A stretch of DNA of 64,000 nt from Polaribacter sp. BM10. GTDB taxonomy: Bacteria > Bacteroidota > Bacteroidia > Flavobacteriales > Flavobacteriaceae. The notes beneath the pieces are model-generated. The model searched no databases, was not told where the DNA came from, and was given only the letters and a program-made list of their open reading frames with translations. Made by a program: the position numbers and the translations under genes. Shown in pieces: positions 1-64,000 of this stretch (its first letter is position 1; every line of letters begins with the position of its first letter). The stretch covers positions 1,880,001 to 1,944,000 of the forward strand of contig NZ_CP019704.1 in assembly GCF_002005425.1 (NCBI RefSeq), given 5' to 3'.

Positions 1-260
1 CCAAAAAGTAATGATTTTACTTCATGAATTAATTAGTTCTATTAAATGATTTGAATTGGAAGATTGACATCATAAAAGATTTTTACAAACTAAAACATCA
101 GAAATCAAATCAATAATTAAATAATCTATTATAATTTATGTCGATGGACTCACAACTAATAAATGCACATTTCAAAAATGAAATAATAAAAGAATAATTG
201 GCTTAAATTAAAGTCAAAATAAGCTTTTTAAAAAACTTACACCTTATTAATAAGGTTGTT
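1..260. other. Intergenic region downstream of rodA
   Basis: No credible gene is seen here. The stretch is very AT-rich. It holds a small hairpin at about 5-21 (AAGTAA pairing with TTACTT), which on the minus strand is followed by a short T run, and the palindrome at 241-256 listed separately. The only ATG-started plus-strand frame (138-197, 19 codons) has no recognisable content. Confidence 0.5.
225..256 (-). terminator. Possible terminator of the mre-rodA operon
   Basis: The perfect palindrome ACCTTATTAATAAGGT lies 5 bases past the rodA stop. On the minus strand it is followed within a few bases by a run of six T. The stem is AT-rich, so the call is tentative, but the position fits the end of the elongasome operon. 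Confidence 0.4.
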
Positions 261-1541
261 TTACCAATCGTATTTTTTATGAGCATCTAGCCTAATAAAA
301 ATAAATAAAAGAATTGTAAATCCCCAAAGCGAAGAACCACCATAACTAAAAAATGGCAAAGGAATACCAACTGTAGGTAACAAACCTATTACCATACCAA
401 TGTTTACAATTACATGAAAAAACAGTATCGAAGCTAAACTGTAACCATAAATTCGACCAAACTTGTTTGTATGCGTTTCAGATAAATACAATATTCTATA
501 CATCATCAGCATAAAAAGAATAATTACAAGAGAGCTACCTATAAACCCCCACTCTTCTCCTATTACACTAAAAATATAATCTGTATGTTGTTCTGGCACA
601 AAATCACCTTGAGTTAAATCTCCTTTTAAAAAACCTTTACCACTAACACCCCCAGAACTTATAGTTAATTCAGATTGATAAGAGTTATAACCAATTCCTT
701 GATTATCTTGCTTTAGTCCTAACAAAATTTCGAAACGATCTCTATGATGCTGTTTAAATACATTATTATAAGCAAAACCTGAACCTAATACAAACGCAGT
801 AACTATAAGATAAACCCCAATAATTTTATACCAATTAAAACGAAAAAATCGTTTACCTCCTTTGTATAAAATATAAGCAGTAAAAACAGATATTACCCCT
901 AATAACGTAGATAAAACTATGGTTGTGCCAAATAATATTGTTAGTAAAAATAAAACTACAATTGCTACACCAATAATAATATAATATAAGGTTAAACCTT
1001 CTCTATGCAATACAAAGAAAAAAGAAAGATATATTAACGCAGAACCTGCATCTGGTTGTAAAATGATTAGAAAAGCTGGTAAAAAGATAATAGCAAATGC
1101 TTTTATCTGGTTTTTTACCAATTTAAAATTGTACTGTCTATCACTTAATAATTTTGCAACTGCTAAAGCTGTAAATGCTTTTACAAATTCTGAAGGCTGT
1201 AAACCAAGTACACCAAAATTATACCAAGAAGTTGCACCATTAATTGTCTTCCCAAAAAGAAACAACCCAACTAAAGATAAAAGGGAAATAATATAGAGAA
1301 TACTAGAAAATTTCTCGTAAAACTTAGAGTTAAAAAAGAGAATAAGTACTATTAACGGAATTGTTAGACAAATAAAAATTAACTGTTTACCGTATTTAGT
1401 AGAAAAACTAAGAATCTGTATATCCTCTTCAGATTTAGAAGCAGAGTAAATGTTTAGCCAACCAAAACCGACCAAAACAACAAATAGTAATACTAATAAC
1501 CAATCTATACCTGCAAAAATATTATTTCGTTCCTGACGCAA
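261..1541 (-). CDS. rodA: Rod shape-determining protein RodA, SEDS peptidoglycan polymerase
   Basis: This is a 426-residue polytopic membrane protein of the SEDS (FtsW/RodA/SpoVE) family, the glycan polymerase of the elongasome, which works with the class B PBP encoded just upstream. Family signatures visible are LGLQPSEFVK around residue 118, LQPDAGSALIY, and the extracellular stretch SSGGVSGKG followed by PEQHTDYIF; the Asp of the HTD motif is the residue important for polymerase activity in studied RodA proteins. The start overlaps the end of mrdA by 20 bases, indicating translational coupling. It is the last gene of the mreB-mreC-mreD-mrdA-rodA cluster. Length is normal for the family, though slightly longer than E. 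coli RodA. Confidence 0.95.
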   Translation of the reverse strand: MRQERNNIFAGIDWLLVLLFVVLVGFGWLNIYSASKSEEDIQILSFSTKYGKQLIFICLTIPLIVLILFFNSKFYEKFSSILYIISLLSLVGLFLFGKTINGATSWYNFGVLGLQPSEFVKAFTALAVAKLLSDRQYNFKLVKNQIKAFAIIFLPAFLIILQPDAGSALIYLSFFFVLHREGLTLYYIIIGVAIVVLFLLTILFGTTIVLSTLLGVISVFTAYILYKGGKRFFRFNWYKIIGVYLIVTAFVLGSGFAYNNVFKQHHRDRFEILLGLKQDNQGIGYNSYQSELTISSGGVSGKGFLKGDLTQGDFVPEQHTDYIFSVIGEEWGFIGSSLVIILFMLMMYRILYLSETHTNKFGRIYGYSLASILFFHVIVNIGMVIGLLPTVGIPLPFFSYGGSSLWGFTILLFIFIRLDAHKKYDW

Positions 1542-3414
1542 TTTCTTCTTCTGTTTTAGGTATTAATTTATCATATTCAGATTTTAAACTGATGTTTAAC
1601 ATATTTGTTTCTCTATACTTAGTTGCTTCTGATATTTTTCCGTTAAGGTATTTCTCTATCATCAAACTAGTAATAGGAGCCGCAATTCTAGAACCATAAC
1701 CACCATTTTCTACAAAAATTGCTATTGCTATTTTAGGGTTGTCTTTTGGCGCGAATGCGACCAATATAGAATGGTCTTCTAACTTAATTCTTTTACCGTC
1801 TACAACCGCATAATTTTCCGAAGTTCCGGTTTTCCCACAGATATCAATCCCTTTAACTTTTACGCCACTTCCTGTTCCTGTTTTAAAAACTTCATGCATT
1901 GCTTCAACAACAGGATCAAAATATTCTTTATTGATAGAAGTTACTTTCTTTTTTGTAAAATTAGGATTGTCTATTGGTTGATTATTAACTTTTTTTAGAA
2001 TATGTGGTGTATAAAAATAGCCTCTATTTGCAATTGCCGCTGTAAAGTTGGCTAACTGAATTGGTGTTGTTTGAACCTCTCCTTGACCAATTGCATTAGA
2101 AATATTTGTAGATGCATTCCAAGAATGTCGATACGCATTGTCATAATATTCACCTACCGGAATAAAACCAGGACTTCCTTGAGGTAAATCATAACCTAAA
2201 TAATTTCCTAATCCAAAACTTTTTACATGATTTGCCCAACTATCTAATCCTTCTGAAGGTTTATTATCTTTTTCTACAATTCTTTTGTAGGTATTAGAAA
2301 AATAACTGTTGCAAGATTTAGCTATTGCTGTTTTTAGACTAATTGGTCTGTTATAAATATTACAATGGCAGCCCATAAACTCACCTTTTCTGCTACCATA
2401 CCTGTAACCATTAAAGCATTTAAAAGTAGTACTTTCATTGATAACGCCTTCTTGTAAACCTATCAAAGCATTCATCATTTTAAAAGGTGAACCTGGAGGG
2501 TATGAAGCCTTCAAACCTCTGTCATACGTTGGTTTTTCTAAATTATTAGGATCCATTAAAATAACTGAGTTTGGAGAACGTTTTCTACCAACCATCATAT
2601 TAGGGTCGTAAGAAGGCGCCGTAACTAATGCTAAAATTTCTCCGGTAGCTGGTTCTATTGCAACAATACCTCCTCTTTTATTTTTCATTAACTTTTCACC
2701 GTATTGCTGTAAATCTAAGTCTAAAGTTAGGGTTAAATCTTTTCCGTTTTCTGGCAAAGTATCATAAGCACCGTTTTTAAAAGAACCAACAATATTATTA
2801 AGTTTGTTTTTTCTATAATACTTTTTTCCTTTCCTTCCTCTTAAAAAAAGTTCGTATTGCTTTTCTACACCAGCTTTTCCAATTAATTCTCCTTGTTCGT
2901 AATACGTACTACTTTTTGCTAGCTGATTATTAACTTCGCTAATATAACCAACAACATTTGCGGCAGATTTAAAAGGGTAATCTCTAATGATTCTTTTTTG
3001 TATAAAGAAGCCTTTATACTTATGCAATTTTTCTTGAAGAAATGCAAAATCTTCTTTTGCTAATTGTTTTAAAAAAACTGAAGGTTTATAAGAAGCAAAA
3101 TTTACAGACCGATTGAATCTTTTATGAAAATCTTCTTTCGTTATTTTTAATAATTTACAAAACTCTAAAGTATCCAACGGTTTAACCTTATTTGGTTGCA
3201 CCATTACATCATAAGAAAGTTGGTTTGCAATTAATAACTTACCATTTCTATCATAAACGTAACCTCTTTCTGGATAATCAAACTTTTTTTCTACTGCAGA
3301 GTTGTGTATAGGATCATAACTTTCTCCTCTAACGATTTGTAGTTGAAATAATCGACCAATAAAAACCAAACCCACAAGTGTGATTAAAGTATAAAGTAAT
3401 AAACTTTTTTGCAT
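1522..3414 (-). CDS. mrdA: Penicillin-binding protein 2 (elongation transpeptidase)
   Basis: A 630-residue class B PBP that cross-links peptidoglycan during side-wall growth. There is one N-terminal membrane anchor (about residues 5-28), then the PBP dimerisation domain and a transpeptidase domain. The active-site motifs are all present: SxxK as S309-P-F-K312 in the context PPGSPFK, SxN as S367-C-N369 and KTG at 528-530 in GKTGTSEN. The Pro after the catalytic Ser replaces the Thr usual in this motif. The start shares one base with the stop of mreD (TAATG) and the end overlaps rodA, so mreD-mrdA-rodA are tightly coupled. Confidence 0.95.
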   Translation of the reverse strand: MQKSLLLYTLITLVGLVFIGRLFQLQIVRGESYDPIHNSAVEKKFDYPERGYVYDRNGKLLIANQLSYDVMVQPNKVKPLDTLEFCKLLKITKEDFHKRFNRSVNFASYKPSVFLKQLAKEDFAFLQEKLHKYKGFFIQKRIIRDYPFKSAANVVGYISEVNNQLAKSSTYYEQGELIGKAGVEKQYELFLRGRKGKKYYRKNKLNNIVGSFKNGAYDTLPENGKDLTLTLDLDLQQYGEKLMKNKRGGIVAIEPATGEILALVTAPSYDPNMMVGRKRSPNSVILMDPNNLEKPTYDRGLKASYPPGSPFKMMNALIGLQEGVINESTTFKCFNGYRYGSRKGEFMGCHCNIYNRPISLKTAIAKSCNSYFSNTYKRIVEKDNKPSEGLDSWANHVKSFGLGNYLGYDLPQGSPGFIPVGEYYDNAYRHSWNASTNISNAIGQGEVQTTPIQLANFTAAIANRGYFYTPHILKKVNNQPIDNPNFTKKKVTSINKEYFDPVVEAMHEVFKTGTGSGVKVKGIDICGKTGTSENYAVVDGKRIKLEDHSILVAFAPKDNPKIAIAIFVENGGYGSRIAAPITSLMIEKYLNGKISEATKYRETNMLNISLKSEYDKLIPKTEEEIASGTK

Positions 3415-3917
3415 TATTGCTTTTTAGAAAAAATAAACGTTGCCAAAAAATATATAATTAACGTAAAAATACTAGAGTAAATTGTGTTAATTATAACATT
3501 CGAAAAATTTTGAAAACTAAAGTTAGCAAAAGAAAATAATATAAAATGATGAATTACTGTTAAAGTTACAACATAATTAAATTGTTTACCAAAAGGCTCT
3601 AAATTAAGTCTAAAAAAAGGAAAGTCTACCTCAAATTTATTAAAATATACTCTTACAAAAAACAAGCGAATATATGCTATAAACAACGTAGAAAAAGCGT
3701 GTATACCGCCAGAATCTGAAAAAAAATCAATAATTAATCCTAATAAAAATGCTAGAAAAAGAAATACAAATCTATTTTTATTTAATGGATAAAGAAATAT
3801 AAACATTATATATAAATAAGGATTTACATAACCTAAAAACAAGATATTATTTAAAATAAAAACTTGAATCAAAATCATAAAGACAAACAGAAGTCCGAAA
3901 AAAATTGTCTTATTCAT
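3414..3917 (-). CDS. mreD: Rod shape-determining protein MreD
   Basis: A 167-residue integral membrane protein, mostly hydrophobic with about five or six membrane segments. Its sequence is weakly conserved, as is usual for MreD, so identification rests on size, topology and its place between mreC and mrdA. The stretch LGLIIDFFSDSGGIHAFSTL resembles the conserved G-x-x-x-D-x-x-x-x-x-x-G-x-x-A region of MreD. It overlaps the end of mreC by 8 bases and the start of mrdA by one base. Confidence 0.85.
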   Translation of the reverse strand: MNKTIFFGLLFVFMILIQVFILNNILFLGYVNPYLYIMFIFLYPLNKNRFVFLFLAFLLGLIIDFFSDSGGIHAFSTLFIAYIRLFFVRVYFNKFEVDFPFFRLNLEPFGKQFNYVVTLTVIHHFILFSFANFSFQNFSNVIINTIYSSIFTLIIYFLATFIFSKKQ

Positions 3918-4737
3918 TTACTAGATTTTCTGTGTTCTTTATTTCTTCTTTATGCAAATTCTTAATAATATAAACATTACCTAAATTACTCATATCATTA
4001 AATAACTTAACGTTTATAATATTTTCTACTGCATTGTTTTTATTAACACTACTAACGGTTCCTATTAAAATACCTTCTGGAAAAATTGTAGATTTACCAC
4101 CTGTTTCGATAGTATCACCTACTTTTATAGAAGCTTGCCTTGGTATATCAATCAATTGTACTGTATTATAATCTACCCCATTCCATTTTAAAGAACCAAA
4201 ATACTGGCTATTTTTTAACCTTGCATTTAAATTAGAATTTTTATTTAGAATTGATTGAACTCGAGCATATCTTTTAGAAGTATTGTCTGTTATACCAATA
4301 ATTCCTAAACTATTAATTACAGCCATCTCTTTTTGAACACCATCTTGTTCTCCTTTATCAATTGTTAAGAAATTAAATTCTTTAGCGTAATTATTATTGA
4401 TAATTCTTGCGTTTGAAAATGTATATTTCTGAAAATAATTAATAGTATCTACAACCGTAGAATCTATGTTTACAATTGAAATATTTTTTTGCTGTAATAA
4501 GTTTCTTAAGCGCGTATTTTCTTCTAAAAGAATATCGTTTGTATGCTTTAGACTAAAATATTCAGAAATATTAGAAACCTTATTGTATAGGCCACCCGTT
4601 AACGAATTTGCAGAGTTTACATACTTACTTTTATGAAAGTTTAAGTTATTAAAAGTAAGTGCTAAAGCAATAAATTGCAGCAACATAAAAAATAAAAAAT
4701 ATTTAAATTTTTGTAAAAAGTAAATAAGCTGCTGCAT
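3910..4737 (-). CDS. mreC: Rod shape-determining protein MreC
   Basis: A 275-residue single-pass protein: N-terminal membrane segment (about residues 12-30), a coiled-coil stretch (about 60-90, rich in Leu, Glu and Asn) and a periplasmic beta-rich domain containing LTIDKGEQDGVQKEMAVIN and the IGTVSSVNK region typical of MreC. It links cytoplasmic MreB filaments to PBP2 and RodA. It lies 17 bases downstream of mreB and overlaps mreD by 8 bases. Length is typical for Bacteroidetes MreC. Confidence 0.93.
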   Translation of the reverse strand: MQQLIYFLQKFKYFLFFMLLQFIALALTFNNLNFHKSKYVNSANSLTGGLYNKVSNISEYFSLKHTNDILLEENTRLRNLLQQKNISIVNIDSTVVDTINYFQKYTFSNARIINNNYAKEFNFLTIDKGEQDGVQKEMAVINSLGIIGITDNTSKRYARVQSILNKNSNLNARLKNSQYFGSLKWNGVDYNTVQLIDIPRQASIKVGDTIETGGKSTIFPEGILIGTVSSVNKNNAVENIINVKLFNDMSNLGNVYIIKNLHKEEIKNTENLVNE

Positions 4738-4754
4738 ATTAAACCGCTAAAGTT

Positions 4755-5783
4755 TTATTTCATTAATACATTTTTGTATTTATCTAATTTTTTTAATGCA
4801 ATACCTGTACCTCTTACAACAGCTCTCAAAGGATCTTCTGCTACGTAAACCGGTAAATCTGTTTTTCTAGAAAGTCTCTTATCTAAACCTCTTAACATAG
4901 AACCACCACCTGCTAAATAGATACCTGTATTGTAAATATCTGCTGCCAATTCTGGCGGAGTTTTAGATAGAGTTTCCATAACGGCATCTTCAATTCTTAA
5001 AATAGATTTGTCTAATGCTTTTGCTATTTCTCTGTAAGAAACTTGTACTTGTTTTGGCTTACCACTTAATAAATCTCTACCTTGAACCAACATGTCTTCT
5101 GGCGGAGTTTCTAAATCTTCTGTAGCAGCACCAATTGTTATTTTAATTTTTTCTGCAGTAGTTTCTCCTACATGTAAATTGTGTTGCGTACGCATGTAGT
5201 ACATAATATCGTTGGTAAACAAATCTCCTGCAACTTTTACAGATTGATCACAAACAATACCAGCTAAAGCAATAACAGCAATTTCTGTTGTACCACCACC
5301 TATATCAATAATCATATTTCCTTTTGGCTCCATAATGTCTATACCAACACCAATTGCAGCAGCCATAGGCTCATAAATTAAATAGATTTCTTTAGCATTC
5401 ATGTGTTTAGCAGAATCTCTAACAGCACGTTTTTCTACTTCTGTAATTCCTGATGGAATACAAATTACCATTCTAAGTGCTGGTGGAAATAACTTCTTTT
5501 TGATTGACGGAATTTGTTTTACAAACTCTTTAATCATTTCTTCAGAAGCCTGAAAATCTGCGATTACTCCGTCTTTTAAAGGACGAATTGTTTTGATATT
5601 TTCATGGGTTTTTCCTTGCATTAAATTGGCTTCTTTACCAATTGCAATTATTTTACCGGAAATTCTATTTCTAGCAACAATAGAAGGACTGTCTATAACC
5701 ACTTTTCCGTCGTGAATTATCAACGTATTTGCGGTTCCTAGATCAATCGCAATATCTTCCGTCATAAAATCAAAAAAACCCAT
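4755..5783 (-). CDS. mreB: Rod shape-determining protein MreB (bacterial actin)
   Basis: A 342-residue actin-family ATPase that forms membrane-bound filaments directing lateral wall synthesis. The phosphate 1 loop DLGTANT is at residues 14-20, the phosphate 2 loop DIGGGTTE starts at residue 160 and the adenosine motif GIYLAGGGSMLRGL is near the C-terminus. The N-terminal MGFFDFMTEDIAIDLG is standard for the family. It is the first gene of the elongasome operon. A -7-like element (TAGCTTTG on the minus strand at 5820-5827) lies 37 bases upstream, in the gap after purH. Confidence 0.97.
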   Translation of the reverse strand: MGFFDFMTEDIAIDLGTANTLIIHDGKVVIDSPSIVARNRISGKIIAIGKEANLMQGKTHENIKTIRPLKDGVIADFQASEEMIKEFVKQIPSIKKKLFPPALRMVICIPSGITEVEKRAVRDSAKHMNAKEIYLIYEPMAAAIGVGIDIMEPKGNMIIDIGGGTTEIAVIALAGIVCDQSVKVAGDLFTNDIMYYMRTQHNLHVGETTAEKIKITIGAATEDLETPPEDMLVQGRDLLSGKPKQVQVSYREIAKALDKSILRIEDAVMETLSKTPPELAADIYNTGIYLAGGGSMLRGLDKRLSRKTDLPVYVAEDPLRAVVRGTGIALKKLDKYKNVLMK

Positions 5784-5819
5784 AAAATATCTTTAATGTA
5801 TTATTTAAAGTAAGTATTA

Positions 5820-5827
5820 CAAAGCTA
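5820..5827 (-). promoter_or_regulatory. -7 element upstream of mreB
   Basis: TAGCTTTG matches the Bacteroidetes -7 consensus TAnnTTTG and points into mreB. No good -33 TTG lies 19 bases upstream, so this is a partial match. It suggests that the mre operon has its own promoter and is not only read through from purH. Confidence 0.4.
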
Positions 5828-5858
5828 CTAAAAATCTCTCTGTAAACTTAATAATTTA

Positions 5859-7388
5859 TTAATGTTTAAAATGTCTTGTTCCTGTCATTACCATCGATAA
5901 ATTATTTTCATTACAATAATCTATACTTAGTTGATCTTTAATAGAACCACCTGGTTGAATAACACTTTTTATTCCTGCTTTATCTGCAATTTCTACACAA
6001 TCCGGAAAAGGAAAAAATGCATCACTTGCCATCACAGATCCTTTTAAATCAAATTTAAAAGAAGTTGCTTTTTCAATGGCTTGATTTAAAGCATCTACTC
6101 TACTTGTTTGTCCTGTTCCTCCTGCTAATAATTGCTTATTTTTTACAAGAATAATTGTATTCGATTTTGTGTTTTTACATAACTTCGACGCAAATAATAA
6201 ATCATCTAACTCAGATTGCGTTGGTTTATTGTTTGTAACGTACTTTAAATCTTCTAATTTATCTGTAATACTATCTTTATCTTGCACTAAATTACCATTT
6301 AAGCAAGTTCTAATAGTTGTTGTTGGCAATGCAACTTCTTTTTGCACAAGAATTATTCTGTTCTTTTTACCCTTTAAAATTGCTAAAGCTTCTTCTGAAT
6401 AACTAGGCGCAATTACAACTTCGCAAAATAATTTATGAATTTCTTCTGCAGTTGCAGCATCAATTTCTGTATTAGCAATTAAAATTCCGCCAAAAGCAGA
6501 AATAGGATCTCCTGCTAACGCATCTATATAAGCTTGTTTTATAGTTTCTCTTTGCGCAAAACCACAAGCGTTATTATGTTTTAAAATTGCAAATGTTGGT
6601 GCTTCTCCTTTAAATTCTTCTATTAAATTTACTGCAGCATCAACATCTAACAAATTGTTGTAACTTAATTCTTTACCATGTAATTTATCGAAAATAGCTT
6701 CTAAATCACCAAAAAAGTATCCTTTTTGATGTGGATTTTCTCCGTAACGTAAAACCTTAGCATTTGTTTCGCTAACTTTTAAGGCTGGAGTTTCATCAGC
6801 ATTAAAGTAATTAAAAATTGCTGTATCGTAATGAGAAGAGATATTAAAAGATTTTGCTGCAAAACTCTTTCTTTGCTCAAGAGTAGTTTCTCCGTTTCCT
6901 TCATCTAAAATAGATAAAAAAGCATCGTATTGATCCATAGAAGAAACTGTAAAAGTATCTTTAAAGTTTTTTGCTGATGCTCTAATTAAAGAAATACCAC
7001 CAATATCTATTTTTTCTACAATATCTTGCTCTGGCGCACCAGATGCAACAGTTTTTTCAAACGGATATAAGTCTACTATTACTAAATCTATTTGCGGAAT
7101 ATTATACTCTTTAAGTTCTGCAACATCACCTTCGTGATCTTGTCTATTTAAAATACCTCCAAAAACTTTTGGGTGTAAGGTTTTCACTCTTCCTCCTAAA
7201 ATCGAAGGATAAGAAGTTACATCTTCTACAGGTACTACATTTATTCCTAAATCTTTAATAAATTTTTCTGTTCCTCCTGTAGAGTAAATAGTTACATTAA
7301 GTTCATTTAATTTTCTAACAATTGGTTCTAAACCATCTTTGTGAAATACTGAAATTAATGCGGATTTGATTGTTTTTGAAGTGCTCAT
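5859..7388 (-). CDS. purH: Bifunctional AICAR formyltransferase / IMP cyclohydrolase
   Basis: A 509-residue enzyme for the last two steps of IMP synthesis, in the cytoplasm. The N-terminal MGS-like cyclohydrolase domain shows ALISVFHKDGLEPIV, STGGTEKFI and GGRVKTLHPKVFGGIL. The C-terminal formyltransferase domain shows RYGENPHQKGYFFG, LKHNNACGFA, DPISAFGGILIAN and the terminal MVMTGTRHFKH. Length matches the family. A consensus promoter lies directly upstream. It is probably monocistronic, since the following gene mreB has its own promoter-like element. Confidence 0.97.
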   Translation of the reverse strand: MSTSKTIKSALISVFHKDGLEPIVRKLNELNVTIYSTGGTEKFIKDLGINVVPVEDVTSYPSILGGRVKTLHPKVFGGILNRQDHEGDVAELKEYNIPQIDLVIVDLYPFEKTVASGAPEQDIVEKIDIGGISLIRASAKNFKDTFTVSSMDQYDAFLSILDEGNGETTLEQRKSFAAKSFNISSHYDTAIFNYFNADETPALKVSETNAKVLRYGENPHQKGYFFGDLEAIFDKLHGKELSYNNLLDVDAAVNLIEEFKGEAPTFAILKHNNACGFAQRETIKQAYIDALAGDPISAFGGILIANTEIDAATAEEIHKLFCEVVIAPSYSEEALAILKGKKNRIILVQKEVALPTTTIRTCLNGNLVQDKDSITDKLEDLKYVTNNKPTQSELDDLLFASKLCKNTKSNTIILVKNKQLLAGGTGQTSRVDALNQAIEKATSFKFDLKGSVMASDAFFPFPDCVEIADKAGIKSVIQPGGSIKDQLSIDYCNENNLSMVMTGTRHFKH

Positions 7389-7411
7389 CTAATGTTGTGT
7401 TGTTAAGCACG

Positions 7412-7441
7412 CAAATTTAGTAAATCAAGTTTGAAAGACAA
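7412..7441 (-). promoter_or_regulatory. purH promoter, TTG-N19-TAAATTTG
   Basis: On the minus strand a TTG (7439-7441) is followed after exactly 19 bases by TAAATTTG (7412-7419), an exact match to the Bacteroidetes -33/-7 promoter consensus. The expected transcription start is near 7405, giving a leader of under 20 bases before the purH ATG. Confidence 0.75.
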
Positions 7442-7478
7442 TAAAAAGATAGTAACAAAAACCAGAAGTAATTAACAA

Positions 7479-7606
7479 CTAGTTTACTTGCACTTTCGAT
7501 TTAAAACTCTCTACAAGTGCGGTATAATCTCTTGGTACTCTTCTATCTTGATTTTTTTTGTTGAATATAAAATTTTTAGTAAAAAATTAGGGGTAATTTT
7601 TTTCAT
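7479..7606 (-). pseudogene. Possible frameshifted short ORF
   Basis: An ATG at 7604-7606 opens a 31-codon frame that stops at 7511. A different frame through the same DNA, open to a stop at 7479-7481, ends in RRVPRDYTALVESFKSKVQ and looks more protein-like. Inserting one base at the A5 tract near the junction would join the ATG to this second frame and give about 42 codons. No family is recognised. It could be a decayed gene, a sequencing slip or chance. Confidence 0.2.
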
Positions 7607-7633
7607 TTTAGGGTATTTAGTAAGTTTTTAGGG
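7587..7633. repeat. Three phased TTAGGG direct repeats
   Basis: TTAGGG occurs on the plus strand at 7587, 7608 and 7628, spaced 21 and 20 bases apart (two helical turns), each preceded by an AT run and followed by a short AT stretch. A fourth copy is at 7769-7774. In the minus-strand transcript they read as CCCTAA. Confidence 0.45.
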
Positions 7634-7639
7634 CTTTTA

Positions 7640-7765
7640 TTACTCTGCAGTTTCTAAAAAGTTATGAAACCATTGCACAAACATGTGGGTCCATGATTGT
7701 TTTTTCTCTATAAAATTAGTTGAATTGTCGCTATTAGCAACAGAGGTAAAATGTTCTTTTCTCAT
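7640..7765 (-). CDS. Small hypothetical protein (41 aa)
   Basis: An ATG-started ORF beginning MRKEHFTSVANSDNS and ending MFVQWFHNFLETAE. It is hydrophilic at the N-terminus with an aromatic-rich C-terminal half (W, F, W, F within about 15 residues), as in a short amphipathic helix. No family is recognised. Support for a real gene is the exact consensus promoter at 7819-7848, whose predicted start lies about 47 bases upstream of this ATG, and the absence of any other gene for that promoter. Without homologues it remains uncertain; the transcript could be a small RNA instead. Confidence 0.4.
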   Translation of the reverse strand: MRKEHFTSVANSDNSTNFIEKKQSWTHMFVQWFHNFLETAE

Positions 7766-7818
7766 CAGTTAGGGATTTAATGATTATAGAAATACTATAA
7801 ATAATAAAATGTTGTTAA

Positions 7819-7848
7819 CAAATATAAAAAAAAATCCTTAAGTAACAA
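7819..7848 (-). promoter_or_regulatory. Consensus promoter TTG-N19-TATATTTG with no known gene
   Basis: On the minus strand TTG (7846-7848) is followed after exactly 19 bases by TATATTTG (7819-7826). This is a perfect Bacteroidetes promoter, placed just past the GAF gene stop and pointing toward the 41-codon ORF. Transcription would begin near 7812. Confidence 0.7.
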
Positions 7849-7853
7849 CTATC

Positions 7854-8306
7854 CTATAAAATAGTTGCTACTTTGCTACATACGAACTCTAAAAGCTCTT
7901 CATCTTTTTCTGTAAATGTATTTGCTGTATGCGAATCTATATCAATTTGACCAATATTTTCTTCGTTTACAAAAATAGGTATTACAATTTCTGATTTCAC
8001 CTTCCAACCACAAGAAATGTAATTATCTTGTTCAGAAACATCTTGTACAACAAAGTTTTCATTAGAGACTGCAACTTGCCCACAAATACCTTTTCCAAAA
8101 GGAATAATTGTATGCTCTGTTTCTTCACCTGTATATTGCGCTAATTTTAATTCGTTTTTATCTCCGTTTTTAAAATAAAAACCTACCCAATCGTAGTAAG
8201 AAATTTCTTGTTCTAACAAATCGCAAATAGCTTGTAACTTAACAGCTACATTTTCTTCTAAAGCAATAATGCTTTCTACTTTATTTTTTAATATATTAAT
8301 ATCCAT
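7854..8306 (-). CDS. GAF-domain protein, probable free methionine-(R)-sulfoxide reductase
   Basis: A 150-residue single-GAF protein of the fRMsr (YebR) family, which reduces free methionine-R-sulfoxide in the cytoplasm. The pocket signature is YDWVGFYF, then GKGICGQVA with Cys75 and DNYISCGWKVKSEIVIPIF with Cys99. Cys99 aligns with the essential cysteine of the E. coli enzyme and Cys75 with the conserved GxCG cysteine. The third cysteine of the E. coli protein is not present. It is divergent from the exosortase gene. Enzyme assignment is by family resemblance; some GAF relatives of this size are uncharacterised. Confidence 0.85.
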   Translation of the reverse strand: MDINILKNKVESIIALEENVAVKLQAICDLLEQEISYYDWVGFYFKNGDKNELKLAQYTGEETEHTIIPFGKGICGQVAVSNENFVVQDVSEQDNYISCGWKVKSEIVIPIFVNEENIGQIDIDSHTANTFTEKDEELLEFVCSKVATIL

Positions 8307-8362
8307 TTTTGTATATTCGTTTATGCATAATTGTAAATTGCAAAATTAAATCATTTTATATT

Positions 8363-8899
8363 GTGAAAAAACATAAAAATGTAGTCTTTTTTTTAATTAA
8401 GTTTTTTGCAACATACTTTATTTTGTTCGCAATTTACTCGTCCTACTTACAACGATCACAAACAAAAGTAGGCCAATTTAAAACAGCTTCTATAACAACT
8501 ATTGTTGCAGATCAAACGGTAGATCTATTAGATTTTTTTGGTTATGATTCTGGCGCATATCAGCATAAAGAAGAACTTTCTGTAAAATTATTAATTCACG
8601 GTAAATACACCGCTAGAGTTATAGAAGGTTGCAACTCTGTAAGCATTATTATTTTATTTGTTGCTTTTATTGTTGCTTTTGCGGGTTCTTTAAAAGCCAC
8701 TATAATTTATTCTGTTTTAGGTAGTCTATTTATTTATGTTATAAATATTGCTCGAATTGCTTTTCTTGCAGTAATGATTTATAAATATCCAGAAAAACAA
8801 GAGTTTTTACACAATTTAGTTTTTCCAGCATTAATTTATGGTACAGTATTTTTACTTTGGGTAATTTGGGTTAATAAATTTAGCAACTATAAACGATGA
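8363..8899 (+). CDS. xrtF: Exosortase family protein XrtF
   Basis: An integral membrane cysteine protease/transpeptidase of the exosortase/archaeosortase superfamily. The catalytic triad is visible: Cys90 in IEGCNSVSI, Arg131 in NIARIAFL and His150 in EFLHNLVFP, each within or next to a membrane segment. I chose the GTG at 8363 (178 residues, MKKHKNVVFF...), because the in-frame extension to the TTG at 8309 adds 18 residues of no character and would run into the divergent GAF promoter region. The next gene overlaps it by 4 bases and encodes the family's usual membrane partner. No protein with a recognised exosortase sorting tail is encoded in this window. Confidence 0.88.
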   Translation: MKKHKNVVFFLIKFFATYFILFAIYSSYLQRSQTKVGQFKTASITTIVADQTVDLLDFFGYDSGAYQHKEELSVKLLIHGKYTARVIEGCNSVSIIILFVAFIVAFAGSLKATIIYSVLGSLFIYVINIARIAFLAVMIYKYPEKQEFLHNLVFPALIYGTVFLLWVIWVNKFSNYKR

Positions 8900-9327
8900 A
8901 TAGGTACATCAAAATAATATTGCTTTTTCTTTTTGTTTCTCTATTATTTGTAGTGAGAGCGTTTTCTGCAGAATTATTTTACGATCCTTTAATTACATAT
9001 TTTAAAAACGATTATCTATATACAAATATACCTTCTTTAAATATTTGGTCTTTAATTGTAGATATGCTTTTTAGATATGTTTTAAATTCTGTAATTACAA
9101 TTGCAATTATTTGGGTTATTTTTGAAAGAAAAGATTATTTAAAGTTTACTGGCTTTTTCTTAATGACAGCTTTTTTAATTTTAATTATCATTTTTTCTCT
9201 TTTACTTAGAGATCAATTTCAATCTGGATATTTATTACCATTTTACATCAGAAGATTTATTATTCATCCATTATTTTTACTGATACTTTTACCTGCATTT
9301 TACTTTCAAAAATTAAGTAATCGATAA
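8896..9327 (+). CDS. Exosortase F system-associated membrane protein
   Basis: A 143-residue membrane protein with about four hydrophobic segments and the conserved-looking FRYVLNSVITIAIIWVIF and LPFYIRRFIIHPLFLL stretches. Small proteins of this type accompany XrtF in Flavobacteria. It overlaps the end of xrtF by 4 bases (ATGA), so the two are translationally coupled. Its biochemical role is unknown; assignment rests on context, size and topology. Confidence 0.8.
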   Translation: MNRYIKIILLFLFVSLLFVVRAFSAELFYDPLITYFKNDYLYTNIPSLNIWSLIVDMLFRYVLNSVITIAIIWVIFERKDYLKFTGFFLMTAFLILIIIFSLLLRDQFQSGYLLPFYIRRFIIHPLFLLILLPAFYFQKLSNR

Positions 9328-9356
9328 TTTAACTAAATTTTTTGTGTTTCTTATTG

Positions 9357-9364
9357 TAAATTTG
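9357..9364 (+). promoter_or_regulatory. -7 element TAAATTTG upstream of the HYC_CC_PP gene
   Basis: Exact TAnnTTTG match 8 bases before the ATG at 9373, with no TTG at the expected 19-base spacing. If used, the transcript would be leaderless or nearly so. Confidence 0.45.
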
Positions 9365-9372
9365 CATCAGAA

Positions 9373-9777
9373 ATGAAAAAACATCTAACTAAAATAACCG
9401 CATTTTCTTTAGCATTTTTAGTGCTATTTTCTACCTTTTCTTTTACGGTAGAAGCGCATTATTGTGGTGATTTTGTTGTAGATATTTCTTACACAGGTCA
9501 AGCTGAAGTTTGTAAAACAGACATGACAAATGATCTTTCTATAGCTATGAAAGATTGCTGTTCTGATGAACAACATAAAATTGAAGGTCAGGATGAATTA
9601 CAAGTAAATTCTGAAAAACAATTAGATTTTAGCAAACAATATTTTTTAACTTCATTTTTAACCTCTTACAAAAGTTTATTTGTTACAAAAGATTTTGTTA
9701 AGATTTACTTTAAAGATCCGTATCCGCCAGATATAGATAGAAACTTCTTGGTTTTATACCAAACCTTTTTAATTTGA
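9373..9777 (+). CDS. HYC_CC_PP family exported protein
   Basis: A 134-residue protein with an N-terminal signal peptide or anchor (about residues 1-27). It carries the family's three hallmarks: H29-Y30-C31, Cys47 plus a C62-C63 pair, and P118-P119 near the C-terminus. The paired cysteines and His suggest metal binding in the periplasm. It lies upstream of a TonB receptor and a periplasmic HMA protein, a combination known from Bacteroidetes and thought to be linked to copper or another soft metal. The function is inferred from residues and context only. Confidence 0.8.
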   Translation: MKKHLTKITAFSLAFLVLFSTFSFTVEAHYCGDFVVDISYTGQAEVCKTDMTNDLSIAMKDCCSDEQHKIEGQDELQVNSEKQLDFSKQYFLTSFLTSYKSLFVTKDFVKIYFKDPYPPDIDRNFLVLYQTFLI

Positions 9778-9800
9778 TTTTATTCTAATTTTTACTAAAA

Positions 9801-9830
9801 ACTTCATTTATGAAGTATAGTTTTAATTTT
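9801..9830 (+). terminator. Weak hairpin between HYC_CC_PP and the TonB receptor gene
   Basis: ACTTCA-TTTA-TGAAGT is followed by ATAGTTTTAATTTT. It is a 6-bp stem with a T-rich tail, so it may be a weak terminator or attenuator that lowers expression of the downstream receptor. Confidence 0.35.
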
Positions 9831-9847
9831 AATAAAGTCACATATCA

Positions 9848-12091
9848 ATGAAAAAAAATATACTTAGTAGTTTTGCACTACTATTTCCGCTAATTATTCT
9901 TTCTCAAAACAACTTAAAAGGAATGATTATGGACAGAGAAAATCCTAAAAACAATTTAGGTGTTGCAGGTGCAACTGTAAATTGGTTAAACACAAACATA
10001 GGAGCTATAACTAATGAAAAAGGTTGGTTTACGATACCTTATAAAAAGGAATACAAAAAACTAGTTATTAGTTATATTGGCTACAAAACAGATACAATTA
10101 CTGTATTAGGCTTAACACCAATTCATCATTACATTACGCCAGAAAGCAACTTAGCCGAAATTACAATTAAAAGCAAAAGAGATGCTGTGCAAAAATCTTT
10201 ATTTGCAACTGCAAACACTTTTACGGTAAATAACGACGAACTTCTAAAAGCTGCTTGTTGTAATCTAGCAGAGAGTTTTGAAACAAATCCGTCGATAGAC
10301 GTTAGTTTTTCTGACGCTTTAACGGGCACAAAACAGATTCAAATGTTAGGCCTAAAAAGTCCGTATTTACAAATAATGCAAGAAAACATTCCTTCTATTA
10401 GAGGTGCAGCACAAGCTTTTGGTTTAACTTTTACGCCAGGTACTTGGGTAGAAAGTATTCAAATTACAAAAGGAGCCGGATCTGTAGTTAATGGTTACGA
10501 AAGTATTTCTGGACAAATAAATGCAGAATTAGTGAAACCTTTTTCTGACAACGCTTTCTTTCTAAATGCATACAGTTCTCTAAACGGCAGATTAGAATTA
10601 AACACACATTTTAATAAAACGGTTTCAGAAAAATGGCAAACCGGTTTATACATTCATGGTAATTATAGAGGAGAGAAATTTGATAAAAACAACGACAATT
10701 TCTTAGACGCACCTTTATCAAATCAAATAAATGTTATGAACCGTTGGCAATATACAGATGCTCAGAATGGTTGGGTAAGTTTTGTGAATTTTCGTTTTTT
10801 AAATGATGAAAAACAAACAGGAGAACTTAATTTTAATCCAAATACAGATAAAGGTACAACCAATGCTTGGGGAAGTGAAATAGACACCAAACGTTTTGAA
10901 ACATCGGCAAAAATTGGATATGTTTTTCCTGAATTACCTTACCAAAGTTTTGGTTTACAACTAGCCTACAGTAATCATCAACAAGACTCTTATTTTGGTT
11001 TAAATATATATGATATCAAACAAGAAAGTTTATATTCTAACTTACTTTTTAACTCTATTATTGGTGATACAAGATCAAAATTTAAAACAGGTATCAACTT
11101 TACTTATGATAACTTTGAAGAACTTGTAAACGCTATAAATTACAATAGAAAAGAAAATTCTATCGGAGCTTTTTTTGAATATGCTTTTGACAATTTAGAC
11201 AACTTTAGTGTAACTGCAGGTATTCGAGTAGATGCACATAATTTACTAGGCACATTTATTACACCAAGAGTTCACCTAAGATATGTCCCTTGGGAAAAAG
11301 GAGTTTTTAGAGCTTCTATTGGTAGAGGAAAAAGAAGTGCTAATATTTTTGCCGAAAATCAGCAATTATTTGCAAGTTCTAGACAAATAAATATAGATGA
11401 TATCGGTGGAAATTTCTACGGATTAAATGCTGAAACGGCATGGAATTTCGGAGTTTCATATCTACAAAAGTTTAACTTATTTGAAAACAAAGGAGATATT
11501 ACTTTTGATTTTTATAGAACCGATTTTAGCAATAAAGTTGTTGTAGATTGGGAAAACCCGCAAGCAATCTCTTTCTACAATCTAAATGGTAAAAGTATTG
11601 CAGACAGCTTTCAAGTTGAAGTAAATTACGAATTGGCTAAAAATTTAAACTTAAGAACCGCATATAAGTATTTTGATATTTCTACGGATTATAAAAACGG
11701 TAATCTACAGAAACCTATACAGCCTAAAGATCGTTTTTTCGCAAACTTATCTTACGAAACAGTTGCTAAAGAAAATGGAAATCAATGGAAATTTGATATT
11801 ACTTATAATGCAATTGGTAAGCAACGTTTACCTAATACTACAAACAATCCTATCCAATATCGACTACCAGAATATGCAGATAATTATAGTTTATTAAACT
11901 CTCAAATAACCAAAGTCTTTTCAAATAAATTCGAAGTATATTTTGGTGGAGAAAATCTAACAAATGTGCAACAAGAAAATCCTGTATTAGGTAACGATAA
12001 TCCTTTTGGACCGAATTTTGATACTACAATTGTATACTCACCAATATTTGGTAAAACAATTTATGCAGGTTTACGATTTAAAATAAAATAA
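9848..12091 (+). CDS. TonB-dependent outer membrane receptor, probable metal/metallophore uptake
   Basis: A 747-residue outer membrane transporter: signal peptide (about 1-19), carboxypeptidase-regulatory-like beta-sandwich domain (about 22-95), plug domain (about 110-230, with GAGSVVNGYESISGQINAEL) and a C-terminal 22-strand barrel ending in an aromatic-rich strand. The plug carries an adjacent cysteine pair, C137-C138 (AACCNLAESFE), unusual in TonB receptors and suggestive of metal contact. Flanking HYC_CC_PP and HMA proteins point to a metal substrate, with copper the most likely guess. It is not next to SusD-like or polysaccharide genes. Confidence 0.88.
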   Translation: MKKNILSSFALLFPLIILSQNNLKGMIMDRENPKNNLGVAGATVNWLNTNIGAITNEKGWFTIPYKKEYKKLVISYIGYKTDTITVLGLTPIHHYITPESNLAEITIKSKRDAVQKSLFATANTFTVNNDELLKAACCNLAESFETNPSIDVSFSDALTGTKQIQMLGLKSPYLQIMQENIPSIRGAAQAFGLTFTPGTWVESIQITKGAGSVVNGYESISGQINAELVKPFSDNAFFLNAYSSLNGRLELNTHFNKTVSEKWQTGLYIHGNYRGEKFDKNNDNFLDAPLSNQINVMNRWQYTDAQNGWVSFVNFRFLNDEKQTGELNFNPNTDKGTTNAWGSEIDTKRFETSAKIGYVFPELPYQSFGLQLAYSNHQQDSYFGLNIYDIKQESLYSNLLFNSIIGDTRSKFKTGINFTYDNFEELVNAINYNRKENSIGAFFEYAFDNLDNFSVTAGIRVDAHNLLGTFITPRVHLRYVPWEKGVFRASIGRGKRSANIFAENQQLFASSRQINIDDIGGNFYGLNAETAWNFGVSYLQKFNLFENKGDITFDFYRTDFSNKVVVDWENPQAISFYNLNGKSIADSFQVEVNYELAKNLNLRTAYKYFDISTDYKNGNLQKPIQPKDRFFANLSYETVAKENGNQWKFDITYNAIGKQRLPNTTNNPIQYRLPEYADNYSLLNSQITKVFSNKFEVYFGGENLTNVQQENPVLGNDNPFGPNFDTTIVYSPIFGKTIYAGLRFKIK

Positions 12092-12114
12092 CAAACTCTA
12101 TAAAATTAATAAAA

Positions 12115-12504
12115 ATGAAAAAATTAATATTCGCATTCAGTCTATTTCTAATTGGGTTTTCTACACAAGCTCAAGACGTTAAAAAAGTAAAAAAGAAAAA
12201 TGCAAAAGTAAGTTTTACCGTAGACGGTATTTGCGGCATGTGTAAAAAAAGAATAGAAACAGCAGCTTTAAAAACAAAAGGTGTAAAGTTTGCTATTTGG
12301 GATGTTAAAACGCATCAAATTAATGTAATATTAGATGAACGAAAAACACCTGTCGACACTTTAAAACAAAACATCGCAAATGTGGGCCATGATATTAAAG
12401 GTTTTAAAGCAACAGATGAAGCATACAATTCTGTGCATCCTTGTTGTAAGTATAGAGACAGCAAAATTATAGAAGATCATAACGGCGAATTGAAAAAACA
12501 GTAA
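12115..12504 (+). CDS. Periplasmic heavy-metal-associated (HMA) domain protein
   Basis: A 129-residue exported protein: signal peptide (about 1-20, ending TQAQ), then a ferredoxin-like HMA domain with the metal site C40-G-M-C43 (GICGMCKKRIE), and a second cysteine pair C110-C111 near the C-terminus (HPCCKYR). It probably receives or hands over a soft metal ion after import by the receptor 23 bases upstream. The extra CC pair echoes those in the two preceding genes. A terminator follows directly. Confidence 0.88.
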   Translation: MKKLIFAFSLFLIGFSTQAQDVKKVKKKNAKVSFTVDGICGMCKKRIETAALKTKGVKFAIWDVKTHQINVILDERKTPVDTLKQNIANVGHDIKGFKATDEAYNSVHPCCKYRDSKIIEDHNGELKKQ

Positions 12505-12524
12505 ATAGAAAAAAATTTGAAGAA

Positions 12525-12556
12525 AAGCCTGTACAAAATTGTATGGGTTTTTTATT
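12525..12556 (+). terminator. Terminator of the metal uptake operon
   Basis: AAGCCTGTAC and GTATGGGTTT can pair over ten positions, counting G-U pairs, across the loop AAAATT, and are followed by a T-rich tail. It sits 20 bases past the HMA stop and just before the -7 element of the next gene. Confidence 0.65.
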
Positions 12557-12564
12557 TATATTTG
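12557..12564 (+). promoter_or_regulatory. -7 element TATATTTG of the T9SS cargo gene
   Basis: Exact TAnnTTTG match 6 bases before the ATG at 12571. The nearest TTG is 15 bases upstream rather than 19, inside the preceding terminator hairpin. It supports the ATG at 12571 as the start. Confidence 0.45.
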
Positions 12565-12570
12565 ACTCTT

Positions 12571-15500
12571 ATGAAAATTAGTTATTTAATAATACTTCTA
12601 TATTTACTTTTTCCTTTTTCAGTAAAATCTCAAATTACTTTAACTCACAATATTGGCAATAAACCTATAAAAACAGATTGGGTGAATTGTGAGGAAGAAC
12701 AAACTTGGGCAAGAGTTTTTAATTTAGAAGATTATGGAATTTCTACCGATGACCAATTTATCATAAAATCAGGACAAACAGCTATTAGTAATTCAAAATT
12801 GGGCTCTGGTATACAAATGTCTATATTTATTATAGATGAAAATTTCCCTAATTCAAATCCAATATATAATAATGGAAGTTATAGAAAAACACCAGAAATT
12901 GGTGACAAGCCTGAAATATTAAGTTTTGAATTTTCAAGTCCTATAGTTATACCTGCTGGTGTAAAAAAAATACTTGTAACTGTAAACCAAACAAATATTC
13001 GTGATATCAGCGAAACTCCCTTTTTAATTGCAGGAACAAAAAAAGATAAAGATACTTCTTGGTTTTATGGTTGTAAAGAACTCTCTACTTTCATTGAAAC
13101 TGAAAATTTAGACAACCCTAAACCAAATGCAAACTTTTTTATTAATGTTACAGGTAAAAAAATAAAAGCTATAAGTTCATTTAATAACAAAATACTTTCG
13201 CACAATACAAATGACGTTTTAATAGAAACACAAATGCATTCTTGTTCAAGTGCATATCAATATTGGGCTAGAAACTTTAAATTGAGTGATTTTGGAATTT
13301 CTAATAATGAAGAATATATTATTCATTCAGGGCAAGTAGGCATAAATGAAGTTGGCTGGCAAGCAAACCTCACATTTAATATTTATAAAATAGATGATAA
13401 TTTCCCAAATTCTTTTTCTGAAAAAGATCTTATAGGTAGTAGCCAAACAATAGAACCTTGGCCTGGTATTGGAAGACAATCTCAAATTATTAATATCGAA
13501 TTTGAAACTCCAATTACAGTACCAGCAGGTGTTGAAAGGATTTTAGTAGAAGTAAAAAAAGGTGTTTCTTACGGAAGTGCATTGGCTTTTATTGCAGGAA
13601 CAGAAAATGATAAAGACGACTCTTGGTATAAAGGATGTGGTTATGTAAGCAATCCAAATGAGTATAGAACAATGAATTCCTCATTTAACTATTTTATTAC
13701 TGTAAATGGCGAAGCTAAAACAATTTTACCATTTGAAATTACAAACGATAATACTTGTTCTAACTTTTCCAATAATCTTAGCTTAACAAACAAATCAGAA
13801 ATAAAATCTGTAATTTGGAATTTTGATGACCCAAGTTCTAGTATAAATAATACTTCAACTAAAATAGATGTAAATCATCAATTTACGAATTCAGGTATTT
13901 ATAACGTTACAGCAACTGTAACTCACATAGACAATACAGTTTATACAATACCCAAAGAAATAGAAATTTTTGAGGCTCCTAATATCAACCAAAATGTATC
14001 ACTAAAACAATGTGACAACTCCGATATTAATGGTTTTAGTTTTTTTAACTTAAATGAAGTCAAAGAAAAAATAGTTACAAACCCAGAGAATTATACGATT
14101 ACATTCCATGAAGACAAAACACTTGCTGAAAATAAAGGGATTGCTATTTCTAATGTAGCCAACTACGAAAACAATAGAGTTAGTTCTGATACAATTTGGG
14201 CAAGAGTAGAAAATTCTAATGGGTGTTTCGATGTTAGCGAAGTAGACTTATTAGTTTCTACCACACAAATCCCTATCAATTTTTCAAAATCTTTTTATCA
14301 ATGCGATAATGGGACAAATACAGCTGATGGCATTGCTATTTTTGATTTTAGCGAGGTAACCAATGATATTATTAATATTTTCCCATCAAGTCAACAGTTA
14401 GGCATTACATATTATAAAAACGAAGAAGATGCTTTAGCTGAAGAAAATGCTATCTTAGATATTTCCAATTATGAAAATATCGGTTACCCAAATGAACAAA
14501 AAATTTACATAAGAGTAGATAGTAAAATTGATAATAATTGTTTGGGGTTAGGCTCACATATATCTTTAAACGTAGAAAAAACACCTGTAGCAAATCCTGT
14601 AACCATAAATCCTGAATGTGACAATGATAGAGATGGCTTTTACAGTTTTGATACCTCAACAATTAATAGTACAATTATTGGTTCTCAAACCAATGTTACT
14701 GTAAGTTATTTTGATGAAAGTGGAAACAATCTTTCAAGTCCATTACCAAATCCATTTATAACTAAATCTCAAAAAATTACTGCGAGAGTAGAAAATTCTA
14801 CATCCAAAGATTTAGATGGAAAATGTTATGAAGAGACTATACTTAACTTTGTTGTAAACTCAGTTCCAATTGCAAATTCTATTACTCCAATAGAGAAATG
14901 TGATAATGATTATGATGGAATTGCAAGTTTTGATACCTCTAAAATAGAAAGTACTATTTTAGGTTCACAAACAAACTTAATTGTTAGGTATTTTGATGAA
15001 AACAATAAAGCTTTACCCAGCCCATTGCCAAACCCTTTTATTACCAATTCTAAAAAAATAAAAGTAATATTAGAAAATCCTGCATACGATGCATGTTCTG
15101 AAGAAACTGAAATAAGATTTATTGTAAATCAAAAACCAGTCTTTAACTTAATATCTAACGATATTATATGTATGAATTCAGACCCTAGTTTAAATTTACA
15201 AATTGAAAACCCAAAAGGTAACTATACTTATGTATGGAGAGATGATTCTAATAATATTATTGGTAATACTCCTAAAGTAGTTGTAAAAAAAGGTGGTAAC
15301 TATAAAGTTATTGCTACATCTTTAGAAGGCTGTGCATCCGAAGAAAAAAGCATTTTTGTAAAAGAATCTGGTATTTCTACTATTAACATTAATAACATAA
15401 CGGTTCAAGATGATTCTGACAATAATTTTATTAAAGTAAATTCAGAAAACTTAGGCTTAGGCGAGTATGAATTTCGTCTCTTAGATAAAAACTATAATAT

Positions 15501-15891
15501 TATTGTAGACTATCAAAACGAAACCTTATTTGATAATCTTGATGGTGGTGTTTACATTTTAGAATTAAATGATAAAAATGGTTGCGGATCGGTATTATTT
15601 GAAGTAGCATTAATAAGTTTTCCAAATTACTTTACACCTAATGGAGATAATTTTAACGATTTCTGGCAAATTAAAGGTATAGACAAGGGTTTTTATAAAA
15701 GTGGTGTAATTACAATTTTTAATAGATTTGGGAAACAATTATCTAGCTTTACAATAAATGACTTAGGATGGGATGGAACGTATAACGGAAAGCTATTAGC
15801 ATCTAACAACTATTGGTATAGAATAATTTTAACAAACCATAATGATGAAACTAAAATAAAAACTGGAAATTTTAGTTTATTAAGAAAATAA
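12571..15891 (+). CDS. Large secreted protein with PKD domain and T9SS type B sorting domain
   Basis: A predicted cell-surface or secreted protein of 1106 residues. The start at 12571 gives a clean signal peptide (MKISYLIILLYLLFPFSVKSQ); the longer frame from a TTG at 12517 would run through the terminator stem. The N-terminal part holds two repeats of about 190 residues, each beginning WAR-x-F-x-L-x-D/E-D/Y-x-GIS and containing IPAGV or VPAGV. A PKD-like domain follows (IWNFDDPSSS, HQFTNSGIYNVTATV), then several modules starting with CDN, of which the last two are near duplicates (SFDTS, GSQTN, SPLPNPFIT). The C-terminal 90 residues (FPNYFTPNGDNFNDFWQIKG ... NRFGKQL ... GWDGTYNGK) form the gliding-motility type B sorting domain for type IX secretion. 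Substrate or adhesion target is unknown. Confidence 0.85.
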   Translation: MKISYLIILLYLLFPFSVKSQITLTHNIGNKPIKTDWVNCEEEQTWARVFNLEDYGISTDDQFIIKSGQTAISNSKLGSGIQMSIFIIDENFPNSNPIYNNGSYRKTPEIGDKPEILSFEFSSPIVIPAGVKKILVTVNQTNIRDISETPFLIAGTKKDKDTSWFYGCKELSTFIETENLDNPKPNANFFINVTGKKIKAISSFNNKILSHNTNDVLIETQMHSCSSAYQYWARNFKLSDFGISNNEEYIIHSGQVGINEVGWQANLTFNIYKIDDNFPNSFSEKDLIGSSQTIEPWPGIGRQSQIINIEFETPITVPAGVERILVEVKKGVSYGSALAFIAGTENDKDDSWYKGCGYVSNPNEYRTMNSSFNYFITVNGEAKTILPFEITNDNTCSNFSNNLSLTNKSEIKSVIWNFDDPSSSINNTSTKIDVNHQFTNSGIYNVTATVTHIDNTVYTIPKEIEIFEAPNINQNVSLKQCDNSDINGFSFFNLNEVKEKIVTNPENYTITFHEDKTLAENKGIAISNVANYENNRVSSDTIWARVENSNGCFDVSEVDLLVSTTQIPINFSKSFYQCDNGTNTADGIAIFDFSEVTNDIINIFPSSQQLGITYYKNEEDALAEENAILDISNYENIGYPNEQKIYIRVDSKIDNNCLGLGSHISLNVEKTPVANPVTINPECDNDRDGFYSFDTSTINSTIIGSQTNVTVSYFDESGNNLSSPLPNPFITKSQKITARVENSTSKDLDGKCYEETILNFVVNSVPIANSITPIEKCDNDYDGIASFDTSKIESTILGSQTNLIVRYFDENNKALPSPLPNPFITNSKKIKVILENPAYDACSEETEIRFIVNQKPVFNLISNDIICMNSDPSLNLQIENPKGNYTYVWRDDSNNIIGNTPKVVVKKGGNYKVIATSLEGCASEEKSIFVKESGISTININNITVQDDSDNNFIKVNSENLGLGEYEFRLLDKNYNIIVDYQNETLFDNLDGGVYILELNDKNGCGSVLFEVALISFPNYFTPNGDNFNDFWQIKGIDKGFYKSGVITIFNRFGKQLSSFTINDLGWDGTYNGKLLASNNYWYRIILTNHNDETKIKTGNFSLLRK

Positions 15892-16177
15892 GCAAACCTA
15901 AAAAACACATGCAATCATAATCATTTTTAAAATAAATAAAAATTCGAGCTTTTATATAAATCTTCTAGCTAATTTTCAAATATTCCAACCCAATACCAGA
16001 ATACATTATCTACAACAAAAATTAGTTTTTGATAAATTTAAATTACTAAAAACTGATTCTAAGACAATATTATTACAATAAATTTAATTAATTGTGATTA
16101 TTGTTAAATATTCCATACTTCAAAAAAGTAAAAGTTTTATAACTTAGTAAAGTCAACTTTTTATAAAACACAAACAA
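15892..16177. other. Intergenic region before the aminotransferase gene
   Basis: 286 AT-rich bases without a gene. No strong hairpin and no exact TAnnTTTG motif was found, so the promoter of the aminotransferase operon cannot be placed. Confidence 0.4.
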
Positions 16178-17368
16178 ATGAATTCAACAAATTTTAGTAG
16201 AAGAGAATGGTTAAAAAAAGGATCATTAACTCTTGGCGCATTGGCATTAGTACCTCATGATATCTGGAGCAGCAATGTTGCCAACGCTCAAAAAAACAAC
16301 AGTACTTTTTTATACAGTTCTAATAATTATTTTAATGAATATACACCACCATTAGTTAAAGAAGAAGCTTCTTTAACAATATTAAGGTCTAACGAAAATC
16401 CTTATGGGCCACCGCCAAAATCAGTAAAAGCATTTCAAAATGAAGTTTTTGGAGGAAATAGATATTCTTGGAAATCTTTAGGCGGATTAAAAGAAAAAAT
16501 AGCTAAAAACGAAGGCATTAATACCAATCAAATTTTAATGGGACCTGGTTCTTCAGATTTATTAGAAAAAGTTGCCATGGTTTTCTTTCAAAATGGTGGT
16601 AACGTTATAAGTGCAGATCCAAGTTATATGTCTTTAATTGTTGTTGCTAAATCTGTTGGTGGTAATTGGAAGTCATACAAGTTATTAGAAGACTCTCAGC
16701 ATGATTTAGATGCTATGGAAGCAGGAATCGATGAAAACACAAAGCTAGTTTATATATGCAACCCTAACAACCCAACCGGTTCTATTACAGATGCTAAAAA
16801 ACTAAGAGATTTTTGTAGTAGAGTTTCAGAAAAAGTACCCGTTTTTGTAGACGAAGCTTATTTAGAATTATCTAAAAATGGTTTAAGAGACTCTATGAAT
16901 ACTTTAGTTGCAGAAGGTAAAAACGTAATTGTCGCCAGAACTTTTTCTAAAATACATGGTATGGCAGGTTTAAGAGTGGGTTATGCAATTGGTAAAAAAG
17001 AAACATTAGATATTATTAGCGAAATTACACGTGGCGGAATGGGAATTACCGGTCCTTCTATTGCTGCAGCATCTTCTAGCTTAGACAATCAAGAATTCTT
17101 AGATTCTTGTAAATCAAAAATTACCGATGCTAGAAATTATACCATTGCTTACTTAAAAGAAAACAATTTTTCTTGTTTGCCCTCTGAAACCAATTTTTTA
17201 ATTTTTGAAATACCAATGGAAGGAAAAGCATTTCTAAAGAAAATTTACGCAAAAAATGTTGCCGTAAAATCTTTTAAATTCTGGGACAAAAATTGGTGTA
17301 GAGTAAGTATTGGTACTATGGATGAAATGAAGAAATTTACCAATGCTATGACAGAAATATTTGTCTAG
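16178..17368 (+). CDS. Tat-exported PLP-dependent aminotransferase, HisC-like
   Basis: A 396-residue fold-type I aminotransferase of the histidinol-phosphate aminotransferase family. Motifs: CNPNNPTG at 194-201, cofactor Asp225 in VFVDEAY, and PLP Lys258 in ARTFSKIHGMAGLRVGYAIG. Before the catalytic domain there is a twin-arginine signal, SRREWLKKGSLTLGALAL, at residues 7-24, so the enzyme is probably folded in the cytoplasm and exported with its cofactor. That is odd for a histidine pathway enzyme and there are no his genes nearby. It is followed after 3 bases by an AEC-family transporter. The true substrate is unknown. Confidence 0.85.
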   Translation: MNSTNFSRREWLKKGSLTLGALALVPHDIWSSNVANAQKNNSTFLYSSNNYFNEYTPPLVKEEASLTILRSNENPYGPPPKSVKAFQNEVFGGNRYSWKSLGGLKEKIAKNEGINTNQILMGPGSSDLLEKVAMVFFQNGGNVISADPSYMSLIVVAKSVGGNWKSYKLLEDSQHDLDAMEAGIDENTKLVYICNPNNPTGSITDAKKLRDFCSRVSEKVPVFVDEAYLELSKNGLRDSMNTLVAEGKNVIVARTFSKIHGMAGLRVGYAIGKKETLDIISEITRGGMGITGPSIAAASSSLDNQEFLDSCKSKITDARNYTIAYLKENNFSCLPSETNFLIFEIPMEGKAFLKKIYAKNVAVKSFKFWDKNWCRVSIGTMDEMKKFTNAMTEIFV

Positions 17369-17371
17369 TAC

Positions 17372-18490
17372 ATGGATGGTGCATTAGAAAAATCTATTTC
17401 GTTTATTCTCTTTATAATTATAGGAATCATCTTAAAAAAGAAAATTTCTGTAGGCGATGAAACCAATGGATTAAAAAAAATAATTCTTACACTTGCATTA
17501 CCCGCAACTATTTTTATTGCTTTATTAAAAGTTAAAATTGATGGAAACCTGGTGTTATTTCCATTATTAGCATTAGCTTTTAATATAATACTTTTTGCGG
17601 TTACACCATTGTTATTAAAAATTATTAGTGTCAATCCTAATTCTGATAAAGGTAGAAGTGCTAAACTTTTAATACCGTCTTTGGCTCCTGGGCTTTCTTG
17701 CTTTGCTTTTATTTTAGAATTTTTAGGTGATGGATATTTAGCAAAAGCTGCTATGGCAGATTTAGGAAATAAATTTTTTGTGCTTTTTTTACTTTATTTA
17801 GTCGCATTAAAATGGCATTATAACAATGCAGACTTCGAAGCAAACTCGTTAAAAACAAAACTTAAAGGTCTCTTAAAAGCTTTATTATACGAACCTGTAA
17901 ACATTTTTATAATTGTTGCATTGGTATTAGTTTCTTTTGGAATTACTTTAGATAAAATTCCGATTTTTTTATCGATGACGTTAAGTCGATTAAGCTTTAT
18001 AATGACGCCTTTGGTATTACTTTTTATTGGTTTGGCGGTTAAAATTAAAAAACAACAATTCTTTCAGTTGTTTTCTTTATTGCTTTTAAGAGCTTCGTTT
18101 ACCCTTTTATTAATTGCTGCCGTAATTTCTTTTGCAGACTTAACAGTTACTAAAGATATTTTAGTAATGATTGCTTTCGGATTAAGTTCTGCTAGCTTTT
18201 GGCCTTTTGCTCATATTTCTGCAATACATTTAAAAGAAACCAAAGAAAAAACGGTTAAAAGAACTTTTGATATCAATTTCGCATTATCAATATTAGCGCT
18301 TTCTTTACCAATTTCTGTATTATTAATCTTAGGAATTTTAACTGCTGGAGATACTTTTGCTAAAACTAGCAACATTTTTATACTATGTGGTATCCTATTT
18401 TTTATAGGTGTTTTGTACCCTATATATCTAAAGATTAATAAAAAAGTGAGTTTAAAAAAAAGTGAAATTCAACTTTCTGTAGATAAATAA
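17372..18490 (+). CDS. AEC family transporter (auxin efflux carrier type permease)
   Basis: A 372-residue membrane protein with about ten hydrophobic segments. It shows the AEC pattern of two five-helix halves, with LTLALPATIFIALLKV in the first and a second half starting near YEPVNIFIIVALVL. Bacterial members move organic or amino acids or similar anions. The start is 3 bases after the aminotransferase stop, indicating one operon and a possible shared substrate. A bidirectional terminator follows. Confidence 0.85.
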   Translation: MDGALEKSISFILFIIIGIILKKKISVGDETNGLKKIILTLALPATIFIALLKVKIDGNLVLFPLLALAFNIILFAVTPLLLKIISVNPNSDKGRSAKLLIPSLAPGLSCFAFILEFLGDGYLAKAAMADLGNKFFVLFLLYLVALKWHYNNADFEANSLKTKLKGLLKALLYEPVNIFIIVALVLVSFGITLDKIPIFLSMTLSRLSFIMTPLVLLFIGLAVKIKKQQFFQLFSLLLLRASFTLLLIAAVISFADLTVTKDILVMIAFGLSSASFWPFAHISAIHLKETKEKTVKRTFDINFALSILALSLPISVLLILGILTAGDTFAKTSNIFILCGILFFIGVLYPIYLKINKKVSLKKSEIQLSVDK

Positions 18491-18517
18491 ATTTATGATG
18501 ATAGTCTTGTAAATTCT

Positions 18518-18559
18518 AAAAAAAAACTTTCAATTTACATTTGAAAGGTTTCTTTTTTT
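18518..18559. terminator. Bidirectional terminator between convergent genes
   Basis: AAACTTTCAA and TTGAAAGGTT form a near-perfect stem around a 7-base loop, with an A run on the left and a T run on the right. It serves the AEC gene on the plus strand and the nuclease gene on the minus strand. Confidence 0.8.
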
Positions 18560-18561
18560 AG

Positions 18562-19368
18562 TTAAAAACTCCAGTTTTTATAACTACTAGAACTTTCTAA
18601 CCTTTCTTCTAAACCATCTTCTAGCTCTTTAAAAAAGTCGATACCTGTTAATTCTTCTATTTTATTTACAGAAACAACAAATTTATACAATGGTAACTTC
18701 GAATCTTTATGTGGCACTAAAAAAGCAATCATTTTTATTTTGCTATTCGTCTTGTCTAAAATTACTTTATAGAATTTTTTTGGCACAGCTACGTTTTCGC
18801 TTCCAATTGTTTGTAAATTGTTTTCTAAAACACCGCCTGTTATTACAAAAACACCATCGTTTTTATTTGCCCAATAACGTACTTTTTGTTCTAACCGATT
18901 CCAGATACCAGCATTAAATGCATGTTTTTGCGGACTGATATTACTTGTTAAAAATGTTTCGTCGTGCGCTGTTTTTGTAAACTTTCTATCTCCGGCAGGA
19001 CATAAATGACCTCTATCATAACCCGAATTTTTGTAATTACGCCAATGTGCTGCTTTTGTTTTTACAGCATTATCTATTTCAAAATAAGGTCTTTTAAAAT
19101 TATTTCTACTTAAATCTGATGCTTTTAATTCGTACGCAACCCATTCTGCTTGTTCGTGTTTTTCGCTGTAAGATAAAGAGTAATGTTGATGATGCACTAC
19201 TTGATTTGTAGTACTTGTTGGCAAAAAATATTGATTTGTTGCTGCTTTTGGTTTTTTACCTTCTTCAATTATAAAATTTTCTTTTGGGTTGTCTAAAAAC
19301 TGTTCGTAACCTAGAACTGTAATTAAAATAACAACTGCTATTATAGAGAGTATTTTCTTCTTTGTCAA
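18562..19368 (-). CDS. DNA/RNA non-specific endonuclease, membrane-anchored or exported
   Basis: A 268-residue beta-beta-alpha-metal nuclease of the NUC1/Serratia nuclease family. The catalytic motif DRGH is at residues 118-121 in YDRGHLCPAGDRKF, and the metal-binding Asn lies in TSNISPQKHAFNAGIWNRLE. The N-terminus is a single hydrophobic segment (about 5-21) without a clear cleavage site, so it is either a signal peptide or an anchor. The start codon is TTG, since no ATG or GTG precedes the membrane segment in frame. Probable role: extracellular or periplasmic nucleic acid degradation. Confidence 0.88.
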   Translation of the reverse strand: MTKKKILSIIAVVILITVLGYEQFLDNPKENFIIEEGKKPKAATNQYFLPTSTTNQVVHHQHYSLSYSEKHEQAEWVAYELKASDLSRNNFKRPYFEIDNAVKTKAAHWRNYKNSGYDRGHLCPAGDRKFTKTAHDETFLTSNISPQKHAFNAGIWNRLEQKVRYWANKNDGVFVITGGVLENNLQTIGSENVAVPKKFYKVILDKTNSKIKMIAFLVPHKDSKLPLYKFVVSVNKIEELTGIDFFKELEDGLEERLESSSSYKNWSF

Positions 19369-19613
19369 GATTGGTTTGTTTATAATTCTTAATAATTGTA
19401 AAGGTAAGAAAGAATGCTAAAATTAGGCAAGTAAGTATGCGTTAAGGATTGAACGGTTTGTTTGAGCTCTTTTTGAGGAACGAAAAAAAGCGAGTAGTGA
19501 AAGCCTGTTAAAACGCCCAAAATAAAAAACTCTCTCAAATTAATGAGAGAGTTTTGAGTTTTAAAAAATTATTTTGTTATTTATTTCTAGTAACGACAAA
19601 ACGTTGTCTTTTA
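19369..19613. other. Intergenic region between ahcY and the nuclease gene
   Basis: 245 bases that hold the ahcY terminator (19526-19556) and the nuclease upstream region. A TACCTTTA element at about 19403-19410 on the minus strand resembles a -7 box with one mismatch. No further gene is seen. Confidence 0.4.
19526..19556 (-). terminator. ahcY terminator
   Basis: AAAACTCTCTCA and TGAGAGAGTTTT form a strong stem around a short AT loop. On the minus strand it is followed by TTTTTTATTTT. It lies about 60 bases past the ahcY stop. Confidence 0.85.
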
Positions 19614-20927
19614 TTAGTATCTGTAATGTTCTGGCTTAAATGGTCCTTCTACAGTTACACCAATATAAGAAGCTTGCTCGTCTCTTAATTCTGTAAGCTC
19701 TACTCCTATTTTTGCTAAGTGTAATTTTGCAACTTTTTCATCTAAATGTTTTGGTAACATGTATACATCGTTTTTGTACGCGTCTGCATTTGTCCAAAGT
19801 TCTATTTGAGCCAAAGTTTGGTTTGTAAACGAGTTAGACATTACAAAACTTGGGTGCCCAGTTGCACAACCTAAGTTTACTAAACGTCCTTCTGCTAAAA
19901 CAATAATATCTTTACCGTCTATAACGTACTTGTCTACTTGTGGTTTTATAGTATCTTTTGTGTTACCATGGTTTTTATTTAACCAAGCCATATCAATTTC
20001 GTTATCGAAATGCCCAATGTTACATACTATAACTTTGTCTTTCATTGCTTCGAAATGACGCCCTTGAATAATATCTTTATTACCAGTTGTTGTAATAATA
20101 ATATCAGAATTTGCAACCACAGTTTCTAATCTTTTTACTTCGAAACCGTCCATTGCAGCCTGTAAAGCACAAATTGGGTCTATTTCTGTAACAGTTACAA
20201 TAGAACCTGCTCCTTTAAAAGAAGCTGCTGTACCTTTACCAACATCACCATAACCACAAACTGTTACTCTTTTACCAGCTAACATAATATCTGTTGCTCT
20301 ACGAATTGCATCTACTGCAGATTCTTTACAACCATATTTGTTATCGAATTTAGATTTTGTAACAGAATCGTTTACATTAATTGCTGGCATTGGCAACGTT
20401 CCGTTTTTTACTCTTTCGTAAAGTCTGTGAACACCAGTTGTAGTTTCTTCAGACAAACCGTTTATTCCGTCTGCTAATTCTGGATATTTATCTAACACCA
20501 TGTTTGTTAAATCTCCACCATCATCTAAAATCATATTTAATGGTTTTCTGTCTTCACCAAAAAATAAAGTTTGTTCTATACACCAGTCAAACTCTTCTTC
20601 TGTCATATCTTTCCAAGCATAAACCGCAGTACCAGCTTCTGCTATTGCAGCAGCAGCTTGATCTTGTGTAGAAAAAATATTACAAGAACTCCAAGTAACC
20701 TCTGCACCTAAAGCTTGTAAAGTTTCTATTAAAACAGCTGTTTGAATTGTCATGTGTAAACATCCTGCAATTCTAGCTCCTTTTAATGGCTGCTCATTTT
20801 TATATTCTTCTCTTAAAGACATTAACCCTGGCATTTCTGCTTCTGCCAATTTAATTTCTTTTCTTCCCCATGCAGCTAAAGAAATATCTTTAACTTTATT
20901 TGGTACGTAAGCTATTTTTGTGCTCAT
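19614..20927 (-). CDS. ahcY: Adenosylhomocysteinase (SAH hydrolase)
   Basis: A 437-residue cytoplasmic enzyme that cleaves S-adenosylhomocysteine to adenosine and homocysteine and so sustains the methyl cycle. Signatures seen: [20 protein letters not shown] near the N-terminus, [17 protein letters not shown], the NAD-binding [18 protein letters not shown] and the C-terminal PEHYRY. Length is normal. A -7 element (TAACTTTG) lies 35 bases upstream and a strong terminator follows, so it is probably monocistronic. Confidence 0.97.
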
Positions 20928-20961
20928 ATTATGTATATTTATATTCTAATTTTTCGAACTA

Positions 20962-20969
20962 CAAAGTTA
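20962..20969 (-). promoter_or_regulatory. -7 element upstream of ahcY
   Basis: TAACTTTG on the minus strand matches TAnnTTTG exactly and is placed about 35 bases before the ATG. No TTG stands at the 19-base spacing. Confidence 0.5.
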
Positions 20970-20990
20970 CGACATCCATTTTAAAAAAGT

Positions 20991-21617
20991 ATGCCTCTTT
21001 ACAAAAGTTTAACGGTAAATAATAACACCAAAGTTCTAATCTGGAAGATTGATGAATCTTTTAAAGAATTAAATAAGAACGTTTTACTAACCCCAAAAAG
21101 TAGAACTCGTTTAGAGAGCATGAAATCTGATTTGCATCAAAAAGGTTTTTTAAGTGTAAGACACTTACTTAAAGAGGTTGGTTATACAGATGAAGATTTA
21201 ATGTATGATGAATTTGGAAAACCGCATTTAAAAGACGGTAAATACATTTCGATTACGCATTCTTTTACTTTTTCTGGCTTGATAATTTCTGATAAACTTC
21301 ATGTTGGTATAGATATTGAAATGCAGCGAGACAAAATTTTAAAAATTGCACATAAATTTACACCAATAGAAGAATATAAAACAATTGCAAATCATGATGC
21401 ATTGGTAAGCAAATTAACCATAGTTTGGGGTGCAAAAGAAAGTTTATATAAAATCTACGGAAAGAAAAAATTACTGTTTTTACATAATATTTATATTGAA
21501 GATTTTAAGTTTGAAGATCAAAAAACAACAGGAGCTATTAGATATGATGGCGAAGAATTATCTTACAATATAGAGTTTTTAGAGTTTGATGGTTTTACCT
21601 GCGTGTTTGCTTATTAA
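20991..21617 (+). CDS. 4'-phosphopantetheinyl transferase superfamily protein
   Basis: A 208-residue Sfp-type transferase that loads the phosphopantetheine arm onto carrier proteins. The two magnesium-binding motifs are visible: GIDIEMQRDKI (about residues 107-117) and WGAKESLYKIYGKKKL (about 145-160), plus FGKPHLKDGKYISITHS upstream. It is divergent from ahcY. Whether it acts on fatty acid ACP or on a secondary metabolite carrier cannot be told; no carrier protein or synthase gene is nearby. Confidence 0.9.
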   Translation: MPLYKSLTVNNNTKVLIWKIDESFKELNKNVLLTPKSRTRLESMKSDLHQKGFLSVRHLLKEVGYTDEDLMYDEFGKPHLKDGKYISITHSFTFSGLIISDKLHVGIDIEMQRDKILKIAHKFTPIEEYKTIANHDALVSKLTIVWGAKESLYKIYGKKKLLFLHNIYIEDFKFEDQKTTGAIRYDGEELSYNIEFLEFDGFTCVFAY

Positions 21618-21683
21618 GTATTGTCATTCTAAAGAAATAACGTAATCTTTAATGTTTAAAATACGATTACTTGGTCATTCTTA

Positions 21684-21698
21684 CTGAAACAAGTTCAG
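21684..21698. repeat. Short imperfect palindrome, possible decayed REP-like element
   Basis: CTGAAACAAGTTCAG (5-bp stem) sits in a context, GTCATTCTTACTGAAACAAG, that resembles dispersed intergenic repeats seen in flavobacterial genomes. Only one copy is in this window, so repeat status is inferred. Confidence 0.3.
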
Positions 21699-21742
21699 CT
21701 TAAATCCTCGTAATCACATTCAGCTTTTGTATTTTCGCATTC

Positions 21743-22465
21743 GTGAGTATTTATCAAAACATTTTATTAGCAAAAAAAGAAGGCAAAAAGTTATTGGCTG
21801 TTCTTATAGATCCAGAAAAAATAGACTTAGAAAATATTGCTGCTTTTTTTGAAAAAGTGCATCAATCTATTGCTACACATATTTTTATTGGCGGAAGCAC
21901 AGATATAAATAATCAAATAGAAAATGTAGTTTCTGAAATTAAAAAAACCACACATTTACCCGTAGTTTTATTTCCTGGTGATGTTTCTCAGATTTCAGAA
22001 AAAGCAGACGGAATTTTATTTTTAAGTTTACTTTCTGGCAGAAATCCTGAATATTTAATTGAACAACAAATAAAAGCTGTTCCATTATTAAAAAATTCTT
22101 CTTTAGAAATTTTACCAACTGGATATGTTTTAATCGACGGACAAAAAGAAACCGCAACTCAAAGAGTTAGCAACACAAAGCCAATTGCGCAAGAAGATGT
22201 AGAATTGATTTTAAACACTTCTTTAGCAGGCGAATTCTCTGGCAAAAAGTTAATCTATTTAGAAGCTGGTTCTGGTGCAACTGTGCCAGTTGATGCAAGT
22301 ATTGTTACTATTGTAGAGAATAGTTTAGAAATTCCATTAATTGTTGGTGGCGGTATTCGTTCTAAAAAACAATTAGATATAGCTTTTGATGCTGGTGCGG
22401 ATATAGTTGTAATTGGTACTGCTTTCGAAGATGATGAAACCTTTTTTGAGGACTTAAAAAAATAA
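21743..22465 (+). CDS. Geranylgeranylglyceryl/heptaprenylglyceryl phosphate synthase family protein
   Basis: A 240-residue TIM-barrel prenyltransferase of the GGGPS/PcrB family, which makes the ether bond between glycerol-1-phosphate and a polyprenyl diphosphate. Family signatures: AVLIDPEK near residue 20, FIGGSTDI, LFPGDVSQI, LPTGYVLIDG, YLEAGSGATVPV and the terminal VGGGIRSKKQLD-AGADIVVIGTAF. The start is GTG. Genes for other archaeal-type ether lipid steps are not present, so the final product in this bacterium is unclear. pnuC begins 3 bases after its stop. Confidence 0.9.
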   Translation: MSIYQNILLAKKEGKKLLAVLIDPEKIDLENIAAFFEKVHQSIATHIFIGGSTDINNQIENVVSEIKKTTHLPVVLFPGDVSQISEKADGILFLSLLSGRNPEYLIEQQIKAVPLLKNSSLEILPTGYVLIDGQKETATQRVSNTKPIAQEDVELILNTSLAGEFSGKKLIYLEAGSGATVPVDASIVTIVENSLEIPLIVGGGIRSKKQLDIAFDAGADIVVIGTAFEDDETFFEDLKK

Positions 22466-22468
22466 AAA

Positions 22469-23101
22469 ATGACAGAAATTTTTAACCTCTTGTTTGAGCA
22501 ATACAAAACCTACGAAACAATAGATATTGTCTTAGAAATTATTGCCGTTATTTTTGGGTTTTTATCGGTTTGGTATTCCAAAAAAAATAAAGTTTTAGTT
22601 TTTCCGACAGGAATGATAAGTACCTTAATTTTTGTGTATTTATTGCTAAAATGGGAACTTTTAGGTGATATGATGATTAACGCTTATTATTTTATAATGA
22701 GTATTTATGGTTGGTATATTTGGACCTACAAAAGCGATGGAGAACGCGAAACACCAATTTCTAAAACTACTTATAAAGAGAAAAAAATAAGTGTTTTAAT
22801 ATTTATAGCAACATTAATTTTTGTGTACGCTGTTTATACTTATTTTGAAAAATGGACAAATTGGACTGCTTATGTAGATACTTTTACAACTGCCATTTTC
22901 TTTGTAGGTATGTGGTTAATGGCGAAACGTAAAATAGAAAACTGGATTTTTTGGATTATTGGAGATTTAATTTCTGTACCTTTATATTTATACAAAGGAT
23001 TTACCTTTACTAGTTTTCAATATTTCGGATTTACTTTTATTGCCATTTTTGGCTATTTAGCATGGAAAAAGAACTTAAACAAGACCCCATTAACATCGTA
23101 A
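22469..23101 (+). CDS. pnuC: PnuC family transporter (nicotinamide riboside or thiamine)
   Basis: A 210-residue membrane protein with about seven segments and the PnuC pattern (IAVIFGFLSVWYSKK, PTGMISTLIFVYLLLKWELLGDMMINAYYFIMSIYGWYIW, and WIIGDLISVPLYLYKG). Bacterial relatives carry nicotinamide riboside, and PnuT relatives in Bacteroidetes carry thiamine. The next gene, overlapping by 40 bases, is a NadR-like kinase, which favours nicotinamide riboside trapping by phosphorylation. A TPP riboswitch-controlled receptor 2.4 kb downstream leaves thiamine possible. Confidence 0.88.
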   Translation: MTEIFNLLFEQYKTYETIDIVLEIIAVIFGFLSVWYSKKNKVLVFPTGMISTLIFVYLLLKWELLGDMMINAYYFIMSIYGWYIWTYKSDGERETPISKTTYKEKKISVLIFIATLIFVYAVYTYFEKWTNWTAYVDTFTTAIFFVGMWLMAKRKIENWIFWIIGDLISVPLYLYKGFTFTSFQYFGFTFIAIFGYLAWKKNLNKTPLTS

Positions 23102-23721
23102 AAGTTGTTTTATTTGGCCCAGAATCTACAGGAAAAACAACACTTTCTAGACAATTAGCACGTTATTACAATACGGTTTGGGCTCCGGAATTTGCACGCG
23201 AATATCTGCAAGATAAATGGAACAATGAGCGCAAAACTTGTGAGAAAGATGATTTATTACCAATTGCAATTGGACAAATGAAACTAGAAAATTCGTTAGC
23301 AAAAAAAGCAGATAAAATACTTATTTGTGATACAGATTTATTGGAAACAAAAGTATATTCAGAAGAATTTTATGGTGGTTTTGTAGATGATAAACTAAAT
23401 GAAGCAGCTACTAAAAACCAATATGATTTGTATCTATTAACTTATATCGATACACCTTGGGAAGCTGATGATTTACGTGACAGGCCAGAGGAAAGACTCG
23501 AAATGTTTAAAGCTTTTGAAAAGGCCTTAATTAAAAACAAAAGACCCTATCTTTTGTTAAAAGGAGATAAAGAGACAAGGTTAAAAAACGCTACAGAAGC
23601 TATCAATAAAATTATTGAAAATAAAGATAATTTACACTCATTTTCAGATTCGTTACTAGATTTAGATATGCATTTTTTACATCAAAATTCTGCAGATTTT
23701 GGAAATTCTTTAGACTATTAA
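23062..23721 (+). CDS. NadR-like AAA ATPase, probable ribosylnicotinamide kinase
   Basis: A 219-residue P-loop protein matching the C-terminal kinase domain of NadR, without the N-terminal regulator or adenylyltransferase parts. Walker A is GPESTGKT at residues 19-26, and a possible Walker B-like stretch is ILICDTDLLETK. The arginine-rich RDRPEERLEMF may form the lid. It overlaps the end of pnuC by 40 bases, so the pair is translationally coupled and likely phosphorylates the imported vitamin precursor. One base separates its stop from arfB. Confidence 0.85.
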   Translation: MEKELKQDPINIVKVVLFGPESTGKTTLSRQLARYYNTVWAPEFAREYLQDKWNNERKTCEKDDLLPIAIGQMKLENSLAKKADKILICDTDLLETKVYSEEFYGGFVDDKLNEAATKNQYDLYLLTYIDTPWEADDLRDRPEERLEMFKAFEKALIKNKRPYLLLKGDKETRLKNATEAINKIIENKDNLHSFSDSLLDLDMHFLHQNSADFGNSLDY

Positions 23722-23722
23722 A

Positions 23723-24127
23723 ATGAACTTAGAATTAATTTTAAAAGAATTAAATTTTAAAGCAATTAGAAGTTCTGGTGCTGGTGGGCAACATGTTAAT
23801 AAAACATCTTCTAAAATAGAATTAACTTTTGATTTAGAAAATTCATCAGCAATAACTGATGAAGAAAAAGTTTTATTGCAAAAAAACCTTTCTACAAAAC
23901 TTACTAAAGAAGATGTACTAATTATATTTTGTGAAGAAACAAGATCTCAACATAAAAATAAAGAATTAGCTATTAAACGTTTTTTAGAATTAATTAAAAA
24001 TAATTTAATTGTTCCTAAAAAACGTAAAAAATCGAAACCATCTAAAAGTGCTATCAGAAAAAGACTAGATTCTAAACAGAAAAATTCTGTAAAAAAAGCA
24101 TTAAGAAAAAGACCTAAATTAGACTAA
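23723..24127 (+). CDS. arfB: Alternative ribosome-rescue factor ArfB (peptidyl-tRNA hydrolase)
   Basis: A 134-residue stop-codon-independent release factor homologue. The catalytic GGQ is at residues 21-23 in RSSGAGGQHVNKTSSKIEL, and the basic C-terminal tail (KKRKKSKPSKSAIRKRL and onward) is the part that enters the empty mRNA channel. It hydrolyses peptidyl-tRNA on ribosomes stalled without a stop codon. It follows the kinase gene with one base between, as the last gene of the plus-strand operon. Confidence 0.93.
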   Translation: MNLELILKELNFKAIRSSGAGGQHVNKTSSKIELTFDLENSSAITDEEKVLLQKNLSTKLTKEDVLIIFCEETRSQHKNKELAIKRFLELIKNNLIVPKKRKKSKPSKSAIRKRLDSKQKNSVKKALRKRPKLD

Positions 24128-24134
24128 CTCATAT

Positions 24135-25334
24135 TTAATAAGCTTCGGCAATATTTACATAGAAGTTTCCGTCTGTTTCGTTTCCTGCACCATAATCAAA
24201 TCTTATATTTAATTTCTCTTTTTTATCTAACATAAAACGAAGTCCTACACCATAATTTAACTTTAAATCGCCAATATTTAAATCAGTAGTTTTATTAAAC
24301 ACATCTCCTGCACCAATAAAACCTACCAAACCAAATCTACTATCTTTAAACGTTTTTCTATATTCAATTTGAGCTGCTAATAAGTTTTCTTCTATAAATC
24401 TTCCTTCTAAATAACCACGCATTATTTGTTCGTTTCCTAATAACGCTAACTCAGATAATGGCACATTTCCGTTCGCAAAATGACCAACTGCTTGTATAGC
24501 AATTACATCATTATTAGATGCTGAAACTTTAAAATAATGACGTAAATCGAAACGTGTTAAATCAAAATCATGCGTTCCGCCCATAGATGTGTTGTAAAAA
24601 CCTCTAGTTAATTCGAAATACCAACCTTTAGATGCATTTAAAATATTATCTCTACTATCATACAAAACTGCCAACTCAACACCTGTAGAAGTAGAACCAT
24701 CATAACCTGTTGGTCTAGTTGCATCTAACAGACCTTTTTCTTCAACTTTAGTTTTATAAACTTTGTTGTATCTAACTCCACCACCTAAAAACAAATATCT
24801 TGTAAACGCTCTTTTTAATAAAATTGGTTCGATTAAAAATTGATACGTATCATAAATTTCTTCATTAGATTCTGATGTATCTGTACCAATTCCGTAGTAA
24901 TATTTTGGATAATTTTGAAAACTCAAATTACCAGAAATCACCCATTCTTCTTGATTTGTAAAAATCTCGAATCCTGAGTAAATAAAAAACTGATTATTTA
25001 AAGTGTACAACATAGAAACAGGCATATTAGACGTTCTTGTTTCATCTCCACTTCCTTTAAATTTAAACAAATATTTTGCGCCAACACCAAACCCTAAACT
25101 AGTTTCTGGAGAATAACTAACAATTGGTGCTGTAATTATTTTTGATAAATACAAGGTAGAATCTTTAGCTACTTTATCTTTATTCGGATAAAATGTAAAA
25201 TATTCTACAAATTTATCTAAACCGGTTTCTTTTTTAGATTCACCTTCCTGAGAATAAACAGTTAAAGAAAGTAGAAGAGCGAAAAATAAATTAACGACTC
25301 TTTTAAAAAGGTTGTTTGATGGATTGGATTTCAT
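24135..25334 (-). CDS. BamA/TamA (Omp85) family outer membrane protein without POTRA domains
   Basis: A 399-residue protein with a signal peptide (about 1-29) and a 16-stranded barrel of the bacterial surface antigen (D15) family. Typical strands include YSPETSLGFGVGAKYLF, YDSRDNILNASKGWYFEL and RYFKVS-like segments, with LGNEQIMRGYLEGRFIEENLLAAQIEYR matching the conserved VRGY/F-G region. There is no room for POTRA repeats between the signal peptide and the barrel, unlike BamA or TamA. Substrate is unknown. It is convergent with arfB, and a -7 element lies 20 bases upstream. Confidence 0.85.
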   Translation of the reverse strand: MKSNPSNNLFKRVVNLFFALLLSLTVYSQEGESKKETGLDKFVEYFTFYPNKDKVAKDSTLYLSKIITAPIVSYSPETSLGFGVGAKYLFKFKGSGDETRTSNMPVSMLYTLNNQFFIYSGFEIFTNQEEWVISGNLSFQNYPKYYYGIGTDTSESNEEIYDTYQFLIEPILLKRAFTRYLFLGGGVRYNKVYKTKVEEKGLLDATRPTGYDGSTSTGVELAVLYDSRDNILNASKGWYFELTRGFYNTSMGGTHDFDLTRFDLRHYFKVSASNNDVIAIQAVGHFANGNVPLSELALLGNEQIMRGYLEGRFIEENLLAAQIEYRKTFKDSRFGLVGFIGAGDVFNKTTDLNIGDLKLNYGVGLRFMLDKKEKLNIRFDYGAGNETDGNFYVNIAEAY

Positions 25335-25353
25335 GATTGATTGATATTTTGCA

Positions 25354-25361
25354 CAAATTTA
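25354..25361 (-). promoter_or_regulatory. -7 element upstream of the Omp85-like gene
   Basis: TAAATTTG on the minus strand matches TAnnTTTG, 20 bases before the ATG at 25334. No -33 TTG stands at 19-base spacing. Confidence 0.5.
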
Positions 25362-25482
25362 GTGCTGATTTTTTATACACATTAACTCATATAAAATTTT
25401 ACTTAATGGTAATGATAGTTATAGAACTTAACTAAAAGTTAAAATAAATCACTTTTTAGTTCCGCATTAAACTATTCTAGCT

Positions 25483-25490
25483 TAATTTTG
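25483..25490 (+). promoter_or_regulatory. -7 element of the TPP-riboswitch transcript
   Basis: TAATTTTG matches TAnnTTTG and would place the transcript start near 25497, just before the first conserved riboswitch base. No clear -33 TTG. Confidence 0.5.
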
Positions 25491-25501
25491 CATTGTTCTC
25501 A

Positions 25502-25572
25502 TAAAGGGGTGCTTAAATAGGCTGAGATCATACCCAAAGAACCTAGAACAGGTAATGCTGTTTAGGGATTTA
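25502..25572 (+). ncRNA. TPP riboswitch (THI element)
   Basis: All core blocks of the thiamine pyrophosphate aptamer are present in order: AAAGGGGTGC, then GGCTGAGATCATACCC (the CUGAGA bulge that binds the pyrimidine ring), GAACCT, ACAGGTAATGCTG and the closing TTTAGGGAT. It lies 150 bases upstream of a TonB receptor gene. The expression platform is not obvious: a weak GAATAA/TTATTC hairpin with a T-rich tail at about 25681-25712 precedes the ATG. Confidence 0.95.
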
Positions 25573-25719
25573 TAACAAAGTCATTAAGAAGTTTTAACTA
25601 CAATAGGTTTAAAAAAACAAAACACTATTACGTTGCAAACTCTTCTAAATGCCAAAACTAATTATTCAAAAAAAGTCACAGAATAATTGCCTCTTTTTAT
25701 TCGTTTTATATTATTTAAA

Positions 25720-28137
25720 ATGAAAAAAATTACAATTTTTTTATTCTTATTAGTAAGTATACTTACAAATGCACAATCCTTTAAATTTTCTGGAACTGTA
25801 ATAGACGAAAACGAAAACCCTTTACCAGGAGCATCTGTTTACATTAAAGAAATTAAAAAAGGAACATCAACAAATTTTAAAGGAAACTTTAGTTTGCAAC
25901 TTAAAAAAGGTACTTATACAGTAGAAGTTTCTTTTATTGGTTACAAAACTATTTCGCAAAGAGTTTTACTTTCTAAAAACGAAGAGTATTTTATAAAACT
26001 TAAAACAGGTTCTATGGTTTTAGACGAAGTTTTAGTTGCTGCCGTAAGAGCAAATACCGATGCTCCGGTAACATTTTCTAACTTATCTAAAAAAGAAATT
26101 GCAAAACGTAATCTAGGACAAGATATTCCTATTCTTTTAAACTATATGCCTTCTGTTGTTTCTTCATCAGATGCTGGTGCAGGGGTTGGTTACACATACA
26201 TGAGCGTGCGTGGTTCTAATGGAGAAAGAATTAATGTAACCGTTAATGGTATACCTTATAACGATGCAGAAAGCCACGGTACTTTTTGGGTTAATTTAGG
26301 TGATTTTGCATCTTCAACTCAGAACTTACAATTGCAACGTGGTGTTGGTACTTCTACAAATGGTTCTGGTGCTTTTGGGGCAAGTTTAAATATTTTAACA
26401 GATGCTGCTCAAGAAGAAGCATACGGAGAAATATCAAACTCTTTTGGCTCTTTTAACACAAGAAAACATACTGTAAAATTTAGTACAGGTAAAATTAACG
26501 ATCATATAGAAATTGCAGGTCGTTTGTCTAATATTTCTTCTGATGGATATATCGACAGAGCATCATCAGACCTAAAATCTTACTTCTTACAAGGAAGTTA
26601 TATTGATGATAATACTTTAATAAAAGCAATTACTTTCGGAGGAAAAGAAAAAACCTACCAAGCTTGGTACGGTACGCCTAAAGTAAGATTAGAAAATGAT
26701 GCTCAAGGTATCGAAGATTATATTACAGATAACTTTTTAAGTGATAGCGAAGCAGAAAATTTAAGAAATTCTGACAGAAGATACAATTATTACACTTATG
26801 ATAATGAAGTAGATAATTACGAGCAAAACCATTATCAATTGCACTGGAATGAGCAATTAAACGATAATTGGTCTACAAATTTAGCATTAAACTACACAAA
26901 AGGTTCTGGTTACTTCGAACAATATAAAGTAGAAGAAGATGCAGCAGATTTTAATAATTTAATTGTTGATGGTTCAGATGTTATTGTAAGACGTTGGTTA
27001 CAAAATGATTTTTATGTTGCTAACTTTAATGCTAATTACAAAAACGAATCTTTCAATGTAATTTCTGGTATTTCTTATTCAAATTATACCGGAGATCATT
27101 TCGGAGAAGTGATTTGGGGAGAAGATTTAGCACCAAACACAAAAATTAGAGATCAGTATTATTTTTCTGATGCTAAAAAAACCGACTTTTCTGTTTTTGC
27201 AAAAGCAAACTTTAAAATTTCAGAAGATCTTTCTGGTTACTTAGATTTACAAAGTCGTTTTGTTAACTACCAAACAAATGGTATTACTTCTGATTTAGAA
27301 AACATTGCAGTAGATGCAAATTTTGATTTCTTTAATCCTAAAGTAGGACTTACATATAAAGTAGATCCTAATAATAGTTTATATACTTCTTTTGCTGTAG
27401 CTAATAGAGAGCCAAATAGAAATGATTTTGAAGGAGGCGTAAACACACACGAAACTTTAAATGATTTAGAATTTGGTTGGAGATTAAAAAGTGAGTATGT
27501 AAAATTAAATACAAATGTGTACTATATGAATTATAAAAATCAGTTAGTATTAACTGGTGCTTTAGATGACGTTGGTGCACCTATTAGAGCTACTTCTGGA
27601 GACAGTTATAGATTAGGTTTAGAAATAGATGCAGATATTTATTTAAATGAATATTTCTCAATTAAACCAAATGCAGCTTTTAGTTCTAATAAGAATAAAA
27701 ACTTTGTTGCCAAAATAGACGGTGCTTTACAAAATTTAGGAAATACAGACATTTCATTTTCTCCAGACGTAGTTGTTGGAAATATGTTTATCTACAAACC
27801 ATTAGAAAACCTACAAATTTCTTTCTTATCTAAATATGTTGGCAAACAATATATGAGTAACTTAGGTAGCAAAGTTTCTAATAGTGATATTATAGACAGT
27901 TATTTTACTTCAGATTTAAACTTTGTGTACGAAGTAAAACCTAATAAAATTTTTAAATCAATTGTATTTACTGCTTTAATAAACAATATTTTTGATAGAG
28001 AATATGTAGACAGAGGTTACTATGGTACTTTTGATGACACTTGGTCAGATCCAAATAAAACAACTACTTTAGATTATGCCGGTTTTTACCCTCAAGCAAC
28101 TAGAAACTTCTTAGTTGGTGTAACGCTAAAATTCTAA
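25720..28137 (+). CDS. TonB-dependent receptor under TPP riboswitch control, probable thiamine uptake
   Basis: An 805-residue outer membrane transporter: signal peptide (about 1-18, ending NAQS), carboxypeptidase-regulatory-like domain (about 20-105, VIDENENPLPGASVYIKE), plug domain (about 110-230, with YTYMSVRGSNGERINVTVNG and RGVGTSTNGSGAFGASLNI) and a barrel ending TRNFLVGVTLKF. I chose the ATG at 25720 over an in-frame TTG at 25687 because it begins a standard signal peptide. Control by the upstream TPP aptamer indicates thiamine or a thiamine precursor as substrate. It is monocistronic, ended by the hairpin at 28178. Confidence 0.9.
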   Translation: MKKITIFLFLLVSILTNAQSFKFSGTVIDENENPLPGASVYIKEIKKGTSTNFKGNFSLQLKKGTYTVEVSFIGYKTISQRVLLSKNEEYFIKLKTGSMVLDEVLVAAVRANTDAPVTFSNLSKKEIAKRNLGQDIPILLNYMPSVVSSSDAGAGVGYTYMSVRGSNGERINVTVNGIPYNDAESHGTFWVNLGDFASSTQNLQLQRGVGTSTNGSGAFGASLNILTDAAQEEAYGEISNSFGSFNTRKHTVKFSTGKINDHIEIAGRLSNISSDGYIDRASSDLKSYFLQGSYIDDNTLIKAITFGGKEKTYQAWYGTPKVRLENDAQGIEDYITDNFLSDSEAENLRNSDRRYNYYTYDNEVDNYEQNHYQLHWNEQLNDNWSTNLALNYTKGSGYFEQYKVEEDAADFNNLIVDGSDVIVRRWLQNDFYVANFNANYKNESFNVISGISYSNYTGDHFGEVIWGEDLAPNTKIRDQYYFSDAKKTDFSVFAKANFKISEDLSGYLDLQSRFVNYQTNGITSDLENIAVDANFDFFNPKVGLTYKVDPNNSLYTSFAVANREPNRNDFEGGVNTHETLNDLEFGWRLKSEYVKLNTNVYYMNYKNQLVLTGALDDVGAPIRATSGDSYRLGLEIDADIYLNEYFSIKPNAAFSSNKNKNFVAKIDGALQNLGNTDISFSPDVVVGNMFIYKPLENLQISFLSKYVGKQYMSNLGSKVSNSDIIDSYFTSDLNFVYEVKPNKIFKSIVFTALINNIFDREYVDRGYYGTFDDTWSDPNKTTTLDYAGFYPQATRNFLVGVTLKF

Positions 28138-28177
28138 AAAATATACTTTTTTAATCAATTTTGGTTAATAAAATCAT

Positions 28178-28214
28178 AAAACGAGCCTTTTTCTTTGAAA
28201 ATCGCTCGTTTTTC
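28178..28214 (+). terminator. Terminator of the thiamine receptor gene
   Basis: AACGAGC and GCTCGTT pair across a 17-base loop and are followed by a run of T. It lies about 40 bases past the receptor stop. Confidence 0.75.
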
Positions 28215-28413
28215 TGTATATTGAAATTCTATGAAAAAACCTTTAAACTTCAATTTTTTTAGCATAAAAACTACGCTTTTCTACAGTGTTTTTACCAAGA
28301 AGTTTTACCCACAAGTTTTCTAGACATCTTATCCCTTTTCTTTTTTCTCTTTTAAAGAACAAATCTAATTAAAAGAGTAGCTCACTTCATTCAAAAAAAT
28401 AAACTAAAAATTT
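28215..28413. other. Upstream region of the primary sigma gene
   Basis: About 200 bases. It contains an ATG-started 30-codon frame at 28231-28323 (beginning MKKPLNFNFF) of unknown reality. No exact TAnnTTTG element was found in front of rpoD. The frame might be a leader peptide but has no supporting signal. Confidence 0.35.
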
Positions 28414-29277
28414 ATGAGACAACTTAAAATTGTAAAGCAAGTAACCAACAGAGACGCAAAATCTTTAGAAAAATATTTTCAAGAAATAAGTAAAATAGGT
28501 TTAATAACTGCAGACGAAGAAGTAGAATTGGCTCTAAAAATTAAAACAGGAGATTCAATTGCGTTAGATAAATTGGTAAAAGCTAATTTAAGGTTTGTAG
28601 TATCTGTAGCTAAGCAATATCAAGGGCAAGGTTTAAAACTATCAGACTTAATAAACGAAGGTAATTTAGGTTTAGTAAAAGCTGCAAAACGTTTTGATGA
28701 AACAAGAGGTTTTAAATTTATTTCTTATGCTGTTTGGTGGATTCGTCAATCTATAATGCAAGCTTTAGCAGAACAATCTAGAATTGTAAGATTACCATTA
28801 AATAAAATTGGTAGCATTAGTAAAATCAATAAAATTTACGCTAGACTAGAGCAAAATGAACAACGAATGCCTACAAATAAAGAAATTGCACAAAGTTTAG
28901 ACATGACAGAAACAGAAGTAGAACAATCTATTAGAAATTCTGGTAAATCTTTATCTATGGATGCACCTTTTAAAGACGGAGAAGATTCTAATTTATACAA
29001 TGTTTTACAGTCTGATGAATCTCCTAAACCAGATAAAGATTTAATGAACCAGTCTTTGAAAATAGAAATCGATCGAGCTTTAAACACTTTAACATCTAAA
29101 GAAGCTAAAGTTTTAAAAATGTATTACGGTATTGGTAATGAAGTTGCTACAAGTTTAACTGAAATTGGCGAAAAATTCGATTTAACTAGAGAAAGAGTAA
29201 GACAAGTAAAACAAAGAGCAATAAGACGATTGCAATCTAAATCTAAAAATCAAATGCTAAAAACATACTTAGGATAA
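28414..29277 (+). CDS. rpoD: RNA polymerase primary sigma factor, short Bacteroidetes type
   Basis: A 287-residue sigma-70 protein. Region 1.2 begins near residue 17 ([20 protein letters not shown]), region 2 carries [41 protein letters not shown], region 3 follows, and region 4 ends with [27 protein letters not shown]. Region 1.1 and the non-conserved insert of E. coli sigma-70 are absent, as in the known Bacteroidetes housekeeping sigma that reads TTTG/TAnnTTTG promoters. A strong terminator follows directly. Confidence 0.95.
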
Positions 29278-29298
29278 AAAAAAATTACTTTTAAAATA

Positions 29299-29337
29299 AA
29301 AAATCTCAAAATTTACATTTTGAGATTTTTTATTTTT
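29299..29337. terminator. Bidirectional terminator after rpoD
   Basis: AAATCTCAAAA and TTTTGAGATTT form a long stem with a 7-base loop, with A and T runs on either side. It ends rpoD on the plus strand and overlaps the stop of the HMA gene on the minus strand. Confidence 0.85.
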
Positions 29338-29602
29338 ATGAATCTATTCTGCCAATAGCGCAACTAACAAATGACTTTGCTTTATGAGCTATGGTGTTTT
29401 TATCTCCTACTTCCGGATATCCTAATTTGGATAATTTTTCTTTTATCAAATCTAAATTTTCGTTTTCTGATGTTATGGTAACCGTAGAATTCTCTACTTC
29501 AACTTGCACATCTGTAACTTCATTTATACTTAATAAACCTTTTTTTATTGTAGCAGCACAACCACCACATTTTAAATTTTCTATTTTTATTTCTGAAATC
29601 AT
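29336..29602 (-). CDS. Small heavy-metal-associated domain protein
   Basis: An 88-residue cytoplasmic HMA protein with the metal site C12-G-G-C15 in IENLKCGGCAATIKKGL and a third Cys in the C-terminal extension (SFVSCAIG). I start it at the ATG at 29602, which gives the standard N-terminus; an ATG at 29626 would add eight residues and overlap the rhodanese gene. It is the last gene of the sulfur module, 5 bases after the rhodanese stop. It may be a copper carrier or, given the CGGC site and context, a persulfide or sulfur carrier; the latter is speculative. Confidence 0.82.
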   Translation of the reverse strand: MISEIKIENLKCGGCAATIKKGLLSINEVTDVQVEVENSTVTITSENENLDLIKEKLSKLGYPEVGDKNTIAHKAKSFVSCAIGRIDS

Positions 29603-29607
29603 ACTAT

Positions 29608-29973
29608 CTAATTTTCTTTTTTCCATTGATTATATCCACCTAAAACATTAACGCACTTAAAACCTGCTTTACTTAATATTTTAATGGCTTTTTTACTTCT
29701 ATTTCCGCTTCTACAATACACAAACACCTTTCGATTTTTATCTAACTTTCTTGAGGCATTATCATAAAAATTTGCATCAAAATAATCTACATAAATCGCA
29801 GTTTTTATAAAACCTTGTTTAATTTCTTTAGCTGTTCTAACATCTAATAATTGTATGCTATCTTCTTCTAAAATACGTTTTAATTCTAAAGTAGTTATAT
29901 TACTTGTATCACTTTGAGGTTTACAAGTAATAAAAAACATAGATGCAACTAATAAACAAATAAAATGTTTCAT
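29608..29973 (-). CDS. Rhodanese-like lipoprotein
   Basis: A 121-residue single rhodanese domain with the active loop CRSGNRS (VFVYCRSGNRSKKA), where Cys carries the persulfide. The N-terminus (MKHFICLLVASMFFITCKPQ) looks like a lipoprotein signal with a relaxed lipobox, so the domain should sit in the periplasm on a membrane. I chose the ATG at 29973; an upstream TTG at 30000 would overlap the MBL gene. The start is 5 bases after the MBL stop, so it is in the same operon. Confidence 0.87.
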   Translation of the reverse strand: MKHFICLLVASMFFITCKPQSDTSNITTLELKRILEEDSIQLLDVRTAKEIKQGFIKTAIYVDYFDANFYDNASRKLDKNRKVFVYCRSGNRSKKAIKILSKAGFKCVNVLGGYNQWKKEN

Positions 29974-29978
29974 TAAAA

Positions 29979-31385
29979 CTATTTTAAAGTAGACGGACAA
30001 ACGGCAGCAGTTGTGTCGATATCAGTTTTTCTTATTGCACCAAAACCACCTGCCACATCAATTACATTATGAAAACCTCTTGCTTTAAGTATCGAAGCAG
30101 CAATTACAGAACGATAACCACCTGCACAATGTATATAAAAATCTCCTTTTTTTGGAAATTGTGAAATATGATCATTTAAAAAATCTAAAGGTGTGCTTTC
30201 AGCAACATTTATATGTTCGCTAGAAAACTCACCCGGCTTTCTTACATCAAAAACAGGCATGTTTTCTTTTATTTTTTCTTCTAATACAGATGCAGAAACA
30301 GATTCTAAAGTATCAATTTCTTTTCCTGCTTGTTTCCAAGCATCAAAACTACCTTCTAAATAACCTAATACATTATCAAAACCAACTCTAGATAATCTTG
30401 TAATTGTATCTTCTTCTCTACCTTTTGCTGCTACTAATAAAATTGGTTGTGTAATATCTTTTATTAATGCACCAACCCAAGGTGCAAATCCGCCGTCTAT
30501 TCCAATAAAAATAGATTGAGGAATAAATCCTTTTATAAACTCTGTTTGATGACGTACATCTAAAATAATAGCATCAGTTTCGTTTGCAACCAGTTCAAAA
30601 TCTTTTACAGACAATGGTTTTGTAGATGTTTTTATAACATCATCTATAGATTTATAACCTTCTTTATTTAATTTAACATTTAAAGGAAAGTAAGCTGGTG
30701 GTGGTAATAAACCATCTGTAACTTCTTTTATAAACTCTTCTTTTGTCATGTTAGCTCTTAAAGCATAATTTGTTTCTTTTTGATTACCAATTGTACCTAC
30801 TGTTTCTTTACTTAAATTTTTACCACAAGCAGAACCCGCACCATGTGCTGGGTAAACAATAACATCATCTGCTAACGGCATAATTTTAGTTCTTAAACTA
30901 TCAAATAGAAAACCAGCTAAATCCTCTTCTGTAATATCTCCTTTTTGAGCTAAATCTGGTCTACCAACATCGCCTAAGAATAATGTATCTCCGCTAAAAA
31001 GAGCATGATTTTTACCATTCTCATCTTTTAACAAATAACAAGAACTTTCCATTGTATGACCAGGTGTGTGTAATACCGTTATAGAAATATCTCCAACTTT
31101 AAAAACTTGATTATCTTCTGCTATTATTGCATTAAAATTAGTTTTTGCCGTTGGACCATAAACAATATCTGCTCCTGTTTTTTCTGCAAGAGTTACGTGC
31201 CCACTAACAAAATCTGCATGAAAATGTGTTTCAAAAATGTACTTAATTTTTGAATTAGTTTTTGCTGCTCTATCAATATAATCTTGTACTTCTCTTAAAG
31301 GATCTATAATTGCTACTTCTCCTTTACTTTCAATATAATAAGCACCTTGTGCTAAACAACCTGTATAAATTTGTTCTATTATCAT
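29979..31385 (-). CDS. MBL-fold hydrolase fused to two rhodanese domains (persulfide dioxygenase-like)
   Basis: A 468-residue cytoplasmic protein. The metallo-beta-lactamase domain (about 1-240) has H54-F-H56-A-D58 and HTPGH, SGDTLF and PAHGAG motifs of the ETHE1/persulfide dioxygenase type, so it probably oxidises glutathione or other persulfides to sulfite. Two rhodanese domains follow (about 260-360 and 370-460). The first lacks the active-site Cys (LLVAAKGREED) and is likely structural. The second has it (IHCAGGYRS). It lies with a SulP transporter, a rhodanese lipoprotein and an HMA protein, pointing to sulfide or persulfide handling. Confidence 0.88.
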   Translation of the reverse strand: MIIEQIYTGCLAQGAYYIESKGEVAIIDPLREVQDYIDRAAKTNSKIKYIFETHFHADFVSGHVTLAEKTGADIVYGPTAKTNFNAIIAEDNQVFKVGDISITVLHTPGHTMESSCYLLKDENGKNHALFSGDTLFLGDVGRPDLAQKGDITEEDLAGFLFDSLRTKIMPLADDVIVYPAHGAGSACGKNLSKETVGTIGNQKETNYALRANMTKEEFIKEVTDGLLPPPAYFPLNVKLNKEGYKSIDDVIKTSTKPLSVKDFELVANETDAIILDVRHQTEFIKGFIPQSIFIGIDGGFAPWVGALIKDITQPILLVAAKGREEDTITRLSRVGFDNVLGYLEGSFDAWKQAGKEIDTLESVSASVLEEKIKENMPVFDVRKPGEFSSEHINVAESTPLDFLNDHISQFPKKGDFYIHCAGGYRSVIAASILKARGFHNVIDVAGGFGAIRKTDIDTTAAVCPSTLK

Positions 31386-31468
31386 AATCTGTTCTTCATT
31401 TATTACACTTCAAAATAACATCAATAGTGAAAATTACTAAATGATATTTATCAGTTTTAAGTTAAAGC

Positions 31469-33196
31469 TTAATCGTAAGCTTGATGTATATATTTCGCGT
31501 ATTTCTCTTGATGCGATCGGTCTCCGGTTTTATAGAATTTTACCGCTTGGTTTGCACGCATAAAGAAATGTTTTAAATCAATAATTTCTAAAATTCCACT
31601 TCTAAATAAATCGTCTCTTACAGGACCTTTAACACCTGCAAAATAGAATGTAATATTTCGTTTTTGACAATATTTAATTCGTTCTTTAAGCATTTCTACT
31701 CCTGTACTATCAACTCTATTAATACTTTCTGCATCTAATACAATCAATTTTAATGCAGAACCTTTTCTACACATCATTTCATCAAGTTTATCTCTAAAAT
31801 AACTAGAGTTTGCATAAAATAATTGTGCATCAAATCTAAAAACTAGAATATCATCATCAATAACAACTTCATCAAATCTGTTTTTATTTCTGTAAAAATT
31901 AGAGTTTGGGACTTTACCTAATTCTGCTACATACGGTCTCGAGGTTCTAAAAATCAAAATGATTAGAGATAAACCTACACCAACAATAATACCATATTCA
32001 ATTCCAAGTAATAATGTGGCCAAAAAGGTTGCTAACATTAACCAAAAATCGAGTTTATTTGCTTTCCATAAAAAACGCGCCTCTTTAAAATTTACCAAAC
32101 CAAATACAGCAACAATAATAATAGCTGCTAAAACTGTTTTTGGTAAATGATAAAATAAAGGTGTTAAAAATAGCAACGTAATTACCACCATAATTACAGA
32201 TATTAATGCTGCCATACCTGTTTTAGCGCCACTTTCTTGATTTATTGCAGATCTAGAAAAACTAGAAGTACTTGGGTATGCTTTAAATAAAGAACCAACC
32301 ATATTACTAATACCTAATGCTATTAATTCTTGATTTGGTCTAATACTATATTCGTCTTGTTTAGCTTCTAAAGATTTACCAATAGAAATGGTTTCTAAAT
32401 AACCAACCATTACTAAAGTTAAAGCAATAGGCATTAACTCTTTAATTTGATCAAAATCAAAAGTTGGTAGTTCAAACTTTGGTAATCCAGACGGAATGTC
32501 TTTTACAATAGAAACATCTTCAAAGCTTTTACCAAAGTATTTCATTGTGATAATACCAAGAATAACAACAATTAATGCATTCGGAATTTTCTTATTTATC
32601 TTACGAAAGAAAATAATTACAATTACAGAAAACAAACCTATAACAGTTGTATGGTAATTATAATTACTAATATTATAAATAATGTCTTCTAAAATTATCT
32701 GAATTTGATCGCTCTGAACAAAATCTACACCTAATAAATTTCTAAATTGATTAAAACCAATAATCAGTGCTACTGCAGATGTAAAGCCAGTAATAACAGG
32801 TTTTGACAGGAAATTCACAATAAAACCGAGACTAAATACTCCCATTATAAACTGAATAGCACCAACCATTAAAGCCAATAATATTGCAATAGAAATGTAA
32901 CTTTCAGATCCTGCCAAAGCTAAGGTAGAAACACCTGTAGCAACAATTAAAGAATCCATTGCTACCGGACCAATAGCTACTTGTCTAGAAGAGCCAAAAA
33001 TAGCATACATAATCTGTGGAACCAACGCACAGTATAAACCATAAATTGGTGGTAAACCTGCAATTAAAGCATATGCAATTCCTTGTGGAATTAAAATAAT
33101 TCCTACAGTTATACCCGCTACTAAATCTCCTTTAAACAGCGAAGAATTGTAGTTTGGCAACCATTCTAAAATAGGTATTATCTTTTTTAAGTTCAT
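31469..33196 (-). CDS. SulP family inorganic anion transporter with STAS domain
   Basis: A 575-residue SLC26/SulP permease: about 10-14 membrane segments (GITVGIILIPQGIAYALIAGLPPIYGLY near the N-terminus, the family signature) and a C-terminal STAS domain (about 445-555, LIVLDAESINRVDSTGVEML). Candidate substrates are sulfate, sulfite or bicarbonate. Its start codon shares one base with the ruvB stop (TAATG), and the MBL gene follows after 83 bases. The sulfur genes downstream favour sulfate or sulfite. Confidence 0.9.
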   Translation of the reverse strand: MNLKKIIPILEWLPNYNSSLFKGDLVAGITVGIILIPQGIAYALIAGLPPIYGLYCALVPQIMYAIFGSSRQVAIGPVAMDSLIVATGVSTLALAGSESYISIAILLALMVGAIQFIMGVFSLGFIVNFLSKPVITGFTSAVALIIGFNQFRNLLGVDFVQSDQIQIILEDIIYNISNYNYHTTVIGLFSVIVIIFFRKINKKIPNALIVVILGIITMKYFGKSFEDVSIVKDIPSGLPKFELPTFDFDQIKELMPIALTLVMVGYLETISIGKSLEAKQDEYSIRPNQELIALGISNMVGSLFKAYPSTSSFSRSAINQESGAKTGMAALISVIMVVITLLFLTPLFYHLPKTVLAAIIIVAVFGLVNFKEARFLWKANKLDFWLMLATFLATLLLGIEYGIIVGVGLSLIILIFRTSRPYVAELGKVPNSNFYRNKNRFDEVVIDDDILVFRFDAQLFYANSSYFRDKLDEMMCRKGSALKLIVLDAESINRVDSTGVEMLKERIKYCQKRNITFYFAGVKGPVRDDLFRSGILEIIDLKHFFMRANQAVKFYKTGDRSHQEKYAKYIHQAYD

Positions 33197-34218
33197 TAAA
33201 ACAATTCTCCTTGATTAGCTCCTTTTGTTCTTCCTAAATGCTTATATGCTAACTCTGTTACTTCTCTACCTCTTGGAGTTCTCATTATAAATCCTTGTTG
33301 TATAAGAAAAGGCTCATAAACTTCTTCTATTGTTTCTGTATTTTCAGAAACAGCAGTTGCAATTGTACTAATACCAACTGGTCCTCCTTTAAATTTATCG
33401 ATTATTGTAGCCAAGATTTTGTTATCCATTTCATCCAAACCATGGGCATCAACATTTAATGCTTTTAAAGAATATTTAGCTATTTCAATAGTGATATTCC
33501 CTTCACCTTTTATCTCTGCAAAATCTCTAACCCTACGCAACAATGCATTTGCTATTCTTGGAGTTCCTCTGCTGCGACCAGCAATCTCGATCGCTGCTTC
33601 CATAGAAATAGGAACGCCTAAAATGTGCGCACTTCTTTGAATAATAGTGGTTAATAAATCCGTTTTATAATAATGTAATCTACTACTAATTCCGAAACGT
33701 GCACGCATTGGTGCAGTTAATAATCCAGATCGAGTGGTAGCACCAATTAAAGTAAAAGGTTCTAAGTGAATTTGAACTGTACGTGCATTTGGACCAGACT
33801 CAATCATTATATCTATTTTGTAATCTTCCATTGCAGAATACAAGTACTCTTCTACTATTGGACTTAAACGATGTATTTCATCAATAAATAAAACATCTCT
33901 TTCATCAAGATTTGTAAGTAATCCTGCTAAATCACCAGGTTTGTCTAAAACAGGTCCAGAAGTAACTTTAATTCCTACTTCTAATTCATTTGCTAGAATA
34001 TGTGCGAGTGTCGTTTTTCCTAAACCAGGAGGACCATGGAATAAAGTATGATCTAAAGCTTCATTCCTTTTATTTGCTGCCTGAACAAAGACTTTTAAAT
34101 TATCAATAGCTTGATCTTGACCCGTAAAATCATCAAAAGATAAAGGTCTTAACTTCTTTTCAACATCAAAGTCTTCATTAGAAAAGTTACTATTGTCAGG
34201 ATTTAAGTTTTCATTCAT
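33196..34218 (-). CDS. ruvB: Holliday junction branch migration helicase RuvB
   Basis: A 340-residue AAA+ motor that, with RuvA, migrates Holliday junctions. Walker A is [11 protein letters not shown], Walker B is [10 protein letters not shown], sensor 1 is GATTRSGLL, and the arginine-finger region and winged-helix domain ([16 protein letters not shown]) follow. The first 25 residues form an acidic, Asn-rich extension. A -7 element TATCTTTG lies only 4 bases before the ATG, so the mRNA may be leaderless. It overlaps the SulP gene by one base. Confidence 0.97.
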
Positions 34219-34222
34219 AAAA

Positions 34223-34230
34223 CAAAGATA
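34223..34230 (-). promoter_or_regulatory. -7 element directly before ruvB
   Basis: TATCTTTG matches TAnnTTTG and ends 4 bases before the ruvB ATG. The transcript would start at or within a base or two of the start codon. No -33 TTG at 19-base spacing. Confidence 0.4.
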
Positions 34231-34265
34231 ATATTATTTAAAATACTAAAATGTAAGTTTTGTTA

Positions 34266-34302
34266 CACAAAAAAACCTTTCCATTGCTGGAAAGGTTTTT
34301 TA
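34266..34302 (-). terminator. Terminator of the ACIII-cox operon
   Basis: AAAAACCTTTCCA and TGGAAAGGTTTTT form a strong stem with a short loop. On the minus strand a T run follows. It lies 20 bases past the coxA stop. Flanking A and T runs could let it work in both directions. Confidence 0.85.
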
Positions 34303-34320
34303 AATTATATTTTATAATTA

Positions 34321-36102
34321 TTAAGATGGTTCTTCACCGTCTAATAATGGTGTTGTTTGTAAAACAAAATCTTCACCATGTAAATAATCACTATCATCAT
34401 CATTAGGATCTACACGCTTACTGTAATCATATGCCCATCTATGAACTTCTGGTAATTTACCAGGCCAGTTACCATGTACATGCTCTACCGGTGTTGTCCA
34501 TTCTAAAGTGTTAGATTTCCATGGGTTTTGTGTTGCTTTTTCGCCTCTATACATAGAGATAAAGAAATTAGCAATAAAGAATATCTGAGCGATACCACCA
34601 ACCAATGCAAAAATTGTAATAACAACATTGATATCTGCTAAATCATCAAACATTGGAAAATTTGTGTTTGTATAATATCTACGTGGTAAACCTGCTAAAC
34701 CTATAAAGTGCATTGGCCAGAATACTCCGTAAGCACATATAATACTTAACCAAAAATGCCAATAACCTAAAGTCTTATTCATCATTCTACCATACATTTT
34801 TGGGAACCAATGATAAACACCAGCAAACATACCAAAGATTGCAGAAACACCCATTACTAGGTGGAAGTGAGCCACAACAAAGTAAGTATCGTGAATATTA
34901 ATATCTAAAGCAGAATCTCCTAAAACCAATCCTGTTAAACCTCCTGTTACGAAAGTAGAAACTAAACCAATAGAAAATAACATAGCAGGATTTAATTGTA
35001 AGTTACCTTTCCATAACGTTGTTACGTAATTAAACGCCTTTACTGCAGAAGGAATTGCAATTAATAAGGTTGTAAATGTAAACACGGATCCTAAGAAAGG
35101 ATTCATTCCAGAGATAAACATATGGTGACCCCAAACAATTGTTGATAAAAATGCAATTGCCATGATAGAACCAATCATTGCTCTATATCCAAAAATTGGC
35201 TTTCTTGCATTTGTAGAAATAATTTCTGATGTAATACCTAATGCAGGTAATAATACAATATATACCTCTGGGTGACCTAAGAACCAAAATAAGTGTTCAA
35301 ATAATACTGGTGATCCTCCTTGGTAGTGTAATACTTCACCAGAAATAAAAATATCTGATAAGTAAAAAGATGTACCAAAACTTCTATCGAAAATCAATAA
35401 TAAAGCAGCCGATAATAATACAGGGAAAGAAACTACACCAATTATTGCTGTAATAAAGAATGCCCACATAGTTAGTGGCAATCTTGTCATTTTCATTCCT
35501 TTAGTACGTAAATTAAGAACGGTAACTATATAATTTAATGATCCTATTAAAGAAGATGCAATAAATATAGCCATAGAAACCAACCATAAAGTCATACCCA
35601 TACCAGAACCAGGAATGGCTTGTGGTAAAGCACTTAATGGTGGATAAATAGTCCAACCTGCTGCTGCTGGTCCAGCCTCAACAAATAAAGACATAACCAT
35701 AATTATACTAGACAAGAAAAACAACCAATAAGAAACCATGTTTAGGAATCCTGAGGCCATATCTCTAGCTCCAATTTGTAATGGAATTAATAAGTTTGAA
35801 AAAGTACCACTTAATCCTGCTGTCAATACAAAGAATACCATAATAGTACCGTGTATTGTAACTAATGCTAAATACATATCAGGATCCATAATACCATCTG
35901 TTTGATGAGAACCTAAAAATGCTTCAACAATTGAAAAAGAAGTATCTGGCCATGCAAGTTGTAAACGGAATAACATAGACATTAAAACGGCTATAATACC
36001 CATAAACATACCAGTTACTAAAAACTGTTTAGAGATCATTTTATGATCTTGACTAAAAATATATTTTGTTACAAAAGTTTCTTTATGATGATGTTCTGAC
36101 AT
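34321..36102 (-). CDS. coxA: Cytochrome c oxidase subunit I
   Basis: A 593-residue heme-copper oxidase catalytic subunit with about 12 membrane helices. Ligands seen: heme a His in VTIHGTIMVFF, CuB His with the cross-linked Tyr in WFLGHPEVYIVLLP, the HH pair in VWGHHMF, and the heme a3/a pair in DTYFVVAHFHLVMG. The HPEVY Glu marks the A-type K/D channel family. It reduces oxygen in the inner membrane and is the last gene of the operon with Alternative Complex III, which supplies its electrons. Confidence 0.96.
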   Translation of the reverse strand: MSEHHHKETFVTKYIFSQDHKMISKQFLVTGMFMGIIAVLMSMLFRLQLAWPDTSFSIVEAFLGSHQTDGIMDPDMYLALVTIHGTIMVFFVLTAGLSGTFSNLLIPLQIGARDMASGFLNMVSYWLFFLSSIIMVMSLFVEAGPAAAGWTIYPPLSALPQAIPGSGMGMTLWLVSMAIFIASSLIGSLNYIVTVLNLRTKGMKMTRLPLTMWAFFITAIIGVVSFPVLLSAALLLIFDRSFGTSFYLSDIFISGEVLHYQGGSPVLFEHLFWFLGHPEVYIVLLPALGITSEIISTNARKPIFGYRAMIGSIMAIAFLSTIVWGHHMFISGMNPFLGSVFTFTTLLIAIPSAVKAFNYVTTLWKGNLQLNPAMLFSIGLVSTFVTGGLTGLVLGDSALDINIHDTYFVVAHFHLVMGVSAIFGMFAGVYHWFPKMYGRMMNKTLGYWHFWLSIICAYGVFWPMHFIGLAGLPRRYYTNTNFPMFDDLADINVVITIFALVGGIAQIFFIANFFISMYRGEKATQNPWKSNTLEWTTPVEHVHGNWPGKLPEVHRWAYDYSKRVDPNDDDSDYLHGEDFVLQTTPLLDGEEPS

Positions 36103-36135
36103 AATCTTACTTGTTTGTAGTAATTTTATTATAAT

Positions 36136-37143
36136 TTATTTAATAACTTCAGCTAATGTTGGTTGTTCTGATAACCACTTGTCGTATTCTTCTTGTTCTA
36201 CAACAGTAATTTTCATTTGCATATTATAGTGAGATGCACCACAAATCTTATTACATAATAATAAATAATCAAACACATAAGGATCTTCTCCTTTAGCTTT
36301 TCTTATTTTATTAATACCAATAGACTTTTCTATAACTTCTGGCTGATCTCTCATCTCTAAAGTCGTGTACTTCGGTGTAAATCCAAATTCTGTAACCATA
36401 CCAGGCACACAGTTCATTTGAGCTCTAAAGTGAGGCATATAAGCTGAGTGTAACACATCCTGAGAACGGAACTTAAAATGAATTTTTCTTCCTTTTGGTA
36501 AATACAATTCTGTAACTTGTTTATCGTCTGCAGAATTTTTATCAGACATATCAACACCCATTGTGTTAATACCTTTAATAAAGTTTACATTACCTAATCC
36601 TAAAGTGTTATCTGCACCAGCATAACGAGCATCCCATCTAAATTGTTGAGAATAAACTTCTATTACAATTGGATCTTCGGCGTCAGATAAATCCATTACG
36701 TTATTCCATTGCCATAAACCGTATCCTATTAACAGTACTAAAACGATGGCTGGAGTAACTGTCCAAATAAATTCTAACTTATGACTGTCTGCATAAAACT
36801 TAGCTTTTCTGTCTTTACTTCCTCTATACTTAAATGTGAAATAGAAAATTAAGAATTGCATTATAAATTGAACAATACCAATTAACCAAAAAGTAATATC
36901 GAATAAGTTGTCATCATGCTCACCTTCATAAGAAGCTGATTCTGGCAACATAATTACGTTCATAAAAATTAAACAGTAAATCATCATAGCATATAGAAAA
37001 GCCATGAAAGCAATTGCAAATTTACCTTGAGCAGCATTATCTTGATCATTGGCAATAGAACTTCTAAAATCCATGATTCTAGTAATTTGCCAAACACTTA
37101 CACCAATTGCAACACCTATAAAAATATAAAATAGAGCTAGCAT
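36136..37143 (-). CDS. coxB: Cytochrome c oxidase subunit II
   Basis: A 335-residue subunit with an unusual third hydrophobic segment at the very N-terminus (about 1-20), two further membrane helices and a periplasmic cupredoxin domain. The CuA site is C297-x3-C301-x3-H305-x2-M308 (CNKICGASHYNM), with the upstream His in DVLHSAYMPHFRAQMNCVPG. There is no fused cytochrome c domain, so electrons should come from the ACIII cytochromes directly or via a soluble carrier. It lies 33 bases upstream of coxA. Confidence 0.95.
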   Translation of the reverse strand: MLALFYIFIGVAIGVSVWQITRIMDFRSSIANDQDNAAQGKFAIAFMAFLYAMMIYCLIFMNVIMLPESASYEGEHDDNLFDITFWLIGIVQFIMQFLIFYFTFKYRGSKDRKAKFYADSHKLEFIWTVTPAIVLVLLIGYGLWQWNNVMDLSDAEDPIVIEVYSQQFRWDARYAGADNTLGLGNVNFIKGINTMGVDMSDKNSADDKQVTELYLPKGRKIHFKFRSQDVLHSAYMPHFRAQMNCVPGMVTEFGFTPKYTTLEMRDQPEVIEKSIGINKIRKAKGEDPYVFDYLLLCNKICGASHYNMQMKITVVEQEEYDKWLSEQPTLAEVIK

Positions 37144-37180
37144 ATTTATCTTGTCTTATTTATTTTAATTAAATTATTTA

Positions 37181-38632
37181 TTAATGATGATCTCCTGAAT
37201 CTTCTCCAGAATGTTCAATATTATAGTAATGGAAATGTTCACTTTCTGCTAAAAATGGATTTCCTTTTGGTACAGGATTCGCTTTAGCAAAAGAACTTAA
37301 AGTTGTATAAATTATTAAACCAATAAAGAATAATAAAGCACTAATTTCTGGTATTCCGAAGAACCATTGTGCACCAACAGTAGATGGCATCACCATAATA
37401 AATACATCAATATAGTGTCCTGCTAATATTACAACTCCACCAATAAAAACAAACCAAGGTTTACTTTTAAAATCACTATTAATTAATAATAATACTGGAA
37501 AAGCAAAGTTCATAACAACCATACCTAAAAATGGTAATTTATACTCTGTAAATCTTGCTACATAATATGTTGTTTCTTCTGGTATATCTGCATACCAAAT
37601 TAACATAAACTGAGCAAACCATAAATATGTCCAGAATACAGAAAAACCAAACATAAACTTAGCTAAATCATGAATATGACTATCGTTAACACCTGGTAAA
37701 GCATTTTTAGATCTTAAGTATATCGTAAAGAATGCAATAACTGTTAAAGCACTTACTAATAATGTAGCTAATACATACCATGCAAATAATGTAGAGAACC
37801 AGTGAGGATCTAATCCCATAATCCAATCCCAAGACATCATAGTTTCTGTAATCATAAATACAAACAAGAAAATAACTGAAGCGTTATAGTTCTTCTTGTA
37901 AGTTTTGTTACCATCATTTGCAGTATCTTCTTTGATAGAATTTTTTCTGATGAAAAACCTATAAGTATTCCAAAGAATTAAATAAATTATACTTCTTACA
38001 AGGAAACCAGTTGAATTAATCCACCAAGATTTACCATCTACTATAGGGTCATAGTTTTCACTTGAAGGATCAAAAGTACCTTCCGCCATCCAAGGGAATA
38101 AATGATTTAAATGCATTACAGAGGCAATAATAACAATTGCCATTAAGATAGATACAGGTAATAAATTTCCTGTGATAGCTTCCATAACTCTTAAAATAAC
38201 CACAGACCAACCAACTTGTGCTACTCTTTGAATTGCATAGAAAGTTAAAACTAATAAAGTTAAACCAAGAGAAAAGAACAATGCTACATAAAATGCAGAC
38301 CATGGTCTATTTTGTAATTGATGTAAAACATGTTCTGCATGAGAATCATCGTCATGAGCACCATGACCACTCATTGTAGTGTCAACACTTCCTTCTCCGT
38401 GATGAACACCAGAAGCATTATTATCTACTTTTGAATTATCAGAAGTATGAGGAGCTTCAATAGATTCACCATGTGAACCTCCATGACCATCATTACTAGC
38501 TGCTTCAATTGCATGTTTAGCATCTTCTATAGTAGTTTGTGAACCACTGTAAAAACTGAATGCTATTCCAATAACACCTAAAACAATAAGTGCTAATGAG
38601 AATGTCTTTAATTTACCTGAGAATTGATACAT
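37181..38632 (-). CDS. actF: Alternative Complex III subunit ActF (quinol:cytochrome c oxidoreductase)
   Basis: A 483-residue membrane protein with about ten helices, the quinone-binding subunit 2 of Alternative Complex III. Between the first helix and the rest (about residues 38-112) is a low-complexity stretch with about eleven histidines (DGHGGSHGES, VHHGEGS, SGHGAHDDDSHAEH), which looks periplasmic and could bind metal. Membrane regions include MMSWDWIMGLDPHWFSTLFAWYV, typical of the family. Located between actE and coxB. Confidence 0.9.
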   Translation of the reverse strand: MYQFSGKLKTFSLALIVLGVIGIAFSFYSGSQTTIEDAKHAIEAASNDGHGGSHGESIEAPHTSDNSKVDNNASGVHHGEGSVDTTMSGHGAHDDDSHAEHVLHQLQNRPWSAFYVALFFSLGLTLLVLTFYAIQRVAQVGWSVVILRVMEAITGNLLPVSILMAIVIIASVMHLNHLFPWMAEGTFDPSSENYDPIVDGKSWWINSTGFLVRSIIYLILWNTYRFFIRKNSIKEDTANDGNKTYKKNYNASVIFLFVFMITETMMSWDWIMGLDPHWFSTLFAWYVLATLLVSALTVIAFFTIYLRSKNALPGVNDSHIHDLAKFMFGFSVFWTYLWFAQFMLIWYADIPEETTYYVARFTEYKLPFLGMVVMNFAFPVLLLINSDFKSKPWFVFIGGVVILAGHYIDVFIMVMPSTVGAQWFFGIPEISALLFFIGLIIYTTLSSFAKANPVPKGNPFLAESEHFHYYNIEHSGEDSGDHH

Positions 38633-38659
38633 ATCTTTCGTATTCTATCTTTTTGTATT

Positions 38660-39208
38660 TTATTTTAACAAATCTGCACGTAAAACTTCTACGTATTGAA
38701 CAATTTGCCAACGCTCTTTATAAGTCAATTGAGAAGAATGAGATCCCATCAAACCTTTACCGTGCATAAGTACATGATAAATGCTTCCTTCTGTAATATC
38801 TCTATCTTTATAATTTGGTACACCTGCAAATTTTTCTGAAGTTGCTAAGTAACCCTGACCGTCTCCTTTCTTACCATGACAAGAAACACAATAAATGGTA
38901 TACATTGCTTTACCATTTTCTAAGTTCTCGTCATTTTTTTCTAATGGAGATTTAACATCAACCTTAGCTGTATCGTATCCTTCAATAGTATCAGGCACAT
39001 CATATGCTGGTGCTCCGCCTCTTGGAATTGTACCTGCAACAGGTTTGCTGTTTACAACATTACCGTTAACACTTTCTTCGCCGTCTGCATTGTAAGGTAT
39101 AGATTCATACATGTCTGGCATGTATTGAACTTGTCTATTCTTATTGTCGTTACAAGAAATAATACTTGTAAAAACCATTAAACCGATAATTAATTTTAAA
39201 TTCTTCAT
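38660..39208 (-). CDS. actE: Alternative Complex III subunit ActE, monoheme cytochrome c lipoprotein
   Basis: A 182-residue periplasmic lipoprotein: lipobox IISC with Cys19, then an extended linker and a class I cytochrome c domain with the heme motif C107-V-S-C-H111 (YCVSCHGKKGDGQG) and distal Met in the HGKGLMGSH region. It passes electrons from the complex toward the terminal oxidase. Placed between actD and actF. Confidence 0.92.
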   Translation of the reverse strand: MKNLKLIIGLMVFTSIISCNDNKNRQVQYMPDMYESIPYNADGEESVNGNVVNSKPVAGTIPRGGAPAYDVPDTIEGYDTAKVDVKSPLEKNDENLENGKAMYTIYCVSCHGKKGDGQGYLATSEKFAGVPNYKDRDITEGSIYHVLMHGKGLMGSHSSQLTYKERWQIVQYVEVLRADLLK

Positions 39209-39218
39209 TATCTATTTA

Positions 39219-39746
39219 TTAGTGCTTATCTACTACATTAATTTCTACAGCTCCTGTTTTAGCCAATAAAGAAGTTAAAGCTTCCTCATTATTATGTACA
39301 GGTATTTCCATTAAAAAATGATCATCTGTAGTTCTTGGATCTGGATTTTCTGCTTCTTTAAATGGCCAAATTCTACTTCTCATATAAAAAGTAATTACCA
39401 TTAAATGGGCAGCAAAAAAGACCGTTAATTCGAACATAATTGGTACAAAAGCTGGCATGTTCTCAAACCATGAAAAACTTGGTTTACCACCTATATCTTG
39501 AGGCCAATCTTGAATCATTATATAATTTGTTAACCAAATTGCAACTCCTAATCCAGTAATACCATAAAAGAAAGCTGTAATAGCTAACCTTGTTGGTGCT
39601 AATCCCATAGCTTTGTCTAGACCATGAACAGGAAATGGACAAAATACTTCTTCGATATGATGGTGTTCTGCTTTAACAGCTTTAACTGCATCAACTAAAA
39701 CTTCATCATCCGTATAAAATGCATGAATAACTTTATTAGCTTCCAT
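39219..39746 (-). CDS. actD: Alternative Complex III subunit ActD (DUF3341)
   Basis: A 175-residue protein with an N-terminal cytoplasmic ferredoxin-like part (HAFYTDDEVLVDAVKAVK ... IEEVFCPFPVHGLDKAMG) and two membrane helices (about 58-75 and 100-120). This is the DUF3341 family, the small membrane subunit of ACIII. It begins 2 bases after the actC stop. Confidence 0.92.
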   Translation of the reverse strand: MEANKVIHAFYTDDEVLVDAVKAVKAEHHHIEEVFCPFPVHGLDKAMGLAPTRLAITAFFYGITGLGVAIWLTNYIMIQDWPQDIGGKPSFSWFENMPAFVPIMFELTVFFAAHLMVITFYMRSRIWPFKEAENPDPRTTDDHFLMEIPVHNNEEALTSLLAKTGAVEINVVDKH

Positions 39747-39748
39747 AT

Positions 39749-41212
39749 TTATTCGTTTATATTGTTATCTAAGTTTTCCTTTTTAACAGCTGTATTGTTA
39801 ACTACAATTGCTGGTTTAGTAGGAATACCTTGTTCGCTTCTCTTCTTGTAAAATTCACCTGAAGACTTTAATATCGTTTTTACTTCTGCTTGTGCTATTA
39901 CAGGGAAAGTTCTCGCATATAATAAGAATAATACAAAGAAAAATCCAATTGTTCCGATAAAGATACCAACATCTACAAAAGTTGGTTCGAAACGCCACCA
40001 AGTAGAAGGTAAATGTCCTTTACTTAATACAATCGCAATAATATCAAAACGCTCGAACCACATACCAATATTAATAAATATTGAGATTACGAAAGTCCAT
40101 ATAAAGCTTCTTCTAATTTTCTTAAACCATAATAACTGAGGAGTTAAAATGTTAAAGAATAATAAAGAATAGAATGCCCAAGCATAAGGTCCTGTTGCAG
40201 CACCTACAGATAAATATGTATAGTTTTCATAAGGAGAACCTGTATACCATGCAATAAAAAATTCTGTTGCATAAGCTACAGCTACAATACCACCTGTTAA
40301 GATGATTACAATATTCATATACTCTACGTGCATACGAGTAATGTAATCTTCTAGATTAGTAACTTTTCTCATAATACCTAATAACGTTTGCACCATTGCG
40401 AATCCTGAAAAGATTGCTCCGGCAACGAAATAAGGAGGGAAAATTGTTGAGTGCCAACCTGGATTGATCGATGTAGCAAAATCCATTGATACAATAGTGT
40501 GTACAGATAATACCAAAGGCGTAGCTAAACCTGCAAGTACTAAAGAAACTTCTTCAAAACGTTGCCAATCTTTTGCTCTACCAGACCAACCAAAAGATAA
40601 TAAAGCATATATTTTCTTCTGAAAAGGCTTAACAGCTCTGTCTCTTATCATTGCAAAATCTGGTAATAAACCTGTCCACCAGAAAACTAAGGATACAGAT
40701 AAATATGTAGAAATTGCAAATACATCCCATAACAATGGTGAGTTAAAGTTTACCCACAAAGAACCAAACTGATTCGGGATTGGTAAAACCCAAAATGCAT
40801 TCCATGGTCTACCCATGTGAATAATTGGAAACAATCCTGCTTGAAATACAGCAAAAATTGTCATTGCTTCTGCAGAACGGTTAATCGCCATTCTCCATTT
40901 TTGACGGAATAATAAAAGTACTGCAGAAATTAATGTTCCTGCGTGACCAATACCTACCCACCAAACGAAGTTAGTAATATCCCAAGCCCATCCAATGTTC
41001 TTGCTCAATCCCCAAACTCCAATTCCTGTTCCTACTGTGTAGAAAATACATCCAAATCCCCATAACATTGCTGCTAAAGAAATATAAAATGCTATATACC
41101 AATTCTTATTTGCTTTACCTTCGATAGGTTTTGCAATGTCTTCGGTAATATCGTGGTAACTTTTATCACCTAATACTAAAGGTTCCCTTATGGGTGCTTC
41201 GTAATGAGACAT
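39749..41212 (-). CDS. actC: Alternative Complex III subunit ActC (NrfD/PsrC family)
   Basis: A 487-residue NrfD-type membrane protein with about ten helices, the main quinol-oxidising membrane subunit. Seen: FVWWVGIGHAGTLISAVLLLFRQKWR, RPWNAFWVLPIPNQFGSLWVNFNSPLLWD and HTIVSMDFATSINPGWHSTIFPPYFVAGAIFSGFAM, conserved in ACIII. It lies 22 bases downstream of actB. Confidence 0.94.
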   Translation of the reverse strand: MSHYEAPIREPLVLGDKSYHDITEDIAKPIEGKANKNWYIAFYISLAAMLWGFGCIFYTVGTGIGVWGLSKNIGWAWDITNFVWWVGIGHAGTLISAVLLLFRQKWRMAINRSAEAMTIFAVFQAGLFPIIHMGRPWNAFWVLPIPNQFGSLWVNFNSPLLWDVFAISTYLSVSLVFWWTGLLPDFAMIRDRAVKPFQKKIYALLSFGWSGRAKDWQRFEEVSLVLAGLATPLVLSVHTIVSMDFATSINPGWHSTIFPPYFVAGAIFSGFAMVQTLLGIMRKVTNLEDYITRMHVEYMNIVIILTGGIVAVAYATEFFIAWYTGSPYENYTYLSVGAATGPYAWAFYSLLFFNILTPQLLWFKKIRRSFIWTFVISIFINIGMWFERFDIIAIVLSKGHLPSTWWRFEPTFVDVGIFIGTIGFFFVLFLLYARTFPVIAQAEVKTILKSSGEFYKKRSEQGIPTKPAIVVNNTAVKKENLDNNINE

Positions 41213-41234
41213 GTTTTTATATCTTAAAAATTAA

Positions 41235-44200
41235 TTACGCTTCGTTTGTGTTTCTTACTTTAACTTGATAGATTACATTTGGCTTCGTTTGAAGGTAATC
41301 TAATACGTTATAAGCTCTTTTATCTTCTGCTAATGCAGCTACTTTATCTTCTTTGTTATTAACATCACCAAAAACCATTGCTCCTGTAGTACAGGCAGAA
41401 GAACAAGCCGTTTCAAATTCATCAACATTTACCTTACGACCTTCTTTTTTAGCTTTAAGAATTGTTGCTTGTGTCATTTGAATACACATAGAACATTTCT
41501 CCATAACTCCTCTAGAACGGACTACAACATCAGGATTTAAAACCATCTTACCATACTCGTTGTTCATATTGAAATCAAACTCGTTATTATTTGCATAATT
41601 AAACCAGTTAAATCTACGAACTCTATAAGGACAGTTGTTTGCACAATATCTTGTACCAACACATCTGTTATACGCCATTTGATTTTGACCTTGACGACCA
41701 TGTGATGTCGCTGCTACTGGACATACAGTTTCACAAGGAGCGTGATTACAGTGCTGACACATCATTGGTTGAAAAGTAACTTCTGGATTTTCTGCTTCAG
41801 TTTCTAAAGCCTCATAAGTAGCTCCTCTACTTAATCCTAATTCTTTTGCTTCTTCTCTAGTTTCAACTTCAGAAGAATAATATCTATCAATACGCAACCA
41901 ATGCATATCTCTACCAACTCTTACTTCATTTTTACCAACTACTGGTACATTATTTTCTGCATGACATGCTACGACACATGCCCCACAACCTGTACAAGAA
42001 GTTAAATCTATAGATAAATTAAAGTGATGACCAACTTCTCTGTTGTGTTCATCCCATAAATCTATTGTATTTGCTTCTACTTCTTTATGATCATAAGATA
42101 CATAAGCTGGCTTGTTCCATCCATGATGATGATCTTTTGGATCTACATTCTTGTAATCTTTTAATGAAGTAACTTTTAAAATATCGTGACGTCCTGCAAT
42201 TGTTTTCTGTACTTGAGTACATGCAAACTTATGAGTTCCAGATACTTTTTCTATAGAAACATTATATTGAATGTTATTACCTCCTTTGTATAAAGGATAA
42301 GCGTTAACACCAACTTTCATTTCGTCTTTTAAACCGAATGTTTTACCAAAACCTAAGGATAAACCTACAGAACCTTTTGCTTGTCCTGGTTGAATCATTA
42401 CAGGAACTACAACTTCTTCACCGTTTACGGTTACTTTTGCGTAATCTCCATTAATTGCTCCGTTATCTTTAACAGGATTTTCAAAACCCAACACTTTAGC
42501 ATCTGCTATAGACATTGTTAAGTAGTTATCCCAAGAAGCTCTTGTGATTGGATCAGGGAATTCTTGTAACCAAGGATTATTTGCTTGTTTACCGTCTCCT
42601 AAACCTGTTTTAGTATATAAGTTTAACTCCATTTCTGAAGCCTTTGTACTCTTTTTTAAGTTTGATGCAACTTCTGATATAGAAACTTCTGAGACAAATT
42701 CAGATACAGAACTAGCATCAACAGCTTTACTGAAATAACCATTATGTAAAGCTTTATTCCAAGACGAACCACCTAAAACATTATCAGACCAAAATGACTT
42801 TAAGAAATCATAGTAAGAAGTAGAACTACCAGACCATTTTAATAAAGTATCTTGTACCTGACGCGTGTTAAATAAAGGTTGAATTGTAGGTTGCATTAAA
42901 CCGAAGTTTTCTTCAGAAAACTGAGTATCACCCCAAGACTCTAAGAAATGTGGTGCAGGCAATGCATATTCCATTGCATTTGTTGTAGCATTGTTTTCTA
43001 CAGACAACGAAACCTTTAAATCGACTTTACTTAATGAGTTTGTAAACTCATTTGAATTTGGCAAAGTATAAGCAGGATCTACATTAACAACTAATAAACC
43101 ACCAACTTTACCTGATTTCATATCAGAAACTAATGCTTCTACATCCTTAAAATTACCTTTACGGATATTTAAAGAGTTTTTAGCATCTAAAATCTCACTA
43201 CTTAAATATTGATTGATTGCTAAAGAAATCAATTGAGCATTAACATCGTTAACACCTGTCATTACAACACCTTTAGAACCAGCCTTTTTTAATGTTTTTG
43301 CTAATTTCTTAATTTCAGCATCAATAGGAGTACTATTAGACGCTACTGAATTCCCTGTTAACTCTTTATAAAGATTTAACAATGAAAAAACAACATCAGA
43401 AGGTTTAGCTACCAAACGCTTATCTGCATTGGCACCACTTAAAGACATATTACTTTCTACCTGAACATGGTAAGACATTTTACCTGTTTCTGGTTTTCTA
43501 CCATCAATGTAAGCTTTCTCAAATCCACCATGAAAATCTCCTAAGAAATCTGCACCAAAAGAAACTATTGTTTCAGCATTTTGAAGCTTATAATTTGGCA
43601 AAGCTCTTCTACCATACATTTTCTCAAAAGCATCTGCTGCTGCTGATTCTGAAACAGCATCATAAACAACATGCTTAGCGTTAGGATATGTAGTTAAGAA
43701 CTCACTTATAACTTTATCTGTAGAAGGGCTAGCCATCGATCCTGTTAACAAAACAACTTGCTTACCTCCTTCTTTAAGACTATTTAATTTTTGACCTATT
43801 TCTTTATCTGCTTCAGCCCATGAAATAACTGCTTGAGCTTTTGTAGGTTCTTTCAAACGTAACTTCTCATCATATAAAGAAAGAACAGAAGCTTGTACTC
43901 TAGCACTAGTTGTTCCGTTTGCTTCTTTATTAGGCATTATTTGAATTGGTCTACCTTCACGAGTTTTTACTAAGATATTCGCAAAATCATAACCATCTGC
44001 CATAGAAGTAGCGTACCAATCTGCTACACCAGCAATAATATCATTTGGTTTAACAACATAAGGAATCGATTTAACAACCGGTCCTTCACAAGCTGCTAAT
44101 GAAGCTGCCGCTGTAGTAAAGCCAACATACTTTAAGAAATCTCTACGAGAAGTAGAAGACGCCTCTAATGTTTCTTTATCTCCTAAAAAATCATCTGTAG

Positions 44201-44297
44201 GAATATTCTCTACAAATTCATTTTTACTCAGCGTTTCAACAACAGAACTATCTTTTAGTTCTTCAACACTTTTCCAGTATTTTTTGTTTGAAGCCAT
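41235..44297 (-). CDS. actB: Alternative Complex III subunit ActB (molybdopterin oxidoreductase-like/iron-sulfur fusion)
   Basis: A 1020-residue fusion. Residues 51-52 are the twin arginines of a late Tat-type signal (STSRRDFLKYVG), followed by a lipobox-like SLAAC with Cys70, so the subunit may be Tat-exported and lipid-anchored. A molybdopterin-oxidoreductase-like domain (about 80-700) has no evident Mo ligand. The C-terminal domain (from about 765) carries four Fe-S cysteine groups: CTGCGACVVAC, CQHCNHAPCETVC, CVGTRYCANNC and CSMCI...CSSAC. It forms the periplasmic electron wire of the complex. Confidence 0.95.
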   Translation of the reverse strand: MASNKKYWKSVEELKDSSVVETLSKNEFVENIPTDDFLGDKETLEASSTSRRDFLKYVGFTTAAASLAACEGPVVKSIPYVVKPNDIIAGVADWYATSMADGYDFANILVKTREGRPIQIMPNKEANGTTSARVQASVLSLYDEKLRLKEPTKAQAVISWAEADKEIGQKLNSLKEGGKQVVLLTGSMASPSTDKVISEFLTTYPNAKHVVYDAVSESAAADAFEKMYGRRALPNYKLQNAETIVSFGADFLGDFHGGFEKAYIDGRKPETGKMSYHVQVESNMSLSGANADKRLVAKPSDVVFSLLNLYKELTGNSVASNSTPIDAEIKKLAKTLKKAGSKGVVMTGVNDVNAQLISLAINQYLSSEILDAKNSLNIRKGNFKDVEALVSDMKSGKVGGLLVVNVDPAYTLPNSNEFTNSLSKVDLKVSLSVENNATTNAMEYALPAPHFLESWGDTQFSEENFGLMQPTIQPLFNTRQVQDTLLKWSGSSTSYYDFLKSFWSDNVLGGSSWNKALHNGYFSKAVDASSVSEFVSEVSISEVASNLKKSTKASEMELNLYTKTGLGDGKQANNPWLQEFPDPITRASWDNYLTMSIADAKVLGFENPVKDNGAINGDYAKVTVNGEEVVVPVMIQPGQAKGSVGLSLGFGKTFGLKDEMKVGVNAYPLYKGGNNIQYNVSIEKVSGTHKFACTQVQKTIAGRHDILKVTSLKDYKNVDPKDHHHGWNKPAYVSYDHKEVEANTIDLWDEHNREVGHHFNLSIDLTSCTGCGACVVACHAENNVPVVGKNEVRVGRDMHWLRIDRYYSSEVETREEAKELGLSRGATYEALETEAENPEVTFQPMMCQHCNHAPCETVCPVAATSHGRQGQNQMAYNRCVGTRYCANNCPYRVRRFNWFNYANNNEFDFNMNNEYGKMVLNPDVVVRSRGVMEKCSMCIQMTQATILKAKKEGRKVNVDEFETACSSACTTGAMVFGDVNNKEDKVAALAEDKRAYNVLDYLQTKPNVIYQVKVRNTNEA

Positions 44298-44384
44298 TTA
44301 TACTTTTTTATTTAATGATTGAAAGATTATAAAATTGATCAACAACTTTTTTCCTCTTTTAATTTTGAATCTTTAATTCTTTGT

Positions 44385-45686
44385 TTAGTAATGACATTTA
44401 CCACATTCTAAACCGCCTAACTGAGATATAGTTACTTTATCTACACCATATTTCTTAGCTAACTGATCATGAATTTTTTCGTAATACTCATTTCCTTTTA
44501 AATCTACATTCGTCTCTCTATGACAATCAATACACCATCCCATTGTTAATGGAGAATATTGATACATCTCATCCATTTCTTCTACAGGACCATGACATTT
44601 TTGACATTTAACACCAGCAACAGTTACGTGTTGAGCATGATTGTAATAAGCAAAATCTGGAAGATTATGAATTCTAATCCATTTTACCGGCTTTTCCTCT
44701 CCTGTATAAGCCAATTCATCTGGATCCCATCCTGCAGCTTTATAAACTTTAGCAATCTCTTGATCTAATTGCTCTTTACCATAAGTCTGACCGTTCCACT
44801 GAATCTCAGTTCCTTCAGCAACTTCTGAAATACCTTTATGACAGTTCATACAAACATTAACAGAAGGAATCCCTGAATGCTTACTATGTTTTGCCGAAGA
44901 GTGACAATATTGGCAATCTATTTTGTTTTCACCTGCGTGAATCTTGTGCGAAAATGCAATTGGCTGAATTGGCTGATAACCTTGATCTACACCAACTTTA
45001 AACATTGTACCGAAAACAACGTAAGCACCAATCAATAAAACTAAAATAGTACCTAAAACTTTTAAGAAAGTATTTTCTTTAACACCAACCCAAAGCTCTT
45101 GTAAATCTCTTCTTAAATTAGACTCTACACCCGATTTCTTATTTCCTTTTAACTCACTAACCTGTTTTAACAAACTTGCGATCATTAAAAACGCCACAAC
45201 AATTGCTGCCGCTAAGAAATAAATCAACCAATCTGGCGCGCCACTTTTTTCTAACACCTGAGTTGTAGCACCTCCTGGAGCAGGAGCTGCAGCATTTTTT
45301 ATATCACCAACAGTTGTGTAATATAAAATATTATCAATATTTTCATCAGTTAATTGAGGAAATGCATTCATTGCAGTTGCACTATACTGCGCAGCTTCTG
45401 CAGCATCTGCATTAACTTTTTGAAATTCAGCATTGTTTTTAATCCAAGATTTTAACCAAGAATTCTCTCTACGCTCCTCTACACCACCTAAAGCTGGCCC
45501 AACTAATTTCTTATCCAACTTATGACAAGAAGCACATAAAGATTTAAATAATTTTCTACCTTCTTTCTGACGAGCCTCATCAACATCTTGCGAATAAGTT
45601 GATGCGCTAAAGGCAAAAAACAAAAGTAATGTAAGACTTTTTAGAAGTACAGAGTTTAGTCTACTATGCAATGTTACACTTTTCAT
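44385..45686 (-). CDS. actA: Alternative Complex III subunit ActA, six-heme cytochrome c
   Basis: A 433-residue multiheme cytochrome. After a signal segment (about 1-32), a class I cytochrome c domain carries the first heme motif at residues 51-55 (CASCH). A membrane helix lies at about 155-172, a second hydrophobic segment at about 210-228, and a c3-like domain then has five more motifs (CQYCH, CMNCH, CQKCH, CIDCH, CGKCH). The five-heme part matches ActA; the N-terminal monoheme domain is an extra fused module. It is the first gene of the operon, and an 8-bp inverted repeat lies upstream. Confidence 0.93.
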   Translation of the reverse strand: MKSVTLHSRLNSVLLKSLTLLLFFAFSASTYSQDVDEARQKEGRKLFKSLCASCHKLDKKLVGPALGGVEERRENSWLKSWIKNNAEFQKVNADAAEAAQYSATAMNAFPQLTDENIDNILYYTTVGDIKNAAAPAPGGATTQVLEKSGAPDWLIYFLAAAIVVAFLMIASLLKQVSELKGNKKSGVESNLRRDLQELWVGVKENTFLKVLGTILVLLIGAYVVFGTMFKVGVDQGYQPIQPIAFSHKIHAGENKIDCQYCHSSAKHSKHSGIPSVNVCMNCHKGISEVAEGTEIQWNGQTYGKEQLDQEIAKVYKAAGWDPDELAYTGEEKPVKWIRIHNLPDFAYYNHAQHVTVAGVKCQKCHGPVEEMDEMYQYSPLTMGWCIDCHRETNVDLKGNEYYEKIHDQLAKKYGVDKVTISQLGGLECGKCHY

Positions 45687-45723
45687 ATTTACAAACTATA
45701 ATTTTAGTATTGTGTATAAATTC

Positions 45724-45745
45724 GTTCAAAAAACACATTTTGAAC
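45724..45745. promoter_or_regulatory. Inverted repeat upstream of the ACIII operon
   Basis: GTTCAAAA and TTTTGAAC are separated by 6 bases, a perfect 8-bp dyad centred about 49 bases upstream of the actA start. It has the form of a dimeric regulator site. No exact TAnnTTTG lies between it and actA; the nearest is TATAGTTTG with one extra base. Confidence 0.45.
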
Positions 45746-45860
45746 AGTTCAACAAAAGTACTACATATTGCTAAATTTTGAAAAGCTAATAGAATGTTAA
45801 ATATCAATTTATAATAGTTCTAAATAAGGAAAAGACTCAATTTATTCTTTAGCAAGTCGT

Positions 45861-45868
45861 TATTTTTG
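45861..45868 (+). promoter_or_regulatory. -7 element TATTTTTG of the SPOR gene
   Basis: Exact TAnnTTTG match 17 bases before the ATG at 45886. No -33 TTG at 19-base spacing. Confidence 0.45.
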
Positions 45869-45885
45869 CAGAAACATTTAAGATT

Positions 45886-46254
45886 ATGAAAAACACACTG
45901 TTTTTAAAGATATTTTTGTTCTGTTTATTCACTAGTATTGGTACTTTAAACGCTCAAAACTCAACTAAAAAAGACAAAGAAGTAACTAATTTACTAGAAA
46001 AGAAAAGAAGTTATAATAAGTCTAATGGTTTTGGTTACAGCATTCAAATTTATTACGGAAATGAACGAACTGCTAGGTCTAAACAAGCACGTTTTAAAGT
46101 TCTTTACCCTAGAGTTTACACGAAGCTTGTATACAACAAGCCAGACTGGAAAGTGCAAGTTGGTAACTACAAAACAAAACTAGAAGCAGATAGAGCTAAT
46201 TTGATATTTAAAAAGGAATTTTCTGGTACAATTGTAGTACCTATGAAAAAATAA
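45886..46254 (+). CDS. Exported SPOR-domain protein
   Basis: A 122-residue protein with a signal peptide (about 1-23, ending LNAQ), a short charged linker and one SPOR domain (about 48-120; GYSIQIYYGNERTARS ... DWKVQVGNYKTKLEADRANLIFKKEF). SPOR domains bind glycan strands stripped of stem peptides at division sites. With no membrane anchor it should be periplasmic. It stands alone, divergent from the ACIII operon and convergent with infB. Confidence 0.9.
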   Translation: MKNTLFLKIFLFCLFTSIGTLNAQNSTKKDKEVTNLLEKKRSYNKSNGFGYSIQIYYGNERTARSKQARFKVLYPRVYTKLVYNKPDWKVQVGNYKTKLEADRANLIFKKEFSGTIVVPMKK

Positions 46255-46274
46255 ATATCTAAAATATCAGAAAA

Positions 46275-46311
46275 AGAAAGCCGAAATTCAATGAAGAATT
46301 TCGGCTTTTAT
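46275..46311. terminator. Bidirectional terminator between the SPOR gene and infB
   Basis: AAAGCCGAAATTC and GAATTTCGGCTTT form a strong stem with a short loop and A/T runs on both sides. It serves both convergent units. Confidence 0.9.
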
Positions 46312-46328
46312 ATTTGGTTAAAATCAGA

Positions 46329-49175
46329 TTATTTTAACTTCTTTTTTACTGCTACTTCTTTGTAAGCTTCAATTACATCACCTTCTACAATATCATTGTA
46401 ATTCTTAACCTGAAGACCACAATCGTAACCTTTAGCTACTTCTTTAACATCATCTTTAAAACGTTTTAAAGAAGTTAATGCTCCGTCATGCACAACAATT
46501 CCATCTCTAATAATTCTAATTTGAGAGTCTCTATAAATCTTACCAGACATAACCATACAACCTGCAATGTTACCTACTTTAGAAATCTTATAAACTTCTC
46601 TAATTTCGACGTTACCTGTAACTTCTTCTTTCATTTCAGGAGACAACATTCCTTCCATTGCATCTTTAAGATCATTAATAGCATCATAAATAATAGAGTA
46701 TGTTCTAATATCTACTTCTTCTCTATCTGCTACCATTCTTGCGTTTCCTTGCGGACGCACATTAAATCCTACAATAATTGCATCTGAGGCTGTTGCTAAT
46801 AAAACATCACTTTCTGTAATAGCACCAACACCTTTGTGTAAAATATTTACTTGTATCTCTTCTGTAGATAATTTCTGGAAAGAATCTGTTAAAGCTTCTA
46901 CAGAACCATCAACATCACCTTTTAAGATAATATTTAATTCTTTAAAGTCTCCTAACGCAATTCTACGTCCGATTTCATCTAGCGTTAATGTTTTCTGAGT
47001 TCTTACTGATTGCTCACGTTGTAATTGAGATCTTTTAGATGCTATTTGTTTAGCTTCTCTTTCATCTTCAAATACGTTAAACTTATCACCCGCTTGTGGC
47101 GCACCGTCTAAACCTAAAATTGATACTGGAGTTGAAGGACCTGCTTCATTTAACTTTCTTCCTTTATCATCAAACATGGCTTTAACTTTACCACTGTTTT
47201 TACCTGCAAGAATATAATCTCCAATTTTTAAAGTACCAGCCTGCACTAAAATAGTTGTTACGTAACCTCTACCTTTATCTAACTGCGCTTCTACAACAGT
47301 ACCAACTGCATTTTTATTAGGGTTTGCTTTCAATTCTAAAATCTCCGCTTCTAATAAAACCTTTTCTAACAACTCTTCAATACCTTGACCTGTTTTTGCT
47401 GATATATCTTGAGACTGAATACTTCCACCCCATTCTTCTATCAACAAATTCATTGCAGATAATTGTGTCTTTACATTATCTGGATTAGCGTTTGGCTTAT
47501 CAATTTTGTTAATCGCAAATATAATTGGCACTCCTGCTGCTTGTGCATGAGAAATTGCCTCTTTTGTCTGTGGCATTACATCATCATCGGCTGCAGCAAC
47601 AATAATTACTAAATCCGTTACTTGCGCCCCACGTGCACGCATTGCCGTAAAGGCTTCGTGACCAGGTGTGTCTAAGAAAGCTATTTTTTCATCACCAACA
47701 TTAACAGAATAAGCACCTATATGCTGTGTAATTCCTCCACTTTCTCCGTCTACAATATTTGCTTTTCTAATATAATCTAATAAAGATGTTTTACCATGAT
47801 CTACGTGCCCCATTACTGTAATAATTGGCGCACGATTAATTAAGTCTTCAGGCTTATCTACAACTTCTTCGATTGATTCTTCTACTTCTGCACCAATAAA
47901 TTCTACTTTATAATTGAATTCTTCAGCAACAATAACAAGAGTCTCTGCATCTAAACGCTGATTCATTGTTACCATCATTCCTAACATCATACAAGATGAA
48001 ATAATATTAGTAACAGGCACGTCCATCATAGTTGCAACTTCACTTACCGTAACAAATTCTGTTACTTTTAAAACTTTATTGTCTAATGCCTGTGCTTCTT
48101 GTTCTGCTTCAGACTGCTCTCTACGAGCATCTCTTTTATTTCTACGATATTTAGCTCCTTTACCTTTAGATGATTTCCCTTGAAGTTTTTCAAGAGTTTC
48201 TCTAACCTGCTTTTGGATATCTGCTTCTGTTGGTTCTTCTTTCTTAACAGCAGCTGGTCTATTGTTACCTCTACCTTTATTGAAAGAGCCTCTATTGTTT
48301 CCTGGACCTCTATTACCCGGACCTCTGTTTCCTTGAGTTCTGTTACCAGTATTACCACCAGCTTTGTTTACAATACGCTTACGCTTTTTTCTTGGATCTG
48401 AAGATGCGTCCTTTTTAGCTTCTGGTTTCTTCTTCTTAGGTTTTTCAAATTGCTTTAAATCAATTTTCTTACCTGTAAAGTTTGGTCCTTCTAACTTCTT
48501 ATACTGAGTTTTAATAGCTTCAGCATTTTCTGGAGTTACTTCTTCAGTTTTTTCTGAAGTTTTTGTAGCATCCTTTTTACCTTCTGCTTTTTTAGCAACC
48601 TTAGAAGCTTCTTTTTCAACTAAAGAAATAGGCTTATCTACCTTTACCTCTTTAACGACTTTTTTATCTTCTGATGGTTTAGCAATAGGTTCAGTTTCCT
48701 TTTTTACTTCTTCTTTTGGCTTTTCAACTTCCGTTGGCTTTTCAACTTTTGGAGCTTCAGCTTTAGGTGCTTCTTCTTTAGCTTCTACTTCTTGTTTTTT
48801 TGCTGCAGGCTTACCAATATTATCAATATCAATTTTACCAACAGTTTTAAACTCTAGTTTTTCGGCTTTAGCTTTAAGAACTTCTTCTTTTTTAGCGTCT
48901 TCTGCTCTTTTTCTCTCTTGCTTAGCTTCTAGTTCTGCACGAATAGCTTCTTTCTCTTTACGCTTCTCTTCACCAACTTCCTTAGACGCAGCTTTTTTGC
49001 TAGCATCTGTTTGGAAACCATCTAGGAGCACTTGATAGATCTCACCAGAAATTTTAGTAGTTGGTCTTGATTCTATTTCATGACCTTTATCTGCTAAATA
49101 TTCTACTGCTCTATCTAGAGAGATATTTAATTCTCTTAAAACTTTATTAAGCCTCGTTGTTTTGCCTTCAGACAT
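46329..49175 (-). CDS. infB: Translation initiation factor IF-2
   Basis: A 948-residue GTPase that places initiator tRNA on the ribosome. An N-terminal IF2 helical domain (about 1-60) is followed by a long Lys/Glu/Pro-rich, then Arg/Gly/Asn-rich low-complexity linker (about 60-340). The G domain carries [17 protein letters not shown] and NKID. Domains II-IV follow, ending [17 protein letters not shown]. It is the last gene of the rimP-nusA-infB operon, 70 bases after nusA. Confidence 0.97.
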
Positions 49176-49245
49176 ATATTATTTTTTAGCCTTTAATTTT
49201 GTAAAAATATACTTTTTTACGATTACTCTTTCACTATTTCACAAA

Positions 49246-50502
49246 CTAATCTTCAAATTCTTCTTTTAGAATTCTTTGAACGTCTAAAATAGTTTCTTCT
49301 TCTAAATCAGTTCTCTTAACTAATTCTTGTACACTTGTTTCTAATACGCTTCTTGCAGTATCTAAACCAATGTTTTTAAATTCTTTTATTACCCAAGCTT
49401 CGATTTCATCACTAAATTCTGTTAATTCTACGTCTTCCTCTTCAAGACCTTCTCTCTTAACATCTATTTCGTAACCTGTTAATTCACTCGCTAAACGAAT
49501 ATTAACACCACCTCGACCAATTGCTTTAGATACCTCTTCTGGCTTTAAAAGTACGTTTACACGACCTTTTTTACCATTTTTCTCTTCTTCGTACATTTCA
49601 ATTTCCATTGAAGTCACTTTTGCAGGACTTAATGCTCTAGAGATAAATAATTGTTCGTTTTTAGTGTAATTGATTACATCAATGTTTTCATTACCTAACT
49701 CACGAACTATACCATGTATTCTAGAACCTTTAACACCAACACAAGCTCCAACAGGATCGATTCTATCATCATAAGAATCTACTGCTACCTTTGCTTTTTC
49801 TCCTGGTATTCTTGCTACACCTTCAACAGTAATTAAACCATCAAATACTTCTGGAATTTCTTGTTCAAATAATTTTGTTAAAAAAGCCGGAGAAGTTCTA
49901 GATAGAATTATTGCAGGTTTATTACCTCTTAATTCTACTGCTTTAATTACTCCTCTTACAGAATCTCCTTTTCTAAAGAAATCTGAACGTATTTGTTCGC
50001 TTTTTGGTAATACAATCTCGTTACCTTCATCATCTAACAAAATAATTGCATTGTGTCTAATATGATGCACTTCTGCACTATATAAATCGCCTTCTAAATC
50101 TTTGAACTGTTTAAAGATATTAGTGCTATCGTGTTCATAGATTTTAGAAATTAGGTTTTGGCGTAATGCTAAAATTGCTCTTCTACCTAAATCTACCAAC
50201 TTAACTTCTTCAGATACATCTTCTCCGATCTCAAAATCTGGCTCGATTAATCTTGCTTCTGCTAATTCTATTTCTTCGTTATCATCTTCAGAAAAACCAT
50301 CTGCAACCACCACTCTATTTCTCCAAATCTCTAAATCTCCTTTATCTGGATTGATAATAATATCAAAATTATCATCAGACCCAAACTTTCGTTTTAAAGT
50401 AGCTCTAAACACTTCTTCTAAAATAGACATAAGTGTTACTCTGTCTATACTTTTATTATCTTTAAATTCTGAAAACGAATCAATTAATGCTATATTCTCC
50501 AT
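49246..50502 (-). CDS. nusA: Transcription termination/antitermination factor NusA
   Basis: A 418-residue RNA polymerase-binding factor: N-terminal domain (about 1-125), S1 domain (about 130-200) and two KH domains (CVGVKGSRIHGIVRELGNENIDVI and AIGRGGVNIRLASELTGYEIDV). It lacks the C-terminal acidic repeats of E. coli NusA, as usual outside gamma-proteobacteria, and ends in a short helical segment. It lies 12 bases after rimP. NusA acts at terminator hairpins and pauses, so the hairpin in its own operon leader is worth noting. Confidence 0.96.
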   Translation of the reverse strand: MENIALIDSFSEFKDNKSIDRVTLMSILEEVFRATLKRKFGSDDNFDIIINPDKGDLEIWRNRVVVADGFSEDDNEEIELAEARLIEPDFEIGEDVSEEVKLVDLGRRAILALRQNLISKIYEHDSTNIFKQFKDLEGDLYSAEVHHIRHNAIILLDDEGNEIVLPKSEQIRSDFFRKGDSVRGVIKAVELRGNKPAIILSRTSPAFLTKLFEQEIPEVFDGLITVEGVARIPGEKAKVAVDSYDDRIDPVGACVGVKGSRIHGIVRELGNENIDVINYTKNEQLFISRALSPAKVTSMEIEMYEEEKNGKKGRVNVLLKPEEVSKAIGRGGVNIRLASELTGYEIDVKREGLEEEDVELTEFSDEIEAWVIKEFKNIGLDTARSVLETSVQELVKRTDLEEETILDVQRILKEEFED

Positions 50503-50514
50503 TACATCTTTTGC

Positions 50515-50976
50515 TTAAAATACAATTTTCACTTTTGCTTCTTTAATCTCCTTATACTCTAATGTTACTGTTTTTTGTACCGTAACTTTTCCTTTACCAA
50601 TTGGTTTTGGTTCTCTTGCCTTCCATTGTAAGACAATGTTGTCTTCTGTTGCATCTGTTAAAGTTCCTTCAAACTCTTCTTCTGCTGTTTTTACCTTAAG
50701 AATTCTATTAATATTTTTAAGATATTGCCTTTTCACCTTTAGTGGATGAGCAATATCGGGCGTGGTTACTTCTAAAGAGAAATCTTCTTCTTCTCTATCT
50801 AAATTACCATCTATATTTTTACTAATTCTTATACATTCGCTTAATGGAACACCTTGATCACCATCAACTACAACTTGTATCTTGTTGTTTGCAGAAATAG
50901 ATAAATCTATTAAATACAACGAGTCATTACTTGCCAACGCCTCTTCTACTAAGTCTTTTATTTTTTCTTGCTCCAT
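50515..50976 (-). CDS. rimP: Ribosome maturation factor RimP
   Basis: A 153-residue 30S assembly factor with the N-terminal alpha-beta domain (VVVDGDQGVPLSECIRISKNIDG, FSLEVTTPDIAHPLKVKRQYLKN) and a C-terminal SH3-like barrel. It is the first gene of the rimP-nusA-infB operon. Its transcript has a leader of about 70 bases with a terminator-like hairpin and a 16-codon upstream ORF ending 8 bases before this ATG. Confidence 0.94.
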   Translation of the reverse strand: MEQEKIKDLVEEALASNDSLYLIDLSISANNKIQVVVDGDQGVPLSECIRISKNIDGNLDREEEDFSLEVTTPDIAHPLKVKRQYLKNINRILKVKTAEEEFEGTLTDATEDNIVLQWKAREPKPIGKGKVTVQKTVTLEYKEIKEAKVKIVF

Positions 50977-50984
50977 CTTAAACC

Positions 50985-51035
50985 TTAAAATAAAGTATAA
51001 AAAGAGGGGACTTTTGAGTCCCCTTCCTTCTTCAT
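50985..51035 (-). CDS. Possible upstream ORF in the rimP leader (16 aa)
   Basis: The frame MKKEGDSKVPSFYTLF begins at the ATG at 51033-51035, spans the whole leader hairpin and stops 8 bases before the rimP ATG. If translated, ribosomes would melt the hairpin. It may be a chance ORF in a short leader; nothing but position supports it. Confidence 0.25.
   Translation of the reverse strand: MKKEGDSKVPSFYTLF
50997..51023 (-). promoter_or_regulatory. Terminator-like hairpin in the rimP-nusA-infB leader (candidate attenuator)
   Basis: GGGGACTCAAAAGTCCCC is a perfect 6-bp GC-rich stem, followed on the minus strand by TCTTTTTAT. It lies between the rimP promoter and the rimP start, with no upstream gene on the same strand for it to terminate. 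It therefore looks like an attenuator rather than an operon end. Confidence 0.6.
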
Positions 51036-51053
51036 TTACTATAAATTTCGGTG

Positions 51054-51084
51054 CAAATATACGAATAGTTTACGATTTACCAAA
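51054..51084 (-). promoter_or_regulatory. rimP-nusA-infB promoter, TTTG-N19-TATATTTG
   Basis: On the minus strand TTTG (51081-51084) is followed after exactly 19 bases by TATATTTG (51054-51061), a full match to the Bacteroidetes consensus. Transcription should start near 51047. Confidence 0.8.
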
Positions 51085-51152
51085 CCAAGTCGAATTCAAA
51101 ATTTTTTCGTAACTTTAGATACACGCTCTTTTCTAATTTTAAATTCTATATC

Positions 51153-51980
51153 ATGAAAAAAATTTTAGTCCCAATAGATTTTTCAAAACCGTCTGAATAT
51201 GCAGCTAAAATGGCCGCTAAAATTGCTAAAAAAACGAGTGCTTCAATTTTTTTAATTCACCTCATAGAATTACCTACAGGTGTTATAGACATGGGGTCTG
51301 GTAGTAAATTTAGCATTCCAGAAAGCATGTTATATCTTCGAAAAACAAAAGAAAAAATAATAGCTTTTAAAAACACTTTTTTTACTGACGAAATGAATGT
51401 AGAATACTTTATTAAATTAAGTAATCCTTTTGATGGTATTAAAAAATATGCAGAAAAAATTAACGCAGATTTAATTATAATGGGATCTAAAGGTCATTCT
51501 GAATTTGAAGAAATAATGATTGGCTCAAATACAGAAAAAGTTGTTAGAAGCTCTAAAACCCCTGTAATTGTTGTTAAAAAAGATGATGCGAAAATTAAAC
51601 TAAAAAACTTAGTTTTTGCTTCGAATTTTAAAGAAGAAAACAAAGAGGTTTTTAGTAAATTCCTCAATTTTGCAAATGCTTTTAATAGTAAAATTCATCT
51701 TTTAAAAATTAACACACCTTCTCAATTTGAAAGCACATTTAATGCAAAAGAGAAAGTAAAAACTTTTATAAAAGATCACAATCTACCTAAACACACAATA
51801 AACATATACAACGATGTTTCTGTAGAAAAAGGAATTCTTAATTATGCAAAAGAGAAAAAAGCAGACTTAATAGCTTTAAGCACTCACGGTAGAAGTGGTA
51901 TATCTCACCTTTTTACAGGAAGCGTTACCAAAAACTTATCTAAAAAAGCTTTAAAACCGATGTTTACAGTTAAAGTCTAA
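51153..51980 (+). CDS. Tandem-domain universal stress protein
   Basis: A 275-residue protein made of two Usp domains. The first (about 1-147) begins MKKILVPIDFSKPSEYAAKMA and has GSKGHSEFEEIMIGSNTEKVV; the second (about 150-275) has STHGRSGISHLFTGSVTKNL. Both keep the G-x2-G-x9-G-(S/T/N) type nucleotide-binding loop, so ATP binding is likely. It is monocistronic, divergent from rimP and followed by a bidirectional terminator. Confidence 0.9.
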   Translation: MKKILVPIDFSKPSEYAAKMAAKIAKKTSASIFLIHLIELPTGVIDMGSGSKFSIPESMLYLRKTKEKIIAFKNTFFTDEMNVEYFIKLSNPFDGIKKYAEKINADLIIMGSKGHSEFEEIMIGSNTEKVVRSSKTPVIVVKKDDAKIKLKNLVFASNFKEENKEVFSKFLNFANAFNSKIHLLKINTPSQFESTFNAKEKVKTFIKDHNLPKHTINIYNDVSVEKGILNYAKEKKADLIALSTHGRSGISHLFTGSVTKNLSKKALKPMFTVKV

Positions 51981-51984
51981 AACA

Positions 51985-52024
51985 AAAAAGCTACTAATAC
52001 CTTATGAATTAGTAGCTTTTTTTA
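51985..52024. terminator. Bidirectional terminator between the Usp gene and gapN
   Basis: AAAAAAGCTACTAAT and ATTAGTAGCTTTTTT form a strong stem with a short loop and flanking A/T runs. It serves both convergent genes. Confidence 0.9.
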
Positions 52025-52038
52025 TCTAAATTAATGTT

Positions 52039-53631
52039 TTATAATATGTAATCTGTACTAATAAAATTAGAAGTTTTCTGATCTAAAATTTTTTGTAAAA
52101 TAGCCTTATTATAATCCGTATCTTTTGCTGCTACAAAAGTTCTTATAGAAAAAGAACGCAAAGCATCATGAACACTTAAAGTACCAACAGCAGAATCTTT
52201 TCTACCTGTAAAAGGATACACATCTGGCCCTCTTTGCGCTGCACTATTTAAGTTAACCCTACAAACCAAATTTACCAACGTATCAATTAAAGGCGCTAAA
52301 GTTTTAACATTGCTACCAAATACACTTACTTGTTGTCCGTAGTTAGAAGCAGCCATATCATCTATAGGCTCTTGCACATCTTTAAAAGAAACTATAGGTA
52401 TAACCGGCCCAAACTGTTCTTCTTCAAAAACTCTAGAATCTTTAGAAACCGGGTATAAAACTGCAGGAAAAATGTAATTTTCTGATGTTTTCCCTCCGTT
52501 ATCATTCAATACTTTTGCTCCTTTATCAGTAGCATCATCAATTAATTCTTGAATGTAAGCAGGTTTTCCTGGTTCTGGCAACGGAGTTAATTTAACACCT
52601 TCTTCCCAAGGATTACCAAACTTTAAAGCATCTACACGTTCTGCAAACCTTTTATTAAACTCTTCAACAATATCCTCATGAACATATAATACTTTTAAAG
52701 CAGTACATCTTTGCCCATTAAAAGAAGTTGAACCTGCCAAACATTCGTTAATCGCCAAATCTAAATCTGCTTCTGGCAAAACAATTCCAGGATTTTTAGC
52801 TTCTAAACCTAAAATTAAACGCAATCTATTTTTCTGCGGATGATTTGCTTGAATAGCATTTGCAGACTTACTATTACCAATTAAAGCTAAAACATCTACT
52901 AAACCAGTTTTCATTATTGGAGTAACTAACGTTCTACCTCTACCGTAAATTATATTTACTACACCAGCAGGAAAACTTGTTTGAAAAGCCTCTAACAAAG
53001 GAGTTAACAACAACACACCATGTTTTGCTGGCTTAAAAACAGTTGTATTTCCCATAATTAAAGCAGGAATTAACAACGCAAAAGTTTCATTTAAAGGATA
53101 ATTGTAAGGCCCTAAACAAAGAACAACCCCTAATGGACCACGTCTAATATGCGCATGTACTCCGCTATTTTTTTCAAACTTAGCAGAATCTCTATCCATT
53201 TGTTTATAATCTTCTATGGTATCGTAGATATACTCTATTGTCCTATCAAACTCTTTTTCAGAATCTGGTAAAGATTTTCCAATCTCCCACATTAAAAGCT
53301 TAACAATCTCTTCTCTTTTTGTTTTCATTTGTGCTACAAATTTCTCCATAGCAGCAATTCTACCTTCTACCTTCATTGTTGGCCACAAACCTTGCCCTCT
53401 TGCATAGGCATTTGACGCAGCATTTAAGGCTTCTAATGCTTCATTTTCAGATAAATTTGGCACAGAACCCAACAAAGTTGGTTTGTACTCTTCTGTTGAT
53501 GAAATAGTAGAAAAAACATCAGCTTTATCGCCATTCCACTTTTTTAATTCTCCGTTAATTAAATAAGTATCTTGACTTAAAGTCTCATTAATTTTATATT
53601 CGTTTGGTATTTCTTTAAACGTATAGTTCAT
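52039..53631 (-). CDS. gapN: NADP-dependent non-phosphorylating glyceraldehyde-3-phosphate dehydrogenase (ALDH family)
   Basis: A 530-residue aldehyde dehydrogenase. Catalytic Cys is in [13 protein letters not shown] and the general base Glu in [13 protein letters not shown]; the cofactor-binding stretch is [33 protein letters not shown]. The sequence resembles GapN-type enzymes, which oxidise glyceraldehyde 3-phosphate directly to 3-phosphoglycerate and yield NADPH without ATP. Exact substrate is by family resemblance; other aldehyde substrates cannot be ruled out. It is monocistronic with an inverted repeat at its promoter. Confidence 0.85.
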
Positions 53632-53652
53632 ACATGTAATTTTATAAATTAT

Positions 53653-53691
53653 CTCTAATTAAGGGCTCTAAAAAAATTACTTTAATTAGAG
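53653..53691. promoter_or_regulatory. Inverted repeat at the gapN transcription start
   Basis: CTCTAATTAA (53653-53662) and TTAATTAGAG (53682-53691) form a perfect 10-bp dyad with a 19-base spacer, directly downstream of the gapN -7 element. It could be an operator for a repressor or a hairpin in the 5' leader. Confidence 0.45.
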
Positions 53692-53693
53692 TT

Positions 53694-53701
53694 CAAAATT
53701 A
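53694..53701 (-). promoter_or_regulatory. -7 element of gapN
   Basis: TAATTTTG on the minus strand matches TAnnTTTG and places the transcript start near 53688, inside the inverted repeat. No -33 TTG at the exact spacing. Confidence 0.5.
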
Positions 53702-53719
53702 ACTAAAATAAGTGTAAAA

Positions 53720-53737
53720 CAGTTCTTTTTAGAACGA
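53720..53737 (-). terminator. Weak hairpin after ilvA
   Basis: GTTCT and AGAAC pair across a four-base A loop, followed on the minus strand by TGTTTTAC. It is a weak candidate for the end of the ilv operon, 40 bases past the ilvA stop. Confidence 0.3.
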
Positions 53738-53773
53738 AAAGCCAAAATGTATTTCACTCTTAAGTTGTTTCTT

Positions 53774-55036
53774 TTAAACTAAAAACTGAAACAAATCTGG
53801 TTTATCATTTAAGTAGTCTCCAAAAAAGCTTTTATCTTTCATTCTTTGAATTAAAGGTTCTAAATCTAAAGATGATTTCAGTTCTAAACCAACTACAGCG
53901 GCACCATTTTCTCTGTTTGTTTTTTTTGTATATTCAAAATGTGTAATATCATCATTAGGACCAAGAATTTCGGCAACAAACTCTTTTAACGCACCTGCTC
54001 TTTGCGGAAATTTCACAATAAAATAATGCTTTAATTTAGCATGTAACAATGCTCTTTCTTTTATTTCTGCTGTTCTTGTGATATCATTATTACTTCCACT
54101 AACTACACAAACAACATTTTTACCTTTAATTTCATCAGCATAAAAATCTAACGCAGCAATACTTAAAGCACCAGCAGGTTCTACAACAATAGCATCTTTA
54201 TTATACAAATCTAAAATTGTTTGACAAATTTTACCTTCTGGTACAGTAATCACTTTAGATAAATTTCTATTACAAATATCAAAGTTTAAATCTCCAACTT
54301 TTTTTACTGCAGCACCATCTACAAAAGCATCAATTTTATCTAAAAAAGTATTTTTATTATTTCTTATAGAAGTTAACATTGATGGCGCTCCTTCTGGCTC
54401 TACACCTATTATTTTAGTGTTTGGTGATAGATATTTAAATACGGATGACAATCCTGCAGACAAACCTCCACCACCAATAGGGACAAAAACATAATCTATT
54501 TTTTCTTTTGCTTGATTTAAAATTTCTAAACCAACTGTTGCCTGTCCCTCAATAACTTTTTGATCATTAAAAGGATGAATAAATGTTTTGTTTTTAGCAT
54601 CACATTCTAATTTTGCTGCATTAAAAGCATCATCAAAAGTATCACCTTCAATAACAATATCAATATAATCTTCGCCAAACATTTTAACCTGATTAATTTT
54701 TTGTTTTGGTGTTGGCGACGGCATAAAAATAGTACCTTTTACCTGTAATAATTTACAAGATAAGGCTACACCTTGCGCATGGTTACCAGCACTTGCACAT
54801 ACAATTCCGTTTTTTTTCTCTTTAATATCTAAAGAAGACATTTTGTTATAAGCACCTCTAATTTTATAAGAACGTACTACTTGTAAATCTTCTCTTTTAA
54901 ATAATATATTAGCATTTAACTCTTTAGAGAGATTGTGATTTTTACTTAAAGGAGTTTCAAAAGCAACACCTTGTAAATTACTTGCTGCTTTTTCTATATT
55001 CACTAAACTCGGATAATAAATATCTTTATGTTGCAT
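53774..55036 (-). CDS. ilvA: Threonine ammonia-lyase (threonine dehydratase)
   Basis: A 420-residue PLP enzyme that makes 2-oxobutanoate from threonine, the first committed step to isoleucine. PLP Lys58 is in VVRSYKIRGAYN; SAGNHAQGVA and PIGGGGLSAGL bind the cofactor. The C-terminal part (about 325-420) is a single ACT-like regulatory domain (HYFIVKFPQRAGALKEF), so feedback control by isoleucine is plausible. It is the last gene of the ilv operon, separated from ilvC by a strong hairpin. Confidence 0.95.
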   Translation of the reverse strand: MQHKDIYYPSLVNIEKAASNLQGVAFETPLSKNHNLSKELNANILFKREDLQVVRSYKIRGAYNKMSSLDIKEKKNGIVCASAGNHAQGVALSCKLLQVKGTIFMPSPTPKQKINQVKMFGEDYIDIVIEGDTFDDAFNAAKLECDAKNKTFIHPFNDQKVIEGQATVGLEILNQAKEKIDYVFVPIGGGGLSAGLSSVFKYLSPNTKIIGVEPEGAPSMLTSIRNNKNTFLDKIDAFVDGAAVKKVGDLNFDICNRNLSKVITVPEGKICQTILDLYNKDAIVVEPAGALSIAALDFYADEIKGKNVVCVVSGSNNDITRTAEIKERALLHAKLKHYFIVKFPQRAGALKEFVAEILGPNDDITHFEYTKKTNRENGAAVVGLELKSSLDLEPLIQRMKDKSFFGDYLNDKPDLFQFLV

Positions 55037-55054
55037 GATTTTTATGTAAAATTA

Positions 55055-55088
55055 AAAACCTGTCAGGTATTAAATCCTGACAGGTTTT
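55055..55088 (-). terminator. Strong hairpin between ilvC and ilvA
   Basis: AAAACCTGTCAGG and CCTGACAGGTTTT form a perfect 13-bp stem around an 8-base loop. On the minus strand the right arm runs into TTTTTAATTTT. It lies 22 bases past the ilvC stop and 18 bases before ilvA, so it should cut transcription between the two genes. Confidence 0.8.
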
Positions 55089-55110
55089 ATAAAAATTTAA
55101 AACATACGTT

Positions 55111-56586
55111 TTAGGCAGTTTTTACTACTTTCATTGCTGTCATAGAAGCTCTTAGTTGCTCTCCTACAATTTCTACAGGATGATTTCTAATAATCTTATT
55201 TATTTTAATAAGCTCTATATTATCTACACCATTTTCTGAACTAAAAGATTTACCAATAACGTTTGTTGAAACCTTTTTCATGAAATCTGTTAATAAAGGT
55301 TTACACGCATGATCAAACAAATAACATCCATATTCTGCGGTATCAGAAATTACACGATTCATTTCTGCCAATTTCATTCTTGCAATTGTATTTGCAATTA
55401 ATGGCGTTTCATGTAAAGACTCATAATATGCTGAAGCATCAATAATTCCTGACTCTGTCATCGCTTCAAAAGCTAATTCTACACCAGATCTTACAAAAGC
55501 AACTAATAACGTTCCGTGATCGAAATACTCTTGTTCTGAAATTTCATCAGAAGTAATTACTTGTTTTTCAAAAGCAGTTTCTCCTGTTGCAGCTCTCCAA
55601 GTTAAAAGATTCTTGTCATCATTTGCCCAATCTTCCATCATAGTTTTAGAAAAATGACCCGTCATAATATCATCCATGTGCTTTTGGAATAATGGACGCA
55701 TTATATCTTTCAATTCTTCAGAAAGTCTAAATGCTTCTACTTTTGCAGGATTAGACAATCTATCCATCATATTTGTAATTCCACCATGCTTTAAGGCCTC
55801 TGTTACAGTTTCCCAACCATACTGAATTAATTTACCTGCATAACCAGGTTCAATTCCTTCTGCCACCATTTTATCAAAAGATAAAATTGCTCCTGTTTGT
55901 AACAAACCACATAAAATAGTTTGTTCTCCCATTAAATCAGATTTTACTTCTGCAACAAAAGAAGACTCTAAAACACCTGCTTTATGACCACCTGTTGCAA
56001 CTGCATAGGCTTTTGCTTGTGCCCAACCTTTTCCCTCTGGATCATTCTCTGGATGCACTGCTATTAAGGTTGGCACTCCAAATCCTCTTTTATACTCTTC
56101 TCTAACTTCAGATCCTGGAGATTTTGGCGCCACCATAATTACTGTTAAATCTTCACGAACTTGCATCCCTTCTTCAACAATATTAAAACCGTGAGAATAC
56201 GATAAAGTTGCACCTTTTTTCATTAAAGGCATTACTGCATTTACAACATTTGTATGTTGTTTATCTGGTGTTAAATTAATTACCACATCTGCTGTTGGTA
56301 ACATTTCTTCATAACTACCAACTTCAAAATTATTTGAAGTTGCATTGATATAAGACTGTCTTTTTTGATCTATTGCAGCCTGTCTTAAAGTATAAGAAAT
56401 GTCTAAGCCAGATTCTCTCATATTTAAACCTTGATTTAAACCTTGTGCTCCACAACCTACAATAACAATTTTCTTCCCTTTCAACGCTTCTACTCCGTCT
56501 TCAAATTCAGAAGCTTCCATAAAACGGCATTTTCCTAATTGCTCTAATTTCTCTCTTAATGTTAATGTGTTAAAATAATTTGACAT
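55111..56586 (-). CDS. ilvC: Ketol-acid reductoisomerase, class II (long form)
   Basis: A 491-residue enzyme that isomerises and reduces acetolactate and acetohydroxybutyrate. The NADPH-binding [17 protein letters not shown], then [15 protein letters not shown], is the class II form as in E. coli; two knotted domains follow (metal-site [26 protein letters not shown] and [15 protein letters not shown]). Length equals the E. coli enzyme. It lies 10 bases after ilvN. Confidence 0.97.
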
Positions 56587-56596
56587 TTTTATTTAT

Positions 56597-57127
56597 TTAG
56601 TTGTTGTATGTTTCTAATAGTTCAGAAATTTTCATTTCTTCTTTGGTTACCGCAATTAAGCCAGATCTAGTGTATTGCATAATACCAAATTCACTTAACT
56701 GATTGTATAATGCTACTATTTCTTCTTTTTTACCTGATTTTTCTAGAATAAAAAAATCTTTGTTTACCGTTACAATTCTTGCATTACTTTCTTTTATAAT
56801 ATTCTGAATTTGACGCTCTTCAAAAAGAAGCTCAGACTTAATCTTAAACAACCCAGATATTTGATAAATAATATCGTCTAAGCTGTGATAGTATGCCTTA
56901 ATTACTTCTACTTGTTTTTCTATTTGACCTAGTATTTTCTTAATATTAATTTCATCCATATTTACAACGATTGTAAATTTAGATACACCTTCTATTTCTG
57001 ATGGAGAAGTATTTAAACTCTCTATATTAATATGTCTTCTTTGAAAAATTGCTGATATCCTATTTAACAAACCAATATTGTTTTCGGTGTAAATAGATAC
57101 TGTATATAATTGTTTTTCTGTACTCAT
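56597..57127 (-). CDS. ilvN: Acetolactate synthase small subunit
   Basis: A 176-residue regulatory subunit with an N-terminal ACT domain (about 6-80: YTVSIYTENNIGLLNRISAIFQRRHINIESL) and a C-terminal ACT-like half. It confers valine feedback control on the large subunit. It begins one base after the ilvB stop. Confidence 0.95.
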   Translation of the reverse strand: MSTEKQLYTVSIYTENNIGLLNRISAIFQRRHINIESLNTSPSEIEGVSKFTIVVNMDEINIKKILGQIEKQVEVIKAYYHSLDDIIYQISGLFKIKSELLFEERQIQNIIKESNARIVTVNKDFFILEKSGKKEEIVALYNQLSEFGIMQYTRSGLIAVTKEEMKISELLETYNN

Positions 57128-57128
57128 C

Positions 57129-58862
57129 TTATTCTAATCTTATATCCGAAACACTAGCTCCTGTTGGTATCATTGGAAACACATTATCTTCTTTCTCTAC
57201 ACATACCTCTAAAAAATAAGCTTCTTTACTCGCCATCATTTCTGCAACTGCATCTGCTAATTCTTCTCTTTTTGTTACTTTTTTAGCTTTAATGTAGTAC
57301 CCTTCTGCAATCGCTACAAAATTTGGATTCACCATTTCTGTAGAAGCATAACGTTTATCAAAAAAAAGCTGTTGCCATTGACGAACCATTCCTAAAAAAT
57401 CGTTGTTTAGAACAACTACTTTTACTGCTGCTTTTTGCTGAAAAATTGTACCTAATTCTTGAATTGTCATTTGGTAACCACCATCACCAGAAATAGAAAC
57501 AACCTCTCTCTCTGGAGCAGCCATTTTTGCACCTATTGCTGCTGGCAAACCAAAACCCATCGTTCCTAATCCGCCAGAAGTAATATTACTTTTGGTAACA
57601 TTAAAATCTGCATATCTACAAGCAATCATTTGATGTTGTCCAACATCAGAAACTATAGCTGCTTCACCTTTACTCTGAATATTGATTTCTTTTAAAACCT
57701 CGCCCATTGTAATACCTTCTTTCGTAGGATATAGGTCATTTTTTATTACTTTTTCATACTCAACTTCGTACAAATCTTTAAACTCTTGAAGCCAATCTGT
57801 ATGTTTTGCTTCATTTAACAATGGCAATAACAAGTCTAAACTAGCCTTTGCATCACCTAAAACTGCAACATCTGTTTTAACATTTTTATCTACCTCGGCA
57901 GGATCAATTTCAAAATGAATAACTTTGGCTTGTTTGGCGTATGTAGACAAGCTACCAGTAACACGATCATCAAAACGCATACCTATAGCTATTAACACAT
58001 CGCATTCGTTAGTTAATTTATTTGGCGCATAATTACCATGCATACCAACCATACCTACATTTAATGGATGTGAGGTTGGAATTGCAGAAGCCCCTAAAAT
58101 TGTCCAAGCAGCAGGTATATCTGCTTTTTCTATAACTGCCTTTAGTTGCGATTCAGCTTCACTTAAAACAACACCTTGCCCCCAAACAATTAATGGTTTT
58201 TTGGCATTATTAATAATTTCTGCTGCAGCTTTTAAAGAAGACGCATCTGTTTTAGGAATTGGATTATAACTTCTTACTTTCGTACATTTCTCATAGAAAA
58301 AATCAAGTTCATCCATTTGAGCATCCTTAGTAATGTCAATTAAAACAGGCCCTGGTCTTCCGCTTTTTGCTATATAAAAAGCTTTTGCAATTGCCGCAGG
58401 AATATCTGAAGCTTTTGTTACTTGACAATTCCATTTTGTTACCGGAGTGGAAATACCGACAATATCTGTTTCTTGAAAAGCGTCTGAACCTAATAAATGA
58501 GAAAAAACTTGCCCAGTTATACACACCATTGGTGTAGAATCTATTTGCGCATCTGCAATACCAGTAATTAAATTTGTTGCTCCTGGCCCAGAAGTAGCTA
58601 TTGCGACACCAACTTTTCCTGAAATTCTAGCATATCCTTGCGCCGAATGCGTTGCACCTTGTTCGTGACGAGTTAATACATGATGAATTTTATCTTGATA
58701 TTTATACAACTCATCATAAACCGGCATTATTGCACCACCAGGATATCCATAAATAATGTCTACCCCTTCCTCTATTAGAGATCTAACAATTGCCTCGCTA
58801 CCAGAAATTCTTTCTGTAGCTTTAGCCGTATTATTTTTATTTTTTATGGTTTTTGTTTCCAT
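57129..58862 (-). CDS. ilvB: Acetolactate synthase large subunit
   Basis: A 577-residue ThDP enzyme that condenses pyruvate with pyruvate or 2-oxobutanoate. It shows the cofactor Glu in VLTRHEQGATHSAQGYARISG, the FAD-binding middle domain (AIGMRFDDRVTGSLS) and the ThDP motif GDGGYQMTIQELGTIFQQ...LNN. The N-terminus is extended by about 18 residues. It is coupled to ilvN and lies 84 bases after ilvD. Confidence 0.97.
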   Translation of the reverse strand: METKTIKNKNNTAKATERISGSEAIVRSLIEEGVDIIYGYPGGAIMPVYDELYKYQDKIHHVLTRHEQGATHSAQGYARISGKVGVAIATSGPGATNLITGIADAQIDSTPMVCITGQVFSHLLGSDAFQETDIVGISTPVTKWNCQVTKASDIPAAIAKAFYIAKSGRPGPVLIDITKDAQMDELDFFYEKCTKVRSYNPIPKTDASSLKAAAEIINNAKKPLIVWGQGVVLSEAESQLKAVIEKADIPAAWTILGASAIPTSHPLNVGMVGMHGNYAPNKLTNECDVLIAIGMRFDDRVTGSLSTYAKQAKVIHFEIDPAEVDKNVKTDVAVLGDAKASLDLLLPLLNEAKHTDWLQEFKDLYEVEYEKVIKNDLYPTKEGITMGEVLKEINIQSKGEAAIVSDVGQHQMIACRYADFNVTKSNITSGGLGTMGFGLPAAIGAKMAAPEREVVSISGDGGYQMTIQELGTIFQQKAAVKVVVLNNDFLGMVRQWQQLFFDKRYASTEMVNPNFVAIAEGYYIKAKKVTKREELADAVAEMMASKEAYFLEVCVEKEDNVFPMIPTGASVSDIRLE

Positions 58863-58946
58863 ATTTTTTATTTTTAGATTAGAGAAAATAGATTAAAGAT
58901 ACCTTCACTCTTGTTCTCACCTCTTATTCTTTATGTCTTTTAAAAT

Positions 58947-60623
58947 CTACAAATCAGTAACACATCCTTTAGAAGCAGATGCCACCGTTTTTGCATATTT
59001 ATATAAAATTCCTTTTTTGTGTTTTAATGCTGGCGCAACCCAATTTGATTTTCTAGCTGCTAATTCTTCATCAGAAATTAAAACATTTATCGAATTGTCT
59101 TCTGCACTAATTCTAATTTTATCGCCTGTTTTCAGGAGTCCGATTGCTCCCCCAGATTGAGCTTCTGGTGTAATATGTCCGACCACAAAACCATGAGTTC
59201 CTCCAGAAAAACGTCCATCTGTAATTAAAGCTACAGATTTACCAAGACCAGCACCCATAATTAAAGAAGTTGGCTTTAACATTTCTGGCATTCCTGGTCC
59301 TCCTTTAGGTCCAACATACCTAATGACGACTACATCTCCTTTTTCAACTTCTCCGTTAGAAATTCCTGCATTTGCTGCCTGTTCACCATCATAAACCACT
59401 GCTTTTCCTTCAAACAGCAAACCTTCGTTACCAGAAATTTTTGCTACAGCACCTTCTGTTGCTAAGTTTCCGTATATAATTTGAATATTTCCAGAAGACT
59501 TTAAAGCCTTGTCTCTCGGAAAAATTACATCTTGATCTTCAAATTCCATTGCCTCTACATCTGCTAAATTTTCAGCCAAAGTTTTACCAGTTACTGTTAA
59601 ACAATCTCCATGTAAAAAACCTTCTTGCAATAAATATTTCATAATTGCAGGCGTACCTCCAACCCCATGAACATCTTCCATTAAGTACTTACCAGATGGT
59701 TTTAAATCTGCAATTAACGGAGTTCTATCACTAACTCTTTGAAAATCTTCTAAAGTAAAATCTATTTCTGCGGCATGCGCAATAGCTAAAAAGTGCAATA
59801 CTGCATTTGTAGAACCACCTAAAGCATTTACTAAAGCCACTGCGTTTTCTAATGACTTTTTAGTTATAATATCTAGAGGTTTTAAATCTAACTCTAAGAG
59901 GTTTTTAATTGCTCTTGCTGTTCTTTCTGCTTCTGATAATTTATTTGGATTTTCTGCAGGAATTGAAGAATTATAAGGCAAAGCAAAACCCATACACTCT
60001 ATAGCAGACGCCATTGTATTGGCCGTATACATTCCGCCACAAGCACCAGCTCCAGGAATTGCTCTTTTTATAATTTCTTTATATTCCTCTTCCTCTATTT
60101 CTCCAGCTACTTTTTGCCCTAAAGCCTCAAATGCAGAAACAATATTTAATTTTCTTCCTTTATAATTTCCTGATGCAATAGAACCACCATACATCATTAT
60201 TGCTGGTCTATTTAAACGCAACATAGCAATTATAGAACCTGGCATATTTTTATCGCAACCAACAATTGCAACAACAGCATCGTAACTTTGAGCATTCATT
60301 ACAGTCTCTATAGAATCTGCAATAATATCTCTAGACACTAAAGAATAGTTCATACCAGAAGTTCCCATAGAAATACCATCAGAAACACCAATGGTATTAA
60401 AACCTAACCCTACCATATCTGCAATATTACATTCAACTTTAACTTCGTCTTTTAAACGATTTAAATGCATATTACAAGGATTACCATCATAACCAGTACT
60501 TGCAATACCTACTTGGGCTTTGCTCATATCTTCATCTGTTAAGCCTACTGCATATAACATTGCTTGAGATGCTGGTTGAGATTCGTCTTGCGTTAACCTT
60601 TTGCTATGTTTATTTAATTCCAT
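58947..60623 (-). CDS. ilvD: Dihydroxy-acid dehydratase
   Basis: A 558-residue Fe-S enzyme for the third common step of valine and isoleucine synthesis. Cluster cysteines are visible in [22 protein letters not shown] and [12 protein letters not shown]; the C-terminal [19 protein letters not shown] is typical. It is the first structural gene after the leader, with 169 bases between the attenuator hairpin and its ATG. Confidence 0.97.
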
Positions 60624-60724
60624 TTATTGTTTTGTTCAATTTATTGACTAAATTACTATGTTTCTCTATTTACATTACATAAAATGCAATGATACCGTTT
60701 ACATTCAGGGATTATAATTAATAT

Positions 60725-60751
60725 TTAAAATACTGAAAACAAGTATTTTAA
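60725..60751. promoter_or_regulatory. Inverted repeat between the attenuator and ilvD
   Basis: TTAAAATACT and AGTATTTTAA are a perfect 10-bp dyad with a 7-base spacer. It may be a regulator site or an AT-rich hairpin in the ilv mRNA. Its minus-strand tail is not a T run, so it is not a terminator. Confidence 0.4.
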
Positions 60752-60792
60752 CTGTTTATTATTATGACATTCAACTTTTGAAAAAATCATAA

Positions 60793-60828
60793 AAAAACCT
60801 TCCATTTAAAGTGGAAGGTTTTTTATAA
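60793..60828 (-). terminator. Attenuator hairpin of the ilv operon
   Basis: AAAAAACCTTCCA and TGGAAGGTTTTTT form a strong stem with a short loop, and a T run follows on the minus strand. It lies 22 bases past the leader-peptide stop. GGAAG just after that stop (about 60843-60847) can pair with CTTCC in the 5' arm, giving a possible antiterminator. Confidence 0.8.
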
Positions 60829-60850
60829 AAATATAAATACAACTTCCTCA

Positions 60851-60913
60851 TCAAACCGTAATAATTACGATGACGCTTGTAATTGAAATAATATTTAAAA
60901 ATGATTTCATCAT
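60851..60913 (-). CDS. Putative ilv leader peptide (20 aa, Ile/Val-rich)
   Basis: The frame MMKSFLNIISITSVIVIITV starts with a double ATG 27 bases after the leuB stop. Six Ile, three Val and one Leu make up half of the peptide, with a run IleValIleIle near the end (residues 15-18: VAL at 16). The RNA over codons 11-19 has two overlapping stems, AATTAC/GTAATT and CGTAA/TTACG, which cannot form together. The stop is followed by the attenuator hairpin. The arrangement matches leader-peptide attenuation as known for the enterobacterial ilv operons; the sequence itself is unrelated. Confidence 0.7.
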   Translation of the reverse strand: MMKSFLNIISITSVIVIITV

Positions 60914-60939
60914 ATATTTTTTTATCAGAATTCTAGGGA

Positions 60940-62061
60940 TTAAATAATAGTACTTTGCCCCATGTGAATATTCTTAAAATTAAGGTTACTATCTTCTTGA
61001 TTAGAAATGTAATCTGCTATAAAATCTCCTACTTTAGATGTTGATGCTGGATATTTATTTTTACCTTTAATATCCTCTGTAGTAATACCTAATAATAACG
61101 ATTTTTCTACAGCTCTTTCGATTGCATCTGCTTCTTCATGCAAACCTAAATGCTCTAACATCATAGCTGCAGATAAAATTGACGCTAAGGGGTTTGCTAT
61201 ATCTTTTCCTTTTGCTTGTGGAAAAGATCCGTGAATTGGCTCGAATAAAGCGTTTCTTTTTCCTAAGGATGATGACGCTAATAAGCCGATAGAACCACCA
61301 ATTACACTTGCTTCATCAGAAATAATATCGCCAAATAAATTTTCTGTAAGAATTACATCAAATTGTTTAGGGTTTAAAATTAACTGCATTGCAGCATTGT
61401 CTACAAACAAAAACTCTAACTTAACGTCTTTATATTGTTTTGCAATTTCGGTAACTGTTTTTCTCCATAAACGAGAAGTTTCTAAAACGTTTGCTTTATC
61501 TACCAAAGTCACTTTTTTTCTTCTAGTTTGCGCAGCTTTAAAAGCTAAATGAGAAATTCTAGAAATTTCTTCAACATCATAAGAACAACCATCGAAAGCA
61601 GATTTACCATCTTCGCTTACTTCTTTTTTTCCGAAGTAAATTCCGCCCGTTAATTCTCTAAAAATTGCAATATCTGTACCTTTTATAATTTCTCTTTTTA
61701 AAGGAGAGTTTTTAATTAAACTATCATAAGCCTTTACAGGTCTAACATTACAAAACAAACCTAATGTTTGTCTTAACTTTAATAAACCTTGTTCTGGTCT
61801 TACTTTTGCAGATGGATCGTTATCATACTTTGGATCGCCAATAGCGCCAAACAAAATTGCATCTGCGTTTTTACATGTTTTTATAGTTTCATCTGGCAAA
61901 GGATTACCTGTTGCATCAATAGCACATGCGCCCATTTGCGCTTCTTCGTACAAAAATATATGATCATACACTTCTGCAATAGCATCTAATGCTTTTTTTG
62001 CTTGATTGGTAACCTCTGGACCAATACCATCTCCCGGAATTACTGCTATTGTATATTTCAT
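60940..62061 (-). CDS. leuB: 3-isopropylmalate dehydrogenase
   Basis: A 373-residue NAD-dependent decarboxylating dehydrogenase of leucine synthesis. Seen: IAVIPGDGIGPEV, the substrate-binding RPEQGLLKLRQTLGLFCNVRP, FRELTGGIYFG, DKANVLETSRLWR, TENLFGDIISDEAS and EPIHGSFPQAKGKDIANPLASI. The C-terminal tail of about 20 residues (NLNFKNIHMGQSTII) exceeds most homologues. It is 18 bases after leuA. Confidence 0.96.
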   Translation of the reverse strand: MKYTIAVIPGDGIGPEVTNQAKKALDAIAEVYDHIFLYEEAQMGACAIDATGNPLPDETIKTCKNADAILFGAIGDPKYDNDPSAKVRPEQGLLKLRQTLGLFCNVRPVKAYDSLIKNSPLKREIIKGTDIAIFRELTGGIYFGKKEVSEDGKSAFDGCSYDVEEISRISHLAFKAAQTRRKKVTLVDKANVLETSRLWRKTVTEIAKQYKDVKLEFLFVDNAAMQLILNPKQFDVILTENLFGDIISDEASVIGGSIGLLASSSLGKRNALFEPIHGSFPQAKGKDIANPLASILSAAMMLEHLGLHEEADAIERAVEKSLLLGITTEDIKGKNKYPASTSKVGDFIADYISNQEDSNLNFKNIHMGQSTII

Positions 62062-62079
62062 ACCTTTATTATTAAATTG

Positions 62080-63255
62080 TTATGCCATTGCTATTTTAGA
62101 AGTCTTATTTACTTCTTTCATTATATTATGAATGTCTTGATCTTTTACTTCTTTTTGCTTGTCTGCTGTTTCAAGAAAAGAGCTATACGCTTGATCTAGT
62201 TGAACTTTCGTTAATTCGTAACCAATCTTTTTTGCTCTATAAGCCAATGCTGCTCTACCGCTTCTTGCTGTTAAAACAATTGCACTTTCTGTTACACCTA
62301 CATCTTCAGGATCCATAATTTCATAGGTCTCTCTGTTTTTAATTACACCATCTTGATGTATCCCAGAACTATGTGCAAATGCATTTGCACCCACTATTGC
62401 TTTGTTTGGTTGTACAGGCATACCCATACTTTCTCTTACCATTATAGATGTATCGTATAATAATTTAGAGTTAACAGTTGTTTCTAAATTTAGGTAAGGA
62501 TGTTGTTTTAAAACCATAACAACTTCTTCTAAAGCTGTATTTCCTGCTCTTTCTCCAATACCATTAATTGTACATTCTATTTGTCTTGCTCCGTTTATAA
62601 CACCAGCAATAGAGTTTGCAGTAGCCATACCTAAATCGTTATGACAATGACAAGATAAAATTACATTTTCTATACCTTTTACATTTTCTCTTAAATACTT
62701 AATTTTTGCACCATATTCTTCTGGTAAACAATACCCTGTAGTATCTGGAATATTTAACACTGTTGCACCTGCTTTAATTACCGCTTCGCAAACCCTTGCC
62801 AAATACTCATTATCTGTTCTACCTGCATCTTCTGCGTAAAACTCTACATCATTTACAAAAGACTTAGAATAAGAAACGGCTTTTACAGCTCTTTCTATAA
62901 CTTGTTCTCTTGTAGAATTAAACTTAAATTTTATATGAGAATCACTTGTACCAATACCTGTATGAATTCTTGGAAATTTTGCATTTTTTAACGCCTCTGC
63001 TGCAACTTTAATATCATTTTCTACAGCTCTTGTTAAACCGCAAACTGTTGCATTTTTTACAATTTTTGCAATTTCAGAAACCGAATTAAAATCTCCAGGA
63101 CTAGAAACAGGAAAACCAGCTTCTATTACATTTACGCCCAATAAATCTAATCTCTCTGCAATTACTAGTTTTTGATTAGTGTCTAATTTACACCCAGGAA
63201 CCTGCTCTCCATCTCTAAGGGTTGTATCGAAAATTTGTACTTGATTGTCTTGCAT
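62080..63255 (-). CDS. leuA: 2-isopropylmalate synthase, short form without regulatory domain
   Basis: A 391-residue HMGL-type synthase that condenses 2-ketoisovalerate and acetyl-CoA. Catalytic barrel motifs: [44 protein letters not shown] and [17 protein letters not shown], with [13 protein letters not shown] in the linker. The protein ends about 110 residues before the usual length of about 500, so the C-terminal leucine-binding domain is missing, and leucine feedback inhibition is not expected. The alternative that it is a related synthase (homocitrate or citramalate type) is less likely next to leuB. Confidence 0.92.
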
Positions 63256-63286
63256 AATTTGTATAAAGATTGTCCTTATTATAAAT

Positions 63287-63294
63287 CAAATATA
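63287..63294 (-). promoter_or_regulatory. -7 element of leuA
   Basis: TATATTTG matches TAnnTTTG, about 31 bases before the leuA ATG. No -33 TTG at 19-base spacing. The resulting leader of about 25 bases is too short for an attenuator, so leuA itself seems not to be attenuated. Confidence 0.5.
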
Positions 63295-63387
63295 TATCTT
63301 GCCTTTCCAATCTATTTATTAACTTTAGGCAATACACGATTTCTAAAACAAATCAAAAATATTTAAAAAACTGATTATCAATATATT

Positions 63388-64000
63388 ATGAGTAAAATCA
63401 TTACATCCGTCAATCAACAAAATGATGCTTTATTTGTTCTTATTAAGTCTTTAACAAAGTCTGAAAAGAGACAATTTAACCTATATGTAGGTCGATTGGG
63501 TGGTAATATTGATGCAAAGTTTTTTTCTTTATTTAAGTTTTTAGAAAAGCTAAAAGTCTATGATGAAAAAGTAATTATTGGAAGCGGAATTGTATCTAAA
63601 CAACAACTTTCTAATTTAAAAGCGCATTTATATAAACAAATATTAATTAGTCTACGTTTAAACCCTGCTCATAAAAATGTAAGGATCCAAATAAGAGAAC
63701 AATTAGATTTTGCAACAGTACTTTATCAGAAAGGATTATACAAACAAAGTTTAAAACTACTAGAAAAAGCCAAAAACATGGCTTTAGATAATGAAGAGAA
63801 AAATATTGCTTACGAAATAGTAGAATTAGAAAAGGTAATAGAAACACAATATATAACAAGAAGTATTAGCACAAGAGCAGATCAATTATCTGTGCAAGCA
63901 AAAGAGCTAAGTCAGCAGAATGTTATCGCAAGTAAACTCTCTAACTTATCGTTACAGTTATATAGTCACTTATTACAAAATGGTTATGTAAAAAATGAAG
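63388..64000 (+). CDS. Hypothetical protein, helical repeat type (partial, 3' end outside window)
   Basis: An open frame of at least 204 codons from the ATG at 63388 to the window end. The product begins MSKIITSVNQQNDALFVLIK and is helical and charged throughout, with YKQSLKLLEKAKNMALDNEEKN resembling a TPR-like helix pair. There is no signal peptide or membrane segment, so it should be cytoplasmic. It is divergent from leuA. Proteins of this kind are common hypotheticals in Bacteroidetes; function unknown. Confidence 0.75.
   Translation, partial: MSKIITSVNQQNDALFVLIKSLTKSEKRQFNLYVGRLGGNIDAKFFSLFKFLEKLKVYDEKVIIGSGIVSKQQLSNLKAHLYKQILISLRLNPAHKNVRIQIREQLDFATVLYQKGLYKQSLKLLEKAKNMALDNEEKNIAYEIVELEKVIETQYITRSISTRADQLSVQAKELSQQNVIASKLSNLSLQLYSHLLQNGYVKNE

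Follow-up and report, generated by a model that had tools for sequence, protein, structure and literature searches.

The window, that is, the whole stretch of 64,000 nucleotides that was analysed, carries a cluster of seven leu and ilv genes in the order leuA, leuB, ilvD, ilvB, ilvN, ilvC and ilvA, each of which has at least one NCBIfam enzyme model above cut-off (Table 1). A short ORF and a terminator hairpin lie between leuB and ilvD, in front of ilvDBNCA, the genes for Ile and Val. A phage match was sought for the region, and none was found.

Table 1. Genes and RNA elements of the leu-ilv cluster, in the order in which they are read (positions are those of the window).
Feature	Position	Strand	Basis
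leuA, 2-isopropylmalate synthase	62080..63255	-	NF002086 above cut-off
leuB, 3-isopropylmalate dehydrogenase	60940..62061 (stop 60942-60940)	-	TIGR00169 above cut-off
Leader ORF, 20 codons and TGA, MMKSFLNIISITSVIVIITV	60851..60913	-	Found in same-genus gaps and in other genera
Segment 1, codons 6-10 (TAAATATTATTTC), partner of segment 2 in the 1:2 stem	60885..60897	-	Minimum-energy folds, window copy and relatives
Inner hairpin over the late codons (GTCATCGTAATTATTACGGTTTGATG region), part of the 1:2 structure	60849..60875	-	Folds
Segment 2, GGAAGTTGTATTTA, 3 bases past the leader stop; pairs with segment 1, or with segment 3 through GGAAG	60834..60847	-	
Segment 3, 5' arm of the terminator (AAAAAACCTTCCA); its CTTCC pairs with GGAAG of segment 2 (antiterminator)	60812..60824	-	
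Segment 4, 3' arm of the terminator and T-run	60791..60804	-	Terminator search; kept in alignments
Conserved element between terminator and ilvD (TTGAATGTCA at its start; TTGAATGTCATAAT...)	60640..60774	-	Motif in 51/57 post-terminator regions
ilvD, dihydroxy-acid dehydratase, first gene past the putative attenuator	58947..60623	-	TIGR00110 above cut-off
ilvB, acetolactate synthase large subunit	57129..58862	-	TIGR00118 above cut-off
ilvN, acetolactate synthase small subunit	56597..57127	-	TIGR00119 above cut-off
ilvC, ketol-acid reductoisomerase	55111..56586	-	NF003557 above cut-off
ilvA, threonine ammonia-lyase	53774..55036	-	NF006390 above cut-off

An earlier reading made from the sequence only had described a 20-codon ORF directly after leuB, half of its residues being Ile, Val or Leu, and the count agrees. 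The leader DNA (ATGATGAAATCATTT...ACGGTTTGA) starts 26 nt past the leuB stop and encodes 6 Ile, 3 Val and 1 Leu (10/20 codons); 9 of the 20 codons are thus for Ile or Val, the amino acids made by the genes downstream. Rare codons are used in it, namely GTC (6 of 214 Val codons), ATC (7 of 244 Ile codons) and ACG (15 of 158 Thr codons, all as counted in the seven flanking genes). Such an ORF is unremarkable in AT-rich DNA, and it is conservation that decides. If it is defined as an ATG ORF of 14-30 codons with at least 50% Ile, Val or Leu, dinucleotide shuffling of the 316-nt gap produces one in 156 of 5000 trials, and among all 330 short ATG ORFs of the window 25 are equally rich. An ORF of this kind together with a terminator within 75 nt occurs in none of the 5000 gap shuffles.

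The strong hairpin described after the ORF is found as a 13-pair stem with a T-run at 60824-60791 (-), the stem being drawn at 60824-60792, and the terminator search over a 701-base region gives one terminator, where shuffles of that region lead one to expect 0.1. As drawn, the stem of this intrinsic terminator begins 26 nt past the leader stop, and the distance of 22 bases given earlier has to be corrected. The sequence past the stop reads TGAGGAAGTTG..., with GGAAG at 60847-60843 (-), 3 bases after the stop. An Rfam search of the window gave 0 matches above gathering score. The best-scoring match of the region, Thr_leader (RF00506), was rejected at 29.5 bits against a gathering score of 55, and the T-box riboswitch was absent from the 20 Rfam matches at E up to 10 for the leader region.

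Conservation within the genus has been examined in 97 genomes, the window's included, 90 of which have an ilvD match. The upstream DNA of 89 ilvD loci was compared, with G070 and G083 left out as their ilvD start is missing. In 52 of the 89 loci leuB lies directly upstream, and 39 of these 52 gaps contain a leader, defined as an ORF of 14-26 codons with at least 7 Ile, Val or Leu after 16 chance ORFs had been dropped by eye. The typical leader of the genus is MKKQILNIISIIIVIVIITT, with a GTG start in three, and both its peptide core GTCATCGTAATTATTACGACATGATAAGGAAGTG and the terminator are strongly conserved. The comparison of related leuB-ilvD gaps, which the sequence-only reading had proposed as a check, therefore turned out in its favour, since the ORF, the hairpin and the exclusive pairings are kept across the genus and in further genera of its family. 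The outcome it had named as contrary, gaps lacking the ORF or the hairpin, is also seen, in 13 of the 52; in two of these (L027, L063) a degenerate leader can be made out by eye, and several (L025, L037, L039) retain the terminator alone, from which it follows that the hairpin is able to act simply as a terminator of leuAB. The same criterion finds a leader in 11 of the 37 loci without adjoining leuB. A second ilvD type (about 67-70% identical) accounts for 23 of those 37 loci and has a leader in only 3. A repeated intergenic segment, GCTATTTCCAGCTTTC...GAGCTCAAACA...CAATCTGGGCTA, has been observed between leuB and ilvD in L007, L015, L019, L025 and L047.

A first MAFFT alignment of 45 of the 49 first-type leaders (L052, L064, L074 and L081 left out) gave only three pairs in RNAalifold, as the terminator arms were misaligned. 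A covariance model, R1, was therefore built from 16 rows of similar spacing, all from relatives and without the window. In the window's own genome R1 scores the site at 89.6 bits (E 6e-14), and the next match has E 0.008. Six of the 30 own-genome matches at E up to 10 were inspected besides the site; five were rejected as terminator-like hairpins without a matching leader, and the sixth (E 0.008) is an Asn-rich leader described below.

Over 299 genomes of the family, 127 have an R1 match at E <= 0.01, many of the weak ones being much shorter than the model. Leaving the window aside, ilvD follows within 1.5 kb at 28 of the best 29 matches, and the remaining one (L115) lies at a contig end. A further 40 matches, taken from the next 42 with G273 and G330 omitted, precede ilvD in 29 cases and an ilvE-type aminotransferase in 5 (assigned by eye, with Pfam on one); 4 are the Asn leader itself, and 2 are neither. 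Two R1 matches were rejected as ilvD leaders, L203 having no leader and L197 having a leader with no ilvD within the fetched stretch. At the level of the order, matches at E 1e-4 occur in 5 of 246 genomes, of which one is outside the family; this sole match in another family (L128) has no Ile/Val leader and was rejected. At the level of the phylum there are matches in 4 of 345 genomes, all within the family.

Because R1 is rich in sequence, diverged leaders are missed; G410, for example, has a leader before ilvD (L136) yet no R1 match. A model-free look at 23 further ilvD loci of the class found a diverged leader, MMQISIIITSVIVVNV..., in both of the two family loci. It found no clear leader in the 21 loci from other families; a weakly ILV-rich ORF is present in two of them. 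Diverged leaders like MMQISIIITSVIVVNV... have been observed in another genus of the family (L129, L130, L133, L136 and L213), where the frame runs through a GGAATGG segment before the stop.

Three alternative pairings are present in the leader RNA: 1:2, 2:3 and the terminator. The 1:2 stem is formed by codons 6-10 (LNIIS) and the post-stop segment (GGAAGTGATATTTA in many relatives) and encloses the hairpin over the late codons. Minimum-energy folds thus give substance to the mutually exclusive stems that had been noticed over the late codons, the structure being larger than described. The 2:3 pairing is made by GGAAG and CTTCC and excludes the 1:2 stem on one side and the terminator on the other. 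These pairings were tested on the 73 loci that remain of 76 model matches after removal of an antisense duplicate and of two in which no terminator was recognised. The 2:3 pairing has a mean of -8.8 kcal/mol against -4.5 kcal/mol for shuffled arms and is stronger than the shuffled arm in 71 of the 73 loci, in line with the proposed pairing of the post-stop GGAAG with the terminator arm; own partners beat swapped partners in only 46 of the 73. A simpler count of 2:3 pairing by minimum-energy fold (72/73 against 0.65 expected) separates weakly from shuffles and, as pairing is also frequent in shuffled segments, was demoted from the main evidence.

At equilibrium the terminator is the more stable structure, with a mean of -13.9 kcal/mol against -8.6 kcal/mol for the antiterminator over the 73 loci, and -13.6 against -7.6 kcal/mol in the window. 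When a ribosome is masked at the stall positions in the window, the equilibrium fold keeps the terminator every time. Since the terminator is stabler than the antiterminator at equilibrium, the switch must be kinetic.

The choice of codons within the leader has been tested by randomising synonymous codons with the peptide held constant. Over 55 leaders (49 first-type and 6 second-type) codon choice favours the 1:2 stem with a mean z of -2.0, and z is below -1.5 in 37 of the 55; the window leader is neutral (z -0.1). This result bears on a reading in which the ORF is there for its product, a small hydrophobic peptide with a function in the membrane, and the hairpin is a coincidence. The peptide is indeed hydrophobic with a conserved core, and codon position 2 changes least in the leader. 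On the other hand, codon choice serves the RNA stem, the post-stop and terminator sequences match each other, the last residues of the peptide vary between genera where the Ile/Val run stays, and the same design recurs with His, Trp and Asn runs (see below). A membrane peptide is therefore considered very improbable.

The promoter that serves the leader has been analysed separately. In other genera, 24 of 28 loci have a box of the type TAAATATTTG 7-11 nt upstream of the leader ATG, the other four being unclear or badly anchored, and the consensus has TTGG or TAGG about 19-20 nt upstream of the box. A promoter model trained on these 28 loci, including the four poorly anchored ones, represents one promoter class. 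Within the genus, 30 of the 39 leaders have such a Bacteroidota-type promoter, with the box 4-9 nt before the leader; it is found at all 30 leaders that lie at least 45 nt from leuB and is absent at all 9 that lie within 4-40 nt. The scan first covered 5-16 nt and then 3-16 nt before the start codon, a range changed after seeing the data because six leaders at least 45 nt from leuB scored low, their box being 4 nt away. Scores are 5.5-17.8 for the 30 promoter-bearing relatives, -0.5 at the window leader and at most 1.3 among the other 8 promoterless loci; the cut-off of 5 was set after the scores had been seen, between the lowest accepted (5.5) and the highest rejected (1.3). The sequence-only reading had seen no consensus promoter before the leader, and the model trained on other genera finds none there either. 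As a promoter needs about 50 nt, its pattern with distance is partly a matter of geometry.

Transcription beginning directly ahead of the leader is usual for attenuators of this type, though not essential to them. The attenuator of most relatives sits behind its own promoter, and its internal position in the window is thus derived. In a LeuB tree of 50 proteins (50 of the 52 leuB loci and 8 of the 9 promoterless ones, L059 being missing), the 8 promoterless rows need 7 changes and are as scattered as shuffled labels; the promoterless state thus arose or was lost repeatedly. In the promoterless lineages the leader must, as judged from these sequences, be read from leuAB or from another start inside leuB. 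The earlier proposal that the leader may control read-through from leuAB is accordingly supported for this lineage, the promoter being missing in the 9 close loci and present in the 30 others. We give even odds to a history in which an attenuator once placed behind its own promoter became an operon-internal valve here, and independently in several relatives, so that leuAB would always be made and the Ile/Val-sensing leader would gate ilvDBNCA.

Alternatively, the leader of the window may be transcribed from a promoter of its own that lies within leuB or the 26-nt gap and belongs to a type unseen by the model, with attenuation following its own initiation as in the relatives. This would fit the 30 of 39 same-genus leaders with a promoter and the restriction of the model to one promoter class, and the best match in the 500 nt upstream of the window leader scores 6.7, 417 nt before it. 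However, neither the window nor any of the 8 other promoterless loci has a match close to the leader, and the nine leaders at most 40 nt from leuB leave no room for the ancestral promoter outside leuB. We regard a hidden promoter as unlikely, though it deserves serious attention.

In Flavobacterium johnsoniae, the last G of the promoter box lies at -5 in the portions of the study consulted (PMC6847099). Transferred to the present loci, this spacing predicts 5' leaders of ~3-7 nt in other genera and 0-5 nt in the 30 genus loci, and the leader transcript of most relatives is thus predicted to be nearly leaderless. This would be unusual, because 87% of the predicted transcripts of F. johnsoniae have leaders >10 nt according to the same portions (PMC6847099).

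A second conserved stretch with the consensus TTGAACATCATAA follows the terminator, mostly starting 15-20 nt past it, in 51 of 57 loci against 0.12 in shuffles. It is common to other genera, and no consensus RNA fold was found in it. A 10-bp dyad past the window terminator, considered as a binding site, was rejected since it is not conserved and exceeds shuffles in only 23 of 53 loci. Of 59 post-terminator regions, 11 have a promoter-model match of at least 12, a score reached by no shuffle, and the best match past the window terminator reaches 8.3. The element is possibly a promoter that bypasses the attenuator and supplies ilvD.

These observations lend themselves to a further reading, in which the hairpin is now mainly the leuAB terminator, the leader is a relic, and ilvD has its promoter in the conserved element; the relatives that keep a terminator without a leader would agree with it, as would the conservation of the element and its strong promoter matches. 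The window leader, post-stop segment and terminator are, however, more conserved than third codon positions: against the nearest relative, 57 of 63 bases are identical in the leader and 66 of 68 from the stop to the terminator, compared with 81% of third positions in leuB and 73% in ilvD. The R1 score of the window is also high, 48 of the 59 post-terminator regions have no match of at least 12, and 24 of the 28 loci from other genera have the attenuator placed after a clear promoter box and before ilvD. A relic leader is for these reasons judged improbable.

Based on the layout, its conservation and the pairing tests, we propose with a probability of roughly 0.9 that the element is a ribosome-mediated transcription attenuator of ilvDBNCA that responds to charged isoleucyl- and valyl-tRNA. 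The earlier claim of attenuation by branched-chain aminoacyl-tRNA levels is thereby supported as to the mechanism, the conserved layout lying before ilvD in 28 of the 29 best matches, and is narrowed as to the signal, the codons being those of Ile and Val rather than Leu. We infer translation of the leader, stalling, a response to amino acids, termination in the cell and read-through from leuAB. With ample Ile and Val, the ribosome would reach the leader stop and cover the GGAAG segment (or leave, in which case the 1:2 stem would re-form), and in both cases the terminator would form and transcription would end before ilvD. Under a shortage of Ile- or Val-tRNA, the ribosome would stall on the Ile/Val run and the 1:2 stem would be broken. 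GGAAG could then pair with the emerging CTTCC before the second terminator arm is made, and the polymerase would read on into ilvD. This polymerase probably comes from the leuA promoter in the window, since none was found that belongs to the leader, and the attenuator would set the expression of ilvDBNCA relative to that of leuAB.

Two or more attenuators occur in series at 17 of 114 leader loci, a count that gives no family frequency because the loci were mostly chosen for matching the first-type leader; four loci scored as having none do have leaders by eye. In the serial pairs GGAAG/CTTCC is mostly the pairing of the first attenuator and GATACAG/CTGTATC mostly that of the second; in 14 of the 17 loci each of the two own pairings is stronger than either cross pairing. 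The serial Ile/Val loci include L057, L058, L061, L062, L081, L104, L108 and L110, as well as L112, L116, L117, L180, L181, L195, L196 and L211, and the second leader often ends in SSPPS or NST. At L183, three leaders precede an Aminotran_4 (ilvE-type) gene, starting at 0, +146 and +280 of the model match, and the second and third are near-copies.

Leaders for other amino acids are also present in the window's own genome. A leader with four His codons, MNFIQSHHHHFYNCNQAI, followed by a terminator as judged by eye, lies upstream of hisG (PF01634; L168), and one with three Trp codons, MKNNTNNTWWWNSLI, likewise followed by a terminator by eye, lies upstream of a gene of the chorismate-binding family (PF00425; L172), by inference trpE-type. 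With His and Trp leaders in the genome, leader-peptide attenuation looks like a general device here. No leader was seen upstream of the homoserine dehydrogenase genes of this genome, whose starts were not cleanly reached.

An Asn-rich leader of the same design, MIINNSNRNFNNPNL, is located at G000:C1:1504928-1505037 (-) of the own genome (L222 / L092). The leader, present at L214-L227 and reading, e.g., MKNNNNNNNFNNPNF in other genomes, has a post-stop GGAAGG and a CCTTCC terminator. Of 149 family genomes, 14 have it ahead of a GatC-like ORF; the window's genome is one of them, and four of the 14 had also been in the 5-row Asn model. A GatA-type ORF follows, by eye, in the 13 loci long enough to show it. 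The GatC match scores 23.6 against a cut-off of 23 in Pfam and 23.9 against 47.1 in NCBIfam, and the gatA match, made with a truncated ORF, reaches 384 bits where the cut-off is 481. The Asn leader is a candidate attenuator, perhaps sensing Asn-tRNA and controlling a tRNA amidotransferase.

Ribosome-mediated attenuation needs a ribosome close behind the polymerase. To our knowledge, the coupling of transcription and translation in Bacteroidota is not settled. Given this requirement, the widespread attenuators for branched-chain amino acids, and those for His, Trp and perhaps Asn in this genome, would make the coupling question directly testable. The bacteria concerned lack Shine-Dalgarno sequences, as stated in the consulted portions of one study (PMC6847099). 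The repeated loss of promoters and the serial copies with different pairing codes may serve as natural experiments on how attenuators move and multiply. If the proposal is true, one regulatory RNA has been rewired repeatedly from the head of an operon to its divider, and elsewhere has been duplicated with separate pairing codes.

The ilvGMEDA and ilvBN operons of E. coli are controlled by leader-peptide attenuators. Like these, the present system has a short ORF with an Ile/Val run, three alternative pairings and a terminator before genes for branched-chain amino acids. The likeness noted here is one of layout, and the leader transcripts of most relatives are predicted to be nearly leaderless. 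In addition, the unit of the window is internal to a leu-ilv cluster, and some relatives have two attenuators in series. Vitreschak and colleagues reportedly carried out earlier comparative work on attenuators. Leader-peptide attenuation and tandem attenuators are known as such. Among the matches listed in the open-access literature, none was found that reports the ilvD leader or describes its internal position or serial form, and none that reports the Asn leader; these four appear to be new.

Clues for leader-peptide attenuation upstream of amino-acid operons have been described in Flavobacterium psychrophilum, a member of the related bacteria, in passages that give no analysis of an ilvD leader, its pairing, promoter, tandem arrangement or internal position (PMC9723704). 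Leader-peptide control of branched-chain amino acid genes is also described, in the excerpts consulted, for ilvBNC of Corynebacterium (PMC11857589, PMC10272879), from which the present system differs in phylum and in the first gene controlled. Tandem attenuators with two short ORFs in one leader are described in the consulted part of a study on Salmonella mgtCBR (PMC3641672); in the serial loci described here, by comparison, both leaders are Ile/Val-rich and the pairing sequences mostly differ (GGAAG/CTTCC and GATACAG/CTGTATC).
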